A stretch of DNA of 64,000 bases, taken from NCBI RefSeq assembly GCF_000013025.1, contig NC_008358.1:620001-684000 (forward strand). Direction: 5' to 3'. Positions 1 to 64,000 of the stretch are shown one piece after another. The translations under genes and the position numbers were made by a program. The notes beneath the pieces were generated by a model. The model searched no databases. It saw only the letters and a program-made list of their open reading frames with translations, and was not told the DNA's origin. The DNA comes from Hyphomonas neptunium ATCC 15444 (lineage in GTDB: Bacteria > Pseudomonadota > Alphaproteobacteria > Caulobacterales > Hyphomonadaceae). Numbering within the stretch: the stretch's first letter is position 1; each line of letters opens with the position of its first letter.

Positions 1-1
1 C

Positions 2-1339
2 CTCGACAACCGGCTGCTGCGTATCCTCGGCGGGGACGAGAACAAGCCCCAGATCACCGATGAGAGCAGCGTGCTGGTCGCCCGCCGTCTCGGCCCGGCA
101 GAGCTTCTGGAATACGCCAAGACCGGCCTTAAAGGCATCCTGATGGAAGAGGCGGCCGCCTCCTCCCACGCCGCCATCGTGGCGCGCGCGCTCAGCATTC
201 CGGCCATCGGCGGCATCGAGGGGCTCACCACCCTGATCGAGCAGGGCGATTATGTGATCGTCGACGCCGAACAGGGCCAGGCGCACATCCGGCCCGATGA
301 CGCCGTCTATGACGCCTACAAGTCCCGCGTGGCGCTCCGCTCGGAGCGTCAGGCAGTCTATGCCAGCCTCAAGGGGCTCCCCGCGCAGACAAAAGACGGC
401 GAAACCCTCTCGCTGATGCTGAACGCCGGCCTCGACCTTGATCTCGACATGCTCGATCAGGCCGGCGCCGACGGGGTCGGCCTCTTCCGCACCGAGTTCC
501 AGTTCCTCGTCTCCGAAAGCCTGCCGCGCCTGGAAGACCAGATTTCGCTCTATCGCCGCGTGCTGGACCGGGCGGCGGGACGGCCCGTCATCTTCCGGAC
601 GCTCGATCTGGGCGGCGACAAGGTTCTGCCCATTCTCAACCAGCTGCGCGAAGAAAACCCGGCGCTCGGCTGGCGCTCGATCCGCTTCGCGCTCGACCAT
701 AAAGGTCTCTTCCGCCGCCAGCTGCGCGCGCTTGTCCGGGCGGCCGGGGAAGGGCCCCTGACGGTCATGTTCCCCATGGTGACGACGCCCGAAGAGTTCC
801 GCGAGGCGCGCGCGTTGCTGGAGGAAGAGGTCGCCTGGACCCTGAAACGCACCGGCAAGACGCCGTCAAAGCTCGAAATCGGCGTGATGCTGGAAACCCC
901 GGCGCTGGCTTTCTCGCTGTCGGATCTCGCCGGTGAGGTCGATTTCCTCTCCGTCGGCACCAACGATCTGTTGCAGTTCTTCTTTGCCGCTGACCGGATG
1001 ACGCCGTCTGTGTCAGACCGGTACGCTTTGATCAGCCCGGCGGCCCTGCGTTTCCTGCGGATGGTGGCGGAGACGTGCAAGACCGCCGGTATCCGGCTCT
1101 CGGTCTGCGGGGAGGCAACCGCCACCCCGCTGGCCGCTTTCTGCTTTGCTGCCTTCGGTTACAGCAGCCTGTCGATGTCGGCTTCGTCCATCGGTCCGGT
1201 CAAACAGGCCCTCAGATCCATTGATCTGGCCGGATTCCGCAAGGGTCTGGACGCGGCGCTGGAGAAGCCGAACGGTGCGTTCCGTAACCAAGTATTAGGG
1301 ATCGCCATTGAACATGGGGCCGATATACCGGACACATGA
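2..1339 (+). CDS. ptsP: PEP-protein phosphotransferase PtsP (EI-Ntr), 3' part
   Basis: Enzyme I of the nitrogen PTS. It takes phosphate from phosphoenolpyruvate and passes it to NPr in the cytoplasm. The reading frame is open from base 2, so the N-terminal GAF part and start lie outside the window. Visible are the phospho-histidine loop (SSHAAIVARAL, then PAIGG), the PEP-binding TIM-barrel motif GVGLFRTEFQFL, the strand GVMLETPAL, and the active-site cysteine loop LSVCGEATATPLAAF near the C-terminus. About 445 codons are present of a usual ~750. A gap of about 100 bp separates it from the next gene, and no clear terminator is seen. In many alphaproteobacteria ptsP sits near prfA-prmC, as here. 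The family call is firm. Confidence 0.96.
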   Translation, partial: LDNRLLRILGGDENKPQITDESSVLVARRLGPAELLEYAKTGLKGILMEEAAASSHAAIVARALSIPAIGGIEGLTTLIEQGDYVIVDAEQGQAHIRPDDAVYDAYKSRVALRSERQAVYASLKGLPAQTKDGETLSLMLNAGLDLDLDMLDQAGADGVGLFRTEFQFLVSESLPRLEDQISLYRRVLDRAAGRPVIFRTLDLGGDKVLPILNQLREENPALGWRSIRFALDHKGLFRRQLRALVRAAGEGPLTVMFPMVTTPEEFREARALLEEEVAWTLKRTGKTPSKLEIGVMLETPALAFSLSDLAGEVDFLSVGTNDLLQFFFAADRMTPSVSDRYALISPAALRFLRMVAETCKTAGIRLSVCGEATATPLAAFCFAAFGYSSLSMSASSIGPVKQALRSIDLAGFRKGLDAALEKPNGAFRNQVLGIAIEHGADIPDT

Positions 1340-1438
1340 AGCTGGTTATGACGGGATGATGGCGCATTTGTCTTGGCCTGGACCGTTTTTTGCCAAATTT
1401 GGTACCCATATGGCAGCGGTCGAAGTGACTGGTAGAAT

Positions 1439-2413
1439 ATGGCACACAACATGACCCATGAAGCAGCAGAGAACGGACAGAAGTCCGAGGACTCTGTGAC
1501 AGAGAACGGAACGGAACGTTCCAACGTGACCCCTATCTCCCCGCGCGCCGCGCGAGAGCTGGAAGTGCGCGAGGGCCGTGTCCGCGCCGAAGAGATTTTC
1601 CGAACCGCCGAATATGAAGGCGAAGCGCTCCGCATGGGGCAGGTGCTGCGCCGCGTCCGCGAAGCGCTGGCCCTGCAACTCACCGACATCGCCAAGGAAA
1701 CCCGCATCCGCGAGAATTTCCTGATGGGGATCGAGCGGATGGAAGTGCAGACCATCGCGCCGGGCTATCTGAAAGCCTATCTGCTGACCTATGCGCGCTA
1801 TCTCGGCCTGCCAGAGCAGGAAGTTGTGCAGCGCTATACCCGCGAATGCGGCGGCCTCGATGAGGTCAAGACGGCTGCGCCGGTGCCCAAGATCGGCCAG
1901 ATCCAGAAAAAAGCCACCAAATGGCCGCTGATCGTGGCGGGCGCTGCCCTGCTGGCTGCGGTTATCGCCGCGGGCGTCACCGCCATGGTGATGATGAACA
2001 ATGCGCCTGAAGAACCCCTCAGCGAAGCCCCCGTGGCCGTTTCCGGGGCCCGCGACAGCCTATTCGAGGACGCCCGCGCCGAAACCAGCGCGCCGGTAGA
2101 GCTGCCGCTGGAGATTGTGGCCGTCCGTCAGGGCTGGCTCGAAGTGCGCGGCGCCGATGGCACCATCTTCCTCAGCCGCACACTGGCCGAAGGGGAAACC
2201 TATTACCCGCGTCTCAACGCTGGCTGGACTGTCTCCACCCGCAATGGCGGTGATTTCCAGTGGCGCGTCGGCGATGTCGTTGTCGGCACGCTCGGTCCGG
2301 ACGGCGCGCAGGTCTTCTCCGTTTCGGTCGACGAACAATTGCCGCTGGCAGCCGAACTTCTGGCCGCGCCAACGGTTGCGGCCACTGAAGAGGCCGAACC
2401 AGCGACACCCTGA
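1439..2413 (+). CDS. RodZ-like HTH membrane protein (DUF4115)
   Basis: A 324-aa protein with a cytoplasmic XRE/RodZ-type helix-turn-helix at about residues 66-125 (GQVLRRVREALALQLTDIAKETRI, in part), one transmembrane segment at about 162-187, and a periplasmic DUF4115 beta domain at about 223-292 (GWLEVRGADG, with YYPRLNAGWTV). This architecture is that of RodZ, the MreB-associated cell-shape factor, although alphaproteobacterial versions next to ispG are only distantly similar. The first ATG (1439) has a poor ribosome-binding site, and the ATG at 1451 is an alternative. It lies 83 bp upstream of ispG, a common arrangement in this class. Role in cell shape is family-based inference. Confidence 0.85.
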   Translation: MAHNMTHEAAENGQKSEDSVTENGTERSNVTPISPRAARELEVREGRVRAEEIFRTAEYEGEALRMGQVLRRVREALALQLTDIAKETRIRENFLMGIERMEVQTIAPGYLKAYLLTYARYLGLPEQEVVQRYTRECGGLDEVKTAAPVPKIGQIQKKATKWPLIVAGAALLAAVIAAGVTAMVMMNNAPEEPLSEAPVAVSGARDSLFEDARAETSAPVELPLEIVAVRQGWLEVRGADGTIFLSRTLAEGETYYPRLNAGWTVSTRNGGDFQWRVGDVVVGTLGPDGAQVFSVSVDEQLPLAAELLAAPTVAATEEAEPATP

Positions 2414-2496
2414 GGCCTTTACGGAGCGCCTCACACACGCCACATCTGGCCTGAACTCCTCTGCGCCTGCAGGGAAGCTAGTCTGCGAGACGTCCG

Positions 2497-3639
2497 ATGA
2501 GCCACAATCCGATCCGTCCCTGGCGCAATATCGAGCGCCGCAAGTCCCGCCAGGTGCGGGTGGGGAATCTGATGGTCGGGGGCGACGCGCCGATTGCCGT
2601 CCAGACGATGACCAACACGCCCACCGAGGACGCCGCCGCCACGATCGCCCAGATCCTGCGCTGCGCGGAGGCGGGCGCCGACATTGTCCGCGTGTCCTGC
2701 CCGACCGAAGAGTCGACCAAAGCCATGCGCGAGATCGTCAAGGCGAGCCCGGTGCCGCTCGTGGCCGACATCCACTTTCACTACAAACGCGGCATTGAAG
2801 CGGCCGACGCGGGCGCTGCCTGCCTGCGCATCAATCCCGGCAATATCGGCTCCCATGCCCGTGTGAAGGAAGTTGTCGCCGCCGCGCGCGCCAATGGCTG
2901 CTCGATGCGCATTGGTGTCAATGGCGGCAGCCTGGAGCGCCACCTTCTGGAAAAATATGGCGAGCCATGCCCGGACGCGATGGTCGAAAGCGCGCTGGAC
3001 CATGCCCGCATTCTCGATGATCTGGGCTTTTACGACTACAAGATCTCGGTCAAGGCGTCCGACATGTTCCTCACCGTGGCGGCCTATCACGCCCTCGCCG
3101 AGGCAACCGACGCGCCGCTGCATCTGGGCATTACAGAAGCGGGCGGCCTGCGTACCGGTACGGTCAAATCCTCCATCGGCATGGGCGCGCTGCTCTGGGC
3201 CGGCATCGGCGACACCATCCGCGTCTCTCTCTCGGCAGAGCCCGAAGAAGAGGTGAAGGTCGGCTTCGAGATGCTCAAATCCCTCGGCCTGCGCACGCGC
3301 GGCGTGAACATCGTCGCGTGCCCCAGCTGCGCGCGTCAGGGCTTTGACGTGATCCGCACCGTCGAGACACTGGAAAAGCGCCTCGCGCATATCTCCGAGC
3401 CGATTTCGCTGTCGATCATCGGCTGCGTCGTGAACGGTCCGGGCGAAGCCTCCCTTACCGATCTCGGTTTCACCGGCGGCGGCAAGGAAAGCGGCAAGAT
3501 GTTCGTCAACGGACGGGCCGACCACAATGTCGCCAATGCCGATATGGTCGAACACATCGTCAAGCTGGTCGAGGACAAGGCCGCCCGTTTGAAAGCTCAG
3601 CGCGACGCAGAAGAAGCCACCGAAGTTCCGGCAGAGTAG
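2497..3639 (+). CDS. ispG: 4-hydroxy-3-methylbut-2-enyl diphosphate synthase IspG
   Basis: Cytoplasmic [4Fe-4S] enzyme of the MEP isoprenoid pathway that reductively opens MEcPP to HMBPP. At 380 aa it is the short bacterial form. The cluster ligands are visible as Cys275 and Cys278 (CPSC), Cys310 ([11 protein letters not shown]) and Glu317. They have the same spacing as C270/C273/C305/E312 of the E. coli enzyme. The N-terminal barrel includes the conserved [10 protein letters not shown] and [10 protein letters not shown] segments. The ATG at 2497 begins [20 protein letters not shown], typical of the family. It probably shares a transcript with the RodZ-like gene upstream. The next genes are on the other strand. 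Confidence 0.98.
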
Positions 3640-3648
3640 CGCGTTACA

Positions 3649-4182
3649 TCAAAGCGGCGCGCAGCGGCTCGCCGGGATCAGCGCGGCAGCAGCTTCATAC
3701 GCGGCCTGCGACGGCGCCAGCCGGCGGATCAGTGCCAGCGCCTCCGGCTTCGACACGATCACCTGTTCGGCCTCGCCATATTCATCAAGATCCTGGCCTT
3801 CCAACGCGACGATCACCCGGCGCATGCCGGTCGCGCCCTCGGCGCGCGCATCCACCGACCCGGCATAGACATTGTCCGTATCCGCCTCAAATATCGATAG
3901 CGAGCCATATTCCGGCCAGGCGGGCACCGACAGCTCCACCGGCCCTTCGGACACATCAATCAGGCAGATCGCATAGGCAAGGTCGGGCGAGGGCCGAACC
4001 ACGGTCTGTGTTTGAGGGGTCATCCGCGGGCTCATCGTCCAGCTGTGCAGCGGGATGCCGCTGTCCGCCATCCGCTCGCGCACCTTCGACATGATCTGGC
4101 CGGGCAGGGCGCTGAGCACGACAAAATGGGCCAGCAGAAACGTCACGGCAAAGGCGGCAAGGCCAGTCAGGAACGAGCGCAT
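3649..4182 (-). CDS. DUF1254-domain exported protein
   Basis: A 177-aa protein with an N-terminal hydrophobic segment (residues 3-24) that is a signal peptide or anchor, then a compact domain resembling DUF1254 (LAYAICLIDVSEGPVELSVP and GSLSIFEADTDNVYAG). DUF1254 and DUF1214 usually occur in one polypeptide or as neighbours. Here they are two genes, and this start codon overlaps the stop of the DUF1214 gene by one base (TGATG), implying translational coupling. The biochemical function of both domains is unknown. The 3' end lies 9 bp from the convergent ispG stop. Confidence 0.75.
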   Translation of the reverse strand: MRSFLTGLAAFAVTFLLAHFVVLSALPGQIMSKVRERMADSGIPLHSWTMSPRMTPQTQTVVRPSPDLAYAICLIDVSEGPVELSVPAWPEYGSLSIFEADTDNVYAGSVDARAEGATGMRRVIVALEGQDLDEYGEAEQVIVSKPEALALIRRLAPSQAAYEAAAALIPASRCAPL

Positions 4183-4784
4183 CAGGCGTCACCTCCGCAA
4201 GCCAGGCGTTTGACGCCGGGCGTGGGCAGCACGCCTTCCGGATCGGCAATCAGGTCCGGCGTGGGCCTGTAGATGCGCAGGGTCATGTCGAAGTCTCCGC
4301 CAGCCTGGCTGGATACCCAGTTGCCCGTCTCCGGGTCCGTGGCCGCAACGGTGAAGGACCAGGCGTCTTCCGCCCCCGAAGAGGCCGCCTTGGTCTGGTC
4401 GAAGGAGAGGGCGTTGTCCTTGTTGAGGGGCAGATAGCTCTGCGCGTCATAGAGGGTGATCGACCACCATTGGCCGGGCATGTCCCCGCCGCTGACCTCA
4501 TAGGTGCAGTCTTCCGACAGGCGATTGCCATCGCTGTCCATATTTGTCGTGAAATAGACCGCTTCTTCTTTCGTCAGCGCCAGCAGGCCGTGCCGGGCAA
4601 TGCGTGCGCGCGTCCAGGGGTTGGCGCTGGTTGACCCGATGGTCCAGTCGCTTTTCCAGCCATTGACATCGATCTGGTCACCCACGCTGGCGCCCGAGCC
4701 AATCATGCCCGCCGCGAAGAAGGCAGACGCTGCGCCCGCTGCCAGACCCAGCACGCCGCCAATCAGAAGAGGAAGAATCCGCAT
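4182..4784 (-). CDS. DUF1214-domain exported protein
   Basis: A 200-aa protein with an N-terminal hydrophobic segment (residues 1-27) and a DUF1214 domain, recognisable by WTRARIARHGLLALTKEEAVYF (in part), GQWWSITLYDAQSYLPLN and the C-terminal DMTLRIYRPTPDLIAD. Two cysteines (in EDCTYEV and RLACGG) could form a periplasmic disulphide. It is first in a two-gene unit with the DUF1254 protein. It diverges from the esterase gene at 4904, so the roughly 120-bp gap between them should hold both promoters. Molecular function is unknown. Confidence 0.78.
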   Translation of the reverse strand: MRILPLLIGGVLGLAAGAASAFFAAGMIGSGASVGDQIDVNGWKSDWTIGSTSANPWTRARIARHGLLALTKEEAVYFTTNMDSDGNRLSEDCTYEVSGGDMPGQWWSITLYDAQSYLPLNKDNALSFDQTKAASSGAEDAWSFTVAATDPETGNWVSSQAGGDFDMTLRIYRPTPDLIADPEGVLPTPGVKRLACGGDA

Positions 4785-4903
4785 CCCTTCACGCTATCGT
4801 GACTGTATCGGACGGCAAGAGGAAAACAGAAGGGGGCTGGGAGGCGCCAGCGGGATGCGCTAGCACTCACCCCCTTAACGGGCCTTTTTCCGGGTGTAAT
4901 TTC

Positions 4904-6178
4904 ATGTTCCGAGTTCTGCGCTGGATCGGCATCGTGCTACTGGCGGGCATCCTGCTGCTGATCGGGTCCAGCTGCACAATGCTGGGCCTCAACTATGCCA
5001 GCCTCGATATCGACAACAAGCCCGGCGCCACGCCCGCCATAGATGTCTCCGCGCTGATCTCCGATCCGGCCGAGCGCGAGCGTCTCAAAGGCCTGTTGCA
5101 GGAAACCCTCTATGGCGCCTGGCCGGAAGACCTGCCGGTCTCGTTTGGCGACTGGCGCGTCATCGTCCCTGATTATCTCGAAGGGCGCGGTACGCTGGAA
5201 GAACTCGACATCACCATCGGCGCCGGCGATGGCGCGCGAACCTTTCAGCTGGTCGGCGCCTTTCCTTACGGAGCCGTGCAGGCGCCTGTGGTGATCGCCC
5301 AGACCTTCGGGTCCAACTGCGCCACCTTCCCGGAGCAGCCCGTCACCAGCATGGATGGCGACCCCTGCACCGTGCATGATTACGGGCCGATCCTCGGCTT
5401 CATCGTCTCGGCGGTGTTTGGCGAATATATCGCCGAAGCCCCGGTCGGGCTCTATTTTGATGCCGGGTTTGCCTATGCGAGCTTTCATGCGAGCGACTTC
5501 ATTCCCGATGATGCAGACGAAGCCGGCCCCGCCATTGACGGGCTGGGCGGTGATCCAAACCCCGGCAGCACGCTGATGGCCTGGGCTTATGGCTTCTCGG
5601 CAGCGATCACGGCGCTGGAAGCTGACGACCGGGTGGGCGAGGGGCGTATGGCGGTGCTCGGCCATTCCCGGCATGGCAAGGCGGCGCTGCTGGCGGCGGC
5701 CTGGGACCCGCGCATCGACGCCGTGATTGCCCACCAGTCCGGCTTTGCCGGCGCGGCGCTCTCGCGCTCTCCCTCGGGCGAGCGGCTGGACCGGATGGTA
5801 GAATCCTATCCCCACTGGCTGGCGCCGCAGGCGGCCCGCTATGCCGCAGCGCCCGACACTCTGCCGTTTGACCAGCACCACCTTCTGGCCCTGATCGCGC
5901 CCCGGCCCCTGTTCATGGGCAATGCCCGGCGGGACGTCTGGTCCGACCCCAATTCCAGCTACCGCGCTGCCATCGCCGCCAGCGAAGTCTGGAAGGCGTA
6001 TGGGGAGACCGGCCTGAAGGATGACATCACCCATTTTGATCCGGCGGCCGATATTGCCTTCTTCCTGCGGCCGGGTGGGCACAGCATTGTGGATGACGAC
6101 ATCGCGGCGTTCCTGGCGTTTCTGTCGGCGCATATGGGCGAAACGGGCGAGTTGCCAAACCGTATGACGGCGCCGTAG
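4904..6178 (+). CDS. CE15-like alpha/beta hydrolase (glucuronoyl-esterase-like)
   Basis: A 424-aa exported hydrolase. The start at 4904 gives a hydrophobic N-terminus (RWIGIVLLAGILLLIGSSC) that looks like a signal peptide ending in a possible lipobox. The frame is open further upstream, but that extension lacks a signal sequence. The nucleophile elbow is GHSRHGK with Ser255, resembling the CSRNGK elbow of carbohydrate-esterase family 15. The catalytic histidine is probably His393 in RPGGHSIVDDD. The segment HHLLALIAPRPLFMGNARRDVWSDP matches the CE15 region before the acid loop. Known CE15 enzymes cleave glucuronoyl esters linking xylan and lignin. The real substrate here is unknown, and no other polysaccharide-degradation gene is adjacent. 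Confidence 0.75.
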   Translation: MFRVLRWIGIVLLAGILLLIGSSCTMLGLNYASLDIDNKPGATPAIDVSALISDPAERERLKGLLQETLYGAWPEDLPVSFGDWRVIVPDYLEGRGTLEELDITIGAGDGARTFQLVGAFPYGAVQAPVVIAQTFGSNCATFPEQPVTSMDGDPCTVHDYGPILGFIVSAVFGEYIAEAPVGLYFDAGFAYASFHASDFIPDDADEAGPAIDGLGGDPNPGSTLMAWAYGFSAAITALEADDRVGEGRMAVLGHSRHGKAALLAAAWDPRIDAVIAHQSGFAGAALSRSPSGERLDRMVESYPHWLAPQAARYAAAPDTLPFDQHHLLALIAPRPLFMGNARRDVWSDPNSSYRAAIAASEVWKAYGETGLKDDITHFDPAADIAFFLRPGGHSIVDDDIAAFLAFLSAHMGETGELPNRMTAP

Positions 6179-6216
6179 TCTCTCCTGCAATAACAATGCT
6201 GTGGGAGGCTACACTT

Positions 6217-6648
6217 ATGGAAATACCTGAAATCGAATTCCTCAAACCCGTCCTGGCGCTGGTGATCTGGACCTGCGTGATGTGGATCTGGATGTATGCC
6301 CTGCGCCTGCCGGCCTTCAGCAAGGCGGGCATCAAACCGGACGATGCGAGACATCCGGGGACATATTCGGACAAATTGCCCCCGCACGTCCGCTCCGCAG
6401 CGGACAATTACAACCACCTGCATGAACAGCCGACGATCTTCTATGCGCTGATGTTCTTCATGGCGCTGACCGGGGGCGGGGATAACCTCTCCACGACCGT
6501 TGCCTGGGTCTATGTGGCCCTGAGGATCGCGCATTCCTTCGTTCAGGTGGTCATCGGGTCGGTGGCGCTGCGGTTCCTGGTCTTTACGGCGGGGACGTTC
6601 TGCCTGTTCTTCCTGGCAGGCAAGGAAGCCCTGCGCATCTTCGGCTGA
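6217..6648 (+). CDS. MAPEG-family membrane protein
   Basis: A 143-aa four-helix membrane protein of the MAPEG family (eicosanoid and glutathione metabolism-like). Diagnostic is the segment LPPHVRSAADNYNHLHEQPTIFYAL with the Asn-x-x-E/H-x-P arrangement, followed by WVYVALRIAHSFVQ. I chose the ATG at 6217 because a good Shine-Dalgarno (GGGAGG) lies 8 bases upstream. The in-frame ATG at 6196 has none. Bacterial members are often glutathione-dependent or of unknown function. The gene lies 48 bp ahead of prfA but has no obvious functional link to it. Confidence 0.88.
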   Translation: MEIPEIEFLKPVLALVIWTCVMWIWMYALRLPAFSKAGIKPDDARHPGTYSDKLPPHVRSAADNYNHLHEQPTIFYALMFFMALTGGGDNLSTTVAWVYVALRIAHSFVQVVIGSVALRFLVFTAGTFCLFFLAGKEALRIFG

Positions 6649-6696
6649 CATCAAGGCGGGCTTCCATGAAGCCTGAAAGCGGATTAAAGGGCGGGC

Positions 6697-7773
6697 ATGT
6701 CAGCCTTGTCCCAATTGCGCCTTCAGCAGGTGATCGATCGGTATGAGGAGGTTGAGGCCCGGATGGGCGCGACTTCCAACACTAACGAGATCATTGCCCT
6801 TTCAAAAGAACACGCCGAGCTCCGCCCGGTGGTCGAGAAGGCGCGCGCGCTGATGACCGTCCGCAAGGGGCTCTCCGAGGCCGAGGCGATGATCGCCTCA
6901 GGCGACAGGGAAATGGCCGAACTTGCAGAAATGGAGATCGACGACCTGCGCGAGCGTCTTCCCGGTCTGGAGCAGGAAATGCAGCTTCTGCTGCTGCCCA
7001 AGGATGTCGATGACAAGGCCGATATCGTGCTTGAAGTGCGTGCCGGTACAGGCGGCGATGAAGCGGCCCTGTTCGCGGGCGATCTCTTCCGGATGTACAC
7101 CCGCTTTGCGCAAATCATGGGCTGGAGCGTCGAGATCGTCGATGTGGCGCCTGGCGACGCCGGCGGCTACAAGGAAATCATTGCTAACGTGTCGGGCGAC
7201 GGCGTGTTCGGGCGGATGAAGTGGGAGAGCGGCGTGCACCGCGTCCAGCGCGTGCCGGCTACCGAGACGCAGGGACGTATTCATACATCGGCGGCGACGG
7301 TTGCCGTCCTTCCGGCGCCGGAGAATATCGAGATCGAGGTGCGCGCCGACGATATCCGTATCGACACGATGCGCTCGTCCGGAGCCGGCGGCCAGCACGT
7401 CAACACGACGGACTCGGCTGTGCGCATCACCCACTTGCCGACCGGCATCATGGTGACGAGTTCGGAGAAGTCCCAGCACGTCAACCGCGAGAAGGCGATG
7501 GATCAGCTGAAAATCCGCCTCTATGAGCGCGAGCGCGCCGAGAAGGATGCCGCCCGCTCCGAAGCGCGCGCCAGCCAGATCGGCTCGGGCGACCGCAGCC
7601 AGAAGGTGCGCACCTATAACTATCCGGAAAACCGCCTGACCGATCACCGTATCGGGCTGACGCTCTACTCGCTCGACCGGATCATCACGGGCGACAAGCT
7701 GGGCGATGTGATCGAAGCTCTGATTACGGAAGATCAGTCCCGGCGCCTCGCCTCCCTGGAGGCAGGTGCATGA
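6697..7773 (+). CDS. prfA: Peptide chain release factor 1
   Basis: Class-I release factor that reads UAA and UAG and triggers peptidyl-tRNA hydrolysis. At 358 aa it is normal length. The stop-codon recognition tripeptide is Pro187-Ala188-Thr189 ([10 protein letters not shown]). The catalytic GGQ is Gly231-Gly232-Gln233 in [16 protein letters not shown], whose glutamine is methylated by PrmC, encoded three genes downstream. The stop codon overlaps the start of the MOSC gene (ATGA), so translation is probably coupled. Its last ~20 residues ([18 protein letters not shown]) are nearly repeated at the end of the MOSC protein; see findings. Confidence 0.98.
7702..7764 (+). repeat. PrfA/MOSC shared tail, copy 1 (in prfA)
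   Basis: The last codons of prfA, from GDVIEALIT onward, recur at 8520-8582 in the end of the next gene. The first 23 bases (GGCGATGTGATCGAAGCTCT, then GAT) are identical in the two copies. Similarity then declines but stays clear at the protein level. Confidence 0.85.
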
Positions 7774-8588
7774 GCGGCGGGCTTGCCGGCCGGGTGACAA
7801 GCCTCTGGCGCCATCCGGTGAAGGGGTTTACGCCCGAACGCCTGAGCGAAGTGACCCTCACGGCCGGCGGGCATTTTCCGTGTGACCGGCTGTTTGCGAT
7901 TGAAGATGGCCCGTCGGGCTTTGATCCGGCCGCCCCGGCGCATATTTCAAAGATGCGCTTCACGGTGCTCGCCCGGTTGCCCAGGATCGCCGCGATCCGC
8001 ACCCGGTATGATGAGGCGTCGGGTATCCTGACCGCCTCCCACCCTGACTTTGAAGACGTGCAGGCGCAGATGGCTGAGGCAGCGGGACGTGACGCGCTGG
8101 CCGCCTGGGTGACGCAGGTTCTGGGTGAGGACGTGCGGGGAACGCTGAAGGTTCTTCCGGCCCCGGACGGGCACCGGTTCATGGACAGCCGGTCAGGCTT
8201 TGTGTCGATCATCAATCTTGCCAGCGTGCGCGATCTGGAAACAAAGACCGGCCGGGCGATCGACCCGCTGCGCTTTCGCGGCAATATTCTGGTCGATGGC
8301 TGGCCGGCCTGGAGCGAGCATACACTGGCGGAAAAGACGGTGACGCTTGGCGGGGCAACGCTCAAGGGGATCAAACCCATCACCCGCTGCGCCGCCACCC
8401 ATGTTGATCCGGCCACGGCGGAAGCCGACATGAACCTCACCGCCGCGCTCTATCAGCACTACGGCCATATGGATTGCGGCCTGTATGCCGAAGTGGTGAC
8501 AGGCGGGCCTGTCTCGCCGGGCGATGTGATCGAAGCTCTGATCACGCAAGACCAATCCCGCCAGCTGGCGTCACCGGAGAAGACCTGA
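7770..8588 (+). CDS. MOSC-domain protein
   Basis: A 272-aa protein with an N-terminal MOSC beta-barrel ([25 protein letters not shown], in part) and a C-terminal MOSC domain ([42 protein letters not shown] with the conserved cysteine). MOSC proteins bind molybdenum cofactor or transfer sulphur, as in mARC and YcbX. No partner oxidoreductase is adjacent. It is translationally coupled to prfA (ATGA) and to the protease downstream (TGATG). The last ~20 residues after VSPG copy the PrfA C-terminus with about 17 of 21 identities and high DNA identity, which is not a normal MOSC feature. Confidence 0.9.
8520..8582 (+). repeat. PrfA/MOSC shared tail, copy 2 (in MOSC gene)
   Basis: Second copy of the 63-bp tail, in the same reading frame as in prfA and also directly before a stop codon. 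It encodes [18 protein letters not shown]. Differences from copy 1 are mostly third-position changes plus four amino-acid changes, so the copies have diverged under coding constraint rather than being a fresh duplication. Confidence 0.85.
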
Positions 8589-9472
8589 TGTCTATGCGCG
8601 CAGTATGGATGGCTGCCGGAATCGCCTTGCTGTCAGCCTGTGGGGCCGTGCCCGGACCGGCCTCTGGTTCCGCAGTGCTTCTGGCCGCCGAACCTTCTCT
8701 GCGCGTGGAAGGCAACCGGATATTTCTCGCGGCCCGCGTTCAGGGGCTGGCGACGGATGCGCTTCTGGATTCCGGGGCGGAGATGACCCTTGTCGACAAA
8801 GGCTTTGCCGCTGAGGCCGGCCTCCTTGCCTTTGGCGACGATGAAGTGAAAGGCACCGGCGCGGGCACGGAGCGCGTGCAGTTTGCGCAAGGCGTGACCA
8901 TCGCGGCGGCTGGAAAGCAGCTTGCCGACCAGACTGTGGCGATCCTTGATCTGACGGATATTTCAGAGCGGGTCGTTGGTCATCCGCTGACGGTCATTCT
9001 GGGCCGGGAGATTTTTGATGCGGGCATCTATGCGCTGGATGTTGACGCTGGCCGGTTTCAAAGCGTTGCGCCCGAGGCCGTGCCAGCGGCGGAGCCGCTT
9101 GCGCTGAGCGAAGCAAACGGCATCAAACAGGTCGCTATCACGATAGACGGCGTGCCTGTGCTGGCAGACTTCGACCTGGGCAATGGCAACGAAATTCTGC
9201 TCAGCCGCGAGTTTGCGGAGCGCGCCGGCCTGCTGGAGCCGGCAAATATTCTGGGCACGAAGCTGGGCGGGGGCATCGGCGGCCCGGTCGAACGCACGCT
9301 GGTGCGGGTCGAGACGCTCGAAATCGGCGGGCATGTGCTGCGGAATGTGACTGCGGCGGTCTCTCCGCCCGGTGACGGGGCAGACGCAAATATCGGCGTA
9401 TCCGTGTTGCGTGATTTCACACTGGTGATCGATTTCGCAGGAAACCGTGTGTGGCTGGAACCGCGCGCGTGA
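8588..9472 (+). CDS. Retropepsin-like aspartic protease lipoprotein
   Basis: A 294-aa protein starting at the ATG that overlaps the MOSC stop (TGATG). The N-terminus [19 protein letters not shown] is a lipoprotein signal with lipobox LSAC, so the mature protein should sit in the envelope. It has two retropepsin-like lobes. The first has a good active-site motif (ALLDSGAEMTLVD). The second has a degenerate equivalent (VLADFDLGNGNEILLS) with Gly-Asn in place of Ser/Thr-Gly. The C-terminal GVSVLRDFTLVIDFAGNRVWLEP is typical of this family. The degenerate second lobe may mean reduced or altered catalysis. It overlaps the start of prmC by 22 bp. Confidence 0.82.
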   Translation: MSMRAVWMAAGIALLSACGAVPGPASGSAVLLAAEPSLRVEGNRIFLAARVQGLATDALLDSGAEMTLVDKGFAAEAGLLAFGDDEVKGTGAGTERVQFAQGVTIAAAGKQLADQTVAILDLTDISERVVGHPLTVILGREIFDAGIYALDVDAGRFQSVAPEAVPAAEPLALSEANGIKQVAITIDGVPVLADFDLGNGNEILLSREFAERAGLLEPANILGTKLGGGIGGPVERTLVRVETLEIGGHVLRNVTAAVSPPGDGADANIGVSVLRDFTLVIDFAGNRVWLEPRA

Positions 9473-10326
9473 CGCCGCCCACCTATGATGATCTGATCCG
9501 GCATGCGGCGCGCCGTTTCAAGGACGCCGGTCTTTCGGAGGCGTATCAGAATGCCGTGCTGCTGATGGTTCATGCGTTCGGCGACACGCGTGCGGTGCTG
9601 ATCTCGGCGGGCAATGCGCCTGTGCCAAAGGCTGTGGAAGACCTCTATCTCGCTGCCGTCGAGCGCCGCGCCGCGCGTGAGCCGATCCAGCACATCCTCG
9701 GCGTGACGCAATTCTACGGCCTCGACATCCGCACAGACGCGCGCGCGCTGATCCCGCGCATCGACAGCGAGTGCGTGGTCGAGGCGGCGCTGGACCGGAT
9801 GCCGAAGAACACCCCGCTCGTCCTTGCGGATCTGGGCACGGGTTCGGGCTGCCTCCTCGCCGCGCTCCTGTCCCAGCGCCCGCTCGCCCGCGGGGAAGGG
9901 GTGGAGGCCAGCGCCGAGGCGGCGAGCCTCGCCCGCGAGAATCTCGACGCCCTGAACCTTGCGGCGCGCGGCGCGGTCTTTGATGGCAGCTGGACCCAGT
10001 GGCAGGGCTGGGAAAACGCAGACCTCATAATCTCCAATCCACCCTACATTGCATCGGCCGAGATTGCGGTGCTGGAGCCTGAAGTGCGCGCGCATGACCC
10101 CCTGAGCGCGCTCGATGGCGGGGCGGACGGGCTGGACGCTTACCGCGAGATCATCGCGCTCGCTGCCGCCCGGATGAAACCCGGCGCCTGGCTGGTGTTC
10201 GAGATCGGGCACGACCAGAAAGCGGCTCTGGAGTGGTTAATGGCACAGACCGGCTTTGAGGCCATTGCCTCTGGTCAGGATCTGGGCGGCAATGACCGCT
10301 GGGTTGGCGCCCGCAGACCCTGTTGA
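9451..10326 (+). CDS. prmC: Release factor glutamine methyltransferase PrmC
   Basis: SAM-dependent methyltransferase that modifies the GGQ glutamine of release factors 1 and 2. It has an N-terminal helical domain, the SAM motif LADLGTGSGCLLAALL, and the catalytic NPPY at residues 196-199 (LIISNPPYIAS). The length of 291 aa is normal. Two GTG starts are possible. The one at 9451 has an AGGAA at 9439-9443, while GTG at 9469 overlaps the preceding stop as GTGA. The prfA-prmC pairing fits its function, although two unrelated genes have come between them here. The SAM-domain motif is slightly atypical (VEASAEAASLARENLDAL). Confidence 0.96.
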   Translation: MAGTARVTPPTYDDLIRHAARRFKDAGLSEAYQNAVLLMVHAFGDTRAVLISAGNAPVPKAVEDLYLAAVERRAAREPIQHILGVTQFYGLDIRTDARALIPRIDSECVVEAALDRMPKNTPLVLADLGTGSGCLLAALLSQRPLARGEGVEASAEAASLARENLDALNLAARGAVFDGSWTQWQGWENADLIISNPPYIASAEIAVLEPEVRAHDPLSALDGGADGLDAYREIIALAAARMKPGAWLVFEIGHDQKAALEWLMAQTGFEAIASGQDLGGNDRWVGARRPC

Positions 10327-10545
10327 GCCCGCTTACATTTTCTCTTGGCGGGCCGGTCGATCCACGTTACACAAGAGGCCGGTGAGGGGCCGCCCGCAAT
10401 TTGCGCGGGTGCAGATGCAAGCTCCCGCCCGGGATCAGTTGAAACGGCAGCGTCGATACTCAAGCCCTGTCTGCATGCAGAAGCTGATGGTTCTGACAAC
10501 TGCTTGCCGGCGATCACAGGCATACTTTGAAACAGGATACTCCGA
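10327..10545. other. Intergenic leader between prmC and the DUF4167 gene
   Basis: Two hundred and nineteen bases without a supported gene. An imperfect GCCCGC...GCGGGC hairpin follows the prmC stop but lacks a U-tract, so it is a weak terminator candidate. A second small GC hairpin (CCCGC-AATTT-GCGCGGG) lies at about 10392-10410. The stretch probably contains the promoter of the DUF4167 gene. I cannot identify one convincingly. Confidence 0.4.
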
Positions 10546-11325
10546 ATGAAACGCTCACGCGGGCGCAACAGACGCTCAGGCGGCAATCCGCAGAATGCTT
10601 TCAACAATCCCAACCGCCACTATGAAAGTGTCGGTCCGGATGTGAAAATCCGCGGCTCCGCCCAGCAGGTCCTGGAGAAATATCTCCAATACGCCCGCGA
10701 CGCGCAGACCAGCGGCGACCGCATTCTTTCCGAAGCCTATTTCCAGTTTGCGGAACATTATCAGCGCATCGTCGCCAAGCAGACCGAAGCGCGCGTTCAG
10801 CAACCGCAACAGAATCAGCAGAACCAGCAAAATCGTGGCGACCGGCGCGATGATCGCGACAATCGCCCGAACGGCGACCGCGACTATCGCGGCAATCAGC
10901 CCTCTGATGGCGCCGACAATCAGGATGAGGATGCCGGCGAAGCCGTCGTTACCTCAACCGTTCCGCGTCATGACGATGAGAATCAGCGCGACACCCAACG
11001 CGACACGTCGCGGGACAGCCAGCGCGCCGATTCGCTGCGCGTGATCGATGCCGATGATGACGGCGATGAGGCAAGCTCTGAAGAGGCCGATGAGGTCTCT
11101 GCCCAGGACGCCCTTCCGCCCGAGCGCGATCGCAGCGAACGCGCCCCGCGCGCCAACACGGCCCGCCGCAAGCCTTACAAGCCCCGCGAAGATCGCGCCC
11201 CGCGCCAGAAGGACGACGCCGCCGGTGAGCCGGCTGCGGAGACCGACGGCGTGATGAAAACCCTCTCGCGCGGCCGCCGCCGCCCGGCGGTTGAAGAAGG
11301 CGCCTCCACCGAGACGACAGACTGA
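10546..11325 (+). CDS. DUF4167 RNA-binding-like protein
   Basis: A 259-aa protein with the alphaproteobacterial DUF4167 domain at residues 1-85 (MKRSRGRNRRSGGNP; NPNRHYESVGPDVKIRGSAQ; ADARDAQ-type segment YLQYARDAQTSGDRILSEAY). The rest is low-complexity, rich in Gln, Asn, Arg and Asp, ending in a basic segment (LSRGRRRPAVEE). The arginine-rich N-terminus suggests RNA or ribosome contact, but the function is not established. It sits between prmC and clpB as in many alphaproteobacteria, and a clear terminator follows. Confidence in the family is high and in function low. Confidence 0.9.
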   Translation: MKRSRGRNRRSGGNPQNAFNNPNRHYESVGPDVKIRGSAQQVLEKYLQYARDAQTSGDRILSEAYFQFAEHYQRIVAKQTEARVQQPQQNQQNQQNRGDRRDDRDNRPNGDRDYRGNQPSDGADNQDEDAGEAVVTSTVPRHDDENQRDTQRDTSRDSQRADSLRVIDADDDGDEASSEEADEVSAQDALPPERDRSERAPRANTARRKPYKPREDRAPRQKDDAAGEPAAETDGVMKTLSRGRRRPAVEEGASTETTD

Positions 11326-11363
11326 GCCGGGCTTCCTTTCGGTTCTAGGTAGTTTTACTGCGA

Positions 11364-11386
11364 CGCCCCGCCTCTCCGGCGGGGCG
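11364..11386 (+). terminator. Intrinsic terminator after the DUF4167 gene
   Basis: Perfect 9-bp stem CGCCCCGCC / GGCGGGGCG with a TCTCC loop, followed by TTTCGTTTT. It ends the prfA-to-DUF4167 block before clpB. Confidence 0.88.
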
Positions 11387-11508
11387 TTTCGTTTTGCGCC
11401 TTGATGCTTGCGCAGCGCGCCTCGCGTTCCCAAATCCTCGTCAACACCGGTTGCCGCTGAGCGGGGCCGGGCGAACTTTTCAATCTGCCTCCAGAAGGGG
11501 ATGAATTC

Positions 11509-14127
11509 ATGAACCTTGAGCAATACACAGAACGCGCCCGCGCTATCATCCAGGGCGCCCAGACCGCAGCCCTGGCCGCTGGCCATCAGGTGCTGACCCC
11601 GGCGCATATCCTCAAAACGCTGCTGGACGACCGCGACCAGCTGGCTGTGAACCTCATCCGCGCGACCGGTGGACGGCCTGAACTGGCCGTGCAGGGCGTT
11701 GACGCCGCGCTCGGCCGCGTGCCGAAAGTTTCCGGCGCCGGGGCAGGCGGGCTGCGCCTCGAACAGGCGGGCGCCAAACTCTTCCAGGACGCTGAAGCCG
11801 GCGCCAAGAAGGCCGGCGACGCCTTCGTCACCGCTGAGCGGCTGCTGCTTGCCATTGCCGGGCTGTCCGGAGATCCGGCGGCGGACGTGCTGAAGAACGC
11901 CGGCGTGACGCCCAAGACGCTGGAAGGCGCTATTGCACAGCTGCGCCAGGGCCGCACGGCCGACAGTCAGAATGCGGAAGAAGGCTATGAAGCCCTCAAG
12001 AAATACGCCCGCGACCTGACCAAGGACGCGCGCGAAGGCAAGCTCGACCCCGTGATCGGCCGTGACGAGGAAATCCGCCGCGCCATCCAGGTCCTCTCGC
12101 GCCGTTCAAAAAACAACCCCGTGCTGATCGGGGAGCCGGGCGTGGGCAAGACGGCGATTGCCGAAGGTCTCGCCCTGCGCATCGTCAATGGCGACGTGCC
12201 AGAAAGCCTCAAAGACAAGAAACTCCTCGCGCTCGATATGGGCGCGCTGATCGCCGGGGCAAAATTCCGCGGCGAGTTCGAGGAGCGCCTGAAAGCGGTG
12301 TTGAACGAAGTTCAGCAGGCAGACGGCGGCATCATCCTCTTCATTGACGAGATGCACACGCTCGTCGGCGCGGGAAAATCCGAAGGCGCGATGGACGCGT
12401 CCAATCTTCTGAAGCCCGCACTGGCGCGCGGGGAGCTGCACTGTATCGGCGCCACCACGCTGGACGAATACCGCAAATATGTCGAAGGCGACGCGGCGCT
12501 GGCCCGTCGCTTCATGGCGGTATTTGTCGATGAGCCTACGGTGGAGGACACGATCTCGATCCTCCGGGGGCTGAAGGGCCGTTACGAAGCCCATCACGGC
12601 GTGCGAATTTCCGATGCGGCGATTGTGGCCGCCGCTACGCTGTCCAACCGCTATATCACCGATCGTTTCCTGCCCGACAAAGCCATCGACCTGATGGACG
12701 AGGCCGGATCGCGCCTGCGCATGCAGGTCGATTCCAAGCCCGAGGAGCTCGACGAGATCGACCGGCGGATGCTGCAGCTGAAAATCGAGGCCGAAGCTCT
12801 CAAGAAGGAGAAGGACACCGCCTCGCAGGACCGTCTGAAAACGCTGGAAGGCGAAATCGCCGGTCTTGAAACCCGCTCACGCGAGCTGACCACCGCCTGG
12901 AGCGCCGAGAAGGACAAGCTGAAAGGCGCAGCCTCCGCTAAGGAGAAGCTCGACCGGGCCTTCTCGGATATGGCTGAGGCCCAGCGCCAGGGCGATCTGG
13001 CCCGTGCGTCCGAGCTTAAATTCGCGACCATCCCGCAGCTTGAAAAACTGATCGCCGAAGTCGAAGCCAAGGGCGACGCCGAAGGCGGGCTCGTTTCCGA
13101 AGTCGTCCGTCCAGAGGATATTGCCGGGGTCGTTTCCAAATGGACCGGCATTCCGGTCGACAAGATGATGGAAGGCGAGCGGGAGAAGCTGCTGCGCATG
13201 GAAGATTCCCTGCGCGGGCGGGTTGTTGGCCAGGAAGACGCGCTGCTCGCGGTCTCCAATGCCGTGCGCCGCGCGCGCGCCGGTCTGCAGGACCCGAACC
13301 GCCCCATCGGCTCGTTCCTGTTTGTCGGCCCCACGGGTGTTGGCAAGACAGAGCTCACCAAGGCGCTCGCCGAATTCATGTTCGATGATGACACCGCGAT
13401 CCTGCGGCTCGATATGTCGGAATTTTCCGAGAAGCATTCGGTTGCCCGCCTGATCGGCGCGCCGCCGGGCTATGTCGGCTATGATGAAGGCGGGGTTTTG
13501 ACCGAATCCGTCCGCAGGCGGCCTTATCAGGTCGTGCTGTTTGACGAGGTGGAGAAAGCCCACCCGGACCTCTTCAACACGCTGCTCCAGGTGCTCGATG
13601 ATGGCCGTCTCACCGATGGCCAGGGCCGCACGGTGGATTTCAAGAACACGATCATCATCATGACCTCAAACCTCGGCGCCGACGCGCTGGCGAGCGGGGA
13701 AGAGGGGGAGGTGTCCGAGCAGGCCCGCGAGCATGTGATGGGCGCCATCCGCCGGCATTTCCGCCCGGAATTCATCAACCGGATCGACGAGATCGTCTTC
13801 TTCAAACGGCTTGGCCGCGGCGAGATCGACCATATCGTCGACATCCAGATGGGCCGCCTCGAGCAGCTTCTGAAGGACCGGAAGATGAAGCTCGACCTCA
13901 GCCTCGACGCCCGCAACTGGCTCGCGGCGCGGGGATACGATCCGGTCTATGGCGCGCGCCCCTTGAAGCGTGTCATCCAGAAAGAGCTGCAGGACCCGCT
14001 CGCCCGGCTGCTGCTCGAAGGCCGCATCCTTGACGGCGAAACCATCCATGTCGGCGTGGAGGGCGATGGCCTCGCCATCAACGGCGTGCCCAACGACTTT
14101 GCCAAAGGCCGGGCTGCGCTCAACTGA
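11509..14127 (+). CDS. clpB: ATP-dependent chaperone ClpB
   Basis: Hsp100 disaggregase that works with DnaK to extract proteins from aggregates. At 872 aa it is full length. Order: Clp N domain (1-150), AAA1 with Walker A GEPGVGKT at 208-215 and Walker [15 protein letters not shown], the coiled-coil middle domain (about 400-525, [20 protein letters not shown], in part), AAA2 with Walker A GPTGVGKT at 607-614, and sensor-2 [12 protein letters not shown] near the end. The ATG at 11509 has an AGAAGGGG Shine-Dalgarno upstream. It stands alone between terminators. Heat-shock control would be expected, but I did not find a convincing sigma-32 promoter by eye. Confidence 0.98.
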
Positions 14128-14160
14128 GCGGTGCCGGAACTCCGTGTAGACGGATTAAAT

Positions 14161-14189
14161 CGCCTCGGCGCCCTCAAGGCGCCGGGGCG
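14161..14189 (+). terminator. Terminator after clpB
   Basis: Stem CGCCTCGGCGCC / GGCGCCGGGGCG (one mismatch) with loop CTCAA, followed by a short TTT. It overlaps the end of the convergent peptidase gene and may serve both directions. Confidence 0.7.
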
Positions 14190-15544
14190 TTTGCCATCCG
14201 GGCGGAGTTGGCGGCGGCGAAAAGCTGGCCGCCGGGGGCCTGGTTGCGGAAGGCGTCGATGGTATCGCGCTGGGCTTCGAAGGCGGCGAACACGTCCTTG
14301 TTTCCGGAGAGGTCGCGGCCCGTCGGCAGGGCGAGGGTCACCGGGTTCACATAGAACCCGTTGCGCAGCACTTCATAATGCAGGTGCGCGCCCGTGCTGG
14401 AGCCGGTGGAGCCGACAAAGCCGATGATGTCGCCGCGCATCACGGTGCGCCCCGGTGTCAGCCCTTCGGCAAAGCCGGACATATGCGCATAGACGGTCTC
14501 ATAGCCGCGTTCATGCCGGATACGGACGAACCAGCCATAGCCATCGCCCCAGCGCATGTCGGTCACAAGGCCCGAGCCTGCCGCGCGGATCGGCGTGCCG
14601 ATGGGCGCGCGGAAATCAATCCCGGCATGGAGCAGCATTTCGCCGGTGATCGGGTGGAGCCGGTTGCCGAAGCCGGAATTCATCTGCGCCCCGCGCACCG
14701 GATCGCGCAGCAGGAATTCATCGCCCGCAATGCCGCTGCCACTGTAGAATTCCGGCAGGCCGGTATCTTCCGGCGTGAAGCGATACCAGCTGCCCGAAGC
14801 GTCCTGGCCGTTGAAAGCCGCGAAGACGAGATCGCCCGCTTCGAGAAAATTGCCGCGCTCGTCGGCGATCACTTCGATCACCGCGTCAAACCGCTCGCCC
14901 TTGCGCCCGCCCTGGCCGAGGACCGGGTCTTCGGGGAACAGGCCGGCAAACATTTCGGCATGCTGGCGCGTGCCGCCGCCTTCGAGGATCGCGTCGGCCA
15001 GCGTCGTGTCGATGCGGCCGGCCACGCGGTGAAGCACGGTGGTGGTGCGCGCCGAGAGAAGGTTGGCGGTAAAGCGGCCATCGGCGCTGCGGCTGGCCAC
15101 GAGGGTGGCTTTGGGGCTCAGCTTGGCGCTGACACCGGCAAGGCGCTCGCGGCCATCGGCGCTGGCTTCAAACCAGGCAGAGAGGGGTGTGCCCTGGCGC
15201 AGGCGCTGGCCCCGCGTGGGGGAGGCTTCGCGCAGCGCAATGGCGGCCGCCGTGGCGTCCTCCGGGCTGGCGCCGAGAACTTCGAGCACATCCACGGTCG
15301 AGACGCTGGCGGTGACTGTCCCTGTGCGGGTCACGGTGTCGGTTTCGCCCGCTTCGGCGCGCAGATCGTTCATCTGCAACAGGCCCAGCGGTTTGAGGGC
15401 TTCCGGCTCGGCCCGCACCAGCAGGAACAGCGCGAGCATCACGAGGATCACCGCCGCCGCGCCAACGCGCTCGGCGGTGCGCGATGTCATGTCCAGACGC
15501 CGTACGGCGACAGGAATCCGAGGCAGCTTTCGCGTCCGTTTCAT
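14174..15544 (-). CDS. M23 peptidase (cell-wall endopeptidase), paralog 1
   Basis: A 456-aa membrane-anchored murein endopeptidase. An N-terminal TM segment lies at residues 25-44. A long periplasmic region with LysM-like/OapA-type features follows, then an M23 (LytM) domain at about 290-395. Zinc ligands are visible: His306 and Asp310 (HAGIDFRAP), and the HLH at 387-389 (STGAHLHYE). His354 (VYAHMS) is the additional catalytic histidine. All are intact, so it should be active on peptide cross-links. The start at 15544 has a GGGAGA site. It is transcribed with or just after the paralog at 15690-17066, 145 bp upstream. Confidence 0.92.
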   Translation of the reverse strand: MKRTRKLPRIPVAVRRLDMTSRTAERVGAAAVILVMLALFLLVRAEPEALKPLGLLQMNDLRAEAGETDTVTRTGTVTASVSTVDVLEVLGASPEDATAAAIALREASPTRGQRLRQGTPLSAWFEASADGRERLAGVSAKLSPKATLVASRSADGRFTANLLSARTTTVLHRVAGRIDTTLADAILEGGGTRQHAEMFAGLFPEDPVLGQGGRKGERFDAVIEVIADERGNFLEAGDLVFAAFNGQDASGSWYRFTPEDTGLPEFYSGSGIAGDEFLLRDPVRGAQMNSGFGNRLHPITGEMLLHAGIDFRAPIGTPIRAAGSGLVTDMRWGDGYGWFVRIRHERGYETVYAHMSGFAEGLTPGRTVMRGDIIGFVGSTGSSTGAHLHYEVLRNGFYVNPVTLALPTGRDLSGNKDVFAAFEAQRDTIDAFRNQAPGGQLFAAANSARMANAPAP

Positions 15545-15689
15545 GTCGTGTCTCCCATCCAGAGCGGGGCCCGAACCTGGGTCGAGGCAAGGGTCTGGCA
15601 GGGAGAAAGCAAGAAAGGGACCAGAATCGCCCCAGAGGAGAGATTGTTCAACAGCCGCTCTCGTTAACGGCTAAGTTTTCTGCGAGGTT

Positions 15690-17066
15690 TCAGGGGCTTA
15701 CGGGCGTTGCTTCACGCGGCACAACCGCGGCCATCGGGCCCGCCGTACCGCTGGTGCGCAGCGTATCGATGGCGTCCTTGTGCTGGCGGAATTCGGCCAG
15801 CATGGCGGGATCTTCGGCCAGTTTGCGCCCCGTCGGCAGCTTCAGCGACATCGCGTTGAGCGGCTTGCCGTCGACATACACCTCATAGTGCAGGTGCGGG
15901 CCGGTGGACGCGCCGGTCGAGCCGACATAGCCGATCACTTCGCCCTGGCGCACCTTGCGGCCCGATTTCACGCCCTTGGCATAGCGCGAGAGGTGGGCAT
16001 AGGCGGTGTCATAGCCGCGCGTGTGCTTGATCTTGATGTAATTGCCATAGCCGCCATTCCAGCTCGCCCGCTGCACGGTGCCCGAGCCCGCCGCATAGAC
16101 CGGCGTGCCGGTGGGGGCGGCAAAGTCAGTGCCCTTGTGCAGGCGTGTGTAGCCCGAGATCGGATGGCGCCGCGTGCCGAAATTGGACGAGATGCGCGCG
16201 CCATTGATCGGCGTCTTCATCAGGAATTTCGTAGCGCTCTCGCCCTTCTCGTCGAAATAGTCGCTGACGCCATCATCGCTCGGCGTGAAGCGATAGAAGC
16301 CGCGCTTCAGCGCCTTGCCGTCCAGCGCCGCATACAGCACCTCGCCATTGCGCACCGGATTGCCGCGCTCGTCCACGAAGGTCTCGAAGAAAATCTCGAA
16401 CCGGTCGCCGGGGTGGATTTCCCGTTGAAAGTCAATGTCATAGGCAAAGGCGCTGGCAAAATCGACGACCTGCTGATCGCCCGCGCCCAGCTTCAGGGCG
16501 GCGTTATAGATCGAGCCGTCAATCTCTGCGGCCACCCGCTTGTAGCTCGGTTTCAGCTTTGCATTCAGCTGCGTGGCCTGCCACCCGCCTTCCAGCGTGC
16601 GCGTCACCAGCAGGCTGCGATCGGCGTCTGCCTTGATCGCCAGCGCGGTGAGGCGGCCATCTTCCACGAAGGTTTCCGCCTCAAGGCCGGGGCGCAGGCG
16701 CCGGTGATCGATCAGATCCTTGCTGTAGACTGCCTGCAGCGCCGCATTGGCTTCGCCCACAGGCGCGCCGAGCCGGTTGACCAGGCCCGTCAGCGTCTCG
16801 TTCCGCTCCAGCTTGCCTTCCGCCTTGACCAGCTGTTTGGGCGCTCCGACCACATCGACGGCGGACACAAGCCGCGCGGCCAGCGGCAGCGGTGTGGCCG
16901 CTTCGGCGGTCTGCACCATCGCGGCGTCCGGCCGCCCGGCCATCACGAGGCCGGCAATCGCCGAGGCAGACCCCAGCACGCCGAGCACGACAAGGCTTTT
17001 CATACCCTGCGAAAGATTGCGTTTCGGCGGGGTTGCCGGGGCGATGGGAAGGTCGTCCTGGGTCAA
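15690..17066 (-). CDS. M23 peptidase (cell-wall endopeptidase), paralog 2
   Basis: A 458-aa paralog of the neighbouring M23 protein with the same layout: TM segment at about residues 22-43, an OapA-like middle region, and an M23 domain at about 295-400. It has His310 and Asp314 (HKGTDFAAP), His358 (AYAHLS) and the HLHYE at 391-395, so it is catalytically complete. The shared C-terminal motif LPTGR supports tandem duplication. The start is TTG at 17066 with AGGA eight bases upstream. ATG at 17003 is an alternative that would begin at the TM segment. It diverges from ydbH across a gap of about 170 bp. Confidence 0.9.
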   Translation of the reverse strand: MTQDDLPIAPATPPKRNLSQGMKSLVVLGVLGSASAIAGLVMAGRPDAAMVQTAEAATPLPLAARLVSAVDVVGAPKQLVKAEGKLERNETLTGLVNRLGAPVGEANAALQAVYSKDLIDHRRLRPGLEAETFVEDGRLTALAIKADADRSLLVTRTLEGGWQATQLNAKLKPSYKRVAAEIDGSIYNAALKLGAGDQQVVDFASAFAYDIDFQREIHPGDRFEIFFETFVDERGNPVRNGEVLYAALDGKALKRGFYRFTPSDDGVSDYFDEKGESATKFLMKTPINGARISSNFGTRRHPISGYTRLHKGTDFAAPTGTPVYAAGSGTVQRASWNGGYGNYIKIKHTRGYDTAYAHLSRYAKGVKSGRKVRQGEVIGYVGSTGASTGPHLHYEVYVDGKPLNAMSLKLPTGRKLAEDPAMLAEFRQHKDAIDTLRTSGTAGPMAAVVPREATPVSP

Positions 17067-17240
17067 GCTTGGTATCCTGTCATTTGACGTCCCCCCGGCC
17101 GTTCAGGCTGGTACGTATATCGCTCGCCCTAAAACCGTCTCGCGATCAACTTAAAGATTCGAGAAGTTGGAACGTCTTAATTACATGCCACTTTAGGACT
17201 TTATGGCTTAGTAAAAGCAAGAAGCAAGCCGGTCGGACCA

Positions 17241-20200
17241 GTGAAACCAGTCGACTCTTCCGAGATGAGGCGCCTTTCGAAGGGGTCTATACCGCGCCCA
17301 TGGGTATGGGCGCGCCGGTTAATACTGGGCTTTTTTCTGCTTCTTGTATTTTCCGTCATCCTGGTGTGGCTGCTGCGCAAACCGATTGCTGAACAGGCTC
17401 TGGACGCCTGGTGCGCCGACCGCGATCTGACCTGCGATGCGAAGTTCACCCAGATCGGTGCGGGCGGCGCCACGCTCACCGGCGTGCGTATCAGCGCTGG
17501 CGCGGATGTGCCCGCAGAGGCCCAGGAAGTGAGCGCCCGGCTCTCCTGGCCCGGTTTTTTCGTCCCGCGTATTGACGGCATTTCGATCACCGGTCTGGAA
17601 ATGCGCGGCACGCTCGATCCCACGGGCCTGAAATTCTATGGGCTGGAGCGTCTGGCGGCGCCTACGGGCGGGGGCGGGGGCACAGCGCCGCCCATCGAGA
17701 TCCGCGACGCCCGCATTTACCTTGAAACACCCTTTGGCCCGGCGGCGGCCACGCTGAATGTTTCCGGCGTCGTACCGGAAAACGCCACCGCGTCTCTCGC
17801 CCTCGATCCGGCCCGTCTGGCGCTCGGTGAGGCACGGATGGTGCTGGGCGAGGCGTTCCTTACTGCGCGCATCGTCGACGGGGCCGTCACGGGCGAGCTG
17901 CGTCTGGCTGCCGATGAGGCGCAGGCCAACGGACATTCTGCCTCGGGCTTCAGCCTGGCAGCCCAGGCGGCGTTCCCGCTCAGCGGAGAGGGCGCCACCT
18001 CGCTCGAATGGTCCGCGCGCCTTGCTGAAGGCACAGCGCCAGAGGCCAGCATTGCCGGCCTGCGCACGCGCGGGCGGGCGGAGTTTGACGCCCTGCCGGA
18101 CATGTCGGCCAGCAGCGTGCTGGACGCGCTCACCCTGACGGTGGCGCAGGCCGAGTTTGACCAGGCCGAAGCCTCAGGCTGGCGCATCGGCCAGAGCCTC
18201 TTCTCGGCAGAGCTGGAAGGCGAGGGCGGGGTATTCCAGGGCCCGGTCTCGCTGGAGGCGGGCGCGCTTGCCGGCCCGCCCGGCACGGCACGGCAGCTGC
18301 GCCTCGCCGGAGACCTCGCCCGCACAGCAGACAAACGCATCGATTTTACCGGCGGCGTTCAGCTCAACGGCACGGCGCTGACAGCTGAAACGCTGGCCCC
18401 GGCCACCAATGCGCTGGCCCTGCCGGGCGTGCTTGCCGCTCACGGCGCCGAGCTGTCGGGCGCGCTCAGCCGCGCGGCCCAGGATTTTGACACCGCCTTT
18501 GGCCTGCGCGCAGCCTATCAGGACGGCGATCTGCGGGTCGAGGCCGATGGCCCCTCGGCGCTGGCGGCGGCGTCAGGTCTTCGCCTTGAGGCCAACGGGC
18601 CAGACGGCGGCAGCTGGCTGCGCGTGCAGGACCAGCAGGTGTTGATGAATGGCCGCCTCAGCCTCTCTGGCGGCGGCGCGCCAGACCTGTCAGCGGATAT
18701 GGGCACGGCGACGCTCAGCGCAGACGCGCTCAGCCTGGAAGGCGCCGCCATCAGCCTCGCGCCCTGGTCAGCGGGCGGGCGCACGATTGCAGCAGAGCTG
18801 ACTGCGCTCGATTTCTCGCGCCAGGCAGAGGGCTTCCAGGCCAAAGGGCAGGGCGACTTCACCCTCACCGGAGAACTCGAAGGCGTCACGCTTGAGCGCA
18901 CCCGTCTCGCGGGCGGCCTCAGCGCGGTTCAGGATGCCTCGGGCCTGCGCGTGCAGGCTGATGGCGCCCCGTGCCTGCGGGTCACGTCAGACGGCATCGT
19001 GACCGGCGGCATCACCATTCCTGACGCGGCCTTTAACATCTGCCCGGCCGACGGGCGTTTCATCCGGCAGGGCGAGTCCCTTGCCGGGTCTGCGCGCCTC
19101 GGCGATCTCGACATTCCGATGCAGTTTTCCGGCGGGCAGGGCGTCATGGCCCTGCGCGGCGCGGCGGTTGACTGGACCTTGGCGAGCGGGTTCTCGATGC
19201 TGGTCAGCGCCGATACGCTCAGTATGCCGATGACGCTGGGCGAGAATACGCTCACCCTCGACAGCGGCGATCCGGAAATCCGCCTCGCCACAGGGGCCGG
19301 CCCCGTGCGGATCGTGGCCGGCCTCGGCCAGACCCAGTTTGGCGGCGGGCTCATCCCGGCAAATGTCTCGGCCGCCCATTTCGGCTTTGAGGGCACCAGC
19401 GCGCCGGGCGGTCTGTCAGGCGATGTCAGTGCCGATGGCGTGCGCATTGCCGATACGCTGGAAGACGCAATTTATGAGCCGGTCGTGGGTGATTTCACCG
19501 GCCGCATCGAAGGCCAGCGCCTTGTGGCGTCCGGCCCGTTCCGACTGGAAGCCTTCGGAACACAGATTGCCACCGCGAACGCCGACATCAACATCTTTGA
19601 TCTTGATGGCACGGCCACCCTCAAATCCGAGCGCCTCGTCTTCGTGCCGGGCGGCGTCCAGCCGTCGATGATTTCGCGCCGGCTGGTCGGCCTCTTCACC
19701 AGCGCAGAGGGCGCGTTCACGGGCGACGCCGCATTCAAGATCACGGACGGGGATATTCAGGGAACGGCCGATCTCACGGTCACAGATTTCGGCTTTCAGA
19801 CCACCCGCCTGGGCCGGGTTCAGGGCATCTCCGGCAAGGTCGCCTTCACCGACGTGATGAAGCTGACGACAGCGCCCGATCAGGAAATCACCATTGCCAG
19901 CGTCAATCCGGGCATTCCTTTCTCTGATGGTCAGGTTTTCTTCGGCCTCGATGAAGGCAAGACCCTGCGTCTCAGCTCGGTCACCTTTCCCTTTGCCGGG
20001 GGGCAGCTCGCCCTGGCGCCGCTGGACTGGTCATTGGGCGAAGTGACCGGCCAGCGGGTCGAGGTCACGGCCAGCAGCCTCAATCTCACCCAGCTGATCG
20101 AAGTGCTCAAACTGCCTGATACTGCCGCCGAAGGCACGGTCAGCGGGTCATTCCCGATCGAGTTCAGCCAGAACTCCGTCATCGTGCGCGACGCGCGCCT

Positions 20201-20570
20201 GATGGCCGATGGCGGCGGGCGTCTCTCCTATACCGGCGGCGCGGTAAACGCCGCCGCCGAAAACGATCCCACGGCGGCGATGGCTTTCAATGCCCTGCGC
20301 GATCTTGAATTCTATGTGCTGGAAGTCAGCCTTTCCGGCGATCTGGCAGACCGGATGCAGGCGGGCCTCGTGCTGGCTGGCCGCAATGTCCGCTCCGTCC
20401 CGGTCGGCGGGGCGATTACCATGCCGCCGGGCCAGGCGTTTGAATTCTCGATGAACTTCAACCTGCCGCTCGCACAGCTGATCGAGCAGGGGCTGCAATC
20501 GTCCAATGCCAGCGCCCTGATCGACCTGGCCACCCGGCCTGCCGAAGAGGTAGAGGCCGAGCCCGAATGA
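17241..20570 (+). CDS. ydbH: YdbH-family AsmA-like intermembrane lipid transport protein
   Basis: A 1109-aa protein with one N-terminal TM helix (about residues 28-47, LILGFFLLLVFSVILVWLL) and a very long, repetitive beta-rich periplasmic region, as in AsmA-like bridge proteins. The C-terminal part (PGGVQPSMISRRLVGLFTSAEG, GGRLSYTGGAVNAAAENDPTAAM in part, PPGQAFEFSMNFNLPLAQLIEQGL) matches the YdbH family. In E. coli, YdbH acts with TamB and YhdP in moving phospholipids to the outer membrane and pairs with the lipoprotein YnbE. Both partner genes follow directly here. ATG at 17265 is an alternative start. The role is by homology. Confidence 0.88.
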   Translation: MKPVDSSEMRRLSKGSIPRPWVWARRLILGFFLLLVFSVILVWLLRKPIAEQALDAWCADRDLTCDAKFTQIGAGGATLTGVRISAGADVPAEAQEVSARLSWPGFFVPRIDGISITGLEMRGTLDPTGLKFYGLERLAAPTGGGGGTAPPIEIRDARIYLETPFGPAAATLNVSGVVPENATASLALDPARLALGEARMVLGEAFLTARIVDGAVTGELRLAADEAQANGHSASGFSLAAQAAFPLSGEGATSLEWSARLAEGTAPEASIAGLRTRGRAEFDALPDMSASSVLDALTLTVAQAEFDQAEASGWRIGQSLFSAELEGEGGVFQGPVSLEAGALAGPPGTARQLRLAGDLARTADKRIDFTGGVQLNGTALTAETLAPATNALALPGVLAAHGAELSGALSRAAQDFDTAFGLRAAYQDGDLRVEADGPSALAAASGLRLEANGPDGGSWLRVQDQQVLMNGRLSLSGGGAPDLSADMGTATLSADALSLEGAAISLAPWSAGGRTIAAELTALDFSRQAEGFQAKGQGDFTLTGELEGVTLERTRLAGGLSAVQDASGLRVQADGAPCLRVTSDGIVTGGITIPDAAFNICPADGRFIRQGESLAGSARLGDLDIPMQFSGGQGVMALRGAAVDWTLASGFSMLVSADTLSMPMTLGENTLTLDSGDPEIRLATGAGPVRIVAGLGQTQFGGGLIPANVSAAHFGFEGTSAPGGLSGDVSADGVRIADTLEDAIYEPVVGDFTGRIEGQRLVASGPFRLEAFGTQIATANADINIFDLDGTATLKSERLVFVPGGVQPSMISRRLVGLFTSAEGAFTGDAAFKITDGDIQGTADLTVTDFGFQTTRLGRVQGISGKVAFTDVMKLTTAPDQEITIASVNPGIPFSDGQVFFGLDEGKTLRLSSVTFPFAGGQLALAPLDWSLGEVTGQRVEVTASSLNLTQLIEVLKLPDTAAEGTVSGSFPIEFSQNSVIVRDARLMADGGGRLSYTGGAVNAAAENDPTAAMAFNALRDLEFYVLEVSLSGDLADRMQAGLVLAGRNVRSVPVGGAITMPPGQAFEFSMNFNLPLAQLIEQGLQSSNASALIDLATRPAEEVEAEPE

Positions 20571-20659
20571 CACTATCTGAACGAGGGGCAACAGTCCCTT
20601 CGATTGACGTTAAGAACGGGCATGTCATTGTCTGCCGGTAATATGAGGAGTTTCGCCTT

Positions 20660-20851
20660 ATGAGGTTCAAGCCAGTCATACTTGCCGCGGCAGGGGCTAT
20701 CGCCCTGTCGGCCTGCACGCACACCGTGAAGCTCGAGCCGTCGGACAAGCCCATCAAGATCGACCTCAACGTCAACATCACGCAGGAAGTGCGCATCAAG
20801 CTGGACCGTGAAGTCACGGACCTGATCGCGGACAACCCTGACCTGTTCTGA
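20660..20851 (+). CDS. ynbE: YnbE-family lipoprotein
   Basis: A 63-aa lipoprotein. The signal peptide ends in lipobox ALSACTHT, followed by the family motif VKLEPSDKPIKIDLNVNITQ and EVRIKLDREV. In E. coli, YnbE binds YdbH by beta-strand augmentation and caps the bridge at the outer membrane. The ATG has AGGAG upstream (ATATGAGGAGTTTCGCC). It lies 89 bp after ydbH and 27 bp before ydbL, the order conserved in enterobacteria and many alphaproteobacteria. Confidence 0.92.
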   Translation: MRFKPVILAAAGAIALSACTHTVKLEPSDKPIKIDLNVNITQEVRIKLDREVTDLIADNPDLF

Positions 20852-20878
20852 TTGCCTGGGTCCCTAGGGGAGACACAC

Positions 20879-21229
20879 ATGACCACTATTCGTACTCTGA
20901 TCCTTGGCCTGGTCCTGATGTTCGGCGGCGTTGCCGTCACGCAGGCCTCTGCGCAGGGCAACTCGCAGATCGAGACGGCCCGTTCCACAGGCGTCATCGG
21001 TGAGCGCATCGACGGCTATCTCGGCGTGGTCGGCTCCGCTGACGCTGAAATTGTCCGGCAGGTGCAGGACATCAACAACCGCCGCCGCGCGCTCTATGAA
21101 AAGACCGCTGGCGAAACCGGAACGACCGTTCAACAGGTCGCCCGCATCGCCGGTGAGAAACAACTCGCCGAACGCGTGAAACCCGGTGAGTATTACATGG
21201 ACGCCACCGGCAGCTGGAAACAGAAATAG
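20879..21229 (+). CDS. ydbL: YdbL-family periplasmic protein (DUF1318)
   Basis: A 116-aa protein with a signal peptide (MTTIRTLILGLVLMFGGVAV, cleaved near ASAQG) and a DUF1318 domain (EARSTGVIGERIDGYLGVV, in part; IVRQVQDINNRRRALYEKTA; GTTVQQVARIAGEKQLAERV; GEYYMDATGSW). YdbL is reported in E. coli as a chaperone-like factor limiting YnbE multimerisation. The start at 20879 follows GGGGAG. The open frame upstream to 20852 would spoil the signal peptide. It is the last gene of the unit, followed by a terminator. Confidence 0.92.
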   Translation: MTTIRTLILGLVLMFGGVAVTQASAQGNSQIETARSTGVIGERIDGYLGVVGSADAEIVRQVQDINNRRRALYEKTAGETGTTVQQVARIAGEKQLAERVKPGEYYMDATGSWKQK

Positions 21230-21246
21230 GCTTCGGCCTGAATTGG

Positions 21247-21275
21247 ACCCCGGATAGGCACGCCCTGTCCGGGGT
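21247..21275 (+). terminator. Terminator after ydbL
   Basis: Stem ACCCCGGA / TCCGGGGT (8 bp) around a 13-base loop, followed by TTGTTGTTT. It ends the ydbH-ynbE-ydbL unit. Confidence 0.8.
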
Positions 21276-21318
21276 TTGTTGTTTCTTAGTCCTTCCCTGA
21301 CCGCCCGGCGGCCCTAAC

Positions 21319-21353
21319 TGTCCCAATCTGTCCTAAAGTGTCCCGGCCTGTCC
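21319..21353. repeat. Array of four TGTCC elements at exact 10-bp spacing
   Basis: TGTCC occurs at 21319, 21329, 21339 and 21349, each separated by five variable bases (CAATC, TAAAG, CGGCC). All lie on one face of the DNA helix, immediately before the small membrane-protein start. A second array is inside the NlpC gene at 39634. Function is unknown; a phased protein-binding site is one possibility. Confidence 0.75.
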
Positions 21354-21354
21354 G

Positions 21355-21597
21355 GTGTTTGACCCGATGTCTTTTCGCCTGATCCTCTGGATTGGCGGCG
21401 CCTTTGCCGCCCTCGCGCTCCTCCTCTGGGGCATCACCTTTTTATGGGGCAGCATGGGTATCGGCATGACCGGCCATGGCTGGTTTGCCTATATTCTGGG
21501 CGGGGTGCTGACCCTGGCCCTCTCCATCGGCCTGTTTCTGCTGACATTCCACAGCGCCCGCCATGGGCATGATGATATGGATGATCCCGGCGCCTGA
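21355..21597 (+). CDS. Small two-TM membrane protein
   Basis: An 80-aa protein (GTG start at 21355, or 76 aa from ATG 21367) with two predicted membrane helices (LILWIGGAFAALALLLWGIT and FAYILGGVLTLALSIGLFLL) and a charged C-terminus rich in His and Asp (HSARHGHDDMDD). There is no good Shine-Dalgarno. The TGTCC array occupies the place where one would be. I do not recognise the family. The position between a terminator and chpT gives no firm functional clue. Confidence 0.65.
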   Translation: MFDPMSFRLILWIGGAFAALALLLWGITFLWGSMGIGMTGHGWFAYILGGVLTLALSIGLFLLTFHSARHGHDDMDDPGA

Positions 21598-21707
21598 AGC
21601 CGTGCCGCAATACAAGGCTGTTACCAGAGTGTCATCGCTCGTTTATTGACAGTCCCGGCGGCTCACCTGATCCTGCAGCGCAAGCTGACAACATACGGGC
21701 TGAACCA

Positions 21708-22355
21708 ATGAACCTTGATCATGCGCGTTTCGCTGCATTTATCTCCGCGCGTCTCTGTCACGACATCGTCTCGCCGGCGGCGACCATGTCGCTGTCTCTG
21801 GAGATGCTCGACAGCCCTGGCAGTGCCGAGGAAAAGGAGCAGTCCGAACGCACCCTGCGCGAGGGCGCCCATGGCGTAACCGCCACGCTGCAATTCCTGC
21901 GCTACGCCTTCGGATCGATGGGCCTGCAGCCCGGAACGGCCGATGTCCACCAGTTCAAGAAGCTGACCGACGACTATCTGCGCTTCCAGAAGCCCAGCAT
22001 TGACTGGGATCTGAGCACGCCGGTGCTGACCTTTGCCGAGGCCCGGCTGATCATGAACCTTGTCATGGTGTGCCTGACGGCCACCGTGCGCGGCGGTATC
22101 ATCCACGTAAATGTGCGCGAGGATAACGGCGCCAAGACGCTCACCCTGACGTGCAAGGGCGACCGGCTGAAGCTGAAGGAAGACGTGGTCAAAGCCCTCA
22201 AGGGTGAGGAGCCCGAGCATGGCTGGCGCCCGGAAAACATCCAGCCGATGTTCGCCAAGCTGACTTGCGACAGCCTCGGCGGTACGCTGCATGCCCGCCA
22301 GGCGCCTGATGGCACCGTGGTGTTCATGGCCACCGGCCTCAAACCGCAAGCCTGA
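21708..22355 (+). CDS. chpT: Histidine phosphotransferase ChpT
   Basis: A 215-aa phosphotransferase with degenerate histidine-kinase fold. The phospho-acceptor is His18 in ARLCHDIVSPA. The DHp hairpin continues to about residue 75, and a degenerate ATP-binding-like domain follows (VTATLQFLRYAFGS; LIMNLVMVCLTATVRGG; LTCDSLGGTLHARQAPDG). In Caulobacter ChpT passes phosphate from CckA to CtrA and CpdR and so controls the cell cycle. The protein begins close to the histidine, slightly shorter than the Caulobacter one. It is followed by a response regulator and a CheR-like gene. A CtrA-type site is present elsewhere in the window. Confidence 0.93.
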   Translation: MNLDHARFAAFISARLCHDIVSPAATMSLSLEMLDSPGSAEEKEQSERTLREGAHGVTATLQFLRYAFGSMGLQPGTADVHQFKKLTDDYLRFQKPSIDWDLSTPVLTFAEARLIMNLVMVCLTATVRGGIIHVNVREDNGAKTLTLTCKGDRLKLKEDVVKALKGEEPEHGWRPENIQPMFAKLTCDSLGGTLHARQAPDGTVVFMATGLKPQA

Positions 22356-22443
22356 GGCCCGCCCGGTCAGGTTTTGTTAACCCGCTTCAGGCACGCATGA
22401 GGCTGGACCGCCCCTGTTTCTGCCAGTCCGGAGCCCTGCCGCC

Positions 22444-22809
22444 ATGCGCACCTGCCTCGTTGTCGACGATTCCCGCGTAGTCCGGAAAGTTGCCTCCCGC
22501 ATCGTCCGCGATCTCGGTTTCTCGGTCACCGAGGCAGGCGATGGCGCCGAAGCGTTGAAAATGTGCCGGGAATCCATGCCCGACGCGATCCTGCTGGACT
22601 GGAACATGCCGACCATGAACGGCATCGATTTCCTCCGCGCCCTGCGCCGGGAAGAGGGGGGCAAGGTGCCACGTATTGTGTTCTGTTCGATTGAAAATGA
22701 TCCCGAACACATCAATGAAGCCCTGCGCTCCGGGGCGGATGAGTTCATCATGAAGCCATTTGATGCAGACATCCTGGAGAGCAAATTCGCTGAAGTCGGG
22801 CTGATCTGA
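22444..22809 (+). CDS. Single-domain response regulator (CheY-like)
   Basis: A 121-aa receiver domain alone. The acidic pair is Asp8-Asp9 (VVDDSRVVRKVASRIV), the phosphorylation site is Asp52 (ILLDWNMPTMNG), and Lys103 lies in IMKPFDADIL. All key residues are intact. With no output domain it must work through protein contacts. Its location between chpT and a CheR-like gene suggests a role in the ChpT/cell-cycle network or in motility control, but no chemoreceptor or cheA is nearby. The partner is unknown. Confidence 0.92.
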   Translation: MRTCLVVDDSRVVRKVASRIVRDLGFSVTEAGDGAEALKMCRESMPDAILLDWNMPTMNGIDFLRALRREEGGKVPRIVFCSIENDPEHINEALRSGADEFIMKPFDADILESKFAEVGLI

Positions 22810-22878
22810 AGCCTTTCTTAACAAAAAGCGGCCTAACGGTAACCTTTGGGGCGGACGCGCCTCGTGGCGGAGCAGGAT

Positions 22879-23715
22879 ATGCAGGAGACGGTGTTCAACG
22901 TGCTCGCAGACCTGGCCTTGAAGGCCACCGGTCAGGCAATCCCGCCGTCACGCGCCTACCTTATGGAGGCGCGCCTGTCGCCGCTGGCGCGCCGCGAGGG
23001 CTTCGGCTCGCTCGCTGATCTCGTTCACTGTCTTGAATCGCGCCAGAACGCGGTTTTCCGGAACGAAGTCGCCTCCGCGCTGCTCACCCATGACACCTGG
23101 TTTTTCCGGGAACGACCCGTCTTCGACACGGTAATCAACGCGATCCTGCCCGAGCGCCTCGATGCCACCCAGTCGGGGCGTCTGCGCGTCTGGTGTGCCG
23201 GCGGCAGCTCCGGCCAGGAGGCCTACTCCCTCGCCATGCTGCTGGAGGACGAGCCCGGCGCCAGTCTGCGCAGCGCCAAGATCGAGATCCTCTCAACCGA
23301 TTATTGCAAATACTCGACCGAGAAGGCCCGCAACGGCGTCTATAACCACTACGAATCCCAGCGGGGCCTTTCGATCTTCCGGCTGATGAAACACTTCACT
23401 CGCACCGATGGCGGCGACTGGGCGGTAAACGATACGATCCGTTCCCGTGTCAGCTTCCGCCAGCACAATTTAATGGAAACTGCTTCCGGCCTGGGCAAGT
23501 TCGATCTGATCTTCTGCCGGCACGTTCTCTCGGGCATGTCCAAGTCCGCCCGCATGCGCGTCGCCGAAGTCCTCGCCGCCCAGATGTCGCCGGGCGCGGT
23601 CATCATCCTGGGGGAAGGGGAAAGCTTCCAGGGCCTCACCGAACTCCTCGAACCCGCCCGCGACATCCGCCAGGGCTGGGTCGCGGCTGGTACGGCGAAT
23701 AGGGCGGCGGCGTGA
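22879..23715 (+). CDS. CheR-family methyltransferase, divergent
   Basis: A 278-aa protein with a CheR N-terminal helical domain (LMEARLSPLARREGFGSLADL) and a SAM methyltransferase domain (LRVWCAGGSSGQEAYSLAML, IEILSTDY, FDLIFCRHVLSGMS). CheR methylates glutamates of chemoreceptors. Two family positions differ: STGEE is SSGQE, and the CRNVL motif is CRHVL. ATG at 22879 is preferred because GGAG lies six bases upstream. TTG at 22846 would add 11 residues. No cheB, cheA or mcp gene is nearby, so the target may not be a classical chemoreceptor. Confidence 0.85.
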   Translation: MQETVFNVLADLALKATGQAIPPSRAYLMEARLSPLARREGFGSLADLVHCLESRQNAVFRNEVASALLTHDTWFFRERPVFDTVINAILPERLDATQSGRLRVWCAGGSSGQEAYSLAMLLEDEPGASLRSAKIEILSTDYCKYSTEKARNGVYNHYESQRGLSIFRLMKHFTRTDGGDWAVNDTIRSRVSFRQHNLMETASGLGKFDLIFCRHVLSGMSKSARMRVAEVLAAQMSPGAVIILGEGESFQGLTELLEPARDIRQGWVAAGTANRAAA

Positions 23716-23811
23716 TCTGAGGCCAAAACCTCTCGCATCCGAAACAATCCTGCCCTATATCCCCCGCTTCCAACCAGCTGCTCCGGACCTTGACCCCGGT
23801 GGGAGTGAGAG

Positions 23812-24996
23812 ATGACGATCGACACCGCTGCGTGGCCCGCTGGCCGCGTTAACTCGCTTGGGTTTGCCAAGCCCCCCCATGAAACCCGCGTTGTGGCGGC
23901 CATGTCTGGCGGCGTGGACAGCTCCGTTGTGGCCGCGATGCTGAAAGCCGAAGGCTATGACGTGATCGGCATCACGCTGCAGCTTTACGATCATGGCGCC
24001 GCCATCGAAAAGAAGGGCGCCTGCTGCGCGGGCCAGGACATTCACGACGCGCGCAATGTGTCCGACGCCATCGGCATTCCCCATTACGTGCTCGATTACG
24101 AATCCCGCTTCCGCGAGCAGGTCATGGAGGATTTTGCCGACACGTATCTGTCCGGCTCCACGCCCATCCCGTGCATCCGCTGCAATCAGACGGTCAAGTT
24201 TGCTGACCTCCTGGCCACGGCGAAGGAGCTGGGCGCCGATTGCCTCGCCACCGGCCACTACATCCGCCGCACGGACGGTCCGGAGGGGCCAGAGCTTCAC
24301 CGCGCGCAGGATGCGAGCCGCGACCAGTCCTACTTCCTGTTCGCCACCACGCGCGCGCAGCTCGATTTCCTGCGCTTCCCGCTGGGGAGCCTTCCCAAGA
24401 GCGAAGTTCGCGAACTGGCGGAAAAATTCGCCCTGCAGGTGGCCGCCAAGCCCGACAGCCAGGACATCTGCTTCGTGCCCGATGGCTCCTACGCCAAGGT
24501 CGTTGAAAAGCTGCGCCCCGGTTCCGGGCGCGGGGGCGAGATCGTGCATCTTGATGGCCGCGTTCTGGGCAAGCATGAGGGCGTGATCCACTACACCATC
24601 GGCCAGCGCCGGGGCCTTGGCGTGGCGACCGGCGATCCGCTGTTCGTGGTGAAGATCGACGCGCCCGCGCGCCGGGTCATCGTTGGCCCGCGTGAGGCGC
24701 TGATGACGCGCGGCCTGCTGCTGGAAGAGCTTAACTGGCTGGGGCAGGGCAGCCTGGAAGAGGCCGCAACCCACGGCGCGCGCGTGCTGATCCGTGTGCG
24801 GTCAACCCGCCCGCCTGTGCCCGGGCGCCTCGGATATGAAGACGGCGTCCCGGCGGTGTTCTTCGACGCGCCCGAAGAAGGCGTCGCGCGCGGCCAGGCG
24901 GCTGTGCTCTACGACCTTGAAGGCAGCACCCGCATTCTCGGCGGCGGCTTCATCGCCCGGCCCTTGCCGGCCGATGAGCGCGTGGTGGCGGCGTAA
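23812..24996 (+). CDS. mnmA: tRNA 2-thiouridylase MnmA
   Basis: ATP-dependent enzyme that thiolates U34 of tRNA Lys, Glu and Gln. It has the PP-loop SGGVDSS at residues 32-38, catalytic Cys121 in PCIRCN, a second catalytic cysteine in [12 protein letters not shown], and the C-terminal beta domains ([29 protein letters not shown] in part). The 394 aa length includes a somewhat long N-terminus of about 25 residues. The start at 23812 is well placed after GGGAGTGAGAG. It converges with the ELM1 gene, with only 8 bp between the two stop codons. Confidence 0.97.
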
Positions 24997-25004
24997 GCGT
25001 CAGC

Positions 25005-26069
25005 TCAGCCTAGCCAGTCCGGCGCCGTCACGCCCTTGCTCGTGAAAGCGGGCGCCGGAAAACGCTCCAGCAGGCGCTCCACGATGATGTCGGCTACCCG
25101 CTCTGCCTCGCGCAGCGGTTCGTAGGACCACTGATCAAGCGAGCCAGTGAACCAGCGGGCCACGCCGCGCTGGATCAGGCTGTCATGCAGGCGGTCGAAC
25201 TTGTCGGCGCGCCCTTCCAGCTTGGCGATATGCACCGGCAGGCCATGCCAGGCCGCTTCAGACAGCATGTTGGCGCTGTCTTCGGTGACGAGGGCGGCAT
25301 TGGAGAAGAGAAGCCAGGCGAGATAGGGGTTTGGTCCGTCCTGCGGCCCGGCCCAGAAGGCGGCGCCGATGTCGCCCGCCATCTGCCGGAAGCGCGCCGC
25401 AATGGGCACCGGTGTGCGGCGTGAGGCGGTGAGCCGCAAACGCCAGCCATAGCTCGCAAGCTCGCGCATCTGGCCCTCCAGCCGGTCTGCCGCAGCTTGC
25501 GTAAAGGTATGAACCCGCGAGTCACCGCCCAGAACAACGATGGCAGAGTTTCGGGTTTCATCGGCAAGGCCCGCAAAGGCCTGCGCGGCTTCTTCCAGCG
25601 CTTCGGGCGAGAAATAGGCCGGCGAACCGACCGTGCGGATGACATTCGGGCCGGTTACGGCGTCATGCTCGGGCACGACGAGCAGGTCGAAGTTTGACGG
25701 GGCTACATGCGGATCGAGGATCTGCACGGTGAGGGTCTGTCCGCCTGAGGCGGCGCGCGCATAACGGGTGAGCGAGGCCGAGCGGCGCCCCGCCCCGATC
25801 CATACGGTCGGCCAGGGGGCAACCAGTGATGGCCTCTGCGCCTTGGGCAATGCCTGCAAGGGCGATGGCAGCCGGTCGGCGGGCAGCCAGCGCCACGGCG
25901 CGCGGGGTGTCAGCACAAGGGGCTCCTGCCGGTGAGCTTGCCCGGCGATATGCGCAATGCGCACCCAGCGGTCCATTGCGCCCAAAGCGGACGTCAGCGC
26001 ACGCACCTGCGCGGCATTTCCGGCGCGGCCATCCGAAACCGCCCAGACAGACGGTCCGAGCGACCCCAT
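25005..26069 (-). CDS. ELM1/GtrOC1-like family protein (mitochondrial fission ELM1 domain)
   Basis: A 354-aa protein whose start (WAVSDGRAGNAAQVRALTSAL, in part) and later motifs (VWIGAGRRSASLTRYARAAS, VQILDPHVAPSNFDLLVVPEHD, ALVTEDSANMLSEAAWHGLPV, KFDRLHDSL) match the ELM1 family (formerly DUF1022). Plant ELM1 takes part in mitochondrial fission. The bacterial fold is glycosyltransferase-B-like and the function is unknown. It lies 11 bp after the greA stop, so the two are probably cotranscribed (carB-greA-elm1 direction). Confidence 0.88.
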   Translation of the reverse strand: MGSLGPSVWAVSDGRAGNAAQVRALTSALGAMDRWVRIAHIAGQAHRQEPLVLTPRAPWRWLPADRLPSPLQALPKAQRPSLVAPWPTVWIGAGRRSASLTRYARAASGGQTLTVQILDPHVAPSNFDLLVVPEHDAVTGPNVIRTVGSPAYFSPEALEEAAQAFAGLADETRNSAIVVLGGDSRVHTFTQAAADRLEGQMRELASYGWRLRLTASRRTPVPIAARFRQMAGDIGAAFWAGPQDGPNPYLAWLLFSNAALVTEDSANMLSEAAWHGLPVHIAKLEGRADKFDRLHDSLIQRGVARWFTGSLDQWSYEPLREAERVADIIVERLLERFPAPAFTSKGVTAPDWLG

Positions 26070-26080
26070 GCCTTTGATCC

Positions 26081-26554
26081 TTACTTGTAAACGACCTTGA
26101 TAACCTCATAGGCGCGGGCGCCGGCGGGCGCGGCTACTTCGGCCTCGTCGCCTTCTTCCTTGCCGATCAGTGCGCGGGCGATAGGGGAGGTGACAGAGAT
26201 CTTGCCCTGTTTCACATCCGCTTCGTCCTCGCCCACGATCTTGTAGGTCTGCTCGTCTTCGGTGTCGACATCCGCAATGGTTACAGTTGCACCAAAGCGC
26301 ACTTTCGAGCCGCCCAGCTTGGACACATCGATCACGTCAGCGCGCGCCAGCTTGTCGTCCAGCTCGCTGATACGGCCTTCGATGAAGCTCTGCTTCTCCT
26401 TGGCCGCGTGATATTCGGCGTTCTCCGACAGGTCGCCATGCGAGCGGGCTTCGGAAATTGCCGCAATGATGCTTGGGCGCTCAACGGATTTGAGCACCTT
26501 CAGTTCAGCCTGAAGCGCGGCATGCCCTTCGGCGGTCATCGGAATGCGTTCCAT
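26081..26554 (-). CDS. greA: Transcription elongation factor GreA
   Basis: A 157-aa factor that stimulates transcript cleavage by backtracked RNA polymerase. The N-terminal coiled coil carries the acidic tip ([21 protein letters not shown], in part, with the DLSENAEY catalytic acids). The C-terminal FKBP-like domain has [20 protein letters not shown]. The start [19 protein letters not shown] is typical. It lies 69 bp downstream of carB and just upstream of the ELM1 gene. A carB-greA linkage is common in alphaproteobacteria. Confidence 0.98.
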
Positions 26555-26623
26555 CGAAAATTCCCTTACTCACAGCGGCAAAAAGCGTTGTCGCAAAAAC
26601 CAAGGGCGTCAAGTGGTGGCCGA

Positions 26624-29600
26624 TCAGGCGCTTTGCAAGGCGCGCACGGAGATTTCCTGTGATTTCATGCTGGCGATGGCCTTCACCGCCGCCAGCGACG
26701 CGGCAAGCGTTGTGAAGTAAGGAATTTTCCGCGCAACGGCCGTCCGGCGAATGGACCCAGAGTCTGACAGGGACGCGGCGCCCTCTGTTGTGTTGAACAC
26801 CAGCTGCACGTCGCCATTGATCATCGCATCGACAATATGGGGCTGGCCTTCGAGCACCTTGTTGACCCGTTTGACGGGAATGCCCTTCGATTCGAGGTGT
26901 GTGGCCGTGCCGCTGGTCGCCAGAATGGTGAAGCCCTGCTCGACGAGGCCGCGGGCGGCTTCTTCGGCGCCCTTCTTGTCGCTGTCGCGCACGGAGATGA
27001 ACACCGTGCCTTCAGCCGGCAGGCGGATGCCCCCGCCCAGCTGGCTCTTGAGGAAGGCCATGCCGAAATCATCGTCCCAGCCCATGACTTCGCCGGTCGA
27101 GCGCATTTCCGGGCCAAGCTGGGGGTCAACGCCGGGGAAGCGGGCAAACGGGAACACCGCTTCCTTGATCGCAATCCGGCGCGGGCGGGCGTTGGACAGG
27201 TCAAAGCTGGAGAGAGCTTCACCGGCCATCACCTTGGCGGCGATGGCGGCAATCGGCGCGCCGACAGCCTTGGCCACGAAGGGCACCGTGCGGCTGGCGC
27301 GCGGGTTGGCTTCGAGCACATAGATTTCCTCACCCTTGACCGCGAACTGAATGTTGATCAGCCCCCGGACATTGAGCGCCATGGCGAGCTGGGCGGCCTG
27401 TTCGCCCAAGCGCTTCTGCAAGTCCTGGGAGAGGGTGAAGGGCGGCAGGGCGCAGGCGGAGTCGCCCGAATGCACGCCGGCTTCCTCGATATGCTCCATG
27501 ATGCCGGCCACATGCACGGTCTTGCCGTCGCAGATCGCGTCGACATCCACCTCAATGGCGTCGGAGAGATACCGGTCGATGAAGAGGGAGGCGTCGCCCG
27601 AGACGCGCAGCGCCTCGGCGGCGAACTTGCGGAGGTCTTCATCATTGCGCGCGATTTCCATCGCCCGGCCGCCCAGCACGAAGGAGGGTCGCAGCATGAC
27701 CGGATAGCCGATTTCGTTGGCTTTCACTTCGGCTTCTTCAACGCTGCGCGCAACTCGCGAGGGCGCCTGCTGAATGCCGAGCTTGTCGAGCAGGGCGGCA
27801 AACTGTTCGCGGTCCTCTGCCAGGTCGATGGAGGCCGGGCTGGTGCCGAGAATGGGCACCTGTTCTTCAAACAGCGGACCAGCAAGTTTCAGCGGCGTCT
27901 GGCCGCCAAACTGCACGATCACGCCGGCCAGCTCGCCGGCCGATTGTTCCACATGGATGATCTCGAGCACATGCTCGATGGTCAGCGGTTCGAAATAGAG
28001 GCGGTCAGAGGTATCATAGTCCGTAGACACCGTTTCCGGGTTACAGTTGACCATGATGGATTCGATGCCGAGGTCTTCCATCGCGAAGGCCGCATGGCAG
28101 CAGCAATAGTCAAACTCGATGCCCTGGCCGATACGGTTGGGTCCGCCTCCCAGAATAATCGCTTTCTTGCGAGAGGAAGGCCCCGCTTCACACTCCGCGG
28201 CCGCCTGGCCGAAGGGCGCGTGTTCGTAAGTCGAATAAAGATAAGGCGTTTTGGCCGCAAATTCGGCCGCGCACGTATCAATGCGCTTATAGACGGGCCG
28301 CACGCCAAGTGCATGGCGATGGGCGCGCACGCCGTCTTCGGTGTTGCCGGTCAGCTCTGCCAGGCGCTTGTCGGAGAAGCCCATGGCCTTGATCTCGGTC
28401 ATGCTGGCCAGGTTGCCCGGCAGGCCATTGGCCAGGATCAGGGCTTCTGTCTTCACGATCTCCTCGATCTGGCGGAGGAACCACGGATCGAAAGATGTGA
28501 CAGCCTGCACGTCCTCGACACTGAGGCCCATGCGGAACGCCTGGGCGATAACGCGCAGACGGTCGGGCGACTGGATGCCGAGGGCCTGGCGCAGCGCGCT
28601 CTCATTTTCAAACGGCAGCTCGTTAAGACCGGAAAGCCCGGTCTCCAGCGAGCAGAGCGCTTTCTGAAGGCTTTCCTGGAAGCTGCGGCCGATGGCCATT
28701 GCTTCGCCTACGGACTTCATCGCGGTCGTGAGGATGGGCTCAGCGCCCTTGTATTTCTCAAACGCAAAGCGCGGGATCTTGGTGACGACATAATCAATCG
28801 TCGGCTCGAAGGAGGCAGGCGTGACGCCGGTAATGTCATTGTCGAGTTCGTCGAGCGTGTAGCCGACGGCGAGCTTGGCCGCGATCTTGGCAATCGGGAA
28901 ACCGGTCGCCTTGGAGGCCAGCGCCGAGGAGCGCGATACGCGCGGGTTCATCTCGATGACGATCAGGCGGCCGTCCTTGGGGTTCACGGCGAACTGCACG
29001 TTCGAGCCGCCGGTCTCCACGCCAATCTCGCGCAGCACCGCGATCGAGGCGTTGCGCATCACCTGGTATTCCTTGTCCGTCAGCGTCAGGGCCGGGGCCA
29101 CGGTGATGGAGTCGCCGGTATGCACGCCCATCGGGTCAATGTTCTCGATCGAGCAGATGATGATGCAGTTGTCGGCCGTGTCGCGCACAACCTCCATCTC
29201 ATACTCTTTCCAGCCGAGCAGGCTCTCATCGATCAGGATCTGCGCGTTGGGCGAGGCGGCAAGGCCCGAGCGGCAGATTTCTTCATATTCCTCGACATTG
29301 TAGGCGATGCCCCCGCCTGTACCGCCGAGCGTGAAGGCCGGGCGGATAATGGCGGGCAGGCCGACCGTCTCCAGCGCGTCCATCGCCTGCCGCAGGCCGG
29401 TGATGCGGTCATAGGATTTGATCTTGCCGTCTTCTCCGCGGATTTCCGGGGAGGCGATGATCGCCGCGCGCGGATTTTCGAGGCCGAGGCGGTCCATCGC
29501 CTCGCGGAAGAGCTTGCGGTCCTCGGCCATCTCGATGGCTTCCGCCTTCGCGCCGATCAGCTCGACGCCGTATTTCTCCAGGATGCCAGCATAGTGCAGA

Positions 29601-29902
29601 TCCAGCGCGCAGTTCAGCGCCGTCTGCCCGCCCATGGTCGGCAGCAGCGCATCCGGGCGCTCGGCGGCGATGATCTTCTCCACCACTTCAGGCAGGATCG
29701 GCTCGATATAGGTTGCGTCCGCCAGCTCCGGATCGGTCATGATGGTGGCGGGGTTGGAGTTCACCAGGATCACCCGGTAACCCTCTGCCTTCAGGGCTTT
29801 GACGGCCTGAACCCCGGAATAATCAAACTCGCAGGCCTGGCCGATAATGATCGGGCCGGCGCCAATGACAAGGATCGAGGAGATGTCGGTGCGCTTGGGC
29901 AT
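26624..29902 (-). CDS. carB: Carbamoyl-phosphate synthase large subunit
   Basis: A 1092-aa enzyme that makes carbamoyl phosphate from bicarbonate, ammonia (from CarA) and two ATP, for arginine and pyrimidine synthesis. Two homologous ATP-grasp halves are visible ([21 protein letters not shown] in part, and [19 protein letters not shown]), each with its pre-ATP domain ([18 protein letters not shown] and [18 protein letters not shown]). The MGS-like allosteric domain closes the C-terminus ([18 protein letters not shown]). The length is normal and no motif is missing. carA is not in the window. A GGAGACCACGAACCC leader precedes the ATG. Confidence 0.98.
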
Positions 29903-30054
29903 GGGTTCGTGGTCTCCTCACAGGCGGTCAAACGGCTGCCCGATAGCAGGGAGTCGGGCGCGGGGGCAAGGCGCAAGGTGCGTGGAACACCCCCGATACA
30001 GGGGGAAGCACGCTGCCTTGCGCGGTGCTACGGGCTGTAGCGAAGGAAATCCAG

Positions 30055-30420
30055 ATGAAACGCTCTGCGCGCGTGCCTATTCTGCCCTGTCTTATCGCCG
30101 CACTGCCCGTGTGGCTCGCCGCATGCGCGAGCGATCTGGCGCAGGGATACCGCTCCACACCGGACTATCCGGCCTATTCAGCCGCCACCTGCACCAGCGT
30201 TACCGCCACCCAGGCGCTGAACGAGGCGGCCGAAAATGATGTCGAGCGGGGCACAGGCATGAACCTCAAGGGCACGGGCCCAAGCGGGGATGACATGTTC
30301 GGCGGGCTTCTGATGGCCTTTGTGTTTGCGCTGGCCGAGGAGCGCCCGCCGGGCCTCTCCGACGCCTGCGCCGGGGTCGGCGCCGCCCAGGCGGCCTCTA
30401 CCCGCCGTGAGGGTTACTGA
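30055..30420 (+). CDS. Small lipoprotein, unknown family
   Basis: A 121-aa protein starting at the ATG after a GAAGGAAA site. The N-terminus MKRSARVPILPCLIAALPVW ends in lipobox LAACAS, so it should be lipid-modified. The mature part has TQALNEAAENDVERGTGMNL and a small hydrophobic stretch GGLLMAFVFALAEE. Three further cysteines are present. I do not recognise it. The gene stands alone between carB (divergent) and the HapK-like gene 44 bp downstream. Confidence 0.7.
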   Translation: MKRSARVPILPCLIAALPVWLAACASDLAQGYRSTPDYPAYSAATCTSVTATQALNEAAENDVERGTGMNLKGTGPSGDDMFGGLLMAFVFALAEERPPGLSDACAGVGAAQAASTRREGY

Positions 30421-30464
30421 CGCCTGCCATGCAGCCCCAAATCGAGATCTCAGGAGAGACACCC

Positions 30465-30788
30465 ATGCAAACCCCGCCCAACCTGTTCATCCTCTACACG
30501 CTGAAACAAGGTGTCAGCCCGCAAGCGTTCGAGGACTGGGTGATCACCACCGACCAGCCCGCGATGCGCAGCCTCGCCCGCGTCCAGTCTTTCCGCACCT
30601 ACCGGGCCGAACGCCTGCTGATGGGGGAGGGCGCGCCCGGAATTTCATACATCGAAGCCTTCGCCATCCCTGACCTTGAAGGCTTCACCGCCGAGGACAT
30701 GGCCGGCGAAACGGTCCAGTCCATCATGGGCGCCTTCATGGGCTTTGCCGATGCGCCCCAGTTCATCGTGGTCTCGGAAATAAAATAG
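30465..30788 (+). CDS. HapK/RedY-like ferredoxin-fold protein
   Basis: A 107-aa single-domain protein (LFILYTLKQGVSPQAFEDWV, YRAERLLMGEGAPGISYIEA in part, ADAPQFIVVSEIK) resembling the REDY-like HapK family of dimeric alpha+beta barrels. RedY and HapK act in prodiginine condensation in other bacteria, but no pigment genes occur here, so a different role is likely. The start at 30465 has CAGGAGAG upstream. The longer frame from 30429 lacks a site. Confidence 0.6.
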   Translation: MQTPPNLFILYTLKQGVSPQAFEDWVITTDQPAMRSLARVQSFRTYRAERLLMGEGAPGISYIEAFAIPDLEGFTAEDMAGETVQSIMGAFMGFADAPQFIVVSEIK

Positions 30789-30867
30789 CCCCTGTCTGAC
30801 CTGATCGGGGGGTAGCGGCGGGCGCAAAAAGCCAGCAATGCTGCGTCCCGGTTCCGGAGAGTTTCTG

Positions 30868-32100
30868 ATGCGACATGTCCTGAAGTCCGCCCTGTGTGCC
30901 GCCGCGGTGTTCGCGGGCGCCGCCCTTCCGGCGGTTGCCGACGACGCGACCTGCGAGACGGAAAAGCTGCGCGGCGCGCTTGAGGCTGTTCAGTCGGTCA
31001 TAAAGGATGGCACGACCCTGTCGGTCTACGTTCCGCAGATGGACAGCTACGTAAAGGATTGCCCCAATCAGGCCTGGATCAATGTTCTGGGCGGCGAGCT
31101 TGATCTGATGGTCTTCAGGGGCTTGCGCAACGCCAATGGCGGGGTGCCAACCCAGGACGCCGTCAATTATCTCCTCCGCGCCTTTCTCCGCTCGGACGTG
31201 TTTTATGCGGGTCCGGACGAGACGCGCAACGGCCGCTACGACGTCGCCACCAGCCACAGCTTCTACAACAGGCTTGAATACAGTGTTGCCTCCAACAGCC
31301 GCCGCGCGATCATTGACGAGCTGGCGACGCTGGCACTGGCGGGCACCGTCCACCCCTACCTTTCCGGCAAGGCGCCGCTGGAATGCAAAGGGTGGCTGAC
31401 CAGCGACGCGCAGAACATCTCCTATGATATTGATGAAGCGGCCGACAAGGTGCTGCTGCCTTTTGTGGAGGCCGCCGCCGAGGCCTGCCGGAGCGCGGCA
31501 ACGCGTTCAGACAAGTTACCGCTCTCTCTGCTGGCCAAGACCTATATCCGCCTGGTTGACAAAGGCGTGGTGAGTGATCCGGGCGAAGTCGAAAGCATGC
31601 TGCTGGCGGCTGAAAAAGACGCCAGGGAGTATCTTGGTAAGGATGAATTTCACACGTTCTATTTTGATGAGAGCGACGTCAACAAGCTGAAGAGCCTTCT
31701 ACGAAAATATGGCGTCCATACCGGTCCCGGCGAGGCGGTGATTGATCGCGCCTTGTGGTTCACCGCGGAATATATCGGCAGCGAAGCGGCCATACGCTCC
31801 ATCGTCTATTCGCTGGACGATTACTGGACGCCGCTCGCCGCGGGCGACACCGATGCGTCTAAAGAAGACGTCGCCAAAGCCCGCAACCGTATGACGGCAT
31901 ACGTGCTTGAGCTGAACAAGGAAGGCGCCGCCGCCGGCTTCAAGGATGAGACCAGCGCCATGCTGCGTGAGGCCGTCACCGCTTTTCACAAGCGTGAGAT
32001 CGTCTCCCCGAAGATGGAGGGCCGCACGGACATGCCCTCCTGGCTCTATGACATCGTGATCCGGATACTGACGCCGGTGCCGACTGCCGCGCCACAGTAA
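30868..32100 (+). CDS. Exported protein of unknown family, 410 aa
   Basis: Starts at the ATG 30868 (CCGGAGAG upstream) with a clean Sec signal peptide (MRHVLKSALCAAAVFAGAA, cleavage near AVADD). The mature protein is predicted to be largely helical, with acidic patches (YFDESDVNKLKSLL, DTDASKEDVAKARN) and cysteines at CETEK, DCPNQ, LECKG and EACRS that could form disulphides. No catalytic motif is recognised. A terminator follows. It is monocistronic or distal to the HapK-like gene 79 bp upstream. Function unknown. Confidence 0.75.
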   Translation: MRHVLKSALCAAAVFAGAALPAVADDATCETEKLRGALEAVQSVIKDGTTLSVYVPQMDSYVKDCPNQAWINVLGGELDLMVFRGLRNANGGVPTQDAVNYLLRAFLRSDVFYAGPDETRNGRYDVATSHSFYNRLEYSVASNSRRAIIDELATLALAGTVHPYLSGKAPLECKGWLTSDAQNISYDIDEAADKVLLPFVEAAAEACRSAATRSDKLPLSLLAKTYIRLVDKGVVSDPGEVESMLLAAEKDAREYLGKDEFHTFYFDESDVNKLKSLLRKYGVHTGPGEAVIDRALWFTAEYIGSEAAIRSIVYSLDDYWTPLAAGDTDASKEDVAKARNRMTAYVLELNKEGAAAGFKDETSAMLREAVTAFHKREIVSPKMEGRTDMPSWLYDIVIRILTPVPTAAPQ

Positions 32101-32115
32101 TCAGCAGGCAAACCA

Positions 32116-32150
32116 AAAGCCCGGCATCATCCTGAGATGAGCCGGGCTTT
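32116..32150. terminator. Bidirectional terminator
   Basis: Perfect 10-bp stem AAAGCCCGGC / GCCGGGCTTT with flanking A and T tracts, between the convergent 410-aa gene and the glycine-zipper lipoprotein gene. It can act in both directions. Confidence 0.85.
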
Positions 32151-32173
32151 CGTCACTTCCGGGAGGAGGTGAG

Positions 32174-32518
32174 TTACCAGTTACGCGAGTCGTTGGGGTA
32201 ACGGTCGCGGGCATCCACAACGCCGTCACCATCGGTGTCGTAATTGTATGGATCGTAATTGTCCGGGCGGTTATCACCGCCGCAATCGCCTGCTTTGTTA
32301 CAGCCGCGCATCGCGCCTGCTACGCCGCCGACAGCTGCGCCGATTGCAGCCCCGCGTGTTGCGTCGCCATCGCCGACATTGTTGCCGATCGCTGCGCCGG
32401 CTGCTGCGCCAAGGGCTGCGCCGCCAACAGCGTTACGTTCTGCAGTGCCCGACGATGTGCAGGCGGCCATTGCAAGCGCGCTGGCACCAATCGCGGCAAA
32501 TTTGAGATATCCAATCAT
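32174..32518 (-). CDS. Glycine-zipper lipoprotein with calcium-loop motif
   Basis: A 114-aa lipoprotein (lipobox MAACTSS). Residues about 28-70 form a glycine zipper (AVGGAALGAAAGAAIGNNVG, then RGAAIGAAVGGVAGAM) as in OmpA-linked or SmpA-type envelope lipoproteins. The C-terminus contains DTDGDGVVDARDRYPND, a thrombospondin-type-3-like calcium-binding loop (DxDGDGxxDxxDxxP). The combination suggests an outer-membrane-associated protein that may bind calcium, which would suit a marine organism, but this is inference. It is a single gene ended by a shared terminator. Confidence 0.82.
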   Translation of the reverse strand: MIGYLKFAAIGASALAMAACTSSGTAERNAVGGAALGAAAGAAIGNNVGDGDATRGAAIGAAVGGVAGAMRGCNKAGDCGGDNRPDNYDPYNYDTDGDGVVDARDRYPNDSRNW

Positions 32519-32593
32519 GGGTCGTTCCTTTCCTGTCCGATGGGAAGGAAACGTGCCGGCGCGGGGTTGGTTCCGGCAAATTTTTCGTAAGGT

Positions 32594-33328
32594 TCAGCTC
32601 CAGCGCTTGGAGGTGCGCTGGCTGATCAGGTCCACTTCGCCTTTTTCGGCGCCATTATAGCCGGTCACGGCGTCGGCGACGAAGGGGTTGTCCTGGCGTT
32701 CCTGCCCGAAAGTGGAGAGGGGGCCGTGGCCGGGCACAAAGCGCATGTCATCGCCCAGCGGCCAGAGTTTCTGGGTGATGGAATCGATCAGCTGCTGATG
32801 ATTGCCGCGCGGGAAATCCGTGCGCCCGACCGAGCCACGGAACAGAACATCGCCGACAAAGGCCAGCGCGCCTTCGGGATGATAGATCACCACATGGCCC
32901 GGCGTATGGCCGGGGCAGTGGGCCACGCCGAACTTGTTGCCGGCCAGCTCCAGCACATCGCCATCATCCAGATACCGGTCCGGTGTCACATTCTTCCCGT
33001 CGCGGATGCCATACCTGGCGCCGCTGGCTTCCACTTCGTCCAGCAGCCACTGGTCGTCCTTGTGGGGTCCGATGATCGGGCAGCCGGTGCGATCCTTCAC
33101 CGCCATGGCGGCGCCCACATGGTCCAGGTGGCCATGCGTCAGCCAGACGGCGACGATCTTCACGCCGAAATGATCGGCCGCCTGCATCAGCTTGTCGATC
33201 TCCCCGCCGGGGTCCACGAACACGCCTTCCATGGTCTGGGTAGACCATATCATCGACGTATTCTGTTGCAGCGGGGTCACCGGAATGATCCGGATCTCGA
33301 GTTTCGGGGCGGGGGTCTGCTCGGTCAT
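32594..33328 (-). CDS. Metallo-beta-lactamase-fold hydrolase (GloB-like)
   Basis: A 244-aa MBL-fold enzyme with the zinc signature THGHLDH, a second-site histidine in CPGHTPGHVV, Asp in FVGDVLFRGSVGRTDFP, and His in FVPGHGPLSTFG. This resembles the YcbL/glyoxalase-II-like branch that hydrolyses thioesters, probably S-lactoylglutathione or a related thiol ester. No partner gene is adjacent. It diverges from the M48 protease gene over about 110 bp. Catalysis by family; substrate uncertain. Confidence 0.9.
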   Translation of the reverse strand: MTEQTPAPKLEIRIIPVTPLQQNTSMIWSTQTMEGVFVDPGGEIDKLMQAADHFGVKIVAVWLTHGHLDHVGAAMAVKDRTGCPIIGPHKDDQWLLDEVEASGARYGIRDGKNVTPDRYLDDGDVLELAGNKFGVAHCPGHTPGHVVIYHPEGALAFVGDVLFRGSVGRTDFPRGNHQQLIDSITQKLWPLGDDMRFVPGHGPLSTFGQERQDNPFVADAVTGYNGAEKGEVDLISQRTSKRWS

Positions 33329-33439
33329 GTGGGAAACATAGCGATCCCGGCCTTTGGCGCAATGCGGCGTGTCCTGTCTTTTCGCTCGCCAGACGCTGGG
33401 TTAACTGGTTTGTTAGCCACCTTTTCAGGAGCGCAAACG

Positions 33440-34411
33440 ATGCAGCCACCCCAGCAACCGATCCGCGCCAATGGCCTCGGCGATCTTGTCGGCGGGCGCG
33501 GCGGCATCATTCTGATCGCCCTGATCGGCCTGTTCATCTACTGGCAGTCAAACCAGAAAGAGGTGCCCTTCGCGCCCGGCAAGAAGCAGTTCAACACCCT
33601 GTCGGTCGCGCAGGAGATCAAGCTGGGCGAGGAATCCTATCTTCAGATCCTTCAGCAGGAGCAGGGGCAGGGCAACACGGTTCTCTGCGCCGATGAGGCG
33701 AGCTGTCAGGGAGACGCCCGTGTGCTGACGGAAAAGGTGCGCGCCATCGGCACGCGCCTGCAACGCGCGGCGCTGGAGCTGGAAAACGATTACCGCACCG
33801 AGGGCTATGACATGCCCGGCGTGGTGGAGCAGTTCGACTGGACCTATTATGTCGTCGACTCGCCCACGCCCAACGCCTTCTGCCTGCCGGGCGGCTATGT
33901 GGCAGTCTATACCGGCATCCTCGATATCACTGGCAACTATGACGGCCTCGTCACGCTCGATGATGTTGCCGACGAGAACAAGCTTGCCGTCGTCATGGGT
34001 CATGAAATCGGCCACGCCCTCGCCCATCACGGCGCCGCGCGGATGAGCACCCAGCAGATGATGCAGATCGGCCAGGTCGCGCTCGCCGTGGGGGTAGGGG
34101 ATATGGACGCCGGCCAGCGGCTGGCGGTGCTTCAGGCGTTTGGTGTTGCCGCCCAGGGCGGCTTCCTAGCCTTCTCGCGCGATCATGAAACACAGGCTGA
34201 CAAGATCGGCCTCGATCTGCTCGTGCGCGCCTGTTACGATCCCCGCCAGGCGCCCGAACTCTGGGAGCGGATGGGCGAGATTGGCGAAGGCCAGCGCCCC
34301 CCCGAATGGATGAGCACCCACCCGGCCTCTGAAACCCGCGCTGAAAACTTCCGCAAATGGATGCCGGACGCCATCGCGGAATATGAGCGCCGCTGTGGCG
34401 CGCTCGATTAA
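33440..34411 (+). CDS. M48-family membrane metallopeptidase
   Basis: A 323-aa zinc peptidase with an N-terminal TM helix (about residues 22-36, GIILIALIGLFIYW) and the M48 active site HEIGHALAHHGA. The third ligand is the glutamate in FSRDHETQADKIGLDLL. The segment PNAFCLPGGYVAVYTGIL is typical of BepA/LoiP-like envelope proteases, which degrade misassembled outer-membrane proteins. The ATG at 33440 has an AGGA site. The frame is open far upstream only because it runs antisense through the MBL gene. The N-terminus lacks a lipobox, so it is membrane-anchored. Confidence 0.9.
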   Translation: MQPPQQPIRANGLGDLVGGRGGIILIALIGLFIYWQSNQKEVPFAPGKKQFNTLSVAQEIKLGEESYLQILQQEQGQGNTVLCADEASCQGDARVLTEKVRAIGTRLQRAALELENDYRTEGYDMPGVVEQFDWTYYVVDSPTPNAFCLPGGYVAVYTGILDITGNYDGLVTLDDVADENKLAVVMGHEIGHALAHHGAARMSTQQMMQIGQVALAVGVGDMDAGQRLAVLQAFGVAAQGGFLAFSRDHETQADKIGLDLLVRACYDPRQAPELWERMGEIGEGQRPPEWMSTHPASETRAENFRKWMPDAIAEYERRCGALD

Positions 34412-34440
34412 AAACGGCCCCCGCAGCAAAGCGAGGGCCG
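34411..34440 (-). terminator. Intrinsic terminator, leftward
   Basis: On the minus strand CGGCCCUCGC-UUUGCU-GCGGGGGCCG (one U.G pair) followed by UUUUU. It begins immediately after the M48 stop on the other strand. Plus-strand transcription has no U-tract here, so the element serves leftward RNA. Confidence 0.75.
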
Positions 34441-34505
34441 CAAAGGGCCATTCCCCAACGTGGAAAAGCGCGACCTTGGGAGCTGCGCCTTTCGCCCTTT
34501 GAATC
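34411..34505 (-). ncRNA. Candidate small RNA A (minus strand)
   Basis: About 95 nt, predicted from structure. Read on the minus strand it starts near 34504 with an outer stem CAAAGGGC / GCCCUUUG (34494-34501 with 34441-34448). Stacked on this is an inner stem GAAAGGCGC / GCGCUUUUC (34485-34493 with 34463-34471), with loop AGCUCCCAAGGUC and a one-sided bulge CACGUUGGGGAAUG. Loop UCCCAA can pair with bulge UUGGGG, a possible pseudoknot. The RNA ends in a terminator (34415-34440, then UUUUU). Two pairs are G.U on the minus strand but would be A.C mismatches on the plus strand, which favours this orientation. I do not recognise a known RNA family. Confidence 0.5.
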
Positions 34506-34521
34506 TGAGTAGCTAGGTCAA

Positions 34522-34534
34522 CCTGAACTTCAGG
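34522..34534. promoter_or_regulatory. Palindrome within the inferred promoter of small RNA A
   Basis: CCTGAA-C-TTCAGG is a perfect 13-bp palindrome. On the minus strand it lies between a possible -35 TTGCCT (34537-34532) and -10 TAGCTA (34515-34510). The half CCTGAACT recurs at 34582, exactly 60 bp away. It is operator-like, but the regulator is unknown. Confidence 0.45.
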
Positions 34535-34595
34535 CAACACTGCCGGCGCAAGGCGATCAGAGGGGTGCGGAAAAGCGCGCGCCTGAACTCAGCGC

Positions 34596-34641
34596 AAAAA
34601 AAAAGCCGCGAAGCCTCCTCCTCCCGAAGCGCTTCGCGGCT
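34596..34641 (-). terminator. Strong intrinsic terminator, leftward
   Basis: Perfect 11-bp stem AGCCGCGAAGC / GCTTCGCGGCT (34604-34614 with 34631-34641), followed on the minus strand by nine U. No minus-strand gene lies upstream except the proposed small RNA, so this terminator is otherwise unexplained. Confidence 0.85.
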
Positions 34642-34741
34642 GTCCAATGCAGTCCGTGCCGTCCACCGGCGTCACCCAGCCTGCAGTGTTCAAGTGAGCA
34701 GCGTAGGTCTTTTGAAAGACCCGCAACCAAAAAAGGTTACC
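34596..34741 (-). ncRNA. Candidate small RNA B (minus strand)
   Basis: About 146 nt, from a possible promoter with -10 TATGTA (34752-34747) and -35 CTTGCG 17 bp upstream, to a very strong terminator at 34641-34596. Internal elements on the minus strand are the hairpin AACC-UUUUUU-GGUU, then GGUCUU-UCAA-AAGACC, then a longer arm closed by UGCAG / CUGCA with inner GCCG-GUGGA-CGGC. The terminator loop is purine-rich (GGGAGGAGGAGG). No open reading frame with a plausible start fits. It is divergent from tetR and would share its operator. Confidence 0.5.
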
Positions 34742-34748
34742 CTTTTTA

Positions 34749-34763
34749 CATACCACTGGTATG
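34749..34763. promoter_or_regulatory. Probable TetR operator over divergent promoters
   Basis: CATACC-ACT-GGTATG is a perfect 15-bp inverted repeat 22 bp upstream of the tetR start. It overlaps a rightward -10 (TATGAT, 34760-34765) and the leftward -10 (TATGTA, 34752-34747) of small RNA B. This is the usual layout of TetR-family autoregulation. Confidence 0.7.
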
Positions 34764-34785
34764 ATCGTGCGCAAGAGGTGTGGGG

Positions 34786-35376
34786 ATGCCGAAACGCACA
34801 AAAGAGCAGGCCGCTGAAACGCGCGAGTCTTTACTCAGCGCCGCTAGAGAATCTTTTGCAAATCAAGGGTTTGCTGCCACAAGCGTGGCGACAGTAGCCG
34901 CTGCAGCGGGCACAACCAAGGGCGCACTGTTTCATTATTTTAGCAGTAAGGAGGCCCTGTTCCTCGAAGTTTGGACGGCCCTTCAGCTGGAAATGGACGC
35001 CGCGGCCCGAGAGGCAGCAAAGGCGGCCCGGTCGGGAACGGACCCCTATGCGGCCTTCCTCGCGGGCTGCCGGGTCTATCTCGAATGGGCCACCCGGCCC
35101 GATTACCAGACCATTGTCCTTGTCGACGGCCCCTCGGTCCTTGGCATGGCCCGCTGGCATGAACTCGACTTCCAGCTCGGCATGAACAACATGACCCAGG
35201 GCGCCGCCTATCTCGCCCGCCAGGGCCTGCTGGCCGAAGACCGTGTCCGACCCGCCGCCGTCCTCCTTCAGGCGGCGCTCAATGGCGCGGGCTTTGCCCT
35301 CTCCTCCAGCTACCGCGATGTGACCGTCAACGAGCTGTTCACCACCTTCGAGCAGATCCTGCGCGGCCTGCGTTAA
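34786..35376 (+). CDS. TetR-family transcriptional regulator
   Basis: A 196-aa repressor. The N-terminal helix-turn-helix (residues about 10-57) contains RESLLSAARESFANQGFAAT, then SVATVAAAAGTTKGALFHYF. The C-terminal ligand domain contains YLEWATRPDYQTIVLVDGPSV, in part, a pattern seen in TetR proteins with C-terminal domain type TetR_C_33-like. The ATG at 34786 follows AAGAGG. GTG at 34780 is less likely. The palindrome 22 bp upstream suggests autoregulation. No efflux or enzyme gene diverges from it. The nearest leftward unit is the proposed small RNA. Confidence 0.92.
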   Translation: MPKRTKEQAAETRESLLSAARESFANQGFAATSVATVAAAAGTTKGALFHYFSSKEALFLEVWTALQLEMDAAAREAAKAARSGTDPYAAFLAGCRVYLEWATRPDYQTIVLVDGPSVLGMARWHELDFQLGMNNMTQGAAYLARQGLLAEDRVRPAAVLLQAALNGAGFALSSSYRDVTVNELFTTFEQILRGLR

Positions 35377-35475
35377 ATGGCATAGACTTCGCGCAACGAT
35401 CCCAGTGCGCGGGGTTTATTATGCGGCGGAAAGCCGATACGGGTCACCGCGAAAGAAACGGAAGGCCCTCTCCTC

Positions 35476-36666
35476 ATGTCTCATTTCTCGCCCCTCTCCA
35501 CGCTCCCGCCGGATGCGCTCCTCGGGCTCATGACGGCATACCGCGCCGATGAGCGCAGTGAAAAATTCGATCTCGGCGTCGGTGTCTACAAGGACGAGAA
35601 TGGCGAAACCCCGATCCTCTCGGCGGTGCGCAAGGCCGAGGCCAAGATGCTCGCGGCGCAGACCACGAAGGTCTACGAAGGCCCGCGCGGCAATACCGAT
35701 TTCTGCGCCCATATCGAAAAGTTCGTGTTCGGCAAGGACCATCCGGCGCTGGCCGAAAACCGCGTCCTCTCCTTCACGTCTCCGGGTGGCTGCGGCGCGC
35801 TCTTTCTCGGCGTCGGCCTGATGCGCCGCATGGGCACGCGCCGCGTCTGGGTCTCGCGGCCCACTTGGCCAAACCACCCCAACGTCGTCAAATCCCTGGG
35901 CCTGGACGTGAAGGAATACACCTATTCGCGTGACGGCGCCTTCTACCGTCTCGGCGCGCTGGCTGACCTCTCGACCGCAGAGCGTGGCGATGGCATCATC
36001 ATCCAGGGCCCCTGCCACAACCCCACCGGAATCGATCCGTCAACGGAAGACTGGCGCGAGCTTGGAAAGCTCTGCAAGGATAAGGGCATCATCGCGCTGC
36101 TCGATGTCGCCTATCACGGCTTCGCCTCGGGCCTTGACCGGGACATGGACGGCGTGCGCGCCTTCATTGATGAGGCGGGCGAGGCACTGATCTCCTATTC
36201 CTGCTCGAAGAACTTTGGTCTCTACCGGGAACGCACGGGCTGCTTCCTCGCCGTTGGCGCAGAAGCAGAAGGCATCGCGGCGGCCACCACGCATGTGGCC
36301 GATATGGGCCGCGCGACCTGGTCTATGCCGCCGTCGCATGGCGCAGGCATCGTCGCCACCATTCTGGACGATCCGGACCTGCGCGCCGAATGGGAGACGG
36401 AGCTTTCCGCCATGCGCACACGGATGATCGGTCTGCGCGAAGCGCTCTCTGACGCCCTCGTCAGCCATTCGGGATCAAACCTGCTGGCGGCCCTCAAGAC
36501 GCAGAACGGCATGTTCTCCCAACTGCCGATCTCGGCCGAAGACACCGCCAAGGCCCGCGAAGCAGACGGCATCTACATGCCGTCTTCCGGCCGCATCAAT
36601 ATCGCCGGGCTTCACCCAAGTGACATTCCGCGCCTCGCGGAAATCCTGGCGGGCTATCTGGTCTAG
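35476..36666 (+). CDS. Aromatic/aspartate aminotransferase (TyrB/AspC type)
   Basis: A 396-aa class-I PLP aminotransferase of the aspartate/aromatic branch (FDLGVGVYKDENGETPILSAV, in part; YEGPRGNTDFC; QGPCHNPTGIDPS; LDVAYHGFASGLDRD). The PLP lysine lies in SYSCSKNFGLYRERTG. The substrate-carboxylate arginine lies near the end in SSGRINIAGLHPSDI. The distribution of residues fits TyrB, which uses tyrosine, phenylalanine and aspartate. pheA lies about 4 kb away on the same strand. The exact substrate is uncertain. The 3' hairpin at 36675 follows. Confidence 0.92.
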   Translation: MSHFSPLSTLPPDALLGLMTAYRADERSEKFDLGVGVYKDENGETPILSAVRKAEAKMLAAQTTKVYEGPRGNTDFCAHIEKFVFGKDHPALAENRVLSFTSPGGCGALFLGVGLMRRMGTRRVWVSRPTWPNHPNVVKSLGLDVKEYTYSRDGAFYRLGALADLSTAERGDGIIIQGPCHNPTGIDPSTEDWRELGKLCKDKGIIALLDVAYHGFASGLDRDMDGVRAFIDEAGEALISYSCSKNFGLYRERTGCFLAVGAEAEGIAAATTHVADMGRATWSMPPSHGAGIVATILDDPDLRAEWETELSAMRTRMIGLREALSDALVSHSGSNLLAALKTQNGMFSQLPISAEDTAKAREADGIYMPSSGRINIAGLHPSDIPRLAEILAGYLV

Positions 36667-36674
36667 ACACCCCA

Positions 36675-36700
36675 TTCATCCCCGCCTTCGCGGGGATGAA
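36675..36700. repeat. REP-like palindrome / terminator between convergent genes
   Basis: TTCATCCCCGC-CTTC-GCGGGGATGAA is a perfect 11-bp stem with a tetraloop and no U-tract. Palindromes with this CCCCGC...GCGGGG core are common dispersed repeats in alphaproteobacteria. I found only this copy in the window. It may also end transcription of the aminotransferase and DUF1330 genes. Confidence 0.65.
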
Positions 36701-36714
36701 CGGAAATTTCAGAC

Positions 36715-37002
36715 TTACACGCCCTCAACAAAAATAACCCGGTAATCTGCCGCCTGATAGCGGTGCGCGCGGGCCTCTTTATAGGCCGGGCTGTCATACC
36801 AGGCTTTGGCCTCGGGCATTGAAGGGAAGGAGAGGATCACCACGCCATCGGCGTCGGCCCCTTCGGTCACTTCATGCTTGCCGTAAAAGGCCAGCGGCGT
36901 GATCTGGTGGTCGCCGCGTGCATCGCCTGCCGCTTTGGCATAGCGGGCCATCGCCTCTTCATCGCGCAGTTTTTCGCGGATCAGGATAATGTAGGCTGCC
37001 AT
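36715..37002 (-). CDS. DUF1330 protein
   Basis: A 95-aa dimeric ferredoxin-like protein of the DUF1330 family (AYIILIREKLRDEEAMARYA, LAFYGKHEVTEGADADGVVI in part, FPSMPEAKAWYDSPAYKEAR). The function of the family is not established. The start at 37002 has GGGGAG nine bases upstream. It lies 77 bp downstream of the thioesterase gene on the same strand and may be the third gene of a zur-thioesterase-DUF1330 run. Confidence 0.9.
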   Translation of the reverse strand: MAAYIILIREKLRDEEAMARYAKAAGDARGDHQITPLAFYGKHEVTEGADADGVVILSFPSMPEAKAWYDSPAYKEARAHRYQAADYRVIFVEGV

Positions 37003-37079
37003 CTGGTATCTCCCCGTGTTTGTGACGGGGCACCTTCAGCGGGCCGGGCCGATCTTGTAAATCCCTGCCGTTGGGGCGC

Positions 37080-38003
37080 TCAGACGGTAAGGCCCTTCGG
37101 CGCCAGCGCTTCAAGGTCGCCCAGCATTTCCGGCGGCGCGGGAATAGCCTTACGCGCGTCGAGATCCAGCGTGATGGCGACGGCTTCACAGGTGGCCCAT
37201 GCCATGCCCGTTTCCGGGTTCATCACCCAATGGACCAGCGAGTGCGTCTTGCCCTCAACTTTGCCGAGCGATGTGTGCACGGTGTAGAGATCGCTGGCGC
37301 GCGGCAGGCGGTGATAGCGCAGGCGGTATTCCAGAACGGCCGCGCCCATGCGCTTGCCCCCGGCAGTCTCCGCTACCTTCTGGCGCCATTCATAAAGCAG
37401 GTTGGGCACCGAGTCCGAAATGCGCCCGATAAACCAGGAGGGCTCCATCCATCCGTGTGCGCCGCAATGGCCGGGCGGAACAGCGCCCATGCCGATCTGG
37501 CGCACGCCCGCCGCGTTCACCTTCTCCATCGTGATTTCAGAATAGGGCAGGCCCGGCGCATCGGGATCGAAACTGCGCGGCAGGGCTTCTTCCGGTGTCG
37601 TGCCGATCAGGCCCTCCATCTTCTGGCGGGTCTTGGCCGTCCAGGGGAAGGGCTCGCCTTCGGCAGTGTCGATATGGGCAATCCGCGTGCGGAAGGCCGC
37701 TGCGAGGCGGCCGTCGCCATGGCGCAGTTCCTGATAGATCACCGCGTCATGTTCGCCGATTTCCAGCACGCAGCCCTGCATGGCCAGCGGCCGGCCGGGC
37801 AGCACTTCGCGCACAAAGCGGATATGCTGGTCCACGGGCACAAGCGTCGATGGCCCACTCGGACGGAAGGCTTCGGGCAGGCCAAGATGGCTCGCCAGCG
37901 CGATCATGCCTTCCAGCTGTTTCTCGACATAGACGCGCACATTCATGTGCCCCATCTCATCGCAGTCCCACTGGTTACAGCTACCCTGCCAGAGTGGGAT
38001 CAT
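37080..38003 (-). CDS. Double-hotdog acyl-CoA thioesterase-like protein
   Basis: A 307-aa protein with two hotdog domains. The first begins WDCDEMGHMNVRVYVEKQLEG, in part, with the Asp-x-x-x-x-x-Met-Asn active-site pattern of YbgC/4HBT thioesterases. The second contains WFIGRISDSVPNLLYEW and VEGKTHSLVHWVMNPETG. It probably hydrolyses acyl-CoA thioesters, with the substrate unknown. The start codon overlaps the zur stop (ATGA), implying coupled translation, although a link between zinc control and this enzyme is not known. Confidence 0.82.
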   Translation of the reverse strand: MIPLWQGSCNQWDCDEMGHMNVRVYVEKQLEGMIALASHLGLPEAFRPSGPSTLVPVDQHIRFVREVLPGRPLAMQGCVLEIGEHDAVIYQELRHGDGRLAAAFRTRIAHIDTAEGEPFPWTAKTRQKMEGLIGTTPEEALPRSFDPDAPGLPYSEITMEKVNAAGVRQIGMGAVPPGHCGAHGWMEPSWFIGRISDSVPNLLYEWRQKVAETAGGKRMGAAVLEYRLRYHRLPRASDLYTVHTSLGKVEGKTHSLVHWVMNPETGMAWATCEAVAITLDLDARKAIPAPPEMLGDLEALAPKGLTV

Positions 38004-38485
38004 GCGTTACATCTCCTGCAGCGCCCGCGCACTTCGATCACGGCGCGGGTCATCTGGAAGCCTGCGGCTTCTGTTTCCTGTCTGAGCGCCTGGCTGGTGG
38101 CCACGGCATGAAGTTCTTCGGCGTTCTGGCAGATCTCGCAGATCAGGAAAACCGCCGAATGATTGTGGCTTGTATGCCCGCACGCCACATAGGCGTTGAG
38201 GCTTTCGATCTTGTGGACGAGGCCGGTCTCCTGAAGGAAATCCAGCGCGCGATAAATCGTCGGCGGCTTGGCCGCGCCTTCCCCGTCCAGATTGGCCAGA
38301 AGGTCATAGGCTTTGGCCGGGCCGTCATTTTCCAGCAGCAGGCGCAGCACCTTGCGGCGGATGCGCGTCATCCGCTGGCCCTTGCGAACCACCAGAGCTT
38401 CGGCCTCTGCAAGGAAGGCGTCCGCGTCCTGCGGGGCGCAGGGCGTGTTGGCAGAACCATGATCGTGGGCGTGTGAATGGGCCAT
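38000..38485 (-). CDS. zur: Zinc uptake regulator Zur (Fur family)
   Basis: A 161-aa Fur-family repressor. It begins with a histidine-rich tail (MAHSHAHDHG) followed by the winged helix (GQRMTRIRRKVLRLLLEND, PPTIYRALDFLQETGLVHKI). Structural zinc cysteines are Cys116/Cys119 (CEIC) and Cys156/Cys159 (CRRC). Sensory residues are in ACGHTSHNHS (Cys102, His104, His107, His109). This is the Zur pattern rather than Fur. The start at 38485 is chosen because the open frame upstream has no homology. No zinc transporter gene is in the window, and I did not find an AT-rich Zur box. It diverges from the marR gene. Confidence 0.9.
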   Translation of the reverse strand: MAHSHAHDHGSANTPCAPQDADAFLAEAEALVVRKGQRMTRIRRKVLRLLLENDGPAKAYDLLANLDGEGAAKPPTIYRALDFLQETGLVHKIESLNAYVACGHTSHNHSAVFLICEICQNAEELHAVATSQALRQETEAAGFQMTRAVIEVRGRCRRCNA

Positions 38486-38614
38486 TCCCCTAATGTCTGG
38501 TGTTTTGAGACGAATGTGAAGGGGGATCACCGCAAGAGGCACTGGACGGTGTCTGCAAATCACCTGAGATTCAGCGCTGTGCCGCAGTAATCGTAGCGTG
38601 GAGGATTGGCCGGG

Positions 38615-38998
38615 ATGCAATTGTCGGAGCGGGAAGGGCTTGAGCTCTGGCGGAAATCGGTCACGGCCTCGGTGCGTTCGGATGCGCCAGACCTCACCGC
38701 GCGCCAGCAGGCAGTCCTCATGACCATCGCGCTGACCCCCGGCCCGCACACCGTGCGGGGCCTTGCCGAACATCTGGGCATCGCCAAGCCGGCTGTCACC
38801 CGTGCGCTCGATGCTCTGGAACGTCTCGATTTCATTCGCCGCCTGCCCGACGACACAGACCTGCGCTCGATCTTCGTTGAACGCACGCCGGAAGGCATGA
38901 GCTACCTGCGCGCCTTCGCCCGGCTTGTGCTGGCGGCCGCTTCCGGTGAAGAAACGGGCTCGGGCAAGCCGCCGCGCCGCAACTCTGCGGTCGCCTGA
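38615..38998 (+). CDS. MarR-family regulator
   Basis: A 127-aa winged-helix regulator (LTARQQAVLMTIALTPGPHT, VRGLAEHLGIAKPAVTRALD, ALERLDFIRRLPDDTDLRSI). It is small for the family and lacks the long C-terminal dimerisation helix. The ATG at 38615 follows GGAGG at ten bases. TTG at 38606 is too close to that site. It lies 31 bp before the NlpC/P60 gene, a pairing I recall from other alphaproteobacteria, so the two are likely cotranscribed. Its ligand is unknown. Confidence 0.88.
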   Translation: MQLSEREGLELWRKSVTASVRSDAPDLTARQQAVLMTIALTPGPHTVRGLAEHLGIAKPAVTRALDALERLDFIRRLPDDTDLRSIFVERTPEGMSYLRAFARLVLAAASGEETGSGKPPRRNSAVA

Positions 38999-39029
38999 GG
39001 CGGGCTGCCCGTTAGGGAGGCCCTCTGCC

Positions 39030-39890
39030 ATGCCGGAATTCAATGATCCGCGCCTTGCCCGCCCAGAGGGCGCTGGCACGGCGTTTCAGGTCAGCGCTGG
39101 CGCCACCGCGATCCGGGAGATCCCTGCACCCGACGGCCGCGCCGTAACCTTTGCCCTGCATGGGGAAGTGGTCGATGTGTTCCGGGAGGAGGGGGAGTTC
39201 GGCCTCGTCCAGTGCCGGCGAGACCGGTATACCGGCTGGGCGCTCATGGAGGCGCTCTCGGCCCCGGTCATGGCGCCGACGCACAAGGTGTCAGCCCTGC
39301 GCACCTATGCCTTCTCGGAGCCCGACATCAAATCCGCCCCGCATTTCATGCTCAGTCTGGGCGCGCGGGTCGTGGCCACCGGCCGGAAGGAAGGCGCCCT
39401 GATCGAATGCGTGCGGGCGGGGTGGGTTCCGCAAGGCCACCTGGCGCCGCTCGATCAGTTCGAACCAGACCCCGCAGGCGTCGCCCTGCGCTTCCTGGAG
39501 GCCCCTTACCTGTGGGGCGGGCGGGAGAGCCTGGGGCTGGACTGTACCGGCCTCACCCAGCAGGCATTTGAAGCCTGCGGTGTCCTCCTGCCGCGCGATT
39601 CTGACATGCAGCTTGCCTGGGCTGGCACGGAAGTGTCCGGTTTTGTCCAGGTTTGTCCTGAAAGTGTCAGCCTGTGTCGCGGTGATCTCGTCTTCTGGCG
39701 CGATCATGTCGGCATCCTGACTGCGCCTGACACGCTCCTTCACGCCAACGCCTACCATATGAAGGTCGCGCAGGAGCCTCTGGCCGAAGCCATTGAAAGA
39801 ATTGAGAAATCTACCGGTCCCGTCCTGTCTGTGCGCCGCATCGACCTCGCCGCAGACCGCGCAAAAATCCCGGACTGGCTCAGCGCCTGA
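39030..39890 (+). CDS. NlpC/P60 cell-wall hydrolase
   Basis: A 286-aa protein with N-terminal SH3-like domains (about residues 30-145, WALMEAL, GWVPQGHLAPL) and a C-terminal NlpC/P60 cysteine peptidase (GLDCTGLTQQAFEACGV with the nucleophile cysteine, then GDLVFWRDHVGIL with the histidine, then LLHANAYHMKV). It should cleave a D-Glu-to-diamino-acid bond of muropeptides. There is no signal peptide, so a cytoplasmic recycling role (DipZ/YkfC-like) is likely. The start follows AGGGAGG. The loop before GDLVFW is enlarged and coincides with a TGTCC array. Confidence 0.9.
   Translation: MPEFNDPRLARPEGAGTAFQVSAGATAIREIPAPDGRAVTFALHGEVVDVFREEGEFGLVQCRRDRYTGWALMEALSAPVMAPTHKVSALRTYAFSEPDIKSAPHFMLSLGARVVATGRKEGALIECVRAGWVPQGHLAPLDQFEPDPAGVALRFLEAPYLWGGRESLGLDCTGLTQQAFEACGVLLPRDSDMQLAWAGTEVSGFVQVCPESVSLCRGDLVFWRDHVGILTAPDTLLHANAYHMKVAQEPLAEAIERIEKSTGPVLSVRRIDLAADRAKIPDWLSA
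39634..39679. repeat. TGTCC-type array inside the NlpC/P60 gene
   Basis: TGTCC at 39634, 39644 and 39654, then TGTCA at 39665 and TGTCG at 39675: spacings 10, 10, 11, 10. The period is not a multiple of three, so the protein sequence cannot explain it. It falls in the variable loop SGFVQVCPESVSLCRG. Confidence 0.65.
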
Positions 39891-39917
39891 ATTCCAGAAC
39901 CCTGTTTTTCCAAAGAA

Positions 39918-39941
39918 AAACCCCGGCCAGGGCCGGGGTTT
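39918..39941. terminator. Bidirectional terminator
   Basis: AAACCCCGGCC / GGCCGGGGTTT nearly back to back, with A and T tracts on both sides. It lies between the convergent NlpC/P60 and cytochrome c genes. Confidence 0.85.
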
Positions 39942-39970
39942 AAATTCTGATCGAAATTTTGAACCCCGAC

Positions 39971-40768
39971 TTACTCGGCAGGGGCTTCTTCAGCGGGCGC
40001 TTCGGTAGGCGCCTCCTCGGTGGCGGGGGCTTCCTCTGCCGGAGCAGCGCCCTCTTCAGCCGCCGCCGGGGCCGCTTCGCCTTCGGCTGGAACTGCAGCG
40101 CCGTCAGCAGGTGCCGCCTCGCCTTCAACCGCTTCACCTTCAGCTGGAACAGCCTCGTCACCGGCCTCTTCAGCAGCTGGCAGCGGCTCCGGGAATGCCG
40201 GTGCGTTCTCGGTATTGGCCGCCAGATAAGCGATCACCGCCGCCCGGTCCGTATCGCGGCGAATACCCGCAAACGACATCGACGTACCCCGAACATAAGC
40301 GCTCGGATTGTTGATCCACTCATTCAGGTTCTCGTAGGTCCAGCTGCCTTCTGCGTTGGAAAGCGCGCCGGAATAAGCAAATCCGGCGATATGGGCTTTG
40401 TCGGCGCCCACAGTGTTGTGCAGGTTCGGGCCGGTGCCGTTTGCGCCGCCAGCATTGATGGTGTGGCAGGTCGAGCACTGGCTCGCGAACAGGCGTTCAC
40501 CGCGGGTCAGGTCCGCGCTGGCAAGGGCAGCGCCAAGGTCAAACACCTCTTCTGCTGCATCCGCGCCTGCGCCCGCCGCTTCAGCGACTTCAACGCAATA
40601 GTGGAACTGCTGGCACATCTTTTCCGAAAGCGTTGTGGCCTCGGCTTCCTCGCCGTGATGGCCTGCGCCGCTGGCGAACACCACGTTCGGAAGCTGCATG
40701 AGGAACATGATGCCGAGCGCGCTTGCGAGCACCGCTCCGATGATCTTGTTGAGACCGAGCTCTCCCAT
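39971..40768 (-). CDS. Membrane-anchored cytochrome c with Ala/Glu/Pro tail
   Basis: A 265-aa protein. An uncleaved N-terminal helix (residues 8-30) anchors a class-I cytochrome c domain (about 80-185). It has the heme motif CSTCH at 98-102, GTGPNLHNTVG, and the axial Met164 in GTSMSFAG, resembling CycM/c552 carriers that link the bc1 complex to terminal oxidases. From residue 190 to the end the sequence is almost only Ala, Glu and Pro with repeating PAEGEA/APAEEA units, an extension not usual for the family. A second Cys pair (MCQQFHYC) precedes the domain. It probably carries respiratory electrons at the membrane surface. Confidence 0.9.
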   Translation of the reverse strand: MGELGLNKIIGAVLASALGIMFLMQLPNVVFASGAGHHGEEAEATTLSEKMCQQFHYCVEVAEAAGAGADAAEEVFDLGAALASADLTRGERLFASQCSTCHTINAGGANGTGPNLHNTVGADKAHIAGFAYSGALSNAEGSWTYENLNEWINNPSAYVRGTSMSFAGIRRDTDRAAVIAYLAANTENAPAFPEPLPAAEEAGDEAVPAEGEAVEGEAAPADGAAVPAEGEAAPAAAEEGAAPAEEAPATEEAPTEAPAEEAPAE

Positions 40769-40930
40769 GGGGCATTCCTTCGAATCTATGGCGTTATTCT
40801 GTCTTGGCGGGCGCCTTTTGGCACGCTAACCGGGTGCGCACAATATAAAGGGTGCCTCTCCAGGGCGCTTCCCCCCGTACTCGCGGCGATCAGACGCATG
40901 CCGGGGCCATTCAATACAGGGATTTTCGGA

Positions 40931-41767
40931 ATGACCAGCAAAATAGCCTATCAGGGCGAACCCGGCGCGAACTCGCATATTGCCTGCGGCGAAGCGTTTC
41001 CGGGCTTTGAGCCGATGGCATGCCGGACGTTCGAGGATTGCTTCATCGCCGTGGAGCGGGGCGAGGCCGAGCTTGCCATGATCCCGGTCGAAAATACCAT
41101 CGCCGGCCGGGTGGGCGACATTCACTATCTGCTGCCCACCACTCAGTTGCACATCACCGGCGAATACTACCTGCCGATCCGGTTTCAGCTGATGGCGCTG
41201 CCGGGCACCAGGCTAGAGGATGTCAAAAAGGCGCGTTCCCACATCATGGGTCTTGGCCAGTGCCGTAACTTCCTGCGCAAGCATGCCATTGACCCGATCA
41301 CTGCGGCGGACACAGCGGGCGCGGCAAGGGAGGTCTCCGAACTGAACGACCCAAGCGTTGCGGCCATTGCCCCGCGCCTTGCCGCAGAAGTCTACGGTCT
41401 GGAAATCCTCGCCGAGAATATCGAGGACGCCGCCCATAACACGACCCGCTTCGTCATCATGTCGCGCGAGCCCGCCGAGATCGATGCGGGCGACGGCCCT
41501 GCCAAGACGGCGTTCATCTTTGAGGTCCGCAACATCCCCGCTGCGCTCTACAAGGGCCTTGGCGGATTTGCCACCAACGGCGTCAACATGACCAAGCTGG
41601 AAAGCTATCTGGTGGGCGGCTCTTTCGAAGCGACGCAATTCTATGCCGAAATCGAAGGCCACCCTGATGAGCGCCCGGTCCAGCTTGCGCTTGAGGAGTT
41701 GGGCTTCTTCTCGCAGTCGCTGAAAATCCTTGGCGTCTTTCCCAAAGCGATCAACGCGCGGCTGTAG
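40931..41767 (+). CDS. pheA: Prephenate dehydratase
   Basis: A 278-aa stand-alone enzyme converting prephenate to phenylpyruvate in phenylalanine synthesis. The catalytic domain shows YQGEPGANSHIACGEAFPG, MIPVENTIAGRVGD, and NTTRFVIMSR with the catalytic Thr-Arg-Phe. The C-terminal ACT domain (about 195-275) has NIPAALYKGLGGFATNGVNM and LESYLVGGSF and should bind phenylalanine for feedback control. The start MTSKIAYQGEPG at 40931 is the family-typical one. ATG at 40898 is possible. Its last 17 bases overlap the end of the convergent lysR gene. Confidence 0.96.
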   Translation: MTSKIAYQGEPGANSHIACGEAFPGFEPMACRTFEDCFIAVERGEAELAMIPVENTIAGRVGDIHYLLPTTQLHITGEYYLPIRFQLMALPGTRLEDVKKARSHIMGLGQCRNFLRKHAIDPITAADTAGAAREVSELNDPSVAAIAPRLAAEVYGLEILAENIEDAAHNTTRFVIMSREPAEIDAGDGPAKTAFIFEVRNIPAALYKGLGGFATNGVNMTKLESYLVGGSFEATQFYAEIEGHPDERPVQLALEELGFFSQSLKILGVFPKAINARL

Positions 41768-42671
41768 CGGCCTCCAGCCGGGCCATTGAACAGGCGTGGG
41801 CAATGGCTGGCTCGATATGTTCGACAAACAGCCGTGCCTTGCCGCGCAGCTTGCCTGAGGTCCAGACCGCATGGATCGACAGGGAAGGGCCTTGCCATTC
41901 GGGCAGCACACGGACCAGGCGCTGATCGCCGAAGCATTCCGATGCCAGCCAGGCCGGGGCCAGCAGGATGCCGAGCCCGCCAGCTGCTGCCTCGAGCAGC
42001 GTTTCACCTGATGAAGCGCGGAACGGCCCATCAACCCGCGCTTCGAAATGTTCATTCCCGCGGCTGAGGTCCCAGACGGTCTGGCGGTTGTGCCGGAAGA
42101 CCACGGCATTGTGGTTGCCGACCTCCTCGACGGTCTGCGGCGCGCCGTGGCGCGCGATATATTCCGGGGACGCCCAGAGCACCTGAGGTGCTTCGCCGAG
42201 CTTCTTGGCCATGAGCCGAGAGTCGCGCAGTTCGCCGAGCCGGAAAGCAATATCAATGCCTTCCGAAACAAGGTCCGTAAGCGAATCGTCGGACACCAGG
42301 TCAAACCGGATGCTGGAATAGGCGGCAAGAAAGCCAGGTACAGCCGGTGCCACGACGCGCCGGGCAAAGGAATGCGAGCAGGAAATCCGCAACAGCCCGA
42401 CAGGGGAGTGTTCCAGGCCGCGCGCTTCGGCTTCGGCTTCATCAAACTCGGTAAGAATGTCGACTGCGCGGCGATAGAAGCGCTCGCCCGCTTCGGTCAG
42501 GCTCAGCGCGCGGGTCGTCCGCTGGAAGAGGGTTGTGCCAAGGCTTGCTTCCAGATCCTGTATCCGGCGCGACACGGTGGGTTGGCCAAGTTCAAGATCG
42601 GCCGCAGCGCGCGAAAAGCTGCCCGCATCGGCGACGCGCACGAACAACTGCATGGCTTCAATTCTATCCAA
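41751..42671 (-). CDS. LysR-family transcriptional regulator
   Basis: A 306-aa regulator with the LysR helix-turn-helix at residues 1-60 (MQLFVRVADAGSFSRAAADL, GQPTVSRRIQDLEASLGTTL, FQRTTRALSLTEAGERFYRR) and a substrate-binding-like domain (LRISCSHSFARRVVAPAVPG). It belongs to the CrgA/DsdC-like branch often next to DoxX or YHS genes. It diverges from the DoxX-like gene across 124 bp that contain a palindrome. The 3' end overlaps pheA by 17 bp. Effector unknown. Confidence 0.92.
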   Translation of the reverse strand: MDRIEAMQLFVRVADAGSFSRAAADLELGQPTVSRRIQDLEASLGTTLFQRTTRALSLTEAGERFYRRAVDILTEFDEAEAEARGLEHSPVGLLRISCSHSFARRVVAPAVPGFLAAYSSIRFDLVSDDSLTDLVSEGIDIAFRLGELRDSRLMAKKLGEAPQVLWASPEYIARHGAPQTVEEVGNHNAVVFRHNRQTVWDLSRGNEHFEARVDGPFRASSGETLLEAAAGGLGILLAPAWLASECFGDQRLVRVLPEWQGPSLSIHAVWTSGKLRGKARLFVEHIEPAIAHACSMARLEAATAAR

Positions 42672-42736
42672 GCCCGTCCTCCGGAAACTGATGGGCCGCG
42701 ATCACGCGGGCGTGTAGGTTGCTCACGACTACTTGC

Positions 42737-42748
42737 TTTGCCGGCAAA
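42737..42748. promoter_or_regulatory. Palindrome between divergent lysR and DoxX-like genes
   Basis: TTTGCCGGCAAA is a perfect 12-bp palindrome near the middle of the divergent gap, the usual position of a LysR-type operator. It is 65 bp from lysR and 47 bp from the other start. Confidence 0.5.
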
Positions 42749-42795
42749 ACCCAAGCGGTGGCAGTAAGCCTGCAACGAGATATGGGGAGCGTTTC

Positions 42796-43287
42796 ATGGC
42801 ATTGCATCTCAGGAAGTGGGCGCCGGCTGGCTACAGCATCATTGCCTCGCTCGTATTCCTCGACAGTCTGCGCTTCAAGTTTACCAACGCCCCGGAAACG
42901 CAGACCATATTTGGCAAGCTTGATGCTTGGGCAGCCAGCCTCGGAGCAGGCGGGCTTTTTGCGCAGACTGGCCTGTTCAGCCAGTACGTTATCGGAACCG
43001 CTGAACTGGCCGCATCGGCCTTCCTGCTTGCCGGTCTCATTCCCCACCTGAAGCGGCTTCGCGTCATCGGCGCCCTGATTGCAGTGGCCGTCATGACAGG
43101 GGCCGTAAGCTTTCATCTATTCACGCCGCTCGGAATTGATCCCAACAATGATGGTGGCGGGTTGTTCGCCATGGCAGTCGTTGTCTGGTTGTCGTCCATC
43201 TTCATGCTGGTGGCAGGCCGGGATACGCTGGCCGGTCTGGTCAAAGCGATTGGCAATGTCCTCGTTCCCCCGCGCCCGGCGGGCTGA
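42796..43287 (+). CDS. DoxX-like four-helix membrane protein
   Basis: A 163-aa integral membrane protein with about four hydrophobic segments (PAGYSIIASLVFLDSLRFKF; QYVIGTAELAASAFLLAGLI; VIGALIAVAVMTGAVSFHLF; FAMAVVVWLSSIFMLVAG). The spacing and the SLRFKF and AELAA motifs resemble DoxX/DoxD-type proteins, but I am not certain of the family. The ATG at 42796 follows GGGGAG. It is divergent from lysR and 65 bp before the YHS gene, so it is probably a LysR target. Confidence 0.65.
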   Translation: MALHLRKWAPAGYSIIASLVFLDSLRFKFTNAPETQTIFGKLDAWAASLGAGGLFAQTGLFSQYVIGTAELAASAFLLAGLIPHLKRLRVIGALIAVAVMTGAVSFHLFTPLGIDPNNDGGGLFAMAVVVWLSSIFMLVAGRDTLAGLVKAIGNVLVPPRPAG

Positions 43288-43352
43288 GAGCATCTGAAAA
43301 TGTGTTCTCACCTTCCCGGTTTCTCAAACCCCTACGGAAAGGCCCTTTACGG

Positions 43353-43811
43353 ATGAAACCCCGCCACCTTCTCGCCGCTTTGGCAATCGCCTGCGCACCT
43401 GCGATCCTTCTTCCGGCCCCTGCGATGGCTGAGCCGCCGGTCTATACCGATATTTTCTCGGACATTGCCGTGCAGGGACATGACCCGGTCGCCTACTTCA
43501 AGGAAGGCAAGCCGGTAAAAGGCTCCAAGAGTTTTACAGCAGAGCATAAGGGCGCGACCTTCCGTTTCGCCAGCGCAGCAAACCGTGATGCCTTCCTTGC
43601 CGATCCGGAAATGTATGCACCTCAATATGGAGGTTATTGTGCATGGGCGGTCAGCCAAGGCTATCATGCGAAAGGCGATGCCAGGTTCTGGAAAATCGTC
43701 GATGGCAAACTCTATCTGAACTACAACGCATCGGTTCAGGAGAAGTGGGAAAGCGATGTTCCCGGCTTTATAGAAAGCGGCAACGAGAACTGGCCGAAGA
43801 TCAATCAGTGA
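43353..43811 (+). CDS. Exported YHS-domain protein
   Basis: A 152-aa protein with a Sec signal peptide (cleavage near PAMAEPP) and a YHS domain (DIAVQGHDPVAYFKEGKPVK, FTAEHKGATFRFASAANRDA, FLADPEMYAPQYGGYCAWAV, in parts; conserved Cys in GGYCAWAV). YHS proteins may bind metals. The exported forms are of unknown function and frequently neighbour DoxX-like genes, as here. The frame upstream to 43302 lacks a start site, so 43353 is used. A terminator follows. Confidence 0.9.
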   Translation: MKPRHLLAALAIACAPAILLPAPAMAEPPVYTDIFSDIAVQGHDPVAYFKEGKPVKGSKSFTAEHKGATFRFASAANRDAFLADPEMYAPQYGGYCAWAVSQGYHAKGDARFWKIVDGKLYLNYNASVQEKWESDVPGFIESGNENWPKINQ

Positions 43812-43844
43812 GGGTGCCACGCATCCGCAAGCACATATGAAGGG

Positions 43845-43876
43845 GCGCCTGTTTCAGAATGGAGCAGGCGCTTTTT
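43845..43876 (+). terminator. Terminator after the YHS gene
   Basis: GCGCCTG / CAGGCGC stem (7 bp, 13-base loop) followed by TTTTT. Confidence 0.8.
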
Positions 43877-43996
43877 GGGGTATGCGCCGGCGGTGTGTGC
43901 GAAGGGCGTGAAGGCTCGAGGATCGCCATACAGCTCTATCTTCGACCATCAGTGGGGGGCGTGCAAAGCAAGCCGTAACCTCTTGAATGGAAACAT

Positions 43997-44027
43997 AAAA
44001 AAACGGGCGAGACCAGCTCGCCCGTTT
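43997..44027 (-). terminator. Terminator of the histone-H1-like gene
   Basis: On the minus strand AAACGGGCGAG-CTGGT-CTCGCCCGTTT followed by a run of U. It lies 23 bases beyond the stop of the H1-like gene. Confidence 0.88.
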
Positions 44028-44049
44028 CATGTGAAGACTGTCCGTAGAC

Positions 44050-44277
44050 TTACTTCTTTTTAGCGGCCGGCTTTTTTGCAGCAGGCTTTTTGGCTGGTGC
44101 AGCTTTAGCAGCAGGCGCTGCCTTGGCTTTCACTGCAGGCTTTTTCGCCGGTGCAGCTTTAGCAGCAGGCTTCTTAGCCGGGGCTGCTTTTTTAGCGGCC
44201 GGAGCTTTAGCGGCCGGCTTTTTTGCCGGGGCTGCTTTGGTGGCAGCTTTAGCGGCGGGTTTCTTTGCAACTGCCAT
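44050..44277 (-). CDS. Histone-H1-like Ala/Lys/Pro repeat protein
   Basis: A 75-aa protein composed almost only of Ala, Lys and Pro in repeating KKPAAK/APAKKPAAK units, like the C-terminal tails of eukaryotic histone H1 and of bacterial proteins such as HctB/BphH1. It should bind DNA non-specifically and could help compact the nucleoid. It has no globular domain. The start MAVAKKPAAK has AGGAGA upstream on the minus strand, and a strong terminator follows. Such repeats vary in length by recombination, so the size may differ between strains. Confidence 0.82.
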   Translation of the reverse strand: MAVAKKPAAKAATKAAPAKKPAAKAPAAKKAAPAKKPAAKAAPAKKPAVKAKAAPAAKAAPAKKPAAKKPAAKKK

Positions 44278-44381
44278 GTCTGATCTCCTATCATCTGGCC
44301 AGCCAATAATATCGTGATTCGGGAGAAATCAACTGCTGATTTTCACAAATGAGGAGAATCTGTGGAGTATTCCGTATACGG

Positions 44382-45299
44382 TCAATCGTTTCTGAAGGCC
44401 CATACCTTCATGATGTGATGCGCAATCGCGGTCGCCGGCGGGCAAAAGAGTTCGGCATGCTTGCCATTGATAATGTCGCGCATCTCTTCCCGCGTAACCC
44501 AACGCGCACTCTCGAGTTCGTTTGGATCGATGGTGATTTCATCGGAATCAGCAGGCAGAATAAAGCCCATCATGAGAGAAGAAGGATAGGGCCATGGTTG
44601 ACAGGCGACATACTCGGCTCTGCTGGGATCACAGTGGATTCCGGCTTCTTCAAACAATTCGCGTGATGCTGCCTGCTCGATTGTTTCGCCCGGTTCGCAG
44701 AAGCCTGCCAGGCATGACATGAAGCCTGCGGGCCAGAACTTCTGCCGTCCGATCAGTGCGCGGCCATCCTTCACGGCAAGCATGATGGCAACAGGATCGG
44801 TACGCGGAAAATGTTCAGTACCGCACATCGCGCACTGCGCCTTCCAGCCGGCTTCGACGATGCCATTCTGCCCGCCGCATTTTGCGCAGTGGCTGTGGCT
44901 CTGATGCCACAGGAAAAGACTGCGGGCGGTCGACGCGCAGTTGGCATCCATGTCCGGCATACGCGCAGACGCCTGCCGGAAGTCGAGAAATTCGCCCGCG
45001 CCTGCGATCAGGGAACCGGCAAGATCAAACTTCGCGGGCAGCTCCATCGCAAAGACGGGCGCGCCGGTCTTGTCCTCACCCAGAAAGAGGCGCGGGCTGC
45101 CCGGTGATATGCGCAGGGCTTCCGGGCCAAACCAGTAGAGACCGCCTTCCGGCGTTACGAACGGATCACCTGCGCGCAGCATCAGGATCAGCGCGGTGTC
45201 GTTCTGGATTGCGGTTTCAAGCCAGGCTTCATCGGTGCGGCGATGGGCGGCGCGGTTAATGGGCTTGGCGGCGAGGGGCATGTCATTTGAGTTCGTCAT
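44382..45299 (-). CDS. nudC: NADH pyrophosphatase NudC
   Basis: A 305-aa Nudix hydrolase that cleaves NADH and can remove NAD caps from RNA. The zinc ribbon is CAKC...CAMC (HCAKCGGQNGIVEAGW, KAQCAMCGTEHFPRTDP). The Nudix box is GFCEPGETIEQAASRELFEEAGI, in part, and the downstream SQPWPYPSSLM-type motif is CQPWPYPSSLMMGF. It has the expected NUDIX-like N-terminal domain. The start at 45299 is the first ATG (MTNSNDMPLAAKP). Residue 7 is an alternative. It is monocistronic between the H1-like and beta-propeller genes. Confidence 0.95.
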   Translation of the reverse strand: MTNSNDMPLAAKPINRAAHRRTDEAWLETAIQNDTALILMLRAGDPFVTPEGGLYWFGPEALRISPGSPRLFLGEDKTGAPVFAMELPAKFDLAGSLIAGAGEFLDFRQASARMPDMDANCASTARSLFLWHQSHSHCAKCGGQNGIVEAGWKAQCAMCGTEHFPRTDPVAIMLAVKDGRALIGRQKFWPAGFMSCLAGFCEPGETIEQAASRELFEEAGIHCDPSRAEYVACQPWPYPSSLMMGFILPADSDEITIDPNELESARWVTREEMRDIINGKHAELFCPPATAIAHHIMKVWAFRND

Positions 45300-45430
45300 G
45301 GGTCAGAGGACTAGATCGGTTTTTCGGGGAAGGGAACACCGGACGCAGCGCCAGCCTCGCCACGTCTCTGCCACTACTCTGCCGCAGTCGCATGGGGTAA
45401 TGTCGTCATACGTTTGAGGGGACGCTCATC

Positions 45431-47605
45431 ATGATACGCTTTTTCGGTCTGCCACTGATCGCGCTGGTCGCCTGCGCCTGCACATATTCTCAACCCACCG
45501 CGCTTGTGCCTGATGTGCCAGAGCCGCCGGCACCGCTGGAAAACCGCTTTGACGGTTATGCGGTGCCCGAGCAGGATGAAAGCCTTGCTGTCTTTGAAGA
45601 TCCCGCATTGGAGGGCCTGCGTTCTCCGGCGCTCTCCCGGTTTCGTACCGAAGCGGAATTTGCCGATTGGCTGAAGGCCACGCGCGCTGCATCGGAAGCA
45701 CGCGGGATCGGGCAGATGTATCCGGTGCCTCTGCCGGCTGCCCCGCCTTCTTCTGATATGGCGATGTCGGTCGGTGAGCCTCAGGCAATGGAGGCGGCGC
45801 CTTCCGAGGTGATGGTCACCGGCAGTGCAGAGCCAGAGTCAGATTCCAATCCCGAGATCACCAACAATCAGAAGGCTGGTGTCGATGAAGGCGGCATCAT
45901 CAAGCAGATCGGCCAGCACCTCGTTATCCTTCAGGATGGGCGTCTGTTCGTCACCGATCTTATGCCGGGCGGGCAGGCGGGCCTGAAGCTGGCCGACCGC
46001 GCCAATGTCTATCGCTCCAGCGATGAGGACACCTGGTATGATGAAGTGCTCGTATCGGGCCGCACCATTCTCGTGACGGGGTATTCCTATCGCGAGGAGG
46101 CCACCGAATATACCGTGCTGAACCTTGGTGAAGACGGGAAGGTGACGCGGCAGGCGACCTTCTACATTTCCTCCAACGATTATTATTCCGGTTCCAACTA
46201 TGCCACGCGCATGATCGACGGGAAGCTGGTCATCCATACACCGATCTATCTGGTCGGGCGCGGATGGTGGGATGATCTGGAAATCCCCGTCATCCGCGAA
46301 TGGCGGCAGGAAGAGGAAGACGGCTTCCGCGAACGGACCGAGCTTGAAGATGGCCGGCCGCTGTTCAGTGCGACCGACATATGGATGCCGGTTCAGCAGA
46401 CGCTGATGCCGGTGATCCATACCGTGACCGTGTGCGATATTTCAGGCGTTACCGACACCTCCATTCCCGCCTGCAAGGCGACCGCAATTGTCGGCACCGA
46501 AACCCATGAGTTCCTCGTCACCAAGGACGCTTTCTGGCTCTGGATGAGCCCGTCCGGTCAGGAGCGTGCGCGGGAGCTGCGCGAGGATCATCCCCATCCG
46601 GAGTGTTCTTCGGGCCCGCGTCCGGAACTTTCCAACATTGTGCCTTCCGCGCTTGTGCGCCTGCCGGTCGATGGATCGAAGCCCGGCGTTCTGGGGGTGC
46701 GGGGCGAGCCGCAGAACCAGTTCTCGATGGACATGGATGCCGGAACGTTCCGCGCCGTGCTTGACTGGCGCCACCGCGATTGCGGAATTTGGGTGACCAG
46801 GGAAGAAACCGACCTCACCTTCTTTGATGTGCCGCTAGATGAGTTGGGGGACGTTCTCCTCGATACCGCCGGCGGGCGCTACTTCGATCTGCCCACACCT
46901 GGCGCGTCTGCGTATGAAGCGCGCTTCACGGAGAAGCACCTGGTTTACGGCGCGCGCGAAGGCTGGGGCAGCTGGCCGCCAAGCGACGGCGAAACCCGTG
47001 AGAATGGCCGCGCGATCATCGTGCCGGTAGATGCGCCTGCTTCGCCCGTCACGGTCGAGCTTTCCCATGATGTCATTCGCGCTGAACGCGCAGGCCCCTA
47101 CATGGCCCTGACGGGGTATCATGATGATGCCGGGCTCAGCATGTCGCTGATCGACCTTCGCGCCGACCCCCGCCTCTCCGGGACGATGACACTTCAGGGG
47201 CGCTATGAGAGCGAGACCCGCAGCCATGCCTTCAACAGCCGCATCGGCGCGGACGGCGCTGGGCTGATCGGGCTGCCCACTGTTCCGAGGTCAGAGGAAG
47301 CTGAGCGTTGGTGGTGGTGGTCGAGCAGCTCTGACATGAGCTATATCGCTGCTGCAGCCGATGGCAGCCTGTCAGAGGCTGGTATGATCGATGCAACGCG
47401 CCGCGATCCAGACCTTCCCTCCGAGACCGGGTATGCCTGCGAAGTGTCGTGTATTGACTGGTACGGCAATGCCCGGCCGATCTTCACCGGGAACCGCCTG
47501 TTGGCACTGATCAACTCTGAACTGGTCGAAGGCGCGTTGCAGGACGGCACAGTTACCGAGATCAACCGGATCGATCTCACCGCGCCGCTGTCTGAAGAGA
47601 GATAG
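45431..47605 (+). CDS. Beta-propeller lipoprotein (PF09826-like)
   Basis: A 724-aa envelope protein. The N-terminus MIRFFGLPLIALVACACTYS has a lipobox-like ALVAC. A proline-rich linker is followed by a large beta-propeller region with the family hallmark NNQKAGVDEGGIIKQIGQHL and LVILQDGRLFVTDL. Later there are repeated blade-like motifs (VTKDAFWLWMSP, RFTEKHLVYGAREGW) and several cysteine pairs (CDISGV/PACKAT, CEVSC) likely to be disulphides. The function of this family is unknown. It converges with podJ, with 8 bp between the stops. Confidence 0.85.
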   Translation: MIRFFGLPLIALVACACTYSQPTALVPDVPEPPAPLENRFDGYAVPEQDESLAVFEDPALEGLRSPALSRFRTEAEFADWLKATRAASEARGIGQMYPVPLPAAPPSSDMAMSVGEPQAMEAAPSEVMVTGSAEPESDSNPEITNNQKAGVDEGGIIKQIGQHLVILQDGRLFVTDLMPGGQAGLKLADRANVYRSSDEDTWYDEVLVSGRTILVTGYSYREEATEYTVLNLGEDGKVTRQATFYISSNDYYSGSNYATRMIDGKLVIHTPIYLVGRGWWDDLEIPVIREWRQEEEDGFRERTELEDGRPLFSATDIWMPVQQTLMPVIHTVTVCDISGVTDTSIPACKATAIVGTETHEFLVTKDAFWLWMSPSGQERARELREDHPHPECSSGPRPELSNIVPSALVRLPVDGSKPGVLGVRGEPQNQFSMDMDAGTFRAVLDWRHRDCGIWVTREETDLTFFDVPLDELGDVLLDTAGGRYFDLPTPGASAYEARFTEKHLVYGAREGWGSWPPSDGETRENGRAIIVPVDAPASPVTVELSHDVIRAERAGPYMALTGYHDDAGLSMSLIDLRADPRLSGTMTLQGRYESETRSHAFNSRIGADGAGLIGLPTVPRSEEAERWWWWSSSSDMSYIAAAADGSLSEAGMIDATRRDPDLPSETGYACEVSCIDWYGNARPIFTGNRLLALINSELVEGALQDGTVTEINRIDLTAPLSEER

Positions 47606-47613
47606 AGGCTGCC

Positions 47614-50600
47614 TCAGCCCCGGCGGTTTGACGCGCCGGTGTTGAGGCGGTCGATCAGCTCCGGCGTGACGGTCCCGGAAACCGAGAGTCCTTCATTGCG
47701 CTGATAGTCGCGGATCGCATTTGCCGTCTGCGCGCCCAGCACGCCATCGGCTTCGCCCGAGAGGTAACCGAGCCGCGAAAGCGCTGTCTGCACGGCCTGT
47801 ACCTGGAGCGGATTGCCCGTGTTCCAGCGCTGGGCGCCGAACCGGCCATTCGCCAGCGCAATGCTGGGCGTTTCGCTCCACAGGTCTGCCGTTTCCATAA
47901 CTTCACGAACCGTCTCCGGGGGCAGGCGGCTGGACAGGCTGCGAACTTCCAGTGTCGCGCCGCTATCCCCCTGGCGTGAGGCCAATTCGAACCAGTAAAG
48001 CGCTTCTGCCAGATCCTGCTCGGCGCCAATGCCTTCGGCAAACATTACGCCCAGATTGTATTGAGCATCCAGGAAGCCATGATCAGCTGCCTTACGGAAC
48101 CATTCGACCGCGCCCAGATCATCCAGTTCGCCGCCCTCACCTTCAGCCATGAACAGGGCAAGGTCATACATCGCGCCGACATGACCGGCCTCTGCGGCCT
48201 TGGAAATCAGGCTGCGCGCCTGGATCATGTCCTGATCGACGCCAATGCCTTGTTCGTAGAGCTTGCCGAGGTCGTACTGTGCCGGGGCGGCGCCCTTCAG
48301 GGCCGCGCGCCGGAGGAGGGGGATGGCGCTGTCCAGATCGTTCTGCGTCAGATGGCTTTGTGCCAGCTGGTATTGCGCGATCGCGTTCCCGGCATTCGCT
48401 TCGGACTCGACTGTCACGACGGAGGGGATCGCCGGATAGCTCGCGACAGGTTGCGGGCTCAGTGAAGCAAGGGTCGGGGTCTCTTCAACAACGGCCTGGG
48501 GCGCTGGTGCAGAAGGTTCTGCGGCCTCTGCCGTATCGCTTTCAGTGGCCCCGAAGATGTCTTCTTCGATCGCGCCAGCAGCACTGTCGAACAGTTCGTC
48601 TTCTTCTACTGCCTCGCCAGCCAGTACATCGAATTGACCGGGACCATTGAGGCTTGCGAGATCGTCAATTCCGGGATCGGCAGGGGGCGCCGACGCAAAA
48701 ATCGGATCAACATACGTGTCCACAGGACCCGACAGCGACGGATCATGCGGCTGCTTGCCGCGCAAGTAGAGATACCCGCCCGCAGCAGCCCCGGTCAGCA
48801 CAGCGGCAGACGCGGCAATCAGCAAGGGCGCGCGATTGCTGCCGCGCGTCGTCTGTTTGGAAGGCGCCACAGAGACGCGGCGCGATTTCGTCTGGGTATC
48901 GGCAGCGGCCAGCGCGGCGCGGCGCGCACGGGCGATGTAGTCGCTTGTCTCGTCATCGCGATCAGTCGCGGCGTTGTCGAGCGTATCGATCAGGCCTGCT
49001 TCGTCCTCGTCCGATGTATCGGGATTGGATTCGGCAATGAAGGCGGCGCCGTCGTCCTCATCATCGAAGATGTCGGATTCGCGCGCTTCGCTGCGGGCTT
49101 CTTCCAGGCCGGCAAGTTCTGCAAGCGGATCATAATCGTCTGCGCGAATATCGCCTTCAGCCGCTTCCCGGATGCCGGCCATGAAGTCGTCGTCCGCCAG
49201 ATCGCTTTCAAAGTCATTTTCGAACGCATCGTCGAACATATCTTCACCGCTTGCCTCGGGAGCAGGCTCTGGCGCGGCATCGGTGGCGAGTTGATCTGAG
49301 GACGTCGCGCTGCTGAGGCGCTCCACCGCGGCACGGATCGCATCAAAATCTGATCCGTAGGGGCTCTCGTCTGTGTCGCCAGATTTTGCTTCGGTCTCTG
49401 CGGGGTCTTCCCAATCGGCAATGCCGGCGTTGAAGTCGATTGCCTCGGAATCGCCGGGGACAGAAATCAGATCCTCAAAGCCGATGTCGGGAACGCCGGC
49501 TTCGAATTCGGTGCTCTCTTCGCCGTCGTCGTCGGCTGATGGCAGGGACGGGGTCTCGGCGTAGCGGTCTACCACCTCCTCCTCAGTGAAGGAGTGAGGG
49601 GCTTCCGGCGTCAATGCCGGCGCGGGCAGGTCTGCTCCGGGCGGAACGGTAAAGGCTTCCAGGCTTTCCAGCCGCGAGGCGAGCGCAGCGATTGCGCGCT
49701 GCATCGGTGAGAGTGACTCCGACGACTGACTATGAATATCCTCCAGGCGTTCGGACACGCTGGCGAGCGCATCGGAGAGACGCGCATCGGTGGTCTTCCG
49801 GCTGGCTTCGATTTCCTGCGCCAGCGCGGTGAGCGCTTCGTCCTGGCGTTTTTGCAGGCGCACTGCGGCAACCGTGACCTGTTCGCCCACTTGTTCTATG
49901 GCTTCAGCGCTGCTGAACTCGCTCTCTTCCAGCCGTGTTTCGACATGCTCTGCCAGCGCGTCGATCCGTTCCGAGACGGTTGTGCCGAGGCGTTCGATCT
50001 CTTCGCGCACACCAGCTGTCATTTCTTCGGGATCGCGTGCTTCGACTTCGGCAAGACGGGCTTTGAGTTCGCCGATCTCGCTGCGCAGCTGCGTTTCGGT
50101 TTCCGCGTCCTGCTCGGCGGCGCGTGTGATCTCGCCGGCCAGTTCCATGCGCGCCGTGTCAACGGTCGAGCGGACAAGCTCCGTAATGTCTTCAAAGCGC
50201 GCGTCAAATTCCTTGCGCAGACGGTCGGCCAGTTCCGGGTCTACGGTCTTGGCGACGGCATCAATACGTTCGTCCAGTGAGGCAAAGGTCGATTCAAGAC
50301 CCTTGAGCGCGGTATCTGTTGTCGTTTCGGCGCGGTTCAGGCGCTCCTGCACGCGCAGGAGCGTTGCTTCCATGGAGGAAAGCGCACCAGAAACATCGTC
50401 CTCGACAGCGCTGAGCCGTTCATCCGCCTTCTGAGCATCGCTCAGGCGGGCGGCGGTCTGCAGTTCCAGATCGTCAACACGTCCCTTGATTTCGGCTTCC
50501 AGTTCGCTGGCGCGTTCGTCGAGGCGCGTTTCCAGCTGTGACGTCTGCTCGCGGACTTCACCTTCGAGCTTGCCCATCCGTTCGGAGAGGTGGCGGGTGA

Positions 50601-51330
50601 CGCCTTCAGCGCGCTGCTCGGCCTGCTCAACGGCGCGGTCGATGCGGGCAGCGGTTTCCGACAGGCTGCGCTGCACGCGCGTATCGATGCCCTCGACGCG
50701 CTCAGTGACTTCGGAGAAACCCGATTCAACGCGCCCCTTGATGGCAAGGGCTTCGTTCTGGGTCAGCTCGGCTTCTTCATAAACGTGATTGGCCAGCTTC
50801 CCGAGCGCGGCTTCGAGCGCCTTGAGCGCTTCCAGGTTCTGCTTGCCGGTTTCGTCCTGCTCCATGCGGCGGACTTTGGATTGCAGCGCCTCATGCGTTT
50901 CACGCATTTCATCGATCAGGCCTTCGACATGGCCGGCAACGGCCGCGCTGGTCTGTTCGGCATTCTGGATGCGGGCAACGAGGCCCAGAACGGTATGGTC
51001 GATGCCGGTGATGGCGAGCGTTGAGCGCGCTTCAGTGGCCTCGATCCGGCGGGAGAGGCGCTCCAGGGCTGAGGCGGCGTCCTGCTGCGGGCGTGGCTCA
51101 GCGCGATACTCGCTGCGCGGCGGACGCGGCGGGTTGCGATAGGTCGGATTGCCGTAGGACGGGCCCTCATAGGAGGACCGCATGTCCTCATAATGGGGAT
51201 CTTCAGCCGACATCAGCAGGCGATTGAGATATTCGCCCAGCGTAATGCCTTCCGCCATGGCGGCTTCCCGCGCTGCCTCGCGGGCTCGCTGATCGATTCC
51301 CTTAACGCTCCAGGGCCCCGTCTGGCTCAT
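47614..51330 (-). CDS. podJ: Polarity protein PodJ-like (coiled coil, TM, SEL1, PG-binding)
   Basis: A 1238-aa protein. The N-terminus GPWSVKGIDQRAREAAREAA with ITLGEYLNRLL matches Caulobacter PodJ. Residues about 60-600 are predicted coiled coil, about 600-800 are very acidic, and a TM helix lies at about 833-853. The periplasmic part has SEL1 repeats (about 955-1120) and a C-terminal peptidoglycan-binding domain (about 1163-1233, LQVQAVQTALSRLGYLSGEA, GVLGAQTANAIRDYQ). PodJ organises the new pole in Caulobacter. I chose the ATG at 51330 because AAGGAG precedes it. The ORF could extend to 51393. A TTAA-N7-TTAA site lies 91 bp upstream. Confidence 0.88.
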   Translation of the reverse strand: MSQTGPWSVKGIDQRAREAAREAAMAEGITLGEYLNRLLMSAEDPHYEDMRSSYEGPSYGNPTYRNPPRPPRSEYRAEPRPQQDAASALERLSRRIEATEARSTLAITGIDHTVLGLVARIQNAEQTSAAVAGHVEGLIDEMRETHEALQSKVRRMEQDETGKQNLEALKALEAALGKLANHVYEEAELTQNEALAIKGRVESGFSEVTERVEGIDTRVQRSLSETAARIDRAVEQAEQRAEGVTRHLSERMGKLEGEVREQTSQLETRLDERASELEAEIKGRVDDLELQTAARLSDAQKADERLSAVEDDVSGALSSMEATLLRVQERLNRAETTTDTALKGLESTFASLDERIDAVAKTVDPELADRLRKEFDARFEDITELVRSTVDTARMELAGEITRAAEQDAETETQLRSEIGELKARLAEVEARDPEEMTAGVREEIERLGTTVSERIDALAEHVETRLEESEFSSAEAIEQVGEQVTVAAVRLQKRQDEALTALAQEIEASRKTTDARLSDALASVSERLEDIHSQSSESLSPMQRAIAALASRLESLEAFTVPPGADLPAPALTPEAPHSFTEEEVVDRYAETPSLPSADDDGEESTEFEAGVPDIGFEDLISVPGDSEAIDFNAGIADWEDPAETEAKSGDTDESPYGSDFDAIRAAVERLSSATSSDQLATDAAPEPAPEASGEDMFDDAFENDFESDLADDDFMAGIREAAEGDIRADDYDPLAELAGLEEARSEARESDIFDDEDDGAAFIAESNPDTSDEDEAGLIDTLDNAATDRDDETSDYIARARRAALAAADTQTKSRRVSVAPSKQTTRGSNRAPLLIAASAAVLTGAAAGGYLYLRGKQPHDPSLSGPVDTYVDPIFASAPPADPGIDDLASLNGPGQFDVLAGEAVEEDELFDSAAGAIEEDIFGATESDTAEAAEPSAPAPQAVVEETPTLASLSPQPVASYPAIPSVVTVESEANAGNAIAQYQLAQSHLTQNDLDSAIPLLRRAALKGAAPAQYDLGKLYEQGIGVDQDMIQARSLISKAAEAGHVGAMYDLALFMAEGEGGELDDLGAVEWFRKAADHGFLDAQYNLGVMFAEGIGAEQDLAEALYWFELASRQGDSGATLEVRSLSSRLPPETVREVMETADLWSETPSIALANGRFGAQRWNTGNPLQVQAVQTALSRLGYLSGEADGVLGAQTANAIRDYQRNEGLSVSGTVTPELIDRLNTGASNRRG

Positions 51331-51420
51331 TGCGCCCACTCCTTGCGCATCGCGCCCCTCCGCCGGGTTAAGGCGAGCGGCCGATTTGTTCACACTTCAG
51401 CAGAAATGCGTCCCATTCCC

Positions 51421-51435
51421 TTAAGGGCGCGTTAA
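51421..51435. promoter_or_regulatory. CtrA-type box (TTAA-N7-TTAA) upstream of podJ
   Basis: TTAA at 51421, GGGCGCG, TTAA at 51432: exact match to the CtrA consensus spacing. A third TTAA follows at 51441 within a GTTAATTC direct repeat (51431 and 51440). It is the only N7-spaced pair I found in the window. Confidence 0.6.
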
Positions 51436-51517
51436 TTCTGTTAATTCCGGGGACTAGGCGGGCTGCTTAAAGCTGTCAGATGGCGTGCCAACACTTTCCG
51501 TTCGCGTAAGCGGAAAT

Positions 51518-51533
51518 TTGACGTTGACGTGCG
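51518..51533. promoter_or_regulatory. ACGT-NN-ACGT site upstream of merR
   Basis: TTGACGTTGACGTGCG, with core ACGTTGACGT at 51521-51530, 76 bp before the merR start. The neighbouring sequence GCGTAAGCGGAAA is also shared with the second site at 54038. This resembles operators of LiuR-type MerR regulators. Confidence 0.6.
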
Positions 51534-51605
51534 CGGAAAGCTGGATAGTCTGCGCTGACTAATAATAAAAAGAACAATAAAAATTGCAAATCAAGGGAGA
51601 CAGCC

Positions 51606-52085
51606 ATGCACAAGCCCACCTCGTCCATTTCCGCTGCGGAATCACGCACCTATACGATCTCTGAGCTCGCCCGCGAGTTTGGTGTGACGCCGCGCGCCCT
51701 GCGCTTCTACGAAGATAAAGACATGCTGCATCCGGCCCGTGACGGCATGATGCGCCTCTACTCCAACCGCGACCGCGCGCGCCTCACCATCATTGTCCGC
51801 CTGAAGCGCCTTGGCCTTCCCCTGGCAGACATCCGCGAGATCCTCGATCTTTACGCGCTGAATGACGGCAAACGCGCCCAGACGCGCATGATGCTTGAGA
51901 AATTCCGCAAGCAGGCCCGCGAACTCGAAGTTCAGCGCCAGGATATCGATACGGCCCTCACCGAGCTCTACAAAGGCATCGACTGGCTGCAGGGCATTGT
52001 CGAAAACCCCGGCCCTTCCGAGGAATCAAAGCGCCAGGCAGCTGCGTATGAGCAGGTTGCCCGCAAGCAGCTCGACGAAGTTTAA
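51606..52085 (+). CDS. MerR-family regulator (LiuR-like)
   Basis: A 159-aa regulator with an N-terminal MerR winged helix (residues 14-85; TYTISELAREFGVTPRALRF, YEDKDMLHPARDGMMRLYSN) and a coiled-coil dimerisation helix (MLEKFRKQARELEVQRQDID). The C-terminal region is short, with no metal-binding cysteines. This MerR branch controls branched-chain amino-acid or fatty-acid degradation genes (LiuR and relatives) in proteobacteria, and a beta-oxidation cluster follows immediately. It is probably a repressor responsive to an acyl-CoA. The ACGT-NN-ACGT site upstream suggests autoregulation. Confidence 0.9.
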   Translation: MHKPTSSISAAESRTYTISELAREFGVTPRALRFYEDKDMLHPARDGMMRLYSNRDRARLTIIVRLKRLGLPLADIREILDLYALNDGKRAQTRMMLEKFRKQARELEVQRQDIDTALTELYKGIDWLQGIVENPGPSEESKRQAAAYEQVARKQLDEV

Positions 52086-52117
52086 TCGCCTGCTACTGAC
52101 AATTTTGAAGATAATGA

Positions 52118-52147
52118 AGCGCGTTGGAATGACTTTTCCAACGCGCT
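52118..52147 (+). terminator. Strong hairpin between merR and the acyl-CoA dehydrogenase gene
   Basis: Perfect 12-bp stem AGCGCGTTGGAA / TTCCAACGCGCT with loop TGACTT. Only TTGG follows, so termination efficiency is uncertain. It may attenuate or process the transcript between regulator and enzymes. Confidence 0.6.
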
Positions 52148-52195
52148 TTGGCATTGAGGACTCCTGAATTTCTTTTTCTTAGGAGTTTTCCAAAG

Positions 52196-53980
52196 ATGCC
52201 CCGTTATGACGCCCCCGTTCGCGACATGCAGTTTGTCCTGCACGAGCTGCTGCAACTGCAGAATTATTCCAATCTTCCTGGCTTCGCCGATGCCTCGCCC
52301 GAGACGATCGACCAGATTCTCGATGAAGGCGCAAAGTTCGCCAAGAACGTGCTGTTCCCGCTGAACGCTGTCGGCGACAAACAGGGCTGCAAGCGCGCCT
52401 CTGACGCCAGCGTCAAAACGCCGGACGGTTTCCCCGACGCTTACAAACAGCTCGTCGAGAATGGCTGGCCGCTGCTCTCGGCCCATCCCGAGATGGGCGG
52501 GCAGGGGCTTCCCCACGCGGTCAACATCGCCTGGACCGAGATGGTCTCCTCTTCGAACATGGCTTTCGGCATGTATCCTGGCCTCACCCACGGCGCGTAT
52601 CAGGCGCTGATGGCAGGCGGCTCCGATGAGCTGAAAGCCAAGTACGGCCCCAAGATGGCATCGGGCGAATGGGCCGGCACCATGAACCTGACCGAGCCCC
52701 ATTGCGGCACAGACCTCGGCCTGATGAAGACCAAAGCCGTCCCCCAGGGTGATGGCACCTACAAGATCACCGGCCAGAAAATCTGGATTTCCGGCGGCGA
52801 GCAGGACCTCACCGACAATATCATTCACCTTGTCCTTGCCCGTATCGAGGGCGCGCCCGAAGGCATCAAGGGTATCTCACTGTTCGTCGTGCCGAAATAT
52901 ATGGTGAAGGAAGACGGCAGCCTCGGAGAGCGCAACGCCTGCCAGTGCGGCGGCCTTGAAGAAAAGATGGGCATCCACGGCAACGCCACCTGCGTCATGA
53001 ACTATGACGGGGCGACCGGCTGGCTCGTCGGCGAAGAGCATAAAGGCATGCGCACCATGTTCGTCATGATGAACGAAGCGCGCCTCGGCGTCGGCCTTCA
53101 GGGCATGTCCCAGGCCGAGATCGCTTACCAGAACGCGCTCGACTTCGCCAAGGACCGCGTCCAGGGCCGCTCATTGACCGGCGTTCAGGCGCCCGACAAG
53201 CCTGCCGACCCAATCATCGTCCACCCGGACGTGCGCCGCATGTTGCTGGAACAGAAAGCCTTCCTCGAAGGCGCCCGTGCGTTCGTTTACTGGATGGCCT
53301 TCCAGGGCGACCTGCAACACAAGTCTCCCGACGAAGCCGTCCAGCAGAAAGCCGAAGACTATATGGCGCTGCTCACCCCGGTGGTGAAAGCCTACCTCAC
53401 CCATAAGGGCTATGAGAGCGCCAATCTCGGCCTGCAGGTCCATGGCGGCTCGGGCTTTACCCGAGAATGGGGCCTCGAACAGATCGTCCGCGATTGCCGC
53501 ATCAGCCTGATCTATGAAGGCACCAACGGCGTCCAGGCGCTCGACCTCGTGGGCCGCAAGCTCGGCGCAAATGGTGGCCGCGCGGTCTTCTCCTTCTTCG
53601 CCGAGATCGACGAATTCATCGCCGAGAATGACAAGGTCGAAGGGCTCGAACTCTATGTCGAAGGCCTCAAGACTGTCCGCGCCCAGCTTCAGGACGGTAC
53701 GATGTGGCTGATGCAGAACGGCATGAGCGACTTCAACAATGCCGGGGCCTCCAGCCATGACTATCTGCATCTGATGGGCCTCACCGCGCTCGCCTTCATG
53801 TGGGCCCGCATGGCCAAGATCGCGCTGGAGAAGAAGGACAGCGGCGACCCGTTCTATGCTGCCAAGCTCGCCACCGGCCGTTACTTTGTCGAGCGCATGT
53901 TGCCCGACGCGCCGGCCCATCTCGCCAAGGTAAAGACCGGCGCGGCCGCCATGATGGCGCTCGACGCCGAGCAATTCTGA
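52196..53980 (+). CDS. Acyl-CoA dehydrogenase, DmdC-type
   Basis: A 594-aa FAD enzyme with the three standard acyl-CoA dehydrogenase domains (N-terminal about 1-160, middle MNLTEPHCGTDLGLMKTKAV, C-terminal LQVHGGSGFTREWGLEQIVR) plus a C-terminal extension of the DmdC/AidB-like kind (to about 590). The catalytic glutamate lies in LIYEGTNGVQALDL. The size and the opening PRYDAPVRDMQFVLHELLQL fit the DmdC group, which includes methylmercaptopropionyl-CoA and medium/long-chain dehydrogenases. The start follows AGGAG, and the open frame upstream runs through the hairpin. It probably catalyses the first step of beta-oxidation. Confidence 0.92.
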   Translation: MPRYDAPVRDMQFVLHELLQLQNYSNLPGFADASPETIDQILDEGAKFAKNVLFPLNAVGDKQGCKRASDASVKTPDGFPDAYKQLVENGWPLLSAHPEMGGQGLPHAVNIAWTEMVSSSNMAFGMYPGLTHGAYQALMAGGSDELKAKYGPKMASGEWAGTMNLTEPHCGTDLGLMKTKAVPQGDGTYKITGQKIWISGGEQDLTDNIIHLVLARIEGAPEGIKGISLFVVPKYMVKEDGSLGERNACQCGGLEEKMGIHGNATCVMNYDGATGWLVGEEHKGMRTMFVMMNEARLGVGLQGMSQAEIAYQNALDFAKDRVQGRSLTGVQAPDKPADPIIVHPDVRRMLLEQKAFLEGARAFVYWMAFQGDLQHKSPDEAVQQKAEDYMALLTPVVKAYLTHKGYESANLGLQVHGGSGFTREWGLEQIVRDCRISLIYEGTNGVQALDLVGRKLGANGGRAVFSFFAEIDEFIAENDKVEGLELYVEGLKTVRAQLQDGTMWLMQNGMSDFNNAGASSHDYLHLMGLTALAFMWARMAKIALEKKDSGDPFYAAKLATGRYFVERMLPDAPAHLAKVKTGAAAMMALDAEQF

Positions 53981-54037
53981 CGCGGTATCCCTGACGCGGC
54001 GGCACGGCTGGAGAATCCGGGTCGCCGCGCTTACATG

Positions 54038-54053
54038 CTTACGTGAACGTAAG
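54038..54053. promoter_or_regulatory. ACGT-NN-ACGT palindrome upstream of the second dehydrogenase
   Basis: CTTACGTGAACGTAAG is a near-perfect 16-bp inverted repeat (central two bases unpaired) 40 bp before the second acyl-CoA dehydrogenase start. It is followed by CGG and a TTTACG also similar to the merR upstream region. Probable binding site of the MerR regulator. Confidence 0.65.
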
Positions 54054-54092
54054 CGGCAACTTTACGCCGCGACAAGGATGTGGAGATTACCG

Positions 54093-55268
54093 ATGCATGA
54101 GAGCCCCCTGAACGTCCCCAAATCCGCCTGGCGCCAGGACGAAGAGCTCGAAATCTTCGCCGATGCCGTGGGCCAGTTCTTCGAGAAGGAATGTGCCCCG
54201 CATGTGCCCGCCTGGCGCAAGGCCGGCATCGTGCCGCGCGAGATCTGGAAGAAGGCGGGCGAAATGGGCCTGCTGGGCGCCTCGGTTCCCGAAGAGTATG
54301 GCGGCGCGGGCGGCGATTTCCGCCATGAGGCCATCATCATCGAACAGCAGCAATGGAAGGGTATCGACGGTTTCGGCATCACCCTGCACAACGCCATCAT
54401 CGCCCCCTACATCACCGCCTATGGCACCGAGGAACAGAAGCAGCGCTGGCTGCCAAAAATCTGCTCCGGCGATCTTGTCACCGCCATCGCGATGACCGAG
54501 CCCGGTGCAGGTTCTGACCTCCAGGGCATGAAGACCACCGCAAAGCTTGATGGCGATCATTATGTCATCAACGGCTCGAAGACCTTCATCTCCAATGGCC
54601 AGACCGCTGACCTCATTCTCCTTTGCGTCAAGACGGACCCGACCAAGGGCGCCAAGGGCATCTCTATCATCTGTGTCGAGACAGAAGCCGTTGAAGGCGC
54701 AGGCGGCTTCCGCCGTGGCCGCAACCTCGACAAGGTCGGCCAGCATGCCGCCGACACGTCCGAGCTGTTCTTTGATGATGTCCGCGTGCCCGCCGCCCAC
54801 CTCCTCGGCGGGGAAGCCGGGAAGGGGTTCGTCCAGCTCATGCAGAAACTCCCGCAGGAGCGCCACATCATCGGCCTCCAGGGCGTCGGCATGATCGAGC
54901 GCGCGATCCATGAGACGGTCAATTATGTCAAAGGCCGCAAGGCGTTCGGCCAGACCATCTTCGATTTCCAGAACACCCAGTTCAAGCTCGCCGAAGCCAA
55001 GACCGAGGCAACTGTCGCAAAAGTGTTCGCCGATCACTGTACAGAGCTTCTTCTGAAGGAAGAGCTTGATGCGTCCACGGCCTCCATGTCGAAATACTGG
55101 ATCTCCGATCTGCAGTGCAAGATCATCGATGAATGTCTCCAGCTGCATGGCGGCTTCGGCTATATGGACGAATATCCCATCGCCCAGATGTATGCCGACG
55201 CCCGCGTCCAGCGCATCTATGGCGGCGCCAATGAAGTGATGAAAATGCTGATCGCGAGGACGCTGTAG
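54093..55268 (+). CDS. Acyl-CoA dehydrogenase, long-chain (ACADL) type
   Basis: A 391-aa FAD enzyme. The middle domain has TAIAMTEPGAGSDLQGMKTT and the FAD loop FISNGQTADLI. The C-terminal domain has ECLQLHGGFGYMDEYPIAQM and ends with RIYGGANEVMKMLIARTL. The glycine in IYGG instead of IYEG is normal for the long-chain/isovaleryl-type branch, where the catalytic Glu lies earlier in the domain, so it is not a lesion. ATG at 54093 follows GGAG. ATG at 54078 is possible. It probably acts on longer or branched acyl-CoAs. Operon with the thioesterase 7 bp downstream. Confidence 0.93.
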   Translation: MHESPLNVPKSAWRQDEELEIFADAVGQFFEKECAPHVPAWRKAGIVPREIWKKAGEMGLLGASVPEEYGGAGGDFRHEAIIIEQQQWKGIDGFGITLHNAIIAPYITAYGTEEQKQRWLPKICSGDLVTAIAMTEPGAGSDLQGMKTTAKLDGDHYVINGSKTFISNGQTADLILLCVKTDPTKGAKGISIICVETEAVEGAGGFRRGRNLDKVGQHAADTSELFFDDVRVPAAHLLGGEAGKGFVQLMQKLPQERHIIGLQGVGMIERAIHETVNYVKGRKAFGQTIFDFQNTQFKLAEAKTEATVAKVFADHCTELLLKEELDASTASMSKYWISDLQCKIIDECLQLHGGFGYMDEYPIAQMYADARVQRIYGGANEVMKMLIARTL

Positions 55269-55275
55269 AGGTATC

Positions 55276-55716
55276 ATGCCCGATCGCCACCTGCTCCGCG
55301 AAGTCTTCCCTACGCCTGCGCGCAGCTCGCTGTCCCTCGGCTTTGAGATCATTGAACTGGACGCGAAGGCGATGACCACGCGCGTCCGGTTCAATGGCAG
55401 CCCTGACTTCACAAATCCCGCCGGCTATATCCAGGGCGGATTTCTTGTCGCCATGATGGACGATGTCATTGGCATGCTGACGACCGTGAAGGCCGGGACG
55501 TCGAAATACCCATCCACCGTAGACCTCCACACGCACTTCCTCCGTCCTGTCCGCGTTGGCCCCATTGAAGTTGCCGCCCGCCTTCGCAATGTAGGCAGGG
55601 CAATGATTTTCGCCGAGGCCGACCTCTTCGACTCCCGCGGCAAGGAAGCCGCGCGGGCCACCGCCTCTCTCACGCTCAATCCGGCCAAAGCGCCGGCCAA
55701 AACACCCAAATCCTGA
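55276..55716 (+). CDS. PaaI-family hotdog thioesterase
   Basis: A 146-aa hotdog thioesterase. The active-site region GYIQGGFLVAMMDDVIGML carries the Asp in a PaaI-type arrangement, and the pattern TVDLHTHFLRPVRVGPIEV follows. It should hydrolyse acyl-CoA or aryl-CoA thioesters, perhaps recovering CoA from dead-end intermediates of the pathway. It lies 7 bp after the dehydrogenase and 18 bp before the thiolase, so it belongs to the beta-oxidation operon. Confidence 0.9.
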   Translation: MPDRHLLREVFPTPARSSLSLGFEIIELDAKAMTTRVRFNGSPDFTNPAGYIQGGFLVAMMDDVIGMLTTVKAGTSKYPSTVDLHTHFLRPVRVGPIEVAARLRNVGRAMIFAEADLFDSRGKEAARATASLTLNPAKAPAKTPKS

Positions 55717-55734
55717 CCTCCAAAGGAGCCACCC

Positions 55735-56940
55735 ATGCCCGAAGCCTATATCTACGACGCCGTGCGCACGCCCCGCGGCAAAGGCAAATCCTCCGGCGCG
55801 CTGCATGAAATCACCGCGCTCAGCCTCGGCACGCAGGTGCTGCAGGCCATCCGTGACCGGAACAATCTCGACACCTCCAAGGTCGATGACGTGGTCTTCG
55901 GCTGCGTCTCGCCCGTCGGAGAGCAGGGCGGCGACATCGCGCGTATCGCCGTGCTGAACGCCGACTATGCTGAAACCACAGCCGGGGTTCAGGTCGACCG
56001 CTTCTGCGCGTCCGGCCTGGAGGCCTGCAATATGGCCGCCTCGAAAGTCATGACCGGCGAGGCCGACATGGCCATCGGCGGCGGCGTAGAATCGATGAGC
56101 CGCGTGCCGATGGGCGCAGCGGGCGGGGCCTGGTCTGCTGATCCGCAGATCGCGCTCAAATCCTACTTTACGCCCCAGGGTATCGGCGCAGACACCATCG
56201 CCACCAAATACGGCTTCAGCCGCGATGATGTGGACGCCTTCGCCGTCGAGAGCCAGCGCCGCGCCGCGCAGGCCTGGAAGGAAGGCCGCTTCAAGAACTC
56301 GGTTGTTCCCGTCCGCGACCAGATGGGCGGCATCCGCCTCGCGCATGACGAATTCATGCGCCCGGATACCACCATGCAGAGCCTTGCCGCGCTGGACCCG
56401 TCCTTCGCGGGCATGGGCGCGATGGGCTTTGATGAAGTCATCAAGCAGCGTTATCCCGAGCTTGAGAAGATCAACCACGTCCACCACGCTGGCAACTCCT
56501 CGGGCATCGTGGACGGCGCGTCTGCCGTTCTCTTCGGCTCGAAGGAAATGGGCGAGGCAATGGGCCTCAAACCCCGCGCCCGCGTCCGCGCCATGGCCTC
56601 CATCGGCTCGGAGCCCGGCATCATGCTGACCGGCCCGACCTATGTGACCCAGAAGGTGCTCAAGAAAGCCGGCATGAATGTCGGCGACATCGACATCTAC
56701 GAACTCAACGAAGCGTTTGCTTCGGTCGTCATGCTGATGATGAAGATGCTCGAAATCCCGCACGAGAAAATGAACGTGAATGGCGGCGCCATCGCCATGG
56801 GTCACCCCCTCGGCGCAACCGGTGGCATGATCCTTGGTACGGTCCTGGATGAGCTTGAGCGCTCCGACAAGGAAACCGGCCTCATTACGCTTTGTGTTGG
56901 CGCCGGCATGGGCACCGCCACGATCATCGAGCGCATCTAG
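55735..56940 (+). CDS. fadA: Acetyl-CoA C-acyltransferase (thiolase)
   Basis: A 401-aa thiolase that cleaves 3-ketoacyl-CoA to acetyl-CoA and a shortened acyl-CoA. The catalytic residues are Cys91 ([13 protein letters not shown]), His357 ([15 protein letters not shown]) and Cys387 (LCVGAGMG). All are intact. It is upstream of the fadB-type gene with 29 bp between them, the usual thiolase/multifunctional-enzyme pair of beta-oxidation. The gene name fadA is by function and position. It could equally be an acetyl-CoA acetyltransferase paralog. Confidence 0.93.
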
Positions 56941-56969
56941 TCACGACACGGAATATTGAGAACACGATC

Positions 56970-59201
56970 ATGAAACTCGAAACATTCAAATTCGACATCG
57001 ATGCCGATGGCATCGCCCACGCTATCTTCGACGTGCCTGGCCGCAGCATGAACACCCTGACCGGCAAAGCCGTTCAGGACATCATCGCAATCACCCAGGA
57101 AGTCGCCAGCAACGAAAAGATCACAGGCCTGGTCATCTCATCCGGCAAGGAAAGCGGCTTCTGTGCAGGCGCAGACCTCGGCGAAATGGGCAACCGCGCC
57201 GGCGCCGGTGGTGAGCAGAAGAAAAAGTCCGAAGACGAACTGAAAAAAGAACAGTTCGAAGCCGGCTTTGCCCTCAACGGCACGCTCCGCAAACTCGAAA
57301 CCTGCGGCAAGCCTGTAGCCGTCGCGCTCAATGGCCTCGCCCTTGGCGGTGGCCTCGAAGTGGCGCTTGCCTGTCATTACCGCGTCGCGGCCAATGACAA
57401 TCCGCGCATCCAGTTCGGCCTGCCGGAAGCCAAGATCGGCCTTCTGCCGGGCGCCGGCGGCACGCAGCGTCTGCCCCGCCTCGTTGGCGTTCAGGCCGCG
57501 CTTCCGCTGATCCTGCAGGGCGAAAGCTTCAATGCCGAGAAGGCCCATTCCATGGGCGTCGTTCAGGAGCTTGCTCCGGGCGCAGAAACGGTCGCCCGCG
57601 CCAAAGCCTGGGTGAAAGCGAACCCCAAAGCCAAAGCCCCTTGGGACGAAAAAGGCTACAAGGTCCCCGGCGGCGTTCCGCACAAATCCCCAGGCGCGGG
57701 TCAGGTTGCGACCATGGCCAACATGATGCTGGCCTCGAAAACCTACGGCAACTATCCGGCCCAGAAGAACATCCTCTCCTGCATCTATGAAGGCATCCAG
57801 GTGCCCATCGATGCGGGCCTGCGTATCGAAACGCGCTACTTCATCAATACCCAGCAGCGCCCGGAAGCCAAGGCGATGATCCGTTCGCTGTTCCTCTCCA
57901 CCCAGGCCCTGTCGAAAGGTGCAAACCGTCCTTCAGGCTTCGAGAAGGCAGAGCTGAAGAAAGTCGGCATTATCGGCGCAGGCCTGATGGGCGCCGGCAT
58001 TGCGTATGAGCAGGCCCGCGCCGGCATCCGCACTGTCCTCGTGGACGTGAAGCAGGAAGCCGCCGAAAAGGGTAAGCAATACGCCGTCCGCCTCGTCGAA
58101 AAAGACATCTCGCGCGGCAAGAGCACGAAAGAGAAGGGCGACGCGCTCCTCTCCCTCATCACGCCGACCACGGACTATAAGCTTCTGGAAGACTGCGACC
58201 TCATCGTCGAAGCCGTCTATGAAGACATCGACCTGAAGCACAAAGTGCTGGCCGATGCCGAAGCCGCCCTCGGCGAAAACGCCATCGTCGGCTCCAACAC
58301 GTCGACCCTGCCGATCACGCAGCTGTCCACACCGCTGAAGCGCAAGGACAAGTTCATCGGCATCCACTTCTTCTCGCCGGTCGAGCGGATGGGTCTTGTC
58401 GAGATCATCATGGGCAAGGAAACCAGCCAGGAAACCCTCGCCAAGACGATCGACTATGTCCTGAAAATCCGGAAGACGCCGATTGTGGTGAACGACAGCC
58501 GCGGCTTCTATACTTCCCGCTGCTTTGGCACCTATACCCAGGAAGGCCTCGAAATGCTGTCCGAAGGCATCAAGCCGGCCATCATCGAAAACGTCGGCCG
58601 TCAGGCCGGCATGCCGATGGGCCCGCTGGAAGTCTCCGACTCCGTTGGTCTCGACACGGCTCTCAAGGTTGGCCGTGCAACGGCGAAGGCTGTTGGCTTC
58701 GATTACAACGAAGCTCCGCTCGGCCGCATGATGGCGTGGATCGTGGAAGACAAGGGCCGCGTCGGCCGCAAGGCCGGCAAGGGCTTCTACGACTATAACG
58801 ATCAGGGCAAGCCCGACCGGATCTGGCCGGACCTCAATGAGCAGGTCGAAGTCAAGATCGACGAGTGCCCACCCGCCCTCAAGAAAGAGCTGACCAACCG
58901 TCTCCTGATCCGTCAGGCGATCGAGGTCTCCCGCTGCTTTGAGGAAGGTGTGATCCAGGACGCGCGCGATGGCGACATCGGTTCCATCCTCGCCTGGGGC
59001 TTTGCGCCCTATACCGGCGGCTGCGTCAGCTACATGGATCTCATCTGGGGCGTGCCCGCCTTTGTCGCCGAGGCAGACCGCCTTGCCGAAAAGTACGGCG
59101 AGCGTTTCCGCCCCGGTAAACTCCTGCGTGAAATGGCGGAGAAGGGCCAGTCCTTCTACGAACGCTTCCCGCCAGCAGGTGAGAAGAAAGCCGCTGCCTA
59201 G
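56970..59201 (+). CDS. fadJ: 3-hydroxyacyl-CoA dehydrogenase/enoyl-CoA hydratase (FadB/FadJ-type)
   Basis: A 743-aa bifunctional enzyme. The crotonase domain (about 1-200) has [17 protein letters not shown] and [20 protein letters not shown], with the two catalytic Glu. The 3-hydroxyacyl-CoA dehydrogenase part (about 325-) has the NAD fold [18 protein letters not shown] and [18 protein letters not shown] with the catalytic His and the [13 protein letters not shown] motif. The gene starts at 56970 ([20 protein letters not shown]). Together with the thiolase it forms the last steps of the pathway. FadB versus FadJ is uncertain. Confidence 0.94.
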
Positions 59202-59234
59202 GCCACCGCGAAGCTTCGAATAACTTCTAAAAAG

Positions 59235-59265
59235 AAAAGGCCGGAGCATCGCTCCGGCCTTTTTT
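59235..59265. terminator. Bidirectional terminator after the beta-oxidation operon
   Basis: GGCCGGAGC-ATC-GCTCCGGCC with AAAA before and TTTTTT after, between the FadB-type gene and the convergent rne. Confidence 0.92.
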
Positions 59266-59298
59266 ATTTCATCCGTTATCGGAAAAAATCGCGAAGGG

Positions 59299-62028
59299 TC
59301 ACTTCTTCCCGCGGTTCCACCAGCCCGCTCGCTTCGGAGCAGGGGGCTCTGCCGCAGAGGGAGCGGGCGCACCCTCTGGTTCCGGCGCAGGTTCAGCCTC
59401 AACAGCGGCGGCTTTGGGCGGCGCAAAATCAGCCTGGGCCATTTCAGGTTCCGGCTCGGCTTCGGCGACCGGCTCTGGCGCAGCTTCTTGAGCAGCCTCC
59501 ACAACCGGCGCTTCGGCTTCGGCTTCGGCTTCAGCTTCTGCCGCAGGCGCGGTTTCTTCAGCTGACGGTGTTTCTTCCGGAGCCGGTTTGCTGCCGCGTC
59601 CCCGGCGTGAGCGAGATCTGGCGGGGCGTGGCGCGGCCTCTTCAGTGGCAGCTGGCGCCTCATCGGTCTCGGCGGCGTCAGCTGCTGCCTCGGCAGGGGC
59701 CGCTTTCGTCTCCGACTCGTCGTCCGTGTCCTGCGTATCGGCAGCTGCCGGCAGGCCGATCGCAGGCTCGTCTTCGGACAGCATCACATCGGCGCTGACA
59801 GACAAGCCATCCAGGAAAGCCCCACCATCGGCAATGGCGGCAATGTCACCATTCTCGCCGCGGCCTTCACCGCCACGTCTCCGGCGGCGTCCACCCCGGC
59901 GTCCCCGGCGGCGGCGCTTGCGCGCGGCGTCGCTGTCATCGGAGCCCGCTTCCGCGCTGCCATTGGAGGTGTCCTCGCCGTCGTCCTCGTCGTCATCGTC
60001 TTCGCTTGCGTCAGCATCAGCGGCTGGTTCGGCGTCGACCACTTCAAGGCCCGTCTCGCGGGCTTCACCGCGATTGCGGCCCCCGCGACGGCGCCGGCGG
60101 CGTCCGCCACCTTGCTTGTCTTTGTTTGCAGCCGCAGCGGGCGTTTCGCCGTCATCGTCTTCGCCGGCCTCGTCCTCGATCACGTCTTCGTCGTCGATCT
60201 CTTCATCGTCGTCGTCGCGTGCAGACGGCGGCGTCGGCTTCATCAGCGAGCGCGGCGTGGAGCGTTTCTTCGGCTTGGCGTTCGGGTCGCGGTCGGCGTC
60301 GATCTGGAAATCGCCCGGCAGCATGTCTTCGGAGGAGTGGATGGAGATCGCAAAGCCCGCGAGCCGCTCGATTTCAATCAGCGCCTCGCGCTTGTTGTTG
60401 AGGATATAGAGCGCCACATCGGTTGGCGCTTTCACGCCAATGCCTTTGAGGCCGCCGGTTGCTGCGCGCGCTTCGATGGCCCGGATCAGCTGCAGCGCAG
60501 CGGACGGGATCGAGCGGCGGCGGCCCGTGCCGTTACAGGCAGAGCAGGGGTCGGAGGTTGCCTGCAACACGCCCTGGCGGCGGCGCTGGCGGGAAATTTC
60601 CATCAGGCCGAACTGCGAGATGCGGCCATGCTGCACGCGCGCCCGGTCCACCTTCAGGCATTCCTTCAGGCGCTTTTCGACCGCGCGATTGTTCTTGTTC
60701 TCCTCCATGTCGATGAAATCGATCACGATGAGGCCGGCAAGGTCGCGCAGGCGCATCTGGCGGCAGGCTTCTTCAGCTGCTTCCAGGTTGGTGCGTACAG
60801 CCGTCTGCTCGATATTGCGCTCGCGGGTCGATTTGCCCGAGTTCACGTCGATGGCGACCAGGGCTTCGGTCTGGTTGATCACCAGATAGCCGCCTGATTT
60901 CAGCTGAACGACGGGAGAGTAAATGGAATCAAGCTGGTTCTCGACTGCTTCAGCTACATAGAGCGGGTCTTCCTCGCGCCATTGCTGAACCTTCTTGGCC
61001 TGGCTCGGCATGATGATCTTCGCAAGGTCTTTGGCCTCGCGGTAAGCCTCATCGCCCTGAACCCAGACTTCCTCGATTTCCTTGTCGAACATGTCCCGCA
61101 TGGCCCGGTGCACCAAGCCGCCTTCGGCATTGATCAGCGCCGGGGCTTCGGAGGAAAGGGTCTTCTCGACAATCTGTTCCCACAGTTTCGAGAGGTAATC
61201 ATAGTCGCGCTTGATTTCGATCTTGGTGCGCTTGGCGCCGGCCGTGCGCACGATCAGGCCCTGGCCTTCGGGCACATCCAGTTCCGAAACGATGGATTTC
61301 AGGCGCTTGCGGTCGGCCGAATTGACGATCTTGCGGGAAATGCCGCCCCCGCGCGGGGTGTTCGGCATCAGAACGGAGTAGCGCCCTGCCAGCGAGAGAT
61401 AGGTGGTGAGCGCGGCGCCTTTGTTGCCGCGTTCTTCCTTGACCACCTGCACCAGCATCACCTGACGGCGGCGGATGACTTCCTGGATCTTGTAGCGCTT
61501 GGAAATCGGCGTGCGCTGGGTCTGCTTCTTGGCATTGCGGCGGGCCGGTTTGGCGGCGCGCGGGGCGGCGTCATCGCCTTCGTCCTCGCCGTCATCGTCG
61601 GCAGAGGCGGTGTCTTCATCGCCATCGTCGCCGTGATCGTCGTCCTCGTCGCCCTCATCAGAGGCGCCGTTACCCATCTCGGAGCTCATGCCATGGGGCA
61701 CGTAAGGGCCATCATCATCGTCTTCGATGGCGGCGGCGGCCTCTTCAGCCGCTTCCTTCAGCAGCAATTCGCGGTCAGCGGCGGGCAGCTGGTAATAATC
61801 GGGGTGAATCTCGCTGAAGGCGAGAAAACCGTGGCGGTTGCCACCATACTCGACAAAAGCCGCCTGGAGCGACGGCTCCACACGGGTCACTTTGGCGAGA
61901 TAGATGTTTCCGCGGAGTTGTTCGTTGCCGGTTGCCTCAAAGTCGAAATCGTCAACCTGGCCGTTGTTGACGATGGCCACCCGCGTTTCTTCGGGGTGGG
62001 CAGCGTCGATCAGCATCAATCTGCTCAT
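59299..62028 (-). CDS. rne: Ribonuclease E
   Basis: A 909-aa endoribonuclease. The S1 domain near the start (RLMLIDAAHPEETRVAIVNN, GNIYLAKVTRVEPSLQAAFV, EYGGNRHGFL) is interrupted at about residues 95-170 by an acidic/basic low-complexity insert, as in other alphaproteobacteria. The catalytic core has GLIVIDFIDMEENKNN, and the zinc-link cysteines are in DPCSACNGTGRRRS. The C-terminal half is the disordered degradosome scaffold: acidic patches, Arg-rich RNA-binding blocks (GRRGGRRRRRGG, RSRRGRG) and a final KRAGWWNRGKK. The start at 62028 is taken from the family. The open frame upstream has no homology. Confidence 0.96.
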   Translation of the reverse strand: MSRLMLIDAAHPEETRVAIVNNGQVDDFDFEATGNEQLRGNIYLAKVTRVEPSLQAAFVEYGGNRHGFLAFSEIHPDYYQLPAADRELLLKEAAEEAAAAIEDDDDGPYVPHGMSSEMGNGASDEGDEDDDHGDDGDEDTASADDDGEDEGDDAAPRAAKPARRNAKKQTQRTPISKRYKIQEVIRRRQVMLVQVVKEERGNKGAALTTYLSLAGRYSVLMPNTPRGGGISRKIVNSADRKRLKSIVSELDVPEGQGLIVRTAGAKRTKIEIKRDYDYLSKLWEQIVEKTLSSEAPALINAEGGLVHRAMRDMFDKEIEEVWVQGDEAYREAKDLAKIIMPSQAKKVQQWREEDPLYVAEAVENQLDSIYSPVVQLKSGGYLVINQTEALVAIDVNSGKSTRERNIEQTAVRTNLEAAEEACRQMRLRDLAGLIVIDFIDMEENKNNRAVEKRLKECLKVDRARVQHGRISQFGLMEISRQRRRQGVLQATSDPCSACNGTGRRRSIPSAALQLIRAIEARAATGGLKGIGVKAPTDVALYILNNKREALIEIERLAGFAISIHSSEDMLPGDFQIDADRDPNAKPKKRSTPRSLMKPTPPSARDDDDEEIDDEDVIEDEAGEDDDGETPAAAANKDKQGGGRRRRRRGGRNRGEARETGLEVVDAEPAADADASEDDDDEDDGEDTSNGSAEAGSDDSDAARKRRRRGRRGGRRRRRGGEGRGENGDIAAIADGGAFLDGLSVSADVMLSEDEPAIGLPAAADTQDTDDESETKAAPAEAAADAAETDEAPAATEEAAPRPARSRSRRGRGSKPAPEETPSAEETAPAAEAEAEAEAEAPVVEAAQEAAPEPVAEAEPEPEMAQADFAPPKAAAVEAEPAPEPEGAPAPSAAEPPAPKRAGWWNRGKK

Positions 62029-62459
62029 TAAACAGAACCTTTCGGTCCGGCGCCGCTCGCCAGAGCGCAGCGCGCCTCTGGTTGGCTGGCAGGCCGGAAT
62101 AGGGGGATAAGGGGAAGGCGCCTTCTGAGCGCAGGGAGCCATATCGCCTAAGCGATCCGGTCAAACCTGCGATGTCAGCGGCACCAATGCACATTTTTCC
62201 TGCTTTCCGGAGCGCGCCGCCCGCTTGCCTTTCCGGGGAAGCCGGGCCAGGGCGCACTGTTGGGAAACCGTTGGGCCGACCCTTGACGGCGGCCACAAAA
62301 GAATAGTGCCCACTTTTGCCTGCAATTGAAAGAGGCAAATTCCTGCGGCGGGCACTGCAACAGCTAATGCGCGGTCAAGGCGGGGTTAATCTTCCTGTGG
62401 GTATCCACTGAGATGACCGCATATTGGGCACTCAACGCCCGTCTCATACCGCCGAGCTG
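62029..62459. other. Divergent leader region between rne and amiC
   Basis: Four hundred and thirty-one bases with no supported gene. The part next to rne is probably its 5' untranslated region. On the minus strand a stable hairpin CCAGAG...CTCTGG (62060-62081) lies about 32 bases upstream of the rne start, in the place where autoregulatory hairpins occur in enterobacterial rne. Other weaker hairpins lie between 62200 and 62280. I cannot locate either promoter with confidence. Confidence 0.45.
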
Positions 62460-63668
62460 ATGCTGACACGTATTGTTTCAGTCCTGTTAATACTTTGCTT
62501 TGGCGCCGTTTTTGGCGCCCGCGCCGACGTGTCACAAATCCGCGTTGTCGGTGACGGGGCGCCGACCCGAATCACGATCTGGACGGACGCGCCGGAAGAG
62601 GCAGAAGCCTTTGTCAGCGAAACGGCGGGTGTGCGGCGCATCATTTTCCCGCTTAGGTCGAACGGCTATTCGGCTGAGGGTCTCGGCAGCGGCGGGGTCA
62701 CGGTCTGGCAGCTGAACCCAGGGCGGCTGGAATTCGAACTCGATCGCGCCATGTCCGTCGCGCGCGTCCTGCGCCTGCCGCCGACCGGCAGCGAGATGTC
62801 CTATCGCATCATCGTCGATCTCGACACGGTCTCCGACGCCCGCTTCTCCAGCGTGGCCCGTCGGGATCAGCGCCGCCTTGCCAAGGCAGAAACAGACGCG
62901 GCCAGGGCCGCTGAAAAACAAGCCACGCTCCTCGCCGGCTCTGCCGCCTCAAGCGCGGGCCGCAAAGCACCGCCCAGATCGTCCAAAGGACATGTCGTTG
63001 TCATTGATGCCGGTCATGGCGGGAAAGATCCCGGCGCCATGGCGATCAATGGCGGTAAAGAGAAGGACGTGACCCTCAAAGCCGCCCTCGCCCTGAGAGA
63101 CCTTCTCGAGGCAGATGGCCGCTATGTCGTCAAGCTCGTGCGGGACACCGACGTCTATGTCGATCACGAAGACCGGGTCACCAAGGCGCGCAACTGGAAC
63201 GCCGAATTGTTTATCTCGCTGCATGCTGACGCCGCAGGCTCCAGCGCCGTCTCGGGGGCTTCGGTCTATACCATCTCAGCCCGCGGGGAGGGCCGGATCG
63301 ACCGGGAGGCGAGCAAGAACAACTGGGTTATTCCCATCGAGGATGGCACCCCCCAGCGCCTGACCGGCATTCTCTCCGATCTGGTCAAACGCGAAACCAA
63401 AACGCGTTCGGCCGAGTTTGCCGAACTTCTGCTGCCCGAACTGGAACGCGCAGGCCCCGTCTTGCGCAATACCCATCGCAGCGCCGGGTTCTATGTCCTG
63501 CTTGCGCCCGATGTGCCCGCAGTGCTGCTCGAACTTGGCTTCCTGACGAATTCCGAAGATGCAAAACGCCTCCAGTCCGAGCGGGGCAGAGCGGCGGCGG
63601 CCCTCGCCATCAAGCAGGCCATCGACACCTATTTCGACCGCCAGGATCTCCGCCTCGCGTCCCAATAG
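62460..63668 (+). CDS. amiC: N-acetylmuramoyl-L-alanine amidase (AmiC-type)
   Basis: A 402-aa periplasmic amidase that cleaves stem peptides from glycan strands during septation. A signal peptide (MLTRIVSVLLILCFGAVF, cleavage near ARADV) is followed by an AMIN domain (about 25-125) and an Amidase_3 domain (about 175-395). The zinc ligands lie in VIDAGHGGKDPGAM and LFISLHADA, and the catalytic Glu in VLLELGFLTNSEDAKRL. It is divergent from rne, a pairing common in alphaproteobacteria. The start 62460 gives the signal peptide; the site upstream is weak. Confidence 0.96.
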   Translation: MLTRIVSVLLILCFGAVFGARADVSQIRVVGDGAPTRITIWTDAPEEAEAFVSETAGVRRIIFPLRSNGYSAEGLGSGGVTVWQLNPGRLEFELDRAMSVARVLRLPPTGSEMSYRIIVDLDTVSDARFSSVARRDQRRLAKAETDAARAAEKQATLLAGSAASSAGRKAPPRSSKGHVVVIDAGHGGKDPGAMAINGGKEKDVTLKAALALRDLLEADGRYVVKLVRDTDVYVDHEDRVTKARNWNAELFISLHADAAGSSAVSGASVYTISARGEGRIDREASKNNWVIPIEDGTPQRLTGILSDLVKRETKTRSAEFAELLLPELERAGPVLRNTHRSAGFYVLLAPDVPAVLLELGFLTNSEDAKRLQSERGRAAAALAIKQAIDTYFDRQDLRLASQ

Positions 63669-63741
63669 GCGGCAATTGGCGCAGGTCCCCGCAGCGGGCG
63701 CCCACTTGTCGCTGCGGGCAGATACTGCAAGGGTTTGGCCC

Positions 63742-64000
63742 ATGAAACGCATCCTTCCGCCGCTCCTTCTTGCCAGCCTGCTCGTCCTGGGCGCTTGCGC
63801 CACCTCCGGCCCGCGTGGCCCGTCTTTTGACTTCTCCGACGATCGCCCGCCTGAGGCCGCCTCCTACCGGGACTTCATGATCGCGCGCATCGCCTCGCTG
63901 ACGAATGATCCGGGAACCGCCTCCCGGCGCTATGCCGCCATCATCGACGCCATGCCCGAGCAGGCCTCAATTGCAGAGCGCGCGGTGTTCTCGGCGCTGC
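63742..64000 (+). CDS. Lipoprotein with helical-repeat N-terminus, 5' part
   Basis: Cut off by the window end; 86 codons visible. MKRILPPLLLASLLVLGACA is a lipoprotein signal with lipobox LGAC. The mature start (SYRDFMIARIASLTNDPGTA, SRRYAAIIDAMPEQASIAER) resembles the first TPR-like helices of a repeat protein. It lies 73 bp downstream of amiC on the same strand. Function cannot be judged from this fragment. Confidence 0.75.
   Translation, partial: MKRILPPLLLASLLVLGACATSGPRGPSFDFSDDRPPEAASYRDFMIARIASLTNDPGTASRRYAAIIDAMPEQASIAERAVFSAL

Follow-up and report, generated by a model that had tools for sequence, protein, structure and literature searches.

What does the minus strand encode just beyond the stop codon of an M48 protease gene in Hyphomonas neptunium, where a terminator faces leftward, and on what would its product act? 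The locus lies in a stretch of 64,000 nucleotides, analysed as a whole and called the window here, for which an earlier note had proposed a minus-strand small RNA made of two stacked stems, with a loop/bulge pseudoknot, a weak promoter and its own terminator. The RNA itself held up, with a promoter region, a terminator, conservation and covariation in relatives, and the pseudoknot did not. With a probability of roughly 0.6, we read this RNA, RNA A, as a trans-acting antagonist (sponge) of a second RNA with C-rich loops, RNA C.

Structure and promoter region of RNA A

The features of the locus are as follows.

34410 to 34506, minus strand: small RNA A, ends inferred; covariance-model match 34411-34501; single copy in its own genome
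34494 to 34501, minus strand: outer stem, 5' arm CAAAGGGC, from folding
34441 to 34448, minus strand: outer stem, 3' arm GCCCUUUG, from folding
34485 to 34493, minus strand: inner stem, 5' arm GAAAGGCGC, from folding and covariation
34463 to 34471, minus strand: inner stem, 3' arm GCGCUUUUC, from folding and covariation
34447 to 34456, minus strand: invariant core GGGGAAUGGC, in 15 of 15 variants; complement of RNA C hairpin 1
34414 to 34441, minus strand: intrinsic terminator stem-loop with U-run at 34410-34414, from a terminator scan and covariation
34522 to 34539, minus strand: promoter box TGTTGC-N5-GTTCAGG, two half-sites about 10 bp apart, from the relatives' alignment
34510 to 34515, minus strand: putative -10 element TAGCTA, of which chiefly TA is kept in relatives, from the sequence and relatives

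Folding of the minus strand reproduced the predicted architecture: eight pairs of the outer stem (34501-34494 with 34448-34441) surround nine pairs of the inner stem (34493-34485 with 34471-34463), and a bulge on the 3' side holds GGGGAAUGGC. The terminator, with 11 pairs and a U-run, was called on the minus strand only, in agreement with the leftward-only activity claimed for it, and in the window it adjoins the stop codon of the M48 gene (Pfam Peptidase_M48). A piece of 95 nt has a minimum free energy of -50.6 kcal/mol versus a shuffled mean of -37.4 (z -3.9; 0 of 200 dinucleotide shuffles as good), the 62-nt body without the terminator gives a weaker signal (z -1.9; 9 of 200 as good), and the plus strand is less stable, at -39.9 kcal/mol over a slightly longer piece. 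The pseudoknot, a pairing of CCCAA in the loop with UUGGG in the bulge, was rejected because 13 of the 15 distinct variants of A lack it and just two have it. A small open reading frame starting at the conserved AUG was also dropped; its length varies from 3 to more than 40 codons and the peptide is not conserved.

The promoter suggested previously, TTGCCT-16-TAGCTA, is present in the window but falls below the scanner threshold, and relatives keep a different, larger box, TTGTTGC-N5-GTTCAGG, followed by TA. This box has a mean pairwise identity of 69% (18 bases from GTT, 15 sequences), compared with 35% in the 30 bases upstream, and its distance from the model start of A is nearly constant at 37-39 bases. 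Two half-sites about 10 bp apart near a -10 element resemble what we take to be an OmpR/PhoB-type activator site, and the 10-bp repeat leads us to suspect that the gene for A is driven by a response regulator. LexA sites and sigma-T sites (strict pattern) were each found upstream of 0 of 15 A, and the Caulobacter ChvI motif TTGC-N3-GCAA in the 120 bases upstream of 0 of 15. Having a promoter region, a structured body, a terminator and conservation in relatives, A displays the sequence features of an intrinsically terminated trans-encoded small RNA, and it is probably a real, independently transcribed RNA of about 95 nt.

Just upstream of A, at 34596-34720, lies a second conserved minus-strand element with a strong terminator (34641-34596, loop GGGAGGAGGAGG), which is found beside A in G000, G022, G029, G034, G008 and apparently G061. 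Its G/A-rich loop recalls the site of CrfA for alphaR8 RNAs, it has no Rfam match at gathering score, and a related stretch, recognised by eye, precedes a TetR gene in loci L027-L031. A palindrome, CATACCACTGGTATG, at 34749-34763, stands just ahead of the TetR-family gene of the window (34780-35376) and is probably its operator; the similar TACCAYTGGTATG precedes a TetR-family gene in relatives such as L027 and L031.

Distribution and covariation of RNA A

By covariance model, A occurs once per genome in 15 of 42 Hyphomonas genomes. DNA similar to the locus was found by BLAST in 10 of 61 genomes, own genome counted, and the element is present in 13 of 22 loci located through the M48 protein. 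Among 200 genomes drawn from the order, eight had a model match, seven of them Hyphomonas; the eighth, L048, outside the genus, was read as a plain terminator and dropped, and the gene beside it presumably is tuf, as read by eye. A class-wide pattern search of 385 genomes returned the own site and one other, L049, which was dropped as it was taken to be coding sequence. Model searches of more than 40 genomes ran with stricter filters, at which weak matches are lost, and as far as was searched A appears to be confined to one Hyphomonas clade. Comparison with Rfam release 15, suggested in the earlier note, placed no family in the window at gathering scores, permissive searches giving only sub-threshold matches.

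The model alignment of A (16 rows, 15 distinct) was built on the second MAFFT alignment with a structure set by hand and was then realigned by the model; three MAFFT alignments had shifted the outer stem in 3 of 14 rows, and L019 and L020 remain one base off and were scored as unpaired cells. An alignment fitted to a structure makes pair counts lean towards that structure, and it is in this alignment that 94.5% of pair cells are standard. The percentage paired and the covariation score exceed those of 500 of 500 shuffles and of all slid controls, and 8 of 22 pairs carry changes on both sides, a number reached by 11 of 500 shuffles. A search for compensatory changes in both stems and in the loop/bulge pairing had been suggested. 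Such changes are seen in the inner stem, where five of six modelled pairs changed on both sides, and also in the terminator (three of ten modelled pairs), but in none of the six pairs of the outer stem, three of which never vary, and the loop/bulge pairing itself fails in all but the two variants. The outer stem thus rests on folding, not on covariation; since RNAalifold prefers a small GGG/CCC hairpin inside the core, this stem may be one of two alternative states.

The most conserved part of A is the bulge. GGGGAAUGGC is identical and GGGGAATGGC is present in all 15 variants, within the longest invariant run of the alignment (13 bases), and the core reads as a ribosome binding site followed by a start codon, GGGGA-AUG-GCC. 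The four core G are predicted to be mostly unpaired (>0.5) in 11 of 14 variants; in G014, G017 and G061 they are closed fully or by half, and AAUGGC is for the most part paired in several variants, including the window's own. The functional core of A is probably this invariant GGGGAAUGGC in the bulge, which needed other genomes to be seen.

Search for the complement of the core

The complement of the 9-base core, CCATTCCCC, was searched for in the own genome and in two other carriers, which have 37, 38 and 25 sites, respectively; the comparison covered 30, 30 and 25 of them. One intergenic site was outstanding: the block GCCATTCCCCTTTGGCTYATGGCGGGYCGCAG is kept between the own genome (G000) and G020 while the flanks have diverged, and this site led to RNA C.

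Could A instead be an ordinary small RNA that targets mRNAs with the seed GGGGAAUGG, its match to C being coincidental or minor? The 37 sites in the own genome, some of them near gene starts, fit such a role, yet they recur poorly: of the 30 fetched, those also present in G020 are A, C and a single site on the antisense strand of a coding gene, and the three further sites common to G061 lie in stretches that are 73-87% identical throughout. Among candidates on the sense strand near a start, the C locus alone is found in both G000 and G020. For the entire 13- or 15-base block of A, 80 long perfect antisense targets were counted, versus 62 in a reversed control, which is no clear excess, and among the places listed no enrichment of long complements is visible in A carriers. 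We therefore consider mRNA targeting by A unlikely, while granting it some weight. An intergenic site common to L138 and L171 is no longer considered a target, the full 3 kb being 87% identical. At L183 1501-1535 in G020, CCATTCCCC stands about 35 bases before the start of a gene whose sequence looks 2-isopropylmalate-synthase-like; the loci fetched for the other two carriers include no homologous site.

RNA C

The site belongs to a second structured element.

G000:C1:884179-884266, outside the window, 230 kb from A: RNA C, structured, found through the complement of the A core

RNA C lies upstream of a gene for a thiamine-pyrophosphate enzyme (TPP_enzyme_N and _C). Its hairpin 1 has a stem of five pairs and an 8-nt loop, UUCCCCUU, whose predicted unpaired probability is 0.98-1.00 in all 14 C checked. 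Hairpin 2 is long, carries CCCCUU in its loop and has 9 of 23 pairs changed on both sides, as counted in 15 of 17 alignment rows, G034 being left out for an internal duplication and G033 for a divergent loop. The duplication in the C of G034 (Hyphomonas polymorpha; L207 1916-2028) is a tandem one of 22 bases in the 3' part of hairpin 2. Between two subclades, C has a mean identity of 73%, versus 42-43% in the flanks. GCCAUUCCCC is carried by C in all 16 genomes of the A clade, GCCATTCCCC is likewise present in 16 of 16 C, within the longest invariant run of the C alignment (17 bases), and CCCCTT occurs twice in each of the 16, so placed that CCCCUU stands in both loops. In six loci that contain A, C or one of the C homologues, Rfam gave no match at gathering score, permissive searches matching only below it, and the strict sigma-T promoter GGAAC-N15-17-CGTT was found in the 150 bases upstream of 0 of 16 C. 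Judged by its sequence, C resembles the anti-Shine-Dalgarno type of regulator with C-rich loops.

The Zur-like gene of the window has a start region, AGGGGAAUGGCCCAU (38477-38491, minus strand), that agrees with the A core block in 13 of its 15 positions and complements hairpin 1 of C; its mRNA is a possible target of C, and mRNA sites of the C-complementary kind thus exist. Similar sequence, with one mismatch to the search pattern, occurs in A-less genomes as well, so that Zur is a lead only.

The position of C raises the question of whether it is a 5' leader, or an RNA derived from the leader, of the enzyme gene, which A would then regulate in trans, in the manner of StsR, UpsM and the dcw leader in Rhodobacter (PMC8307010). 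Of the loci fetched, all 15 with the exact loop have C on the same strand as the enzyme gene, 156-180 bases ahead of an anchor close to its start, and the 3' end of C is imperfect, with an interrupted U-run and a terminator that the scanner did not call in the two genomes scanned. Against this, C has its own conserved upstream block, TCGAT-like with a -10-like element; by eye, a promoter-like pair (TTTTGC or TTTGAC, then CTAGGG, CTAAGC or CTAAAC) stands between C and the enzyme gene; and in many genomes the enzyme gene has no C directly upstream. A leader of this kind strikes us as improbable, and we continue with C as the RNA that A would antagonise.

Complementarity between A and C

GGGGAAUGGC of A is perfectly complementary to hairpin 1 of C over 10 pairs, or 11 in the window's genome, and this complementarity is conserved in all 15 A and all 16 C and is gone in the five C homologues of A-less genomes. 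A search for the complement of A is how C came to light, so the match on its own does not count as independent evidence; judged from sequence, what does count is the nature of the hit, a conserved and structured RNA from the same clade. The two paired blocks do not vary, and no compensatory change across A and C was seen.

For all 14 cognate pairs, the prediction that allows for accessibility puts the best interaction at the expected site, at net energies between -4.7 and -9.8 kcal/mol. After correction for accessibility, which was computed for 8 of 14 genomes, 2 to 11 of 60 shuffled C were as good, and full-length duplex energies gave no advantage, 25 to 168 of 200 shuffled C doing equally well. 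Four A were also paired with the five C homologues from A-less genomes: the A of G020 keeps AGGGGA/UCCCCU in five of five, at -7.2 to -7.4 kcal/mol; the A of G014 reaches -6.6 and -5.2, and that of G034 -5.3, at other sites; the remainder range from 0 to -4.2. The modelled energies thus lend modest support to the pairing, and the argument for the pair is carried by conservation, not energy.

Co-distribution of A and C

The C model matches 18 of 105 genomes of the family, all Hyphomonas, and 16 of the matches are strong. These 16 genomes comprise 14 of the 15 carriers of A, with C at the same site, together with G021 and G065. The one carrier without C is G011, an 85% complete genome in which the C locus gives no match whatsoever. 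G021 has a C with the matching loop and an A that keeps the promoter and the 5' half, a net deletion of about 110 bases having taken the core and the terminator (remnant at L016 about 4330-4470, in G021:C35); the deletion was read from the assembled genome, where an assembly error is possible. In G065, C has the A-type loop, and A was not detected by the covariance model with stricter filters. Hyphomonas polymorpha PS728 carries both, A in L014, which contains the G034 locus L004, and C in G034.

Five A-less genomes (G002, G005, G015, G028 and G033) have a C homologue at the same place. The C model recovered two of them, G002 and G028, and the other three were found by reading the loci. Hairpin 1 there reads GCCAGAUCCCC, with GCCAGATCCCC in the loop region, and the 10-base match to A is lost: the hairpin folds with a stem of 7 to 9 pairs and a loop of 5 nt, and the match ends at UCCCC. 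The second loop, by eye, lacks UCCCCUU. A check for compensation in trans with GGGGATCTGGC gave 9 of 263 loci, seven being the C homologues themselves and two own-genome loci.

In a tree of 29 rows, which leaves out G029, G011 and 11 A-less genomes, the 13 A carriers it includes form one clade together with G021 and G065. With these carriers in one clade, the match arose about once and the counts above are not independent; the co-occurrence of A and C appears to be essentially about one clade-level evolutionary event.

Proposed mode of action

At the level of sequence, A and C are both conserved and structured, their most conserved blocks are exact complements, and they share a distribution. 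They probably bind, with one controlling the other; we infer that the two are expressed and pair in the cell, which way the effect runs, and that C has mRNA targets. The rod of A would present GGGGAAUGGC in its 3' bulge, which would first kiss the 8-nt loop of C hairpin 1, and the pairing would then extend to its full length by opening the short stem of C. The loops of C read like the complement of a ribosome binding site and start, and C would block the translation starts of its mRNA targets. Because A resembles such a site and the loops of C its complement, A would serve as a decoy that withdraws C from those mRNAs.

One evolutionary course is possible, and we offer it tentatively: A would be a start-site decoy born on one Hyphomonas branch, imitating a ribosome binding site and AUG, and on the same branch an older C would have opened its hairpin-1 loop and gained the second CCCCUU loop. 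The presence of C in A-less genomes is why we place it before A. If this is true, the birth of a sponge and the matching change in its target can be read in living genomes, with G021 having just lost the sponge.

Two further alternatives concern the locus of A itself. That A acts on the M48 gene, antisense to its 3' end or at the transcription boundary, is suggested by the contact between terminator and stop codon in the window; A lies about 500 bases from M48 in L015 and L017, with other sequence between, and the part of A that touches M48 is not the invariant part, which makes this very unlikely. That the element is a terminator or repeat hairpin without any regulatory role hardly deserves credence, for although GC-rich terminator hairpins are common and L048, the sole match of the order search outside the genus, was one, the single copy per genome, the invariant block, the covarying inner stem and the conserved promoter box count against it. 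We return to A as a sponge of C and to systems that resemble such a pair.

Comparison with known systems

Caulobacter, which we take to be a fairly close alphaproteobacterial relative of Hyphomonas, supplies several points of reference. In the literature on Hyphomonas small RNAs, surveyed by title and with subscription journals mostly outside the scope, no description of A or C was found.

Two Caulobacter small RNAs resemble A or C in part. GsrN uses a C-rich loop as a pairing surface (PMC5869019), as C would; it differs in its locus and in its sigma-T promoter, which by the strict pattern is absent from 16 of 16 C and 15 of 15 A. ChvR is a small RNA gene driven by a response regulator, as suspected for A, but the published ChvI motif (PMC6237742, PMC9731502) is the one missing upstream of all 15 A.

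Few alphaproteobacteria have been the subject of tests on small RNAs that target other small RNAs, CrfA and StsR/UpsM being the cases encountered here. In Caulobacter crescentus, CrfA captures SisA-D (alphaR8), C-rich anti-Shine-Dalgarno small RNAs from separate genes (PMC12559287), a system marked by annealing that depends on Hfq and by decay of the partner. A would likewise use a G/A-rich pairing site to capture a C-rich RNA, apparently of anti-Shine-Dalgarno type, from what may be a separate gene; unlike the alphaR8 RNAs, C lacks their core UUUCCUCCCU (0 of 16), and the site of A is GGGGAAUGGC in a bulge, whereas that of CrfA is a G/A-rich stem-loop (PMC12559287). QrrX, SroC and 3'ETS-leuZ, bacterial sponge RNAs named in the same report (PMC12559287), resemble A in its proposed mode of action, by description and not by sequence.

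In Rhodobacter sphaeroides, the target of StsR is UpsM, an RNA that originates in a 5' UTR (PMC8307010). The likeness, again by description and not by sequence, is that a small RNA targets an RNA upstream of a gene, and the parallel would be better if C were derived from a leader; UpsM comes from the dcw 5' UTR, whereas C precedes a thiamine-pyrophosphate enzyme gene and is maybe a separate transcript.

A candidate pair obtained by comparison alone, with a clade-level origin, a state of the partner in A-less genomes and a natural deletion, makes the fit of a sponge and its target testable. In this reading, A would work like both CrfA and StsR, its nearest tested precedents, by analogy and with no relatedness implied.
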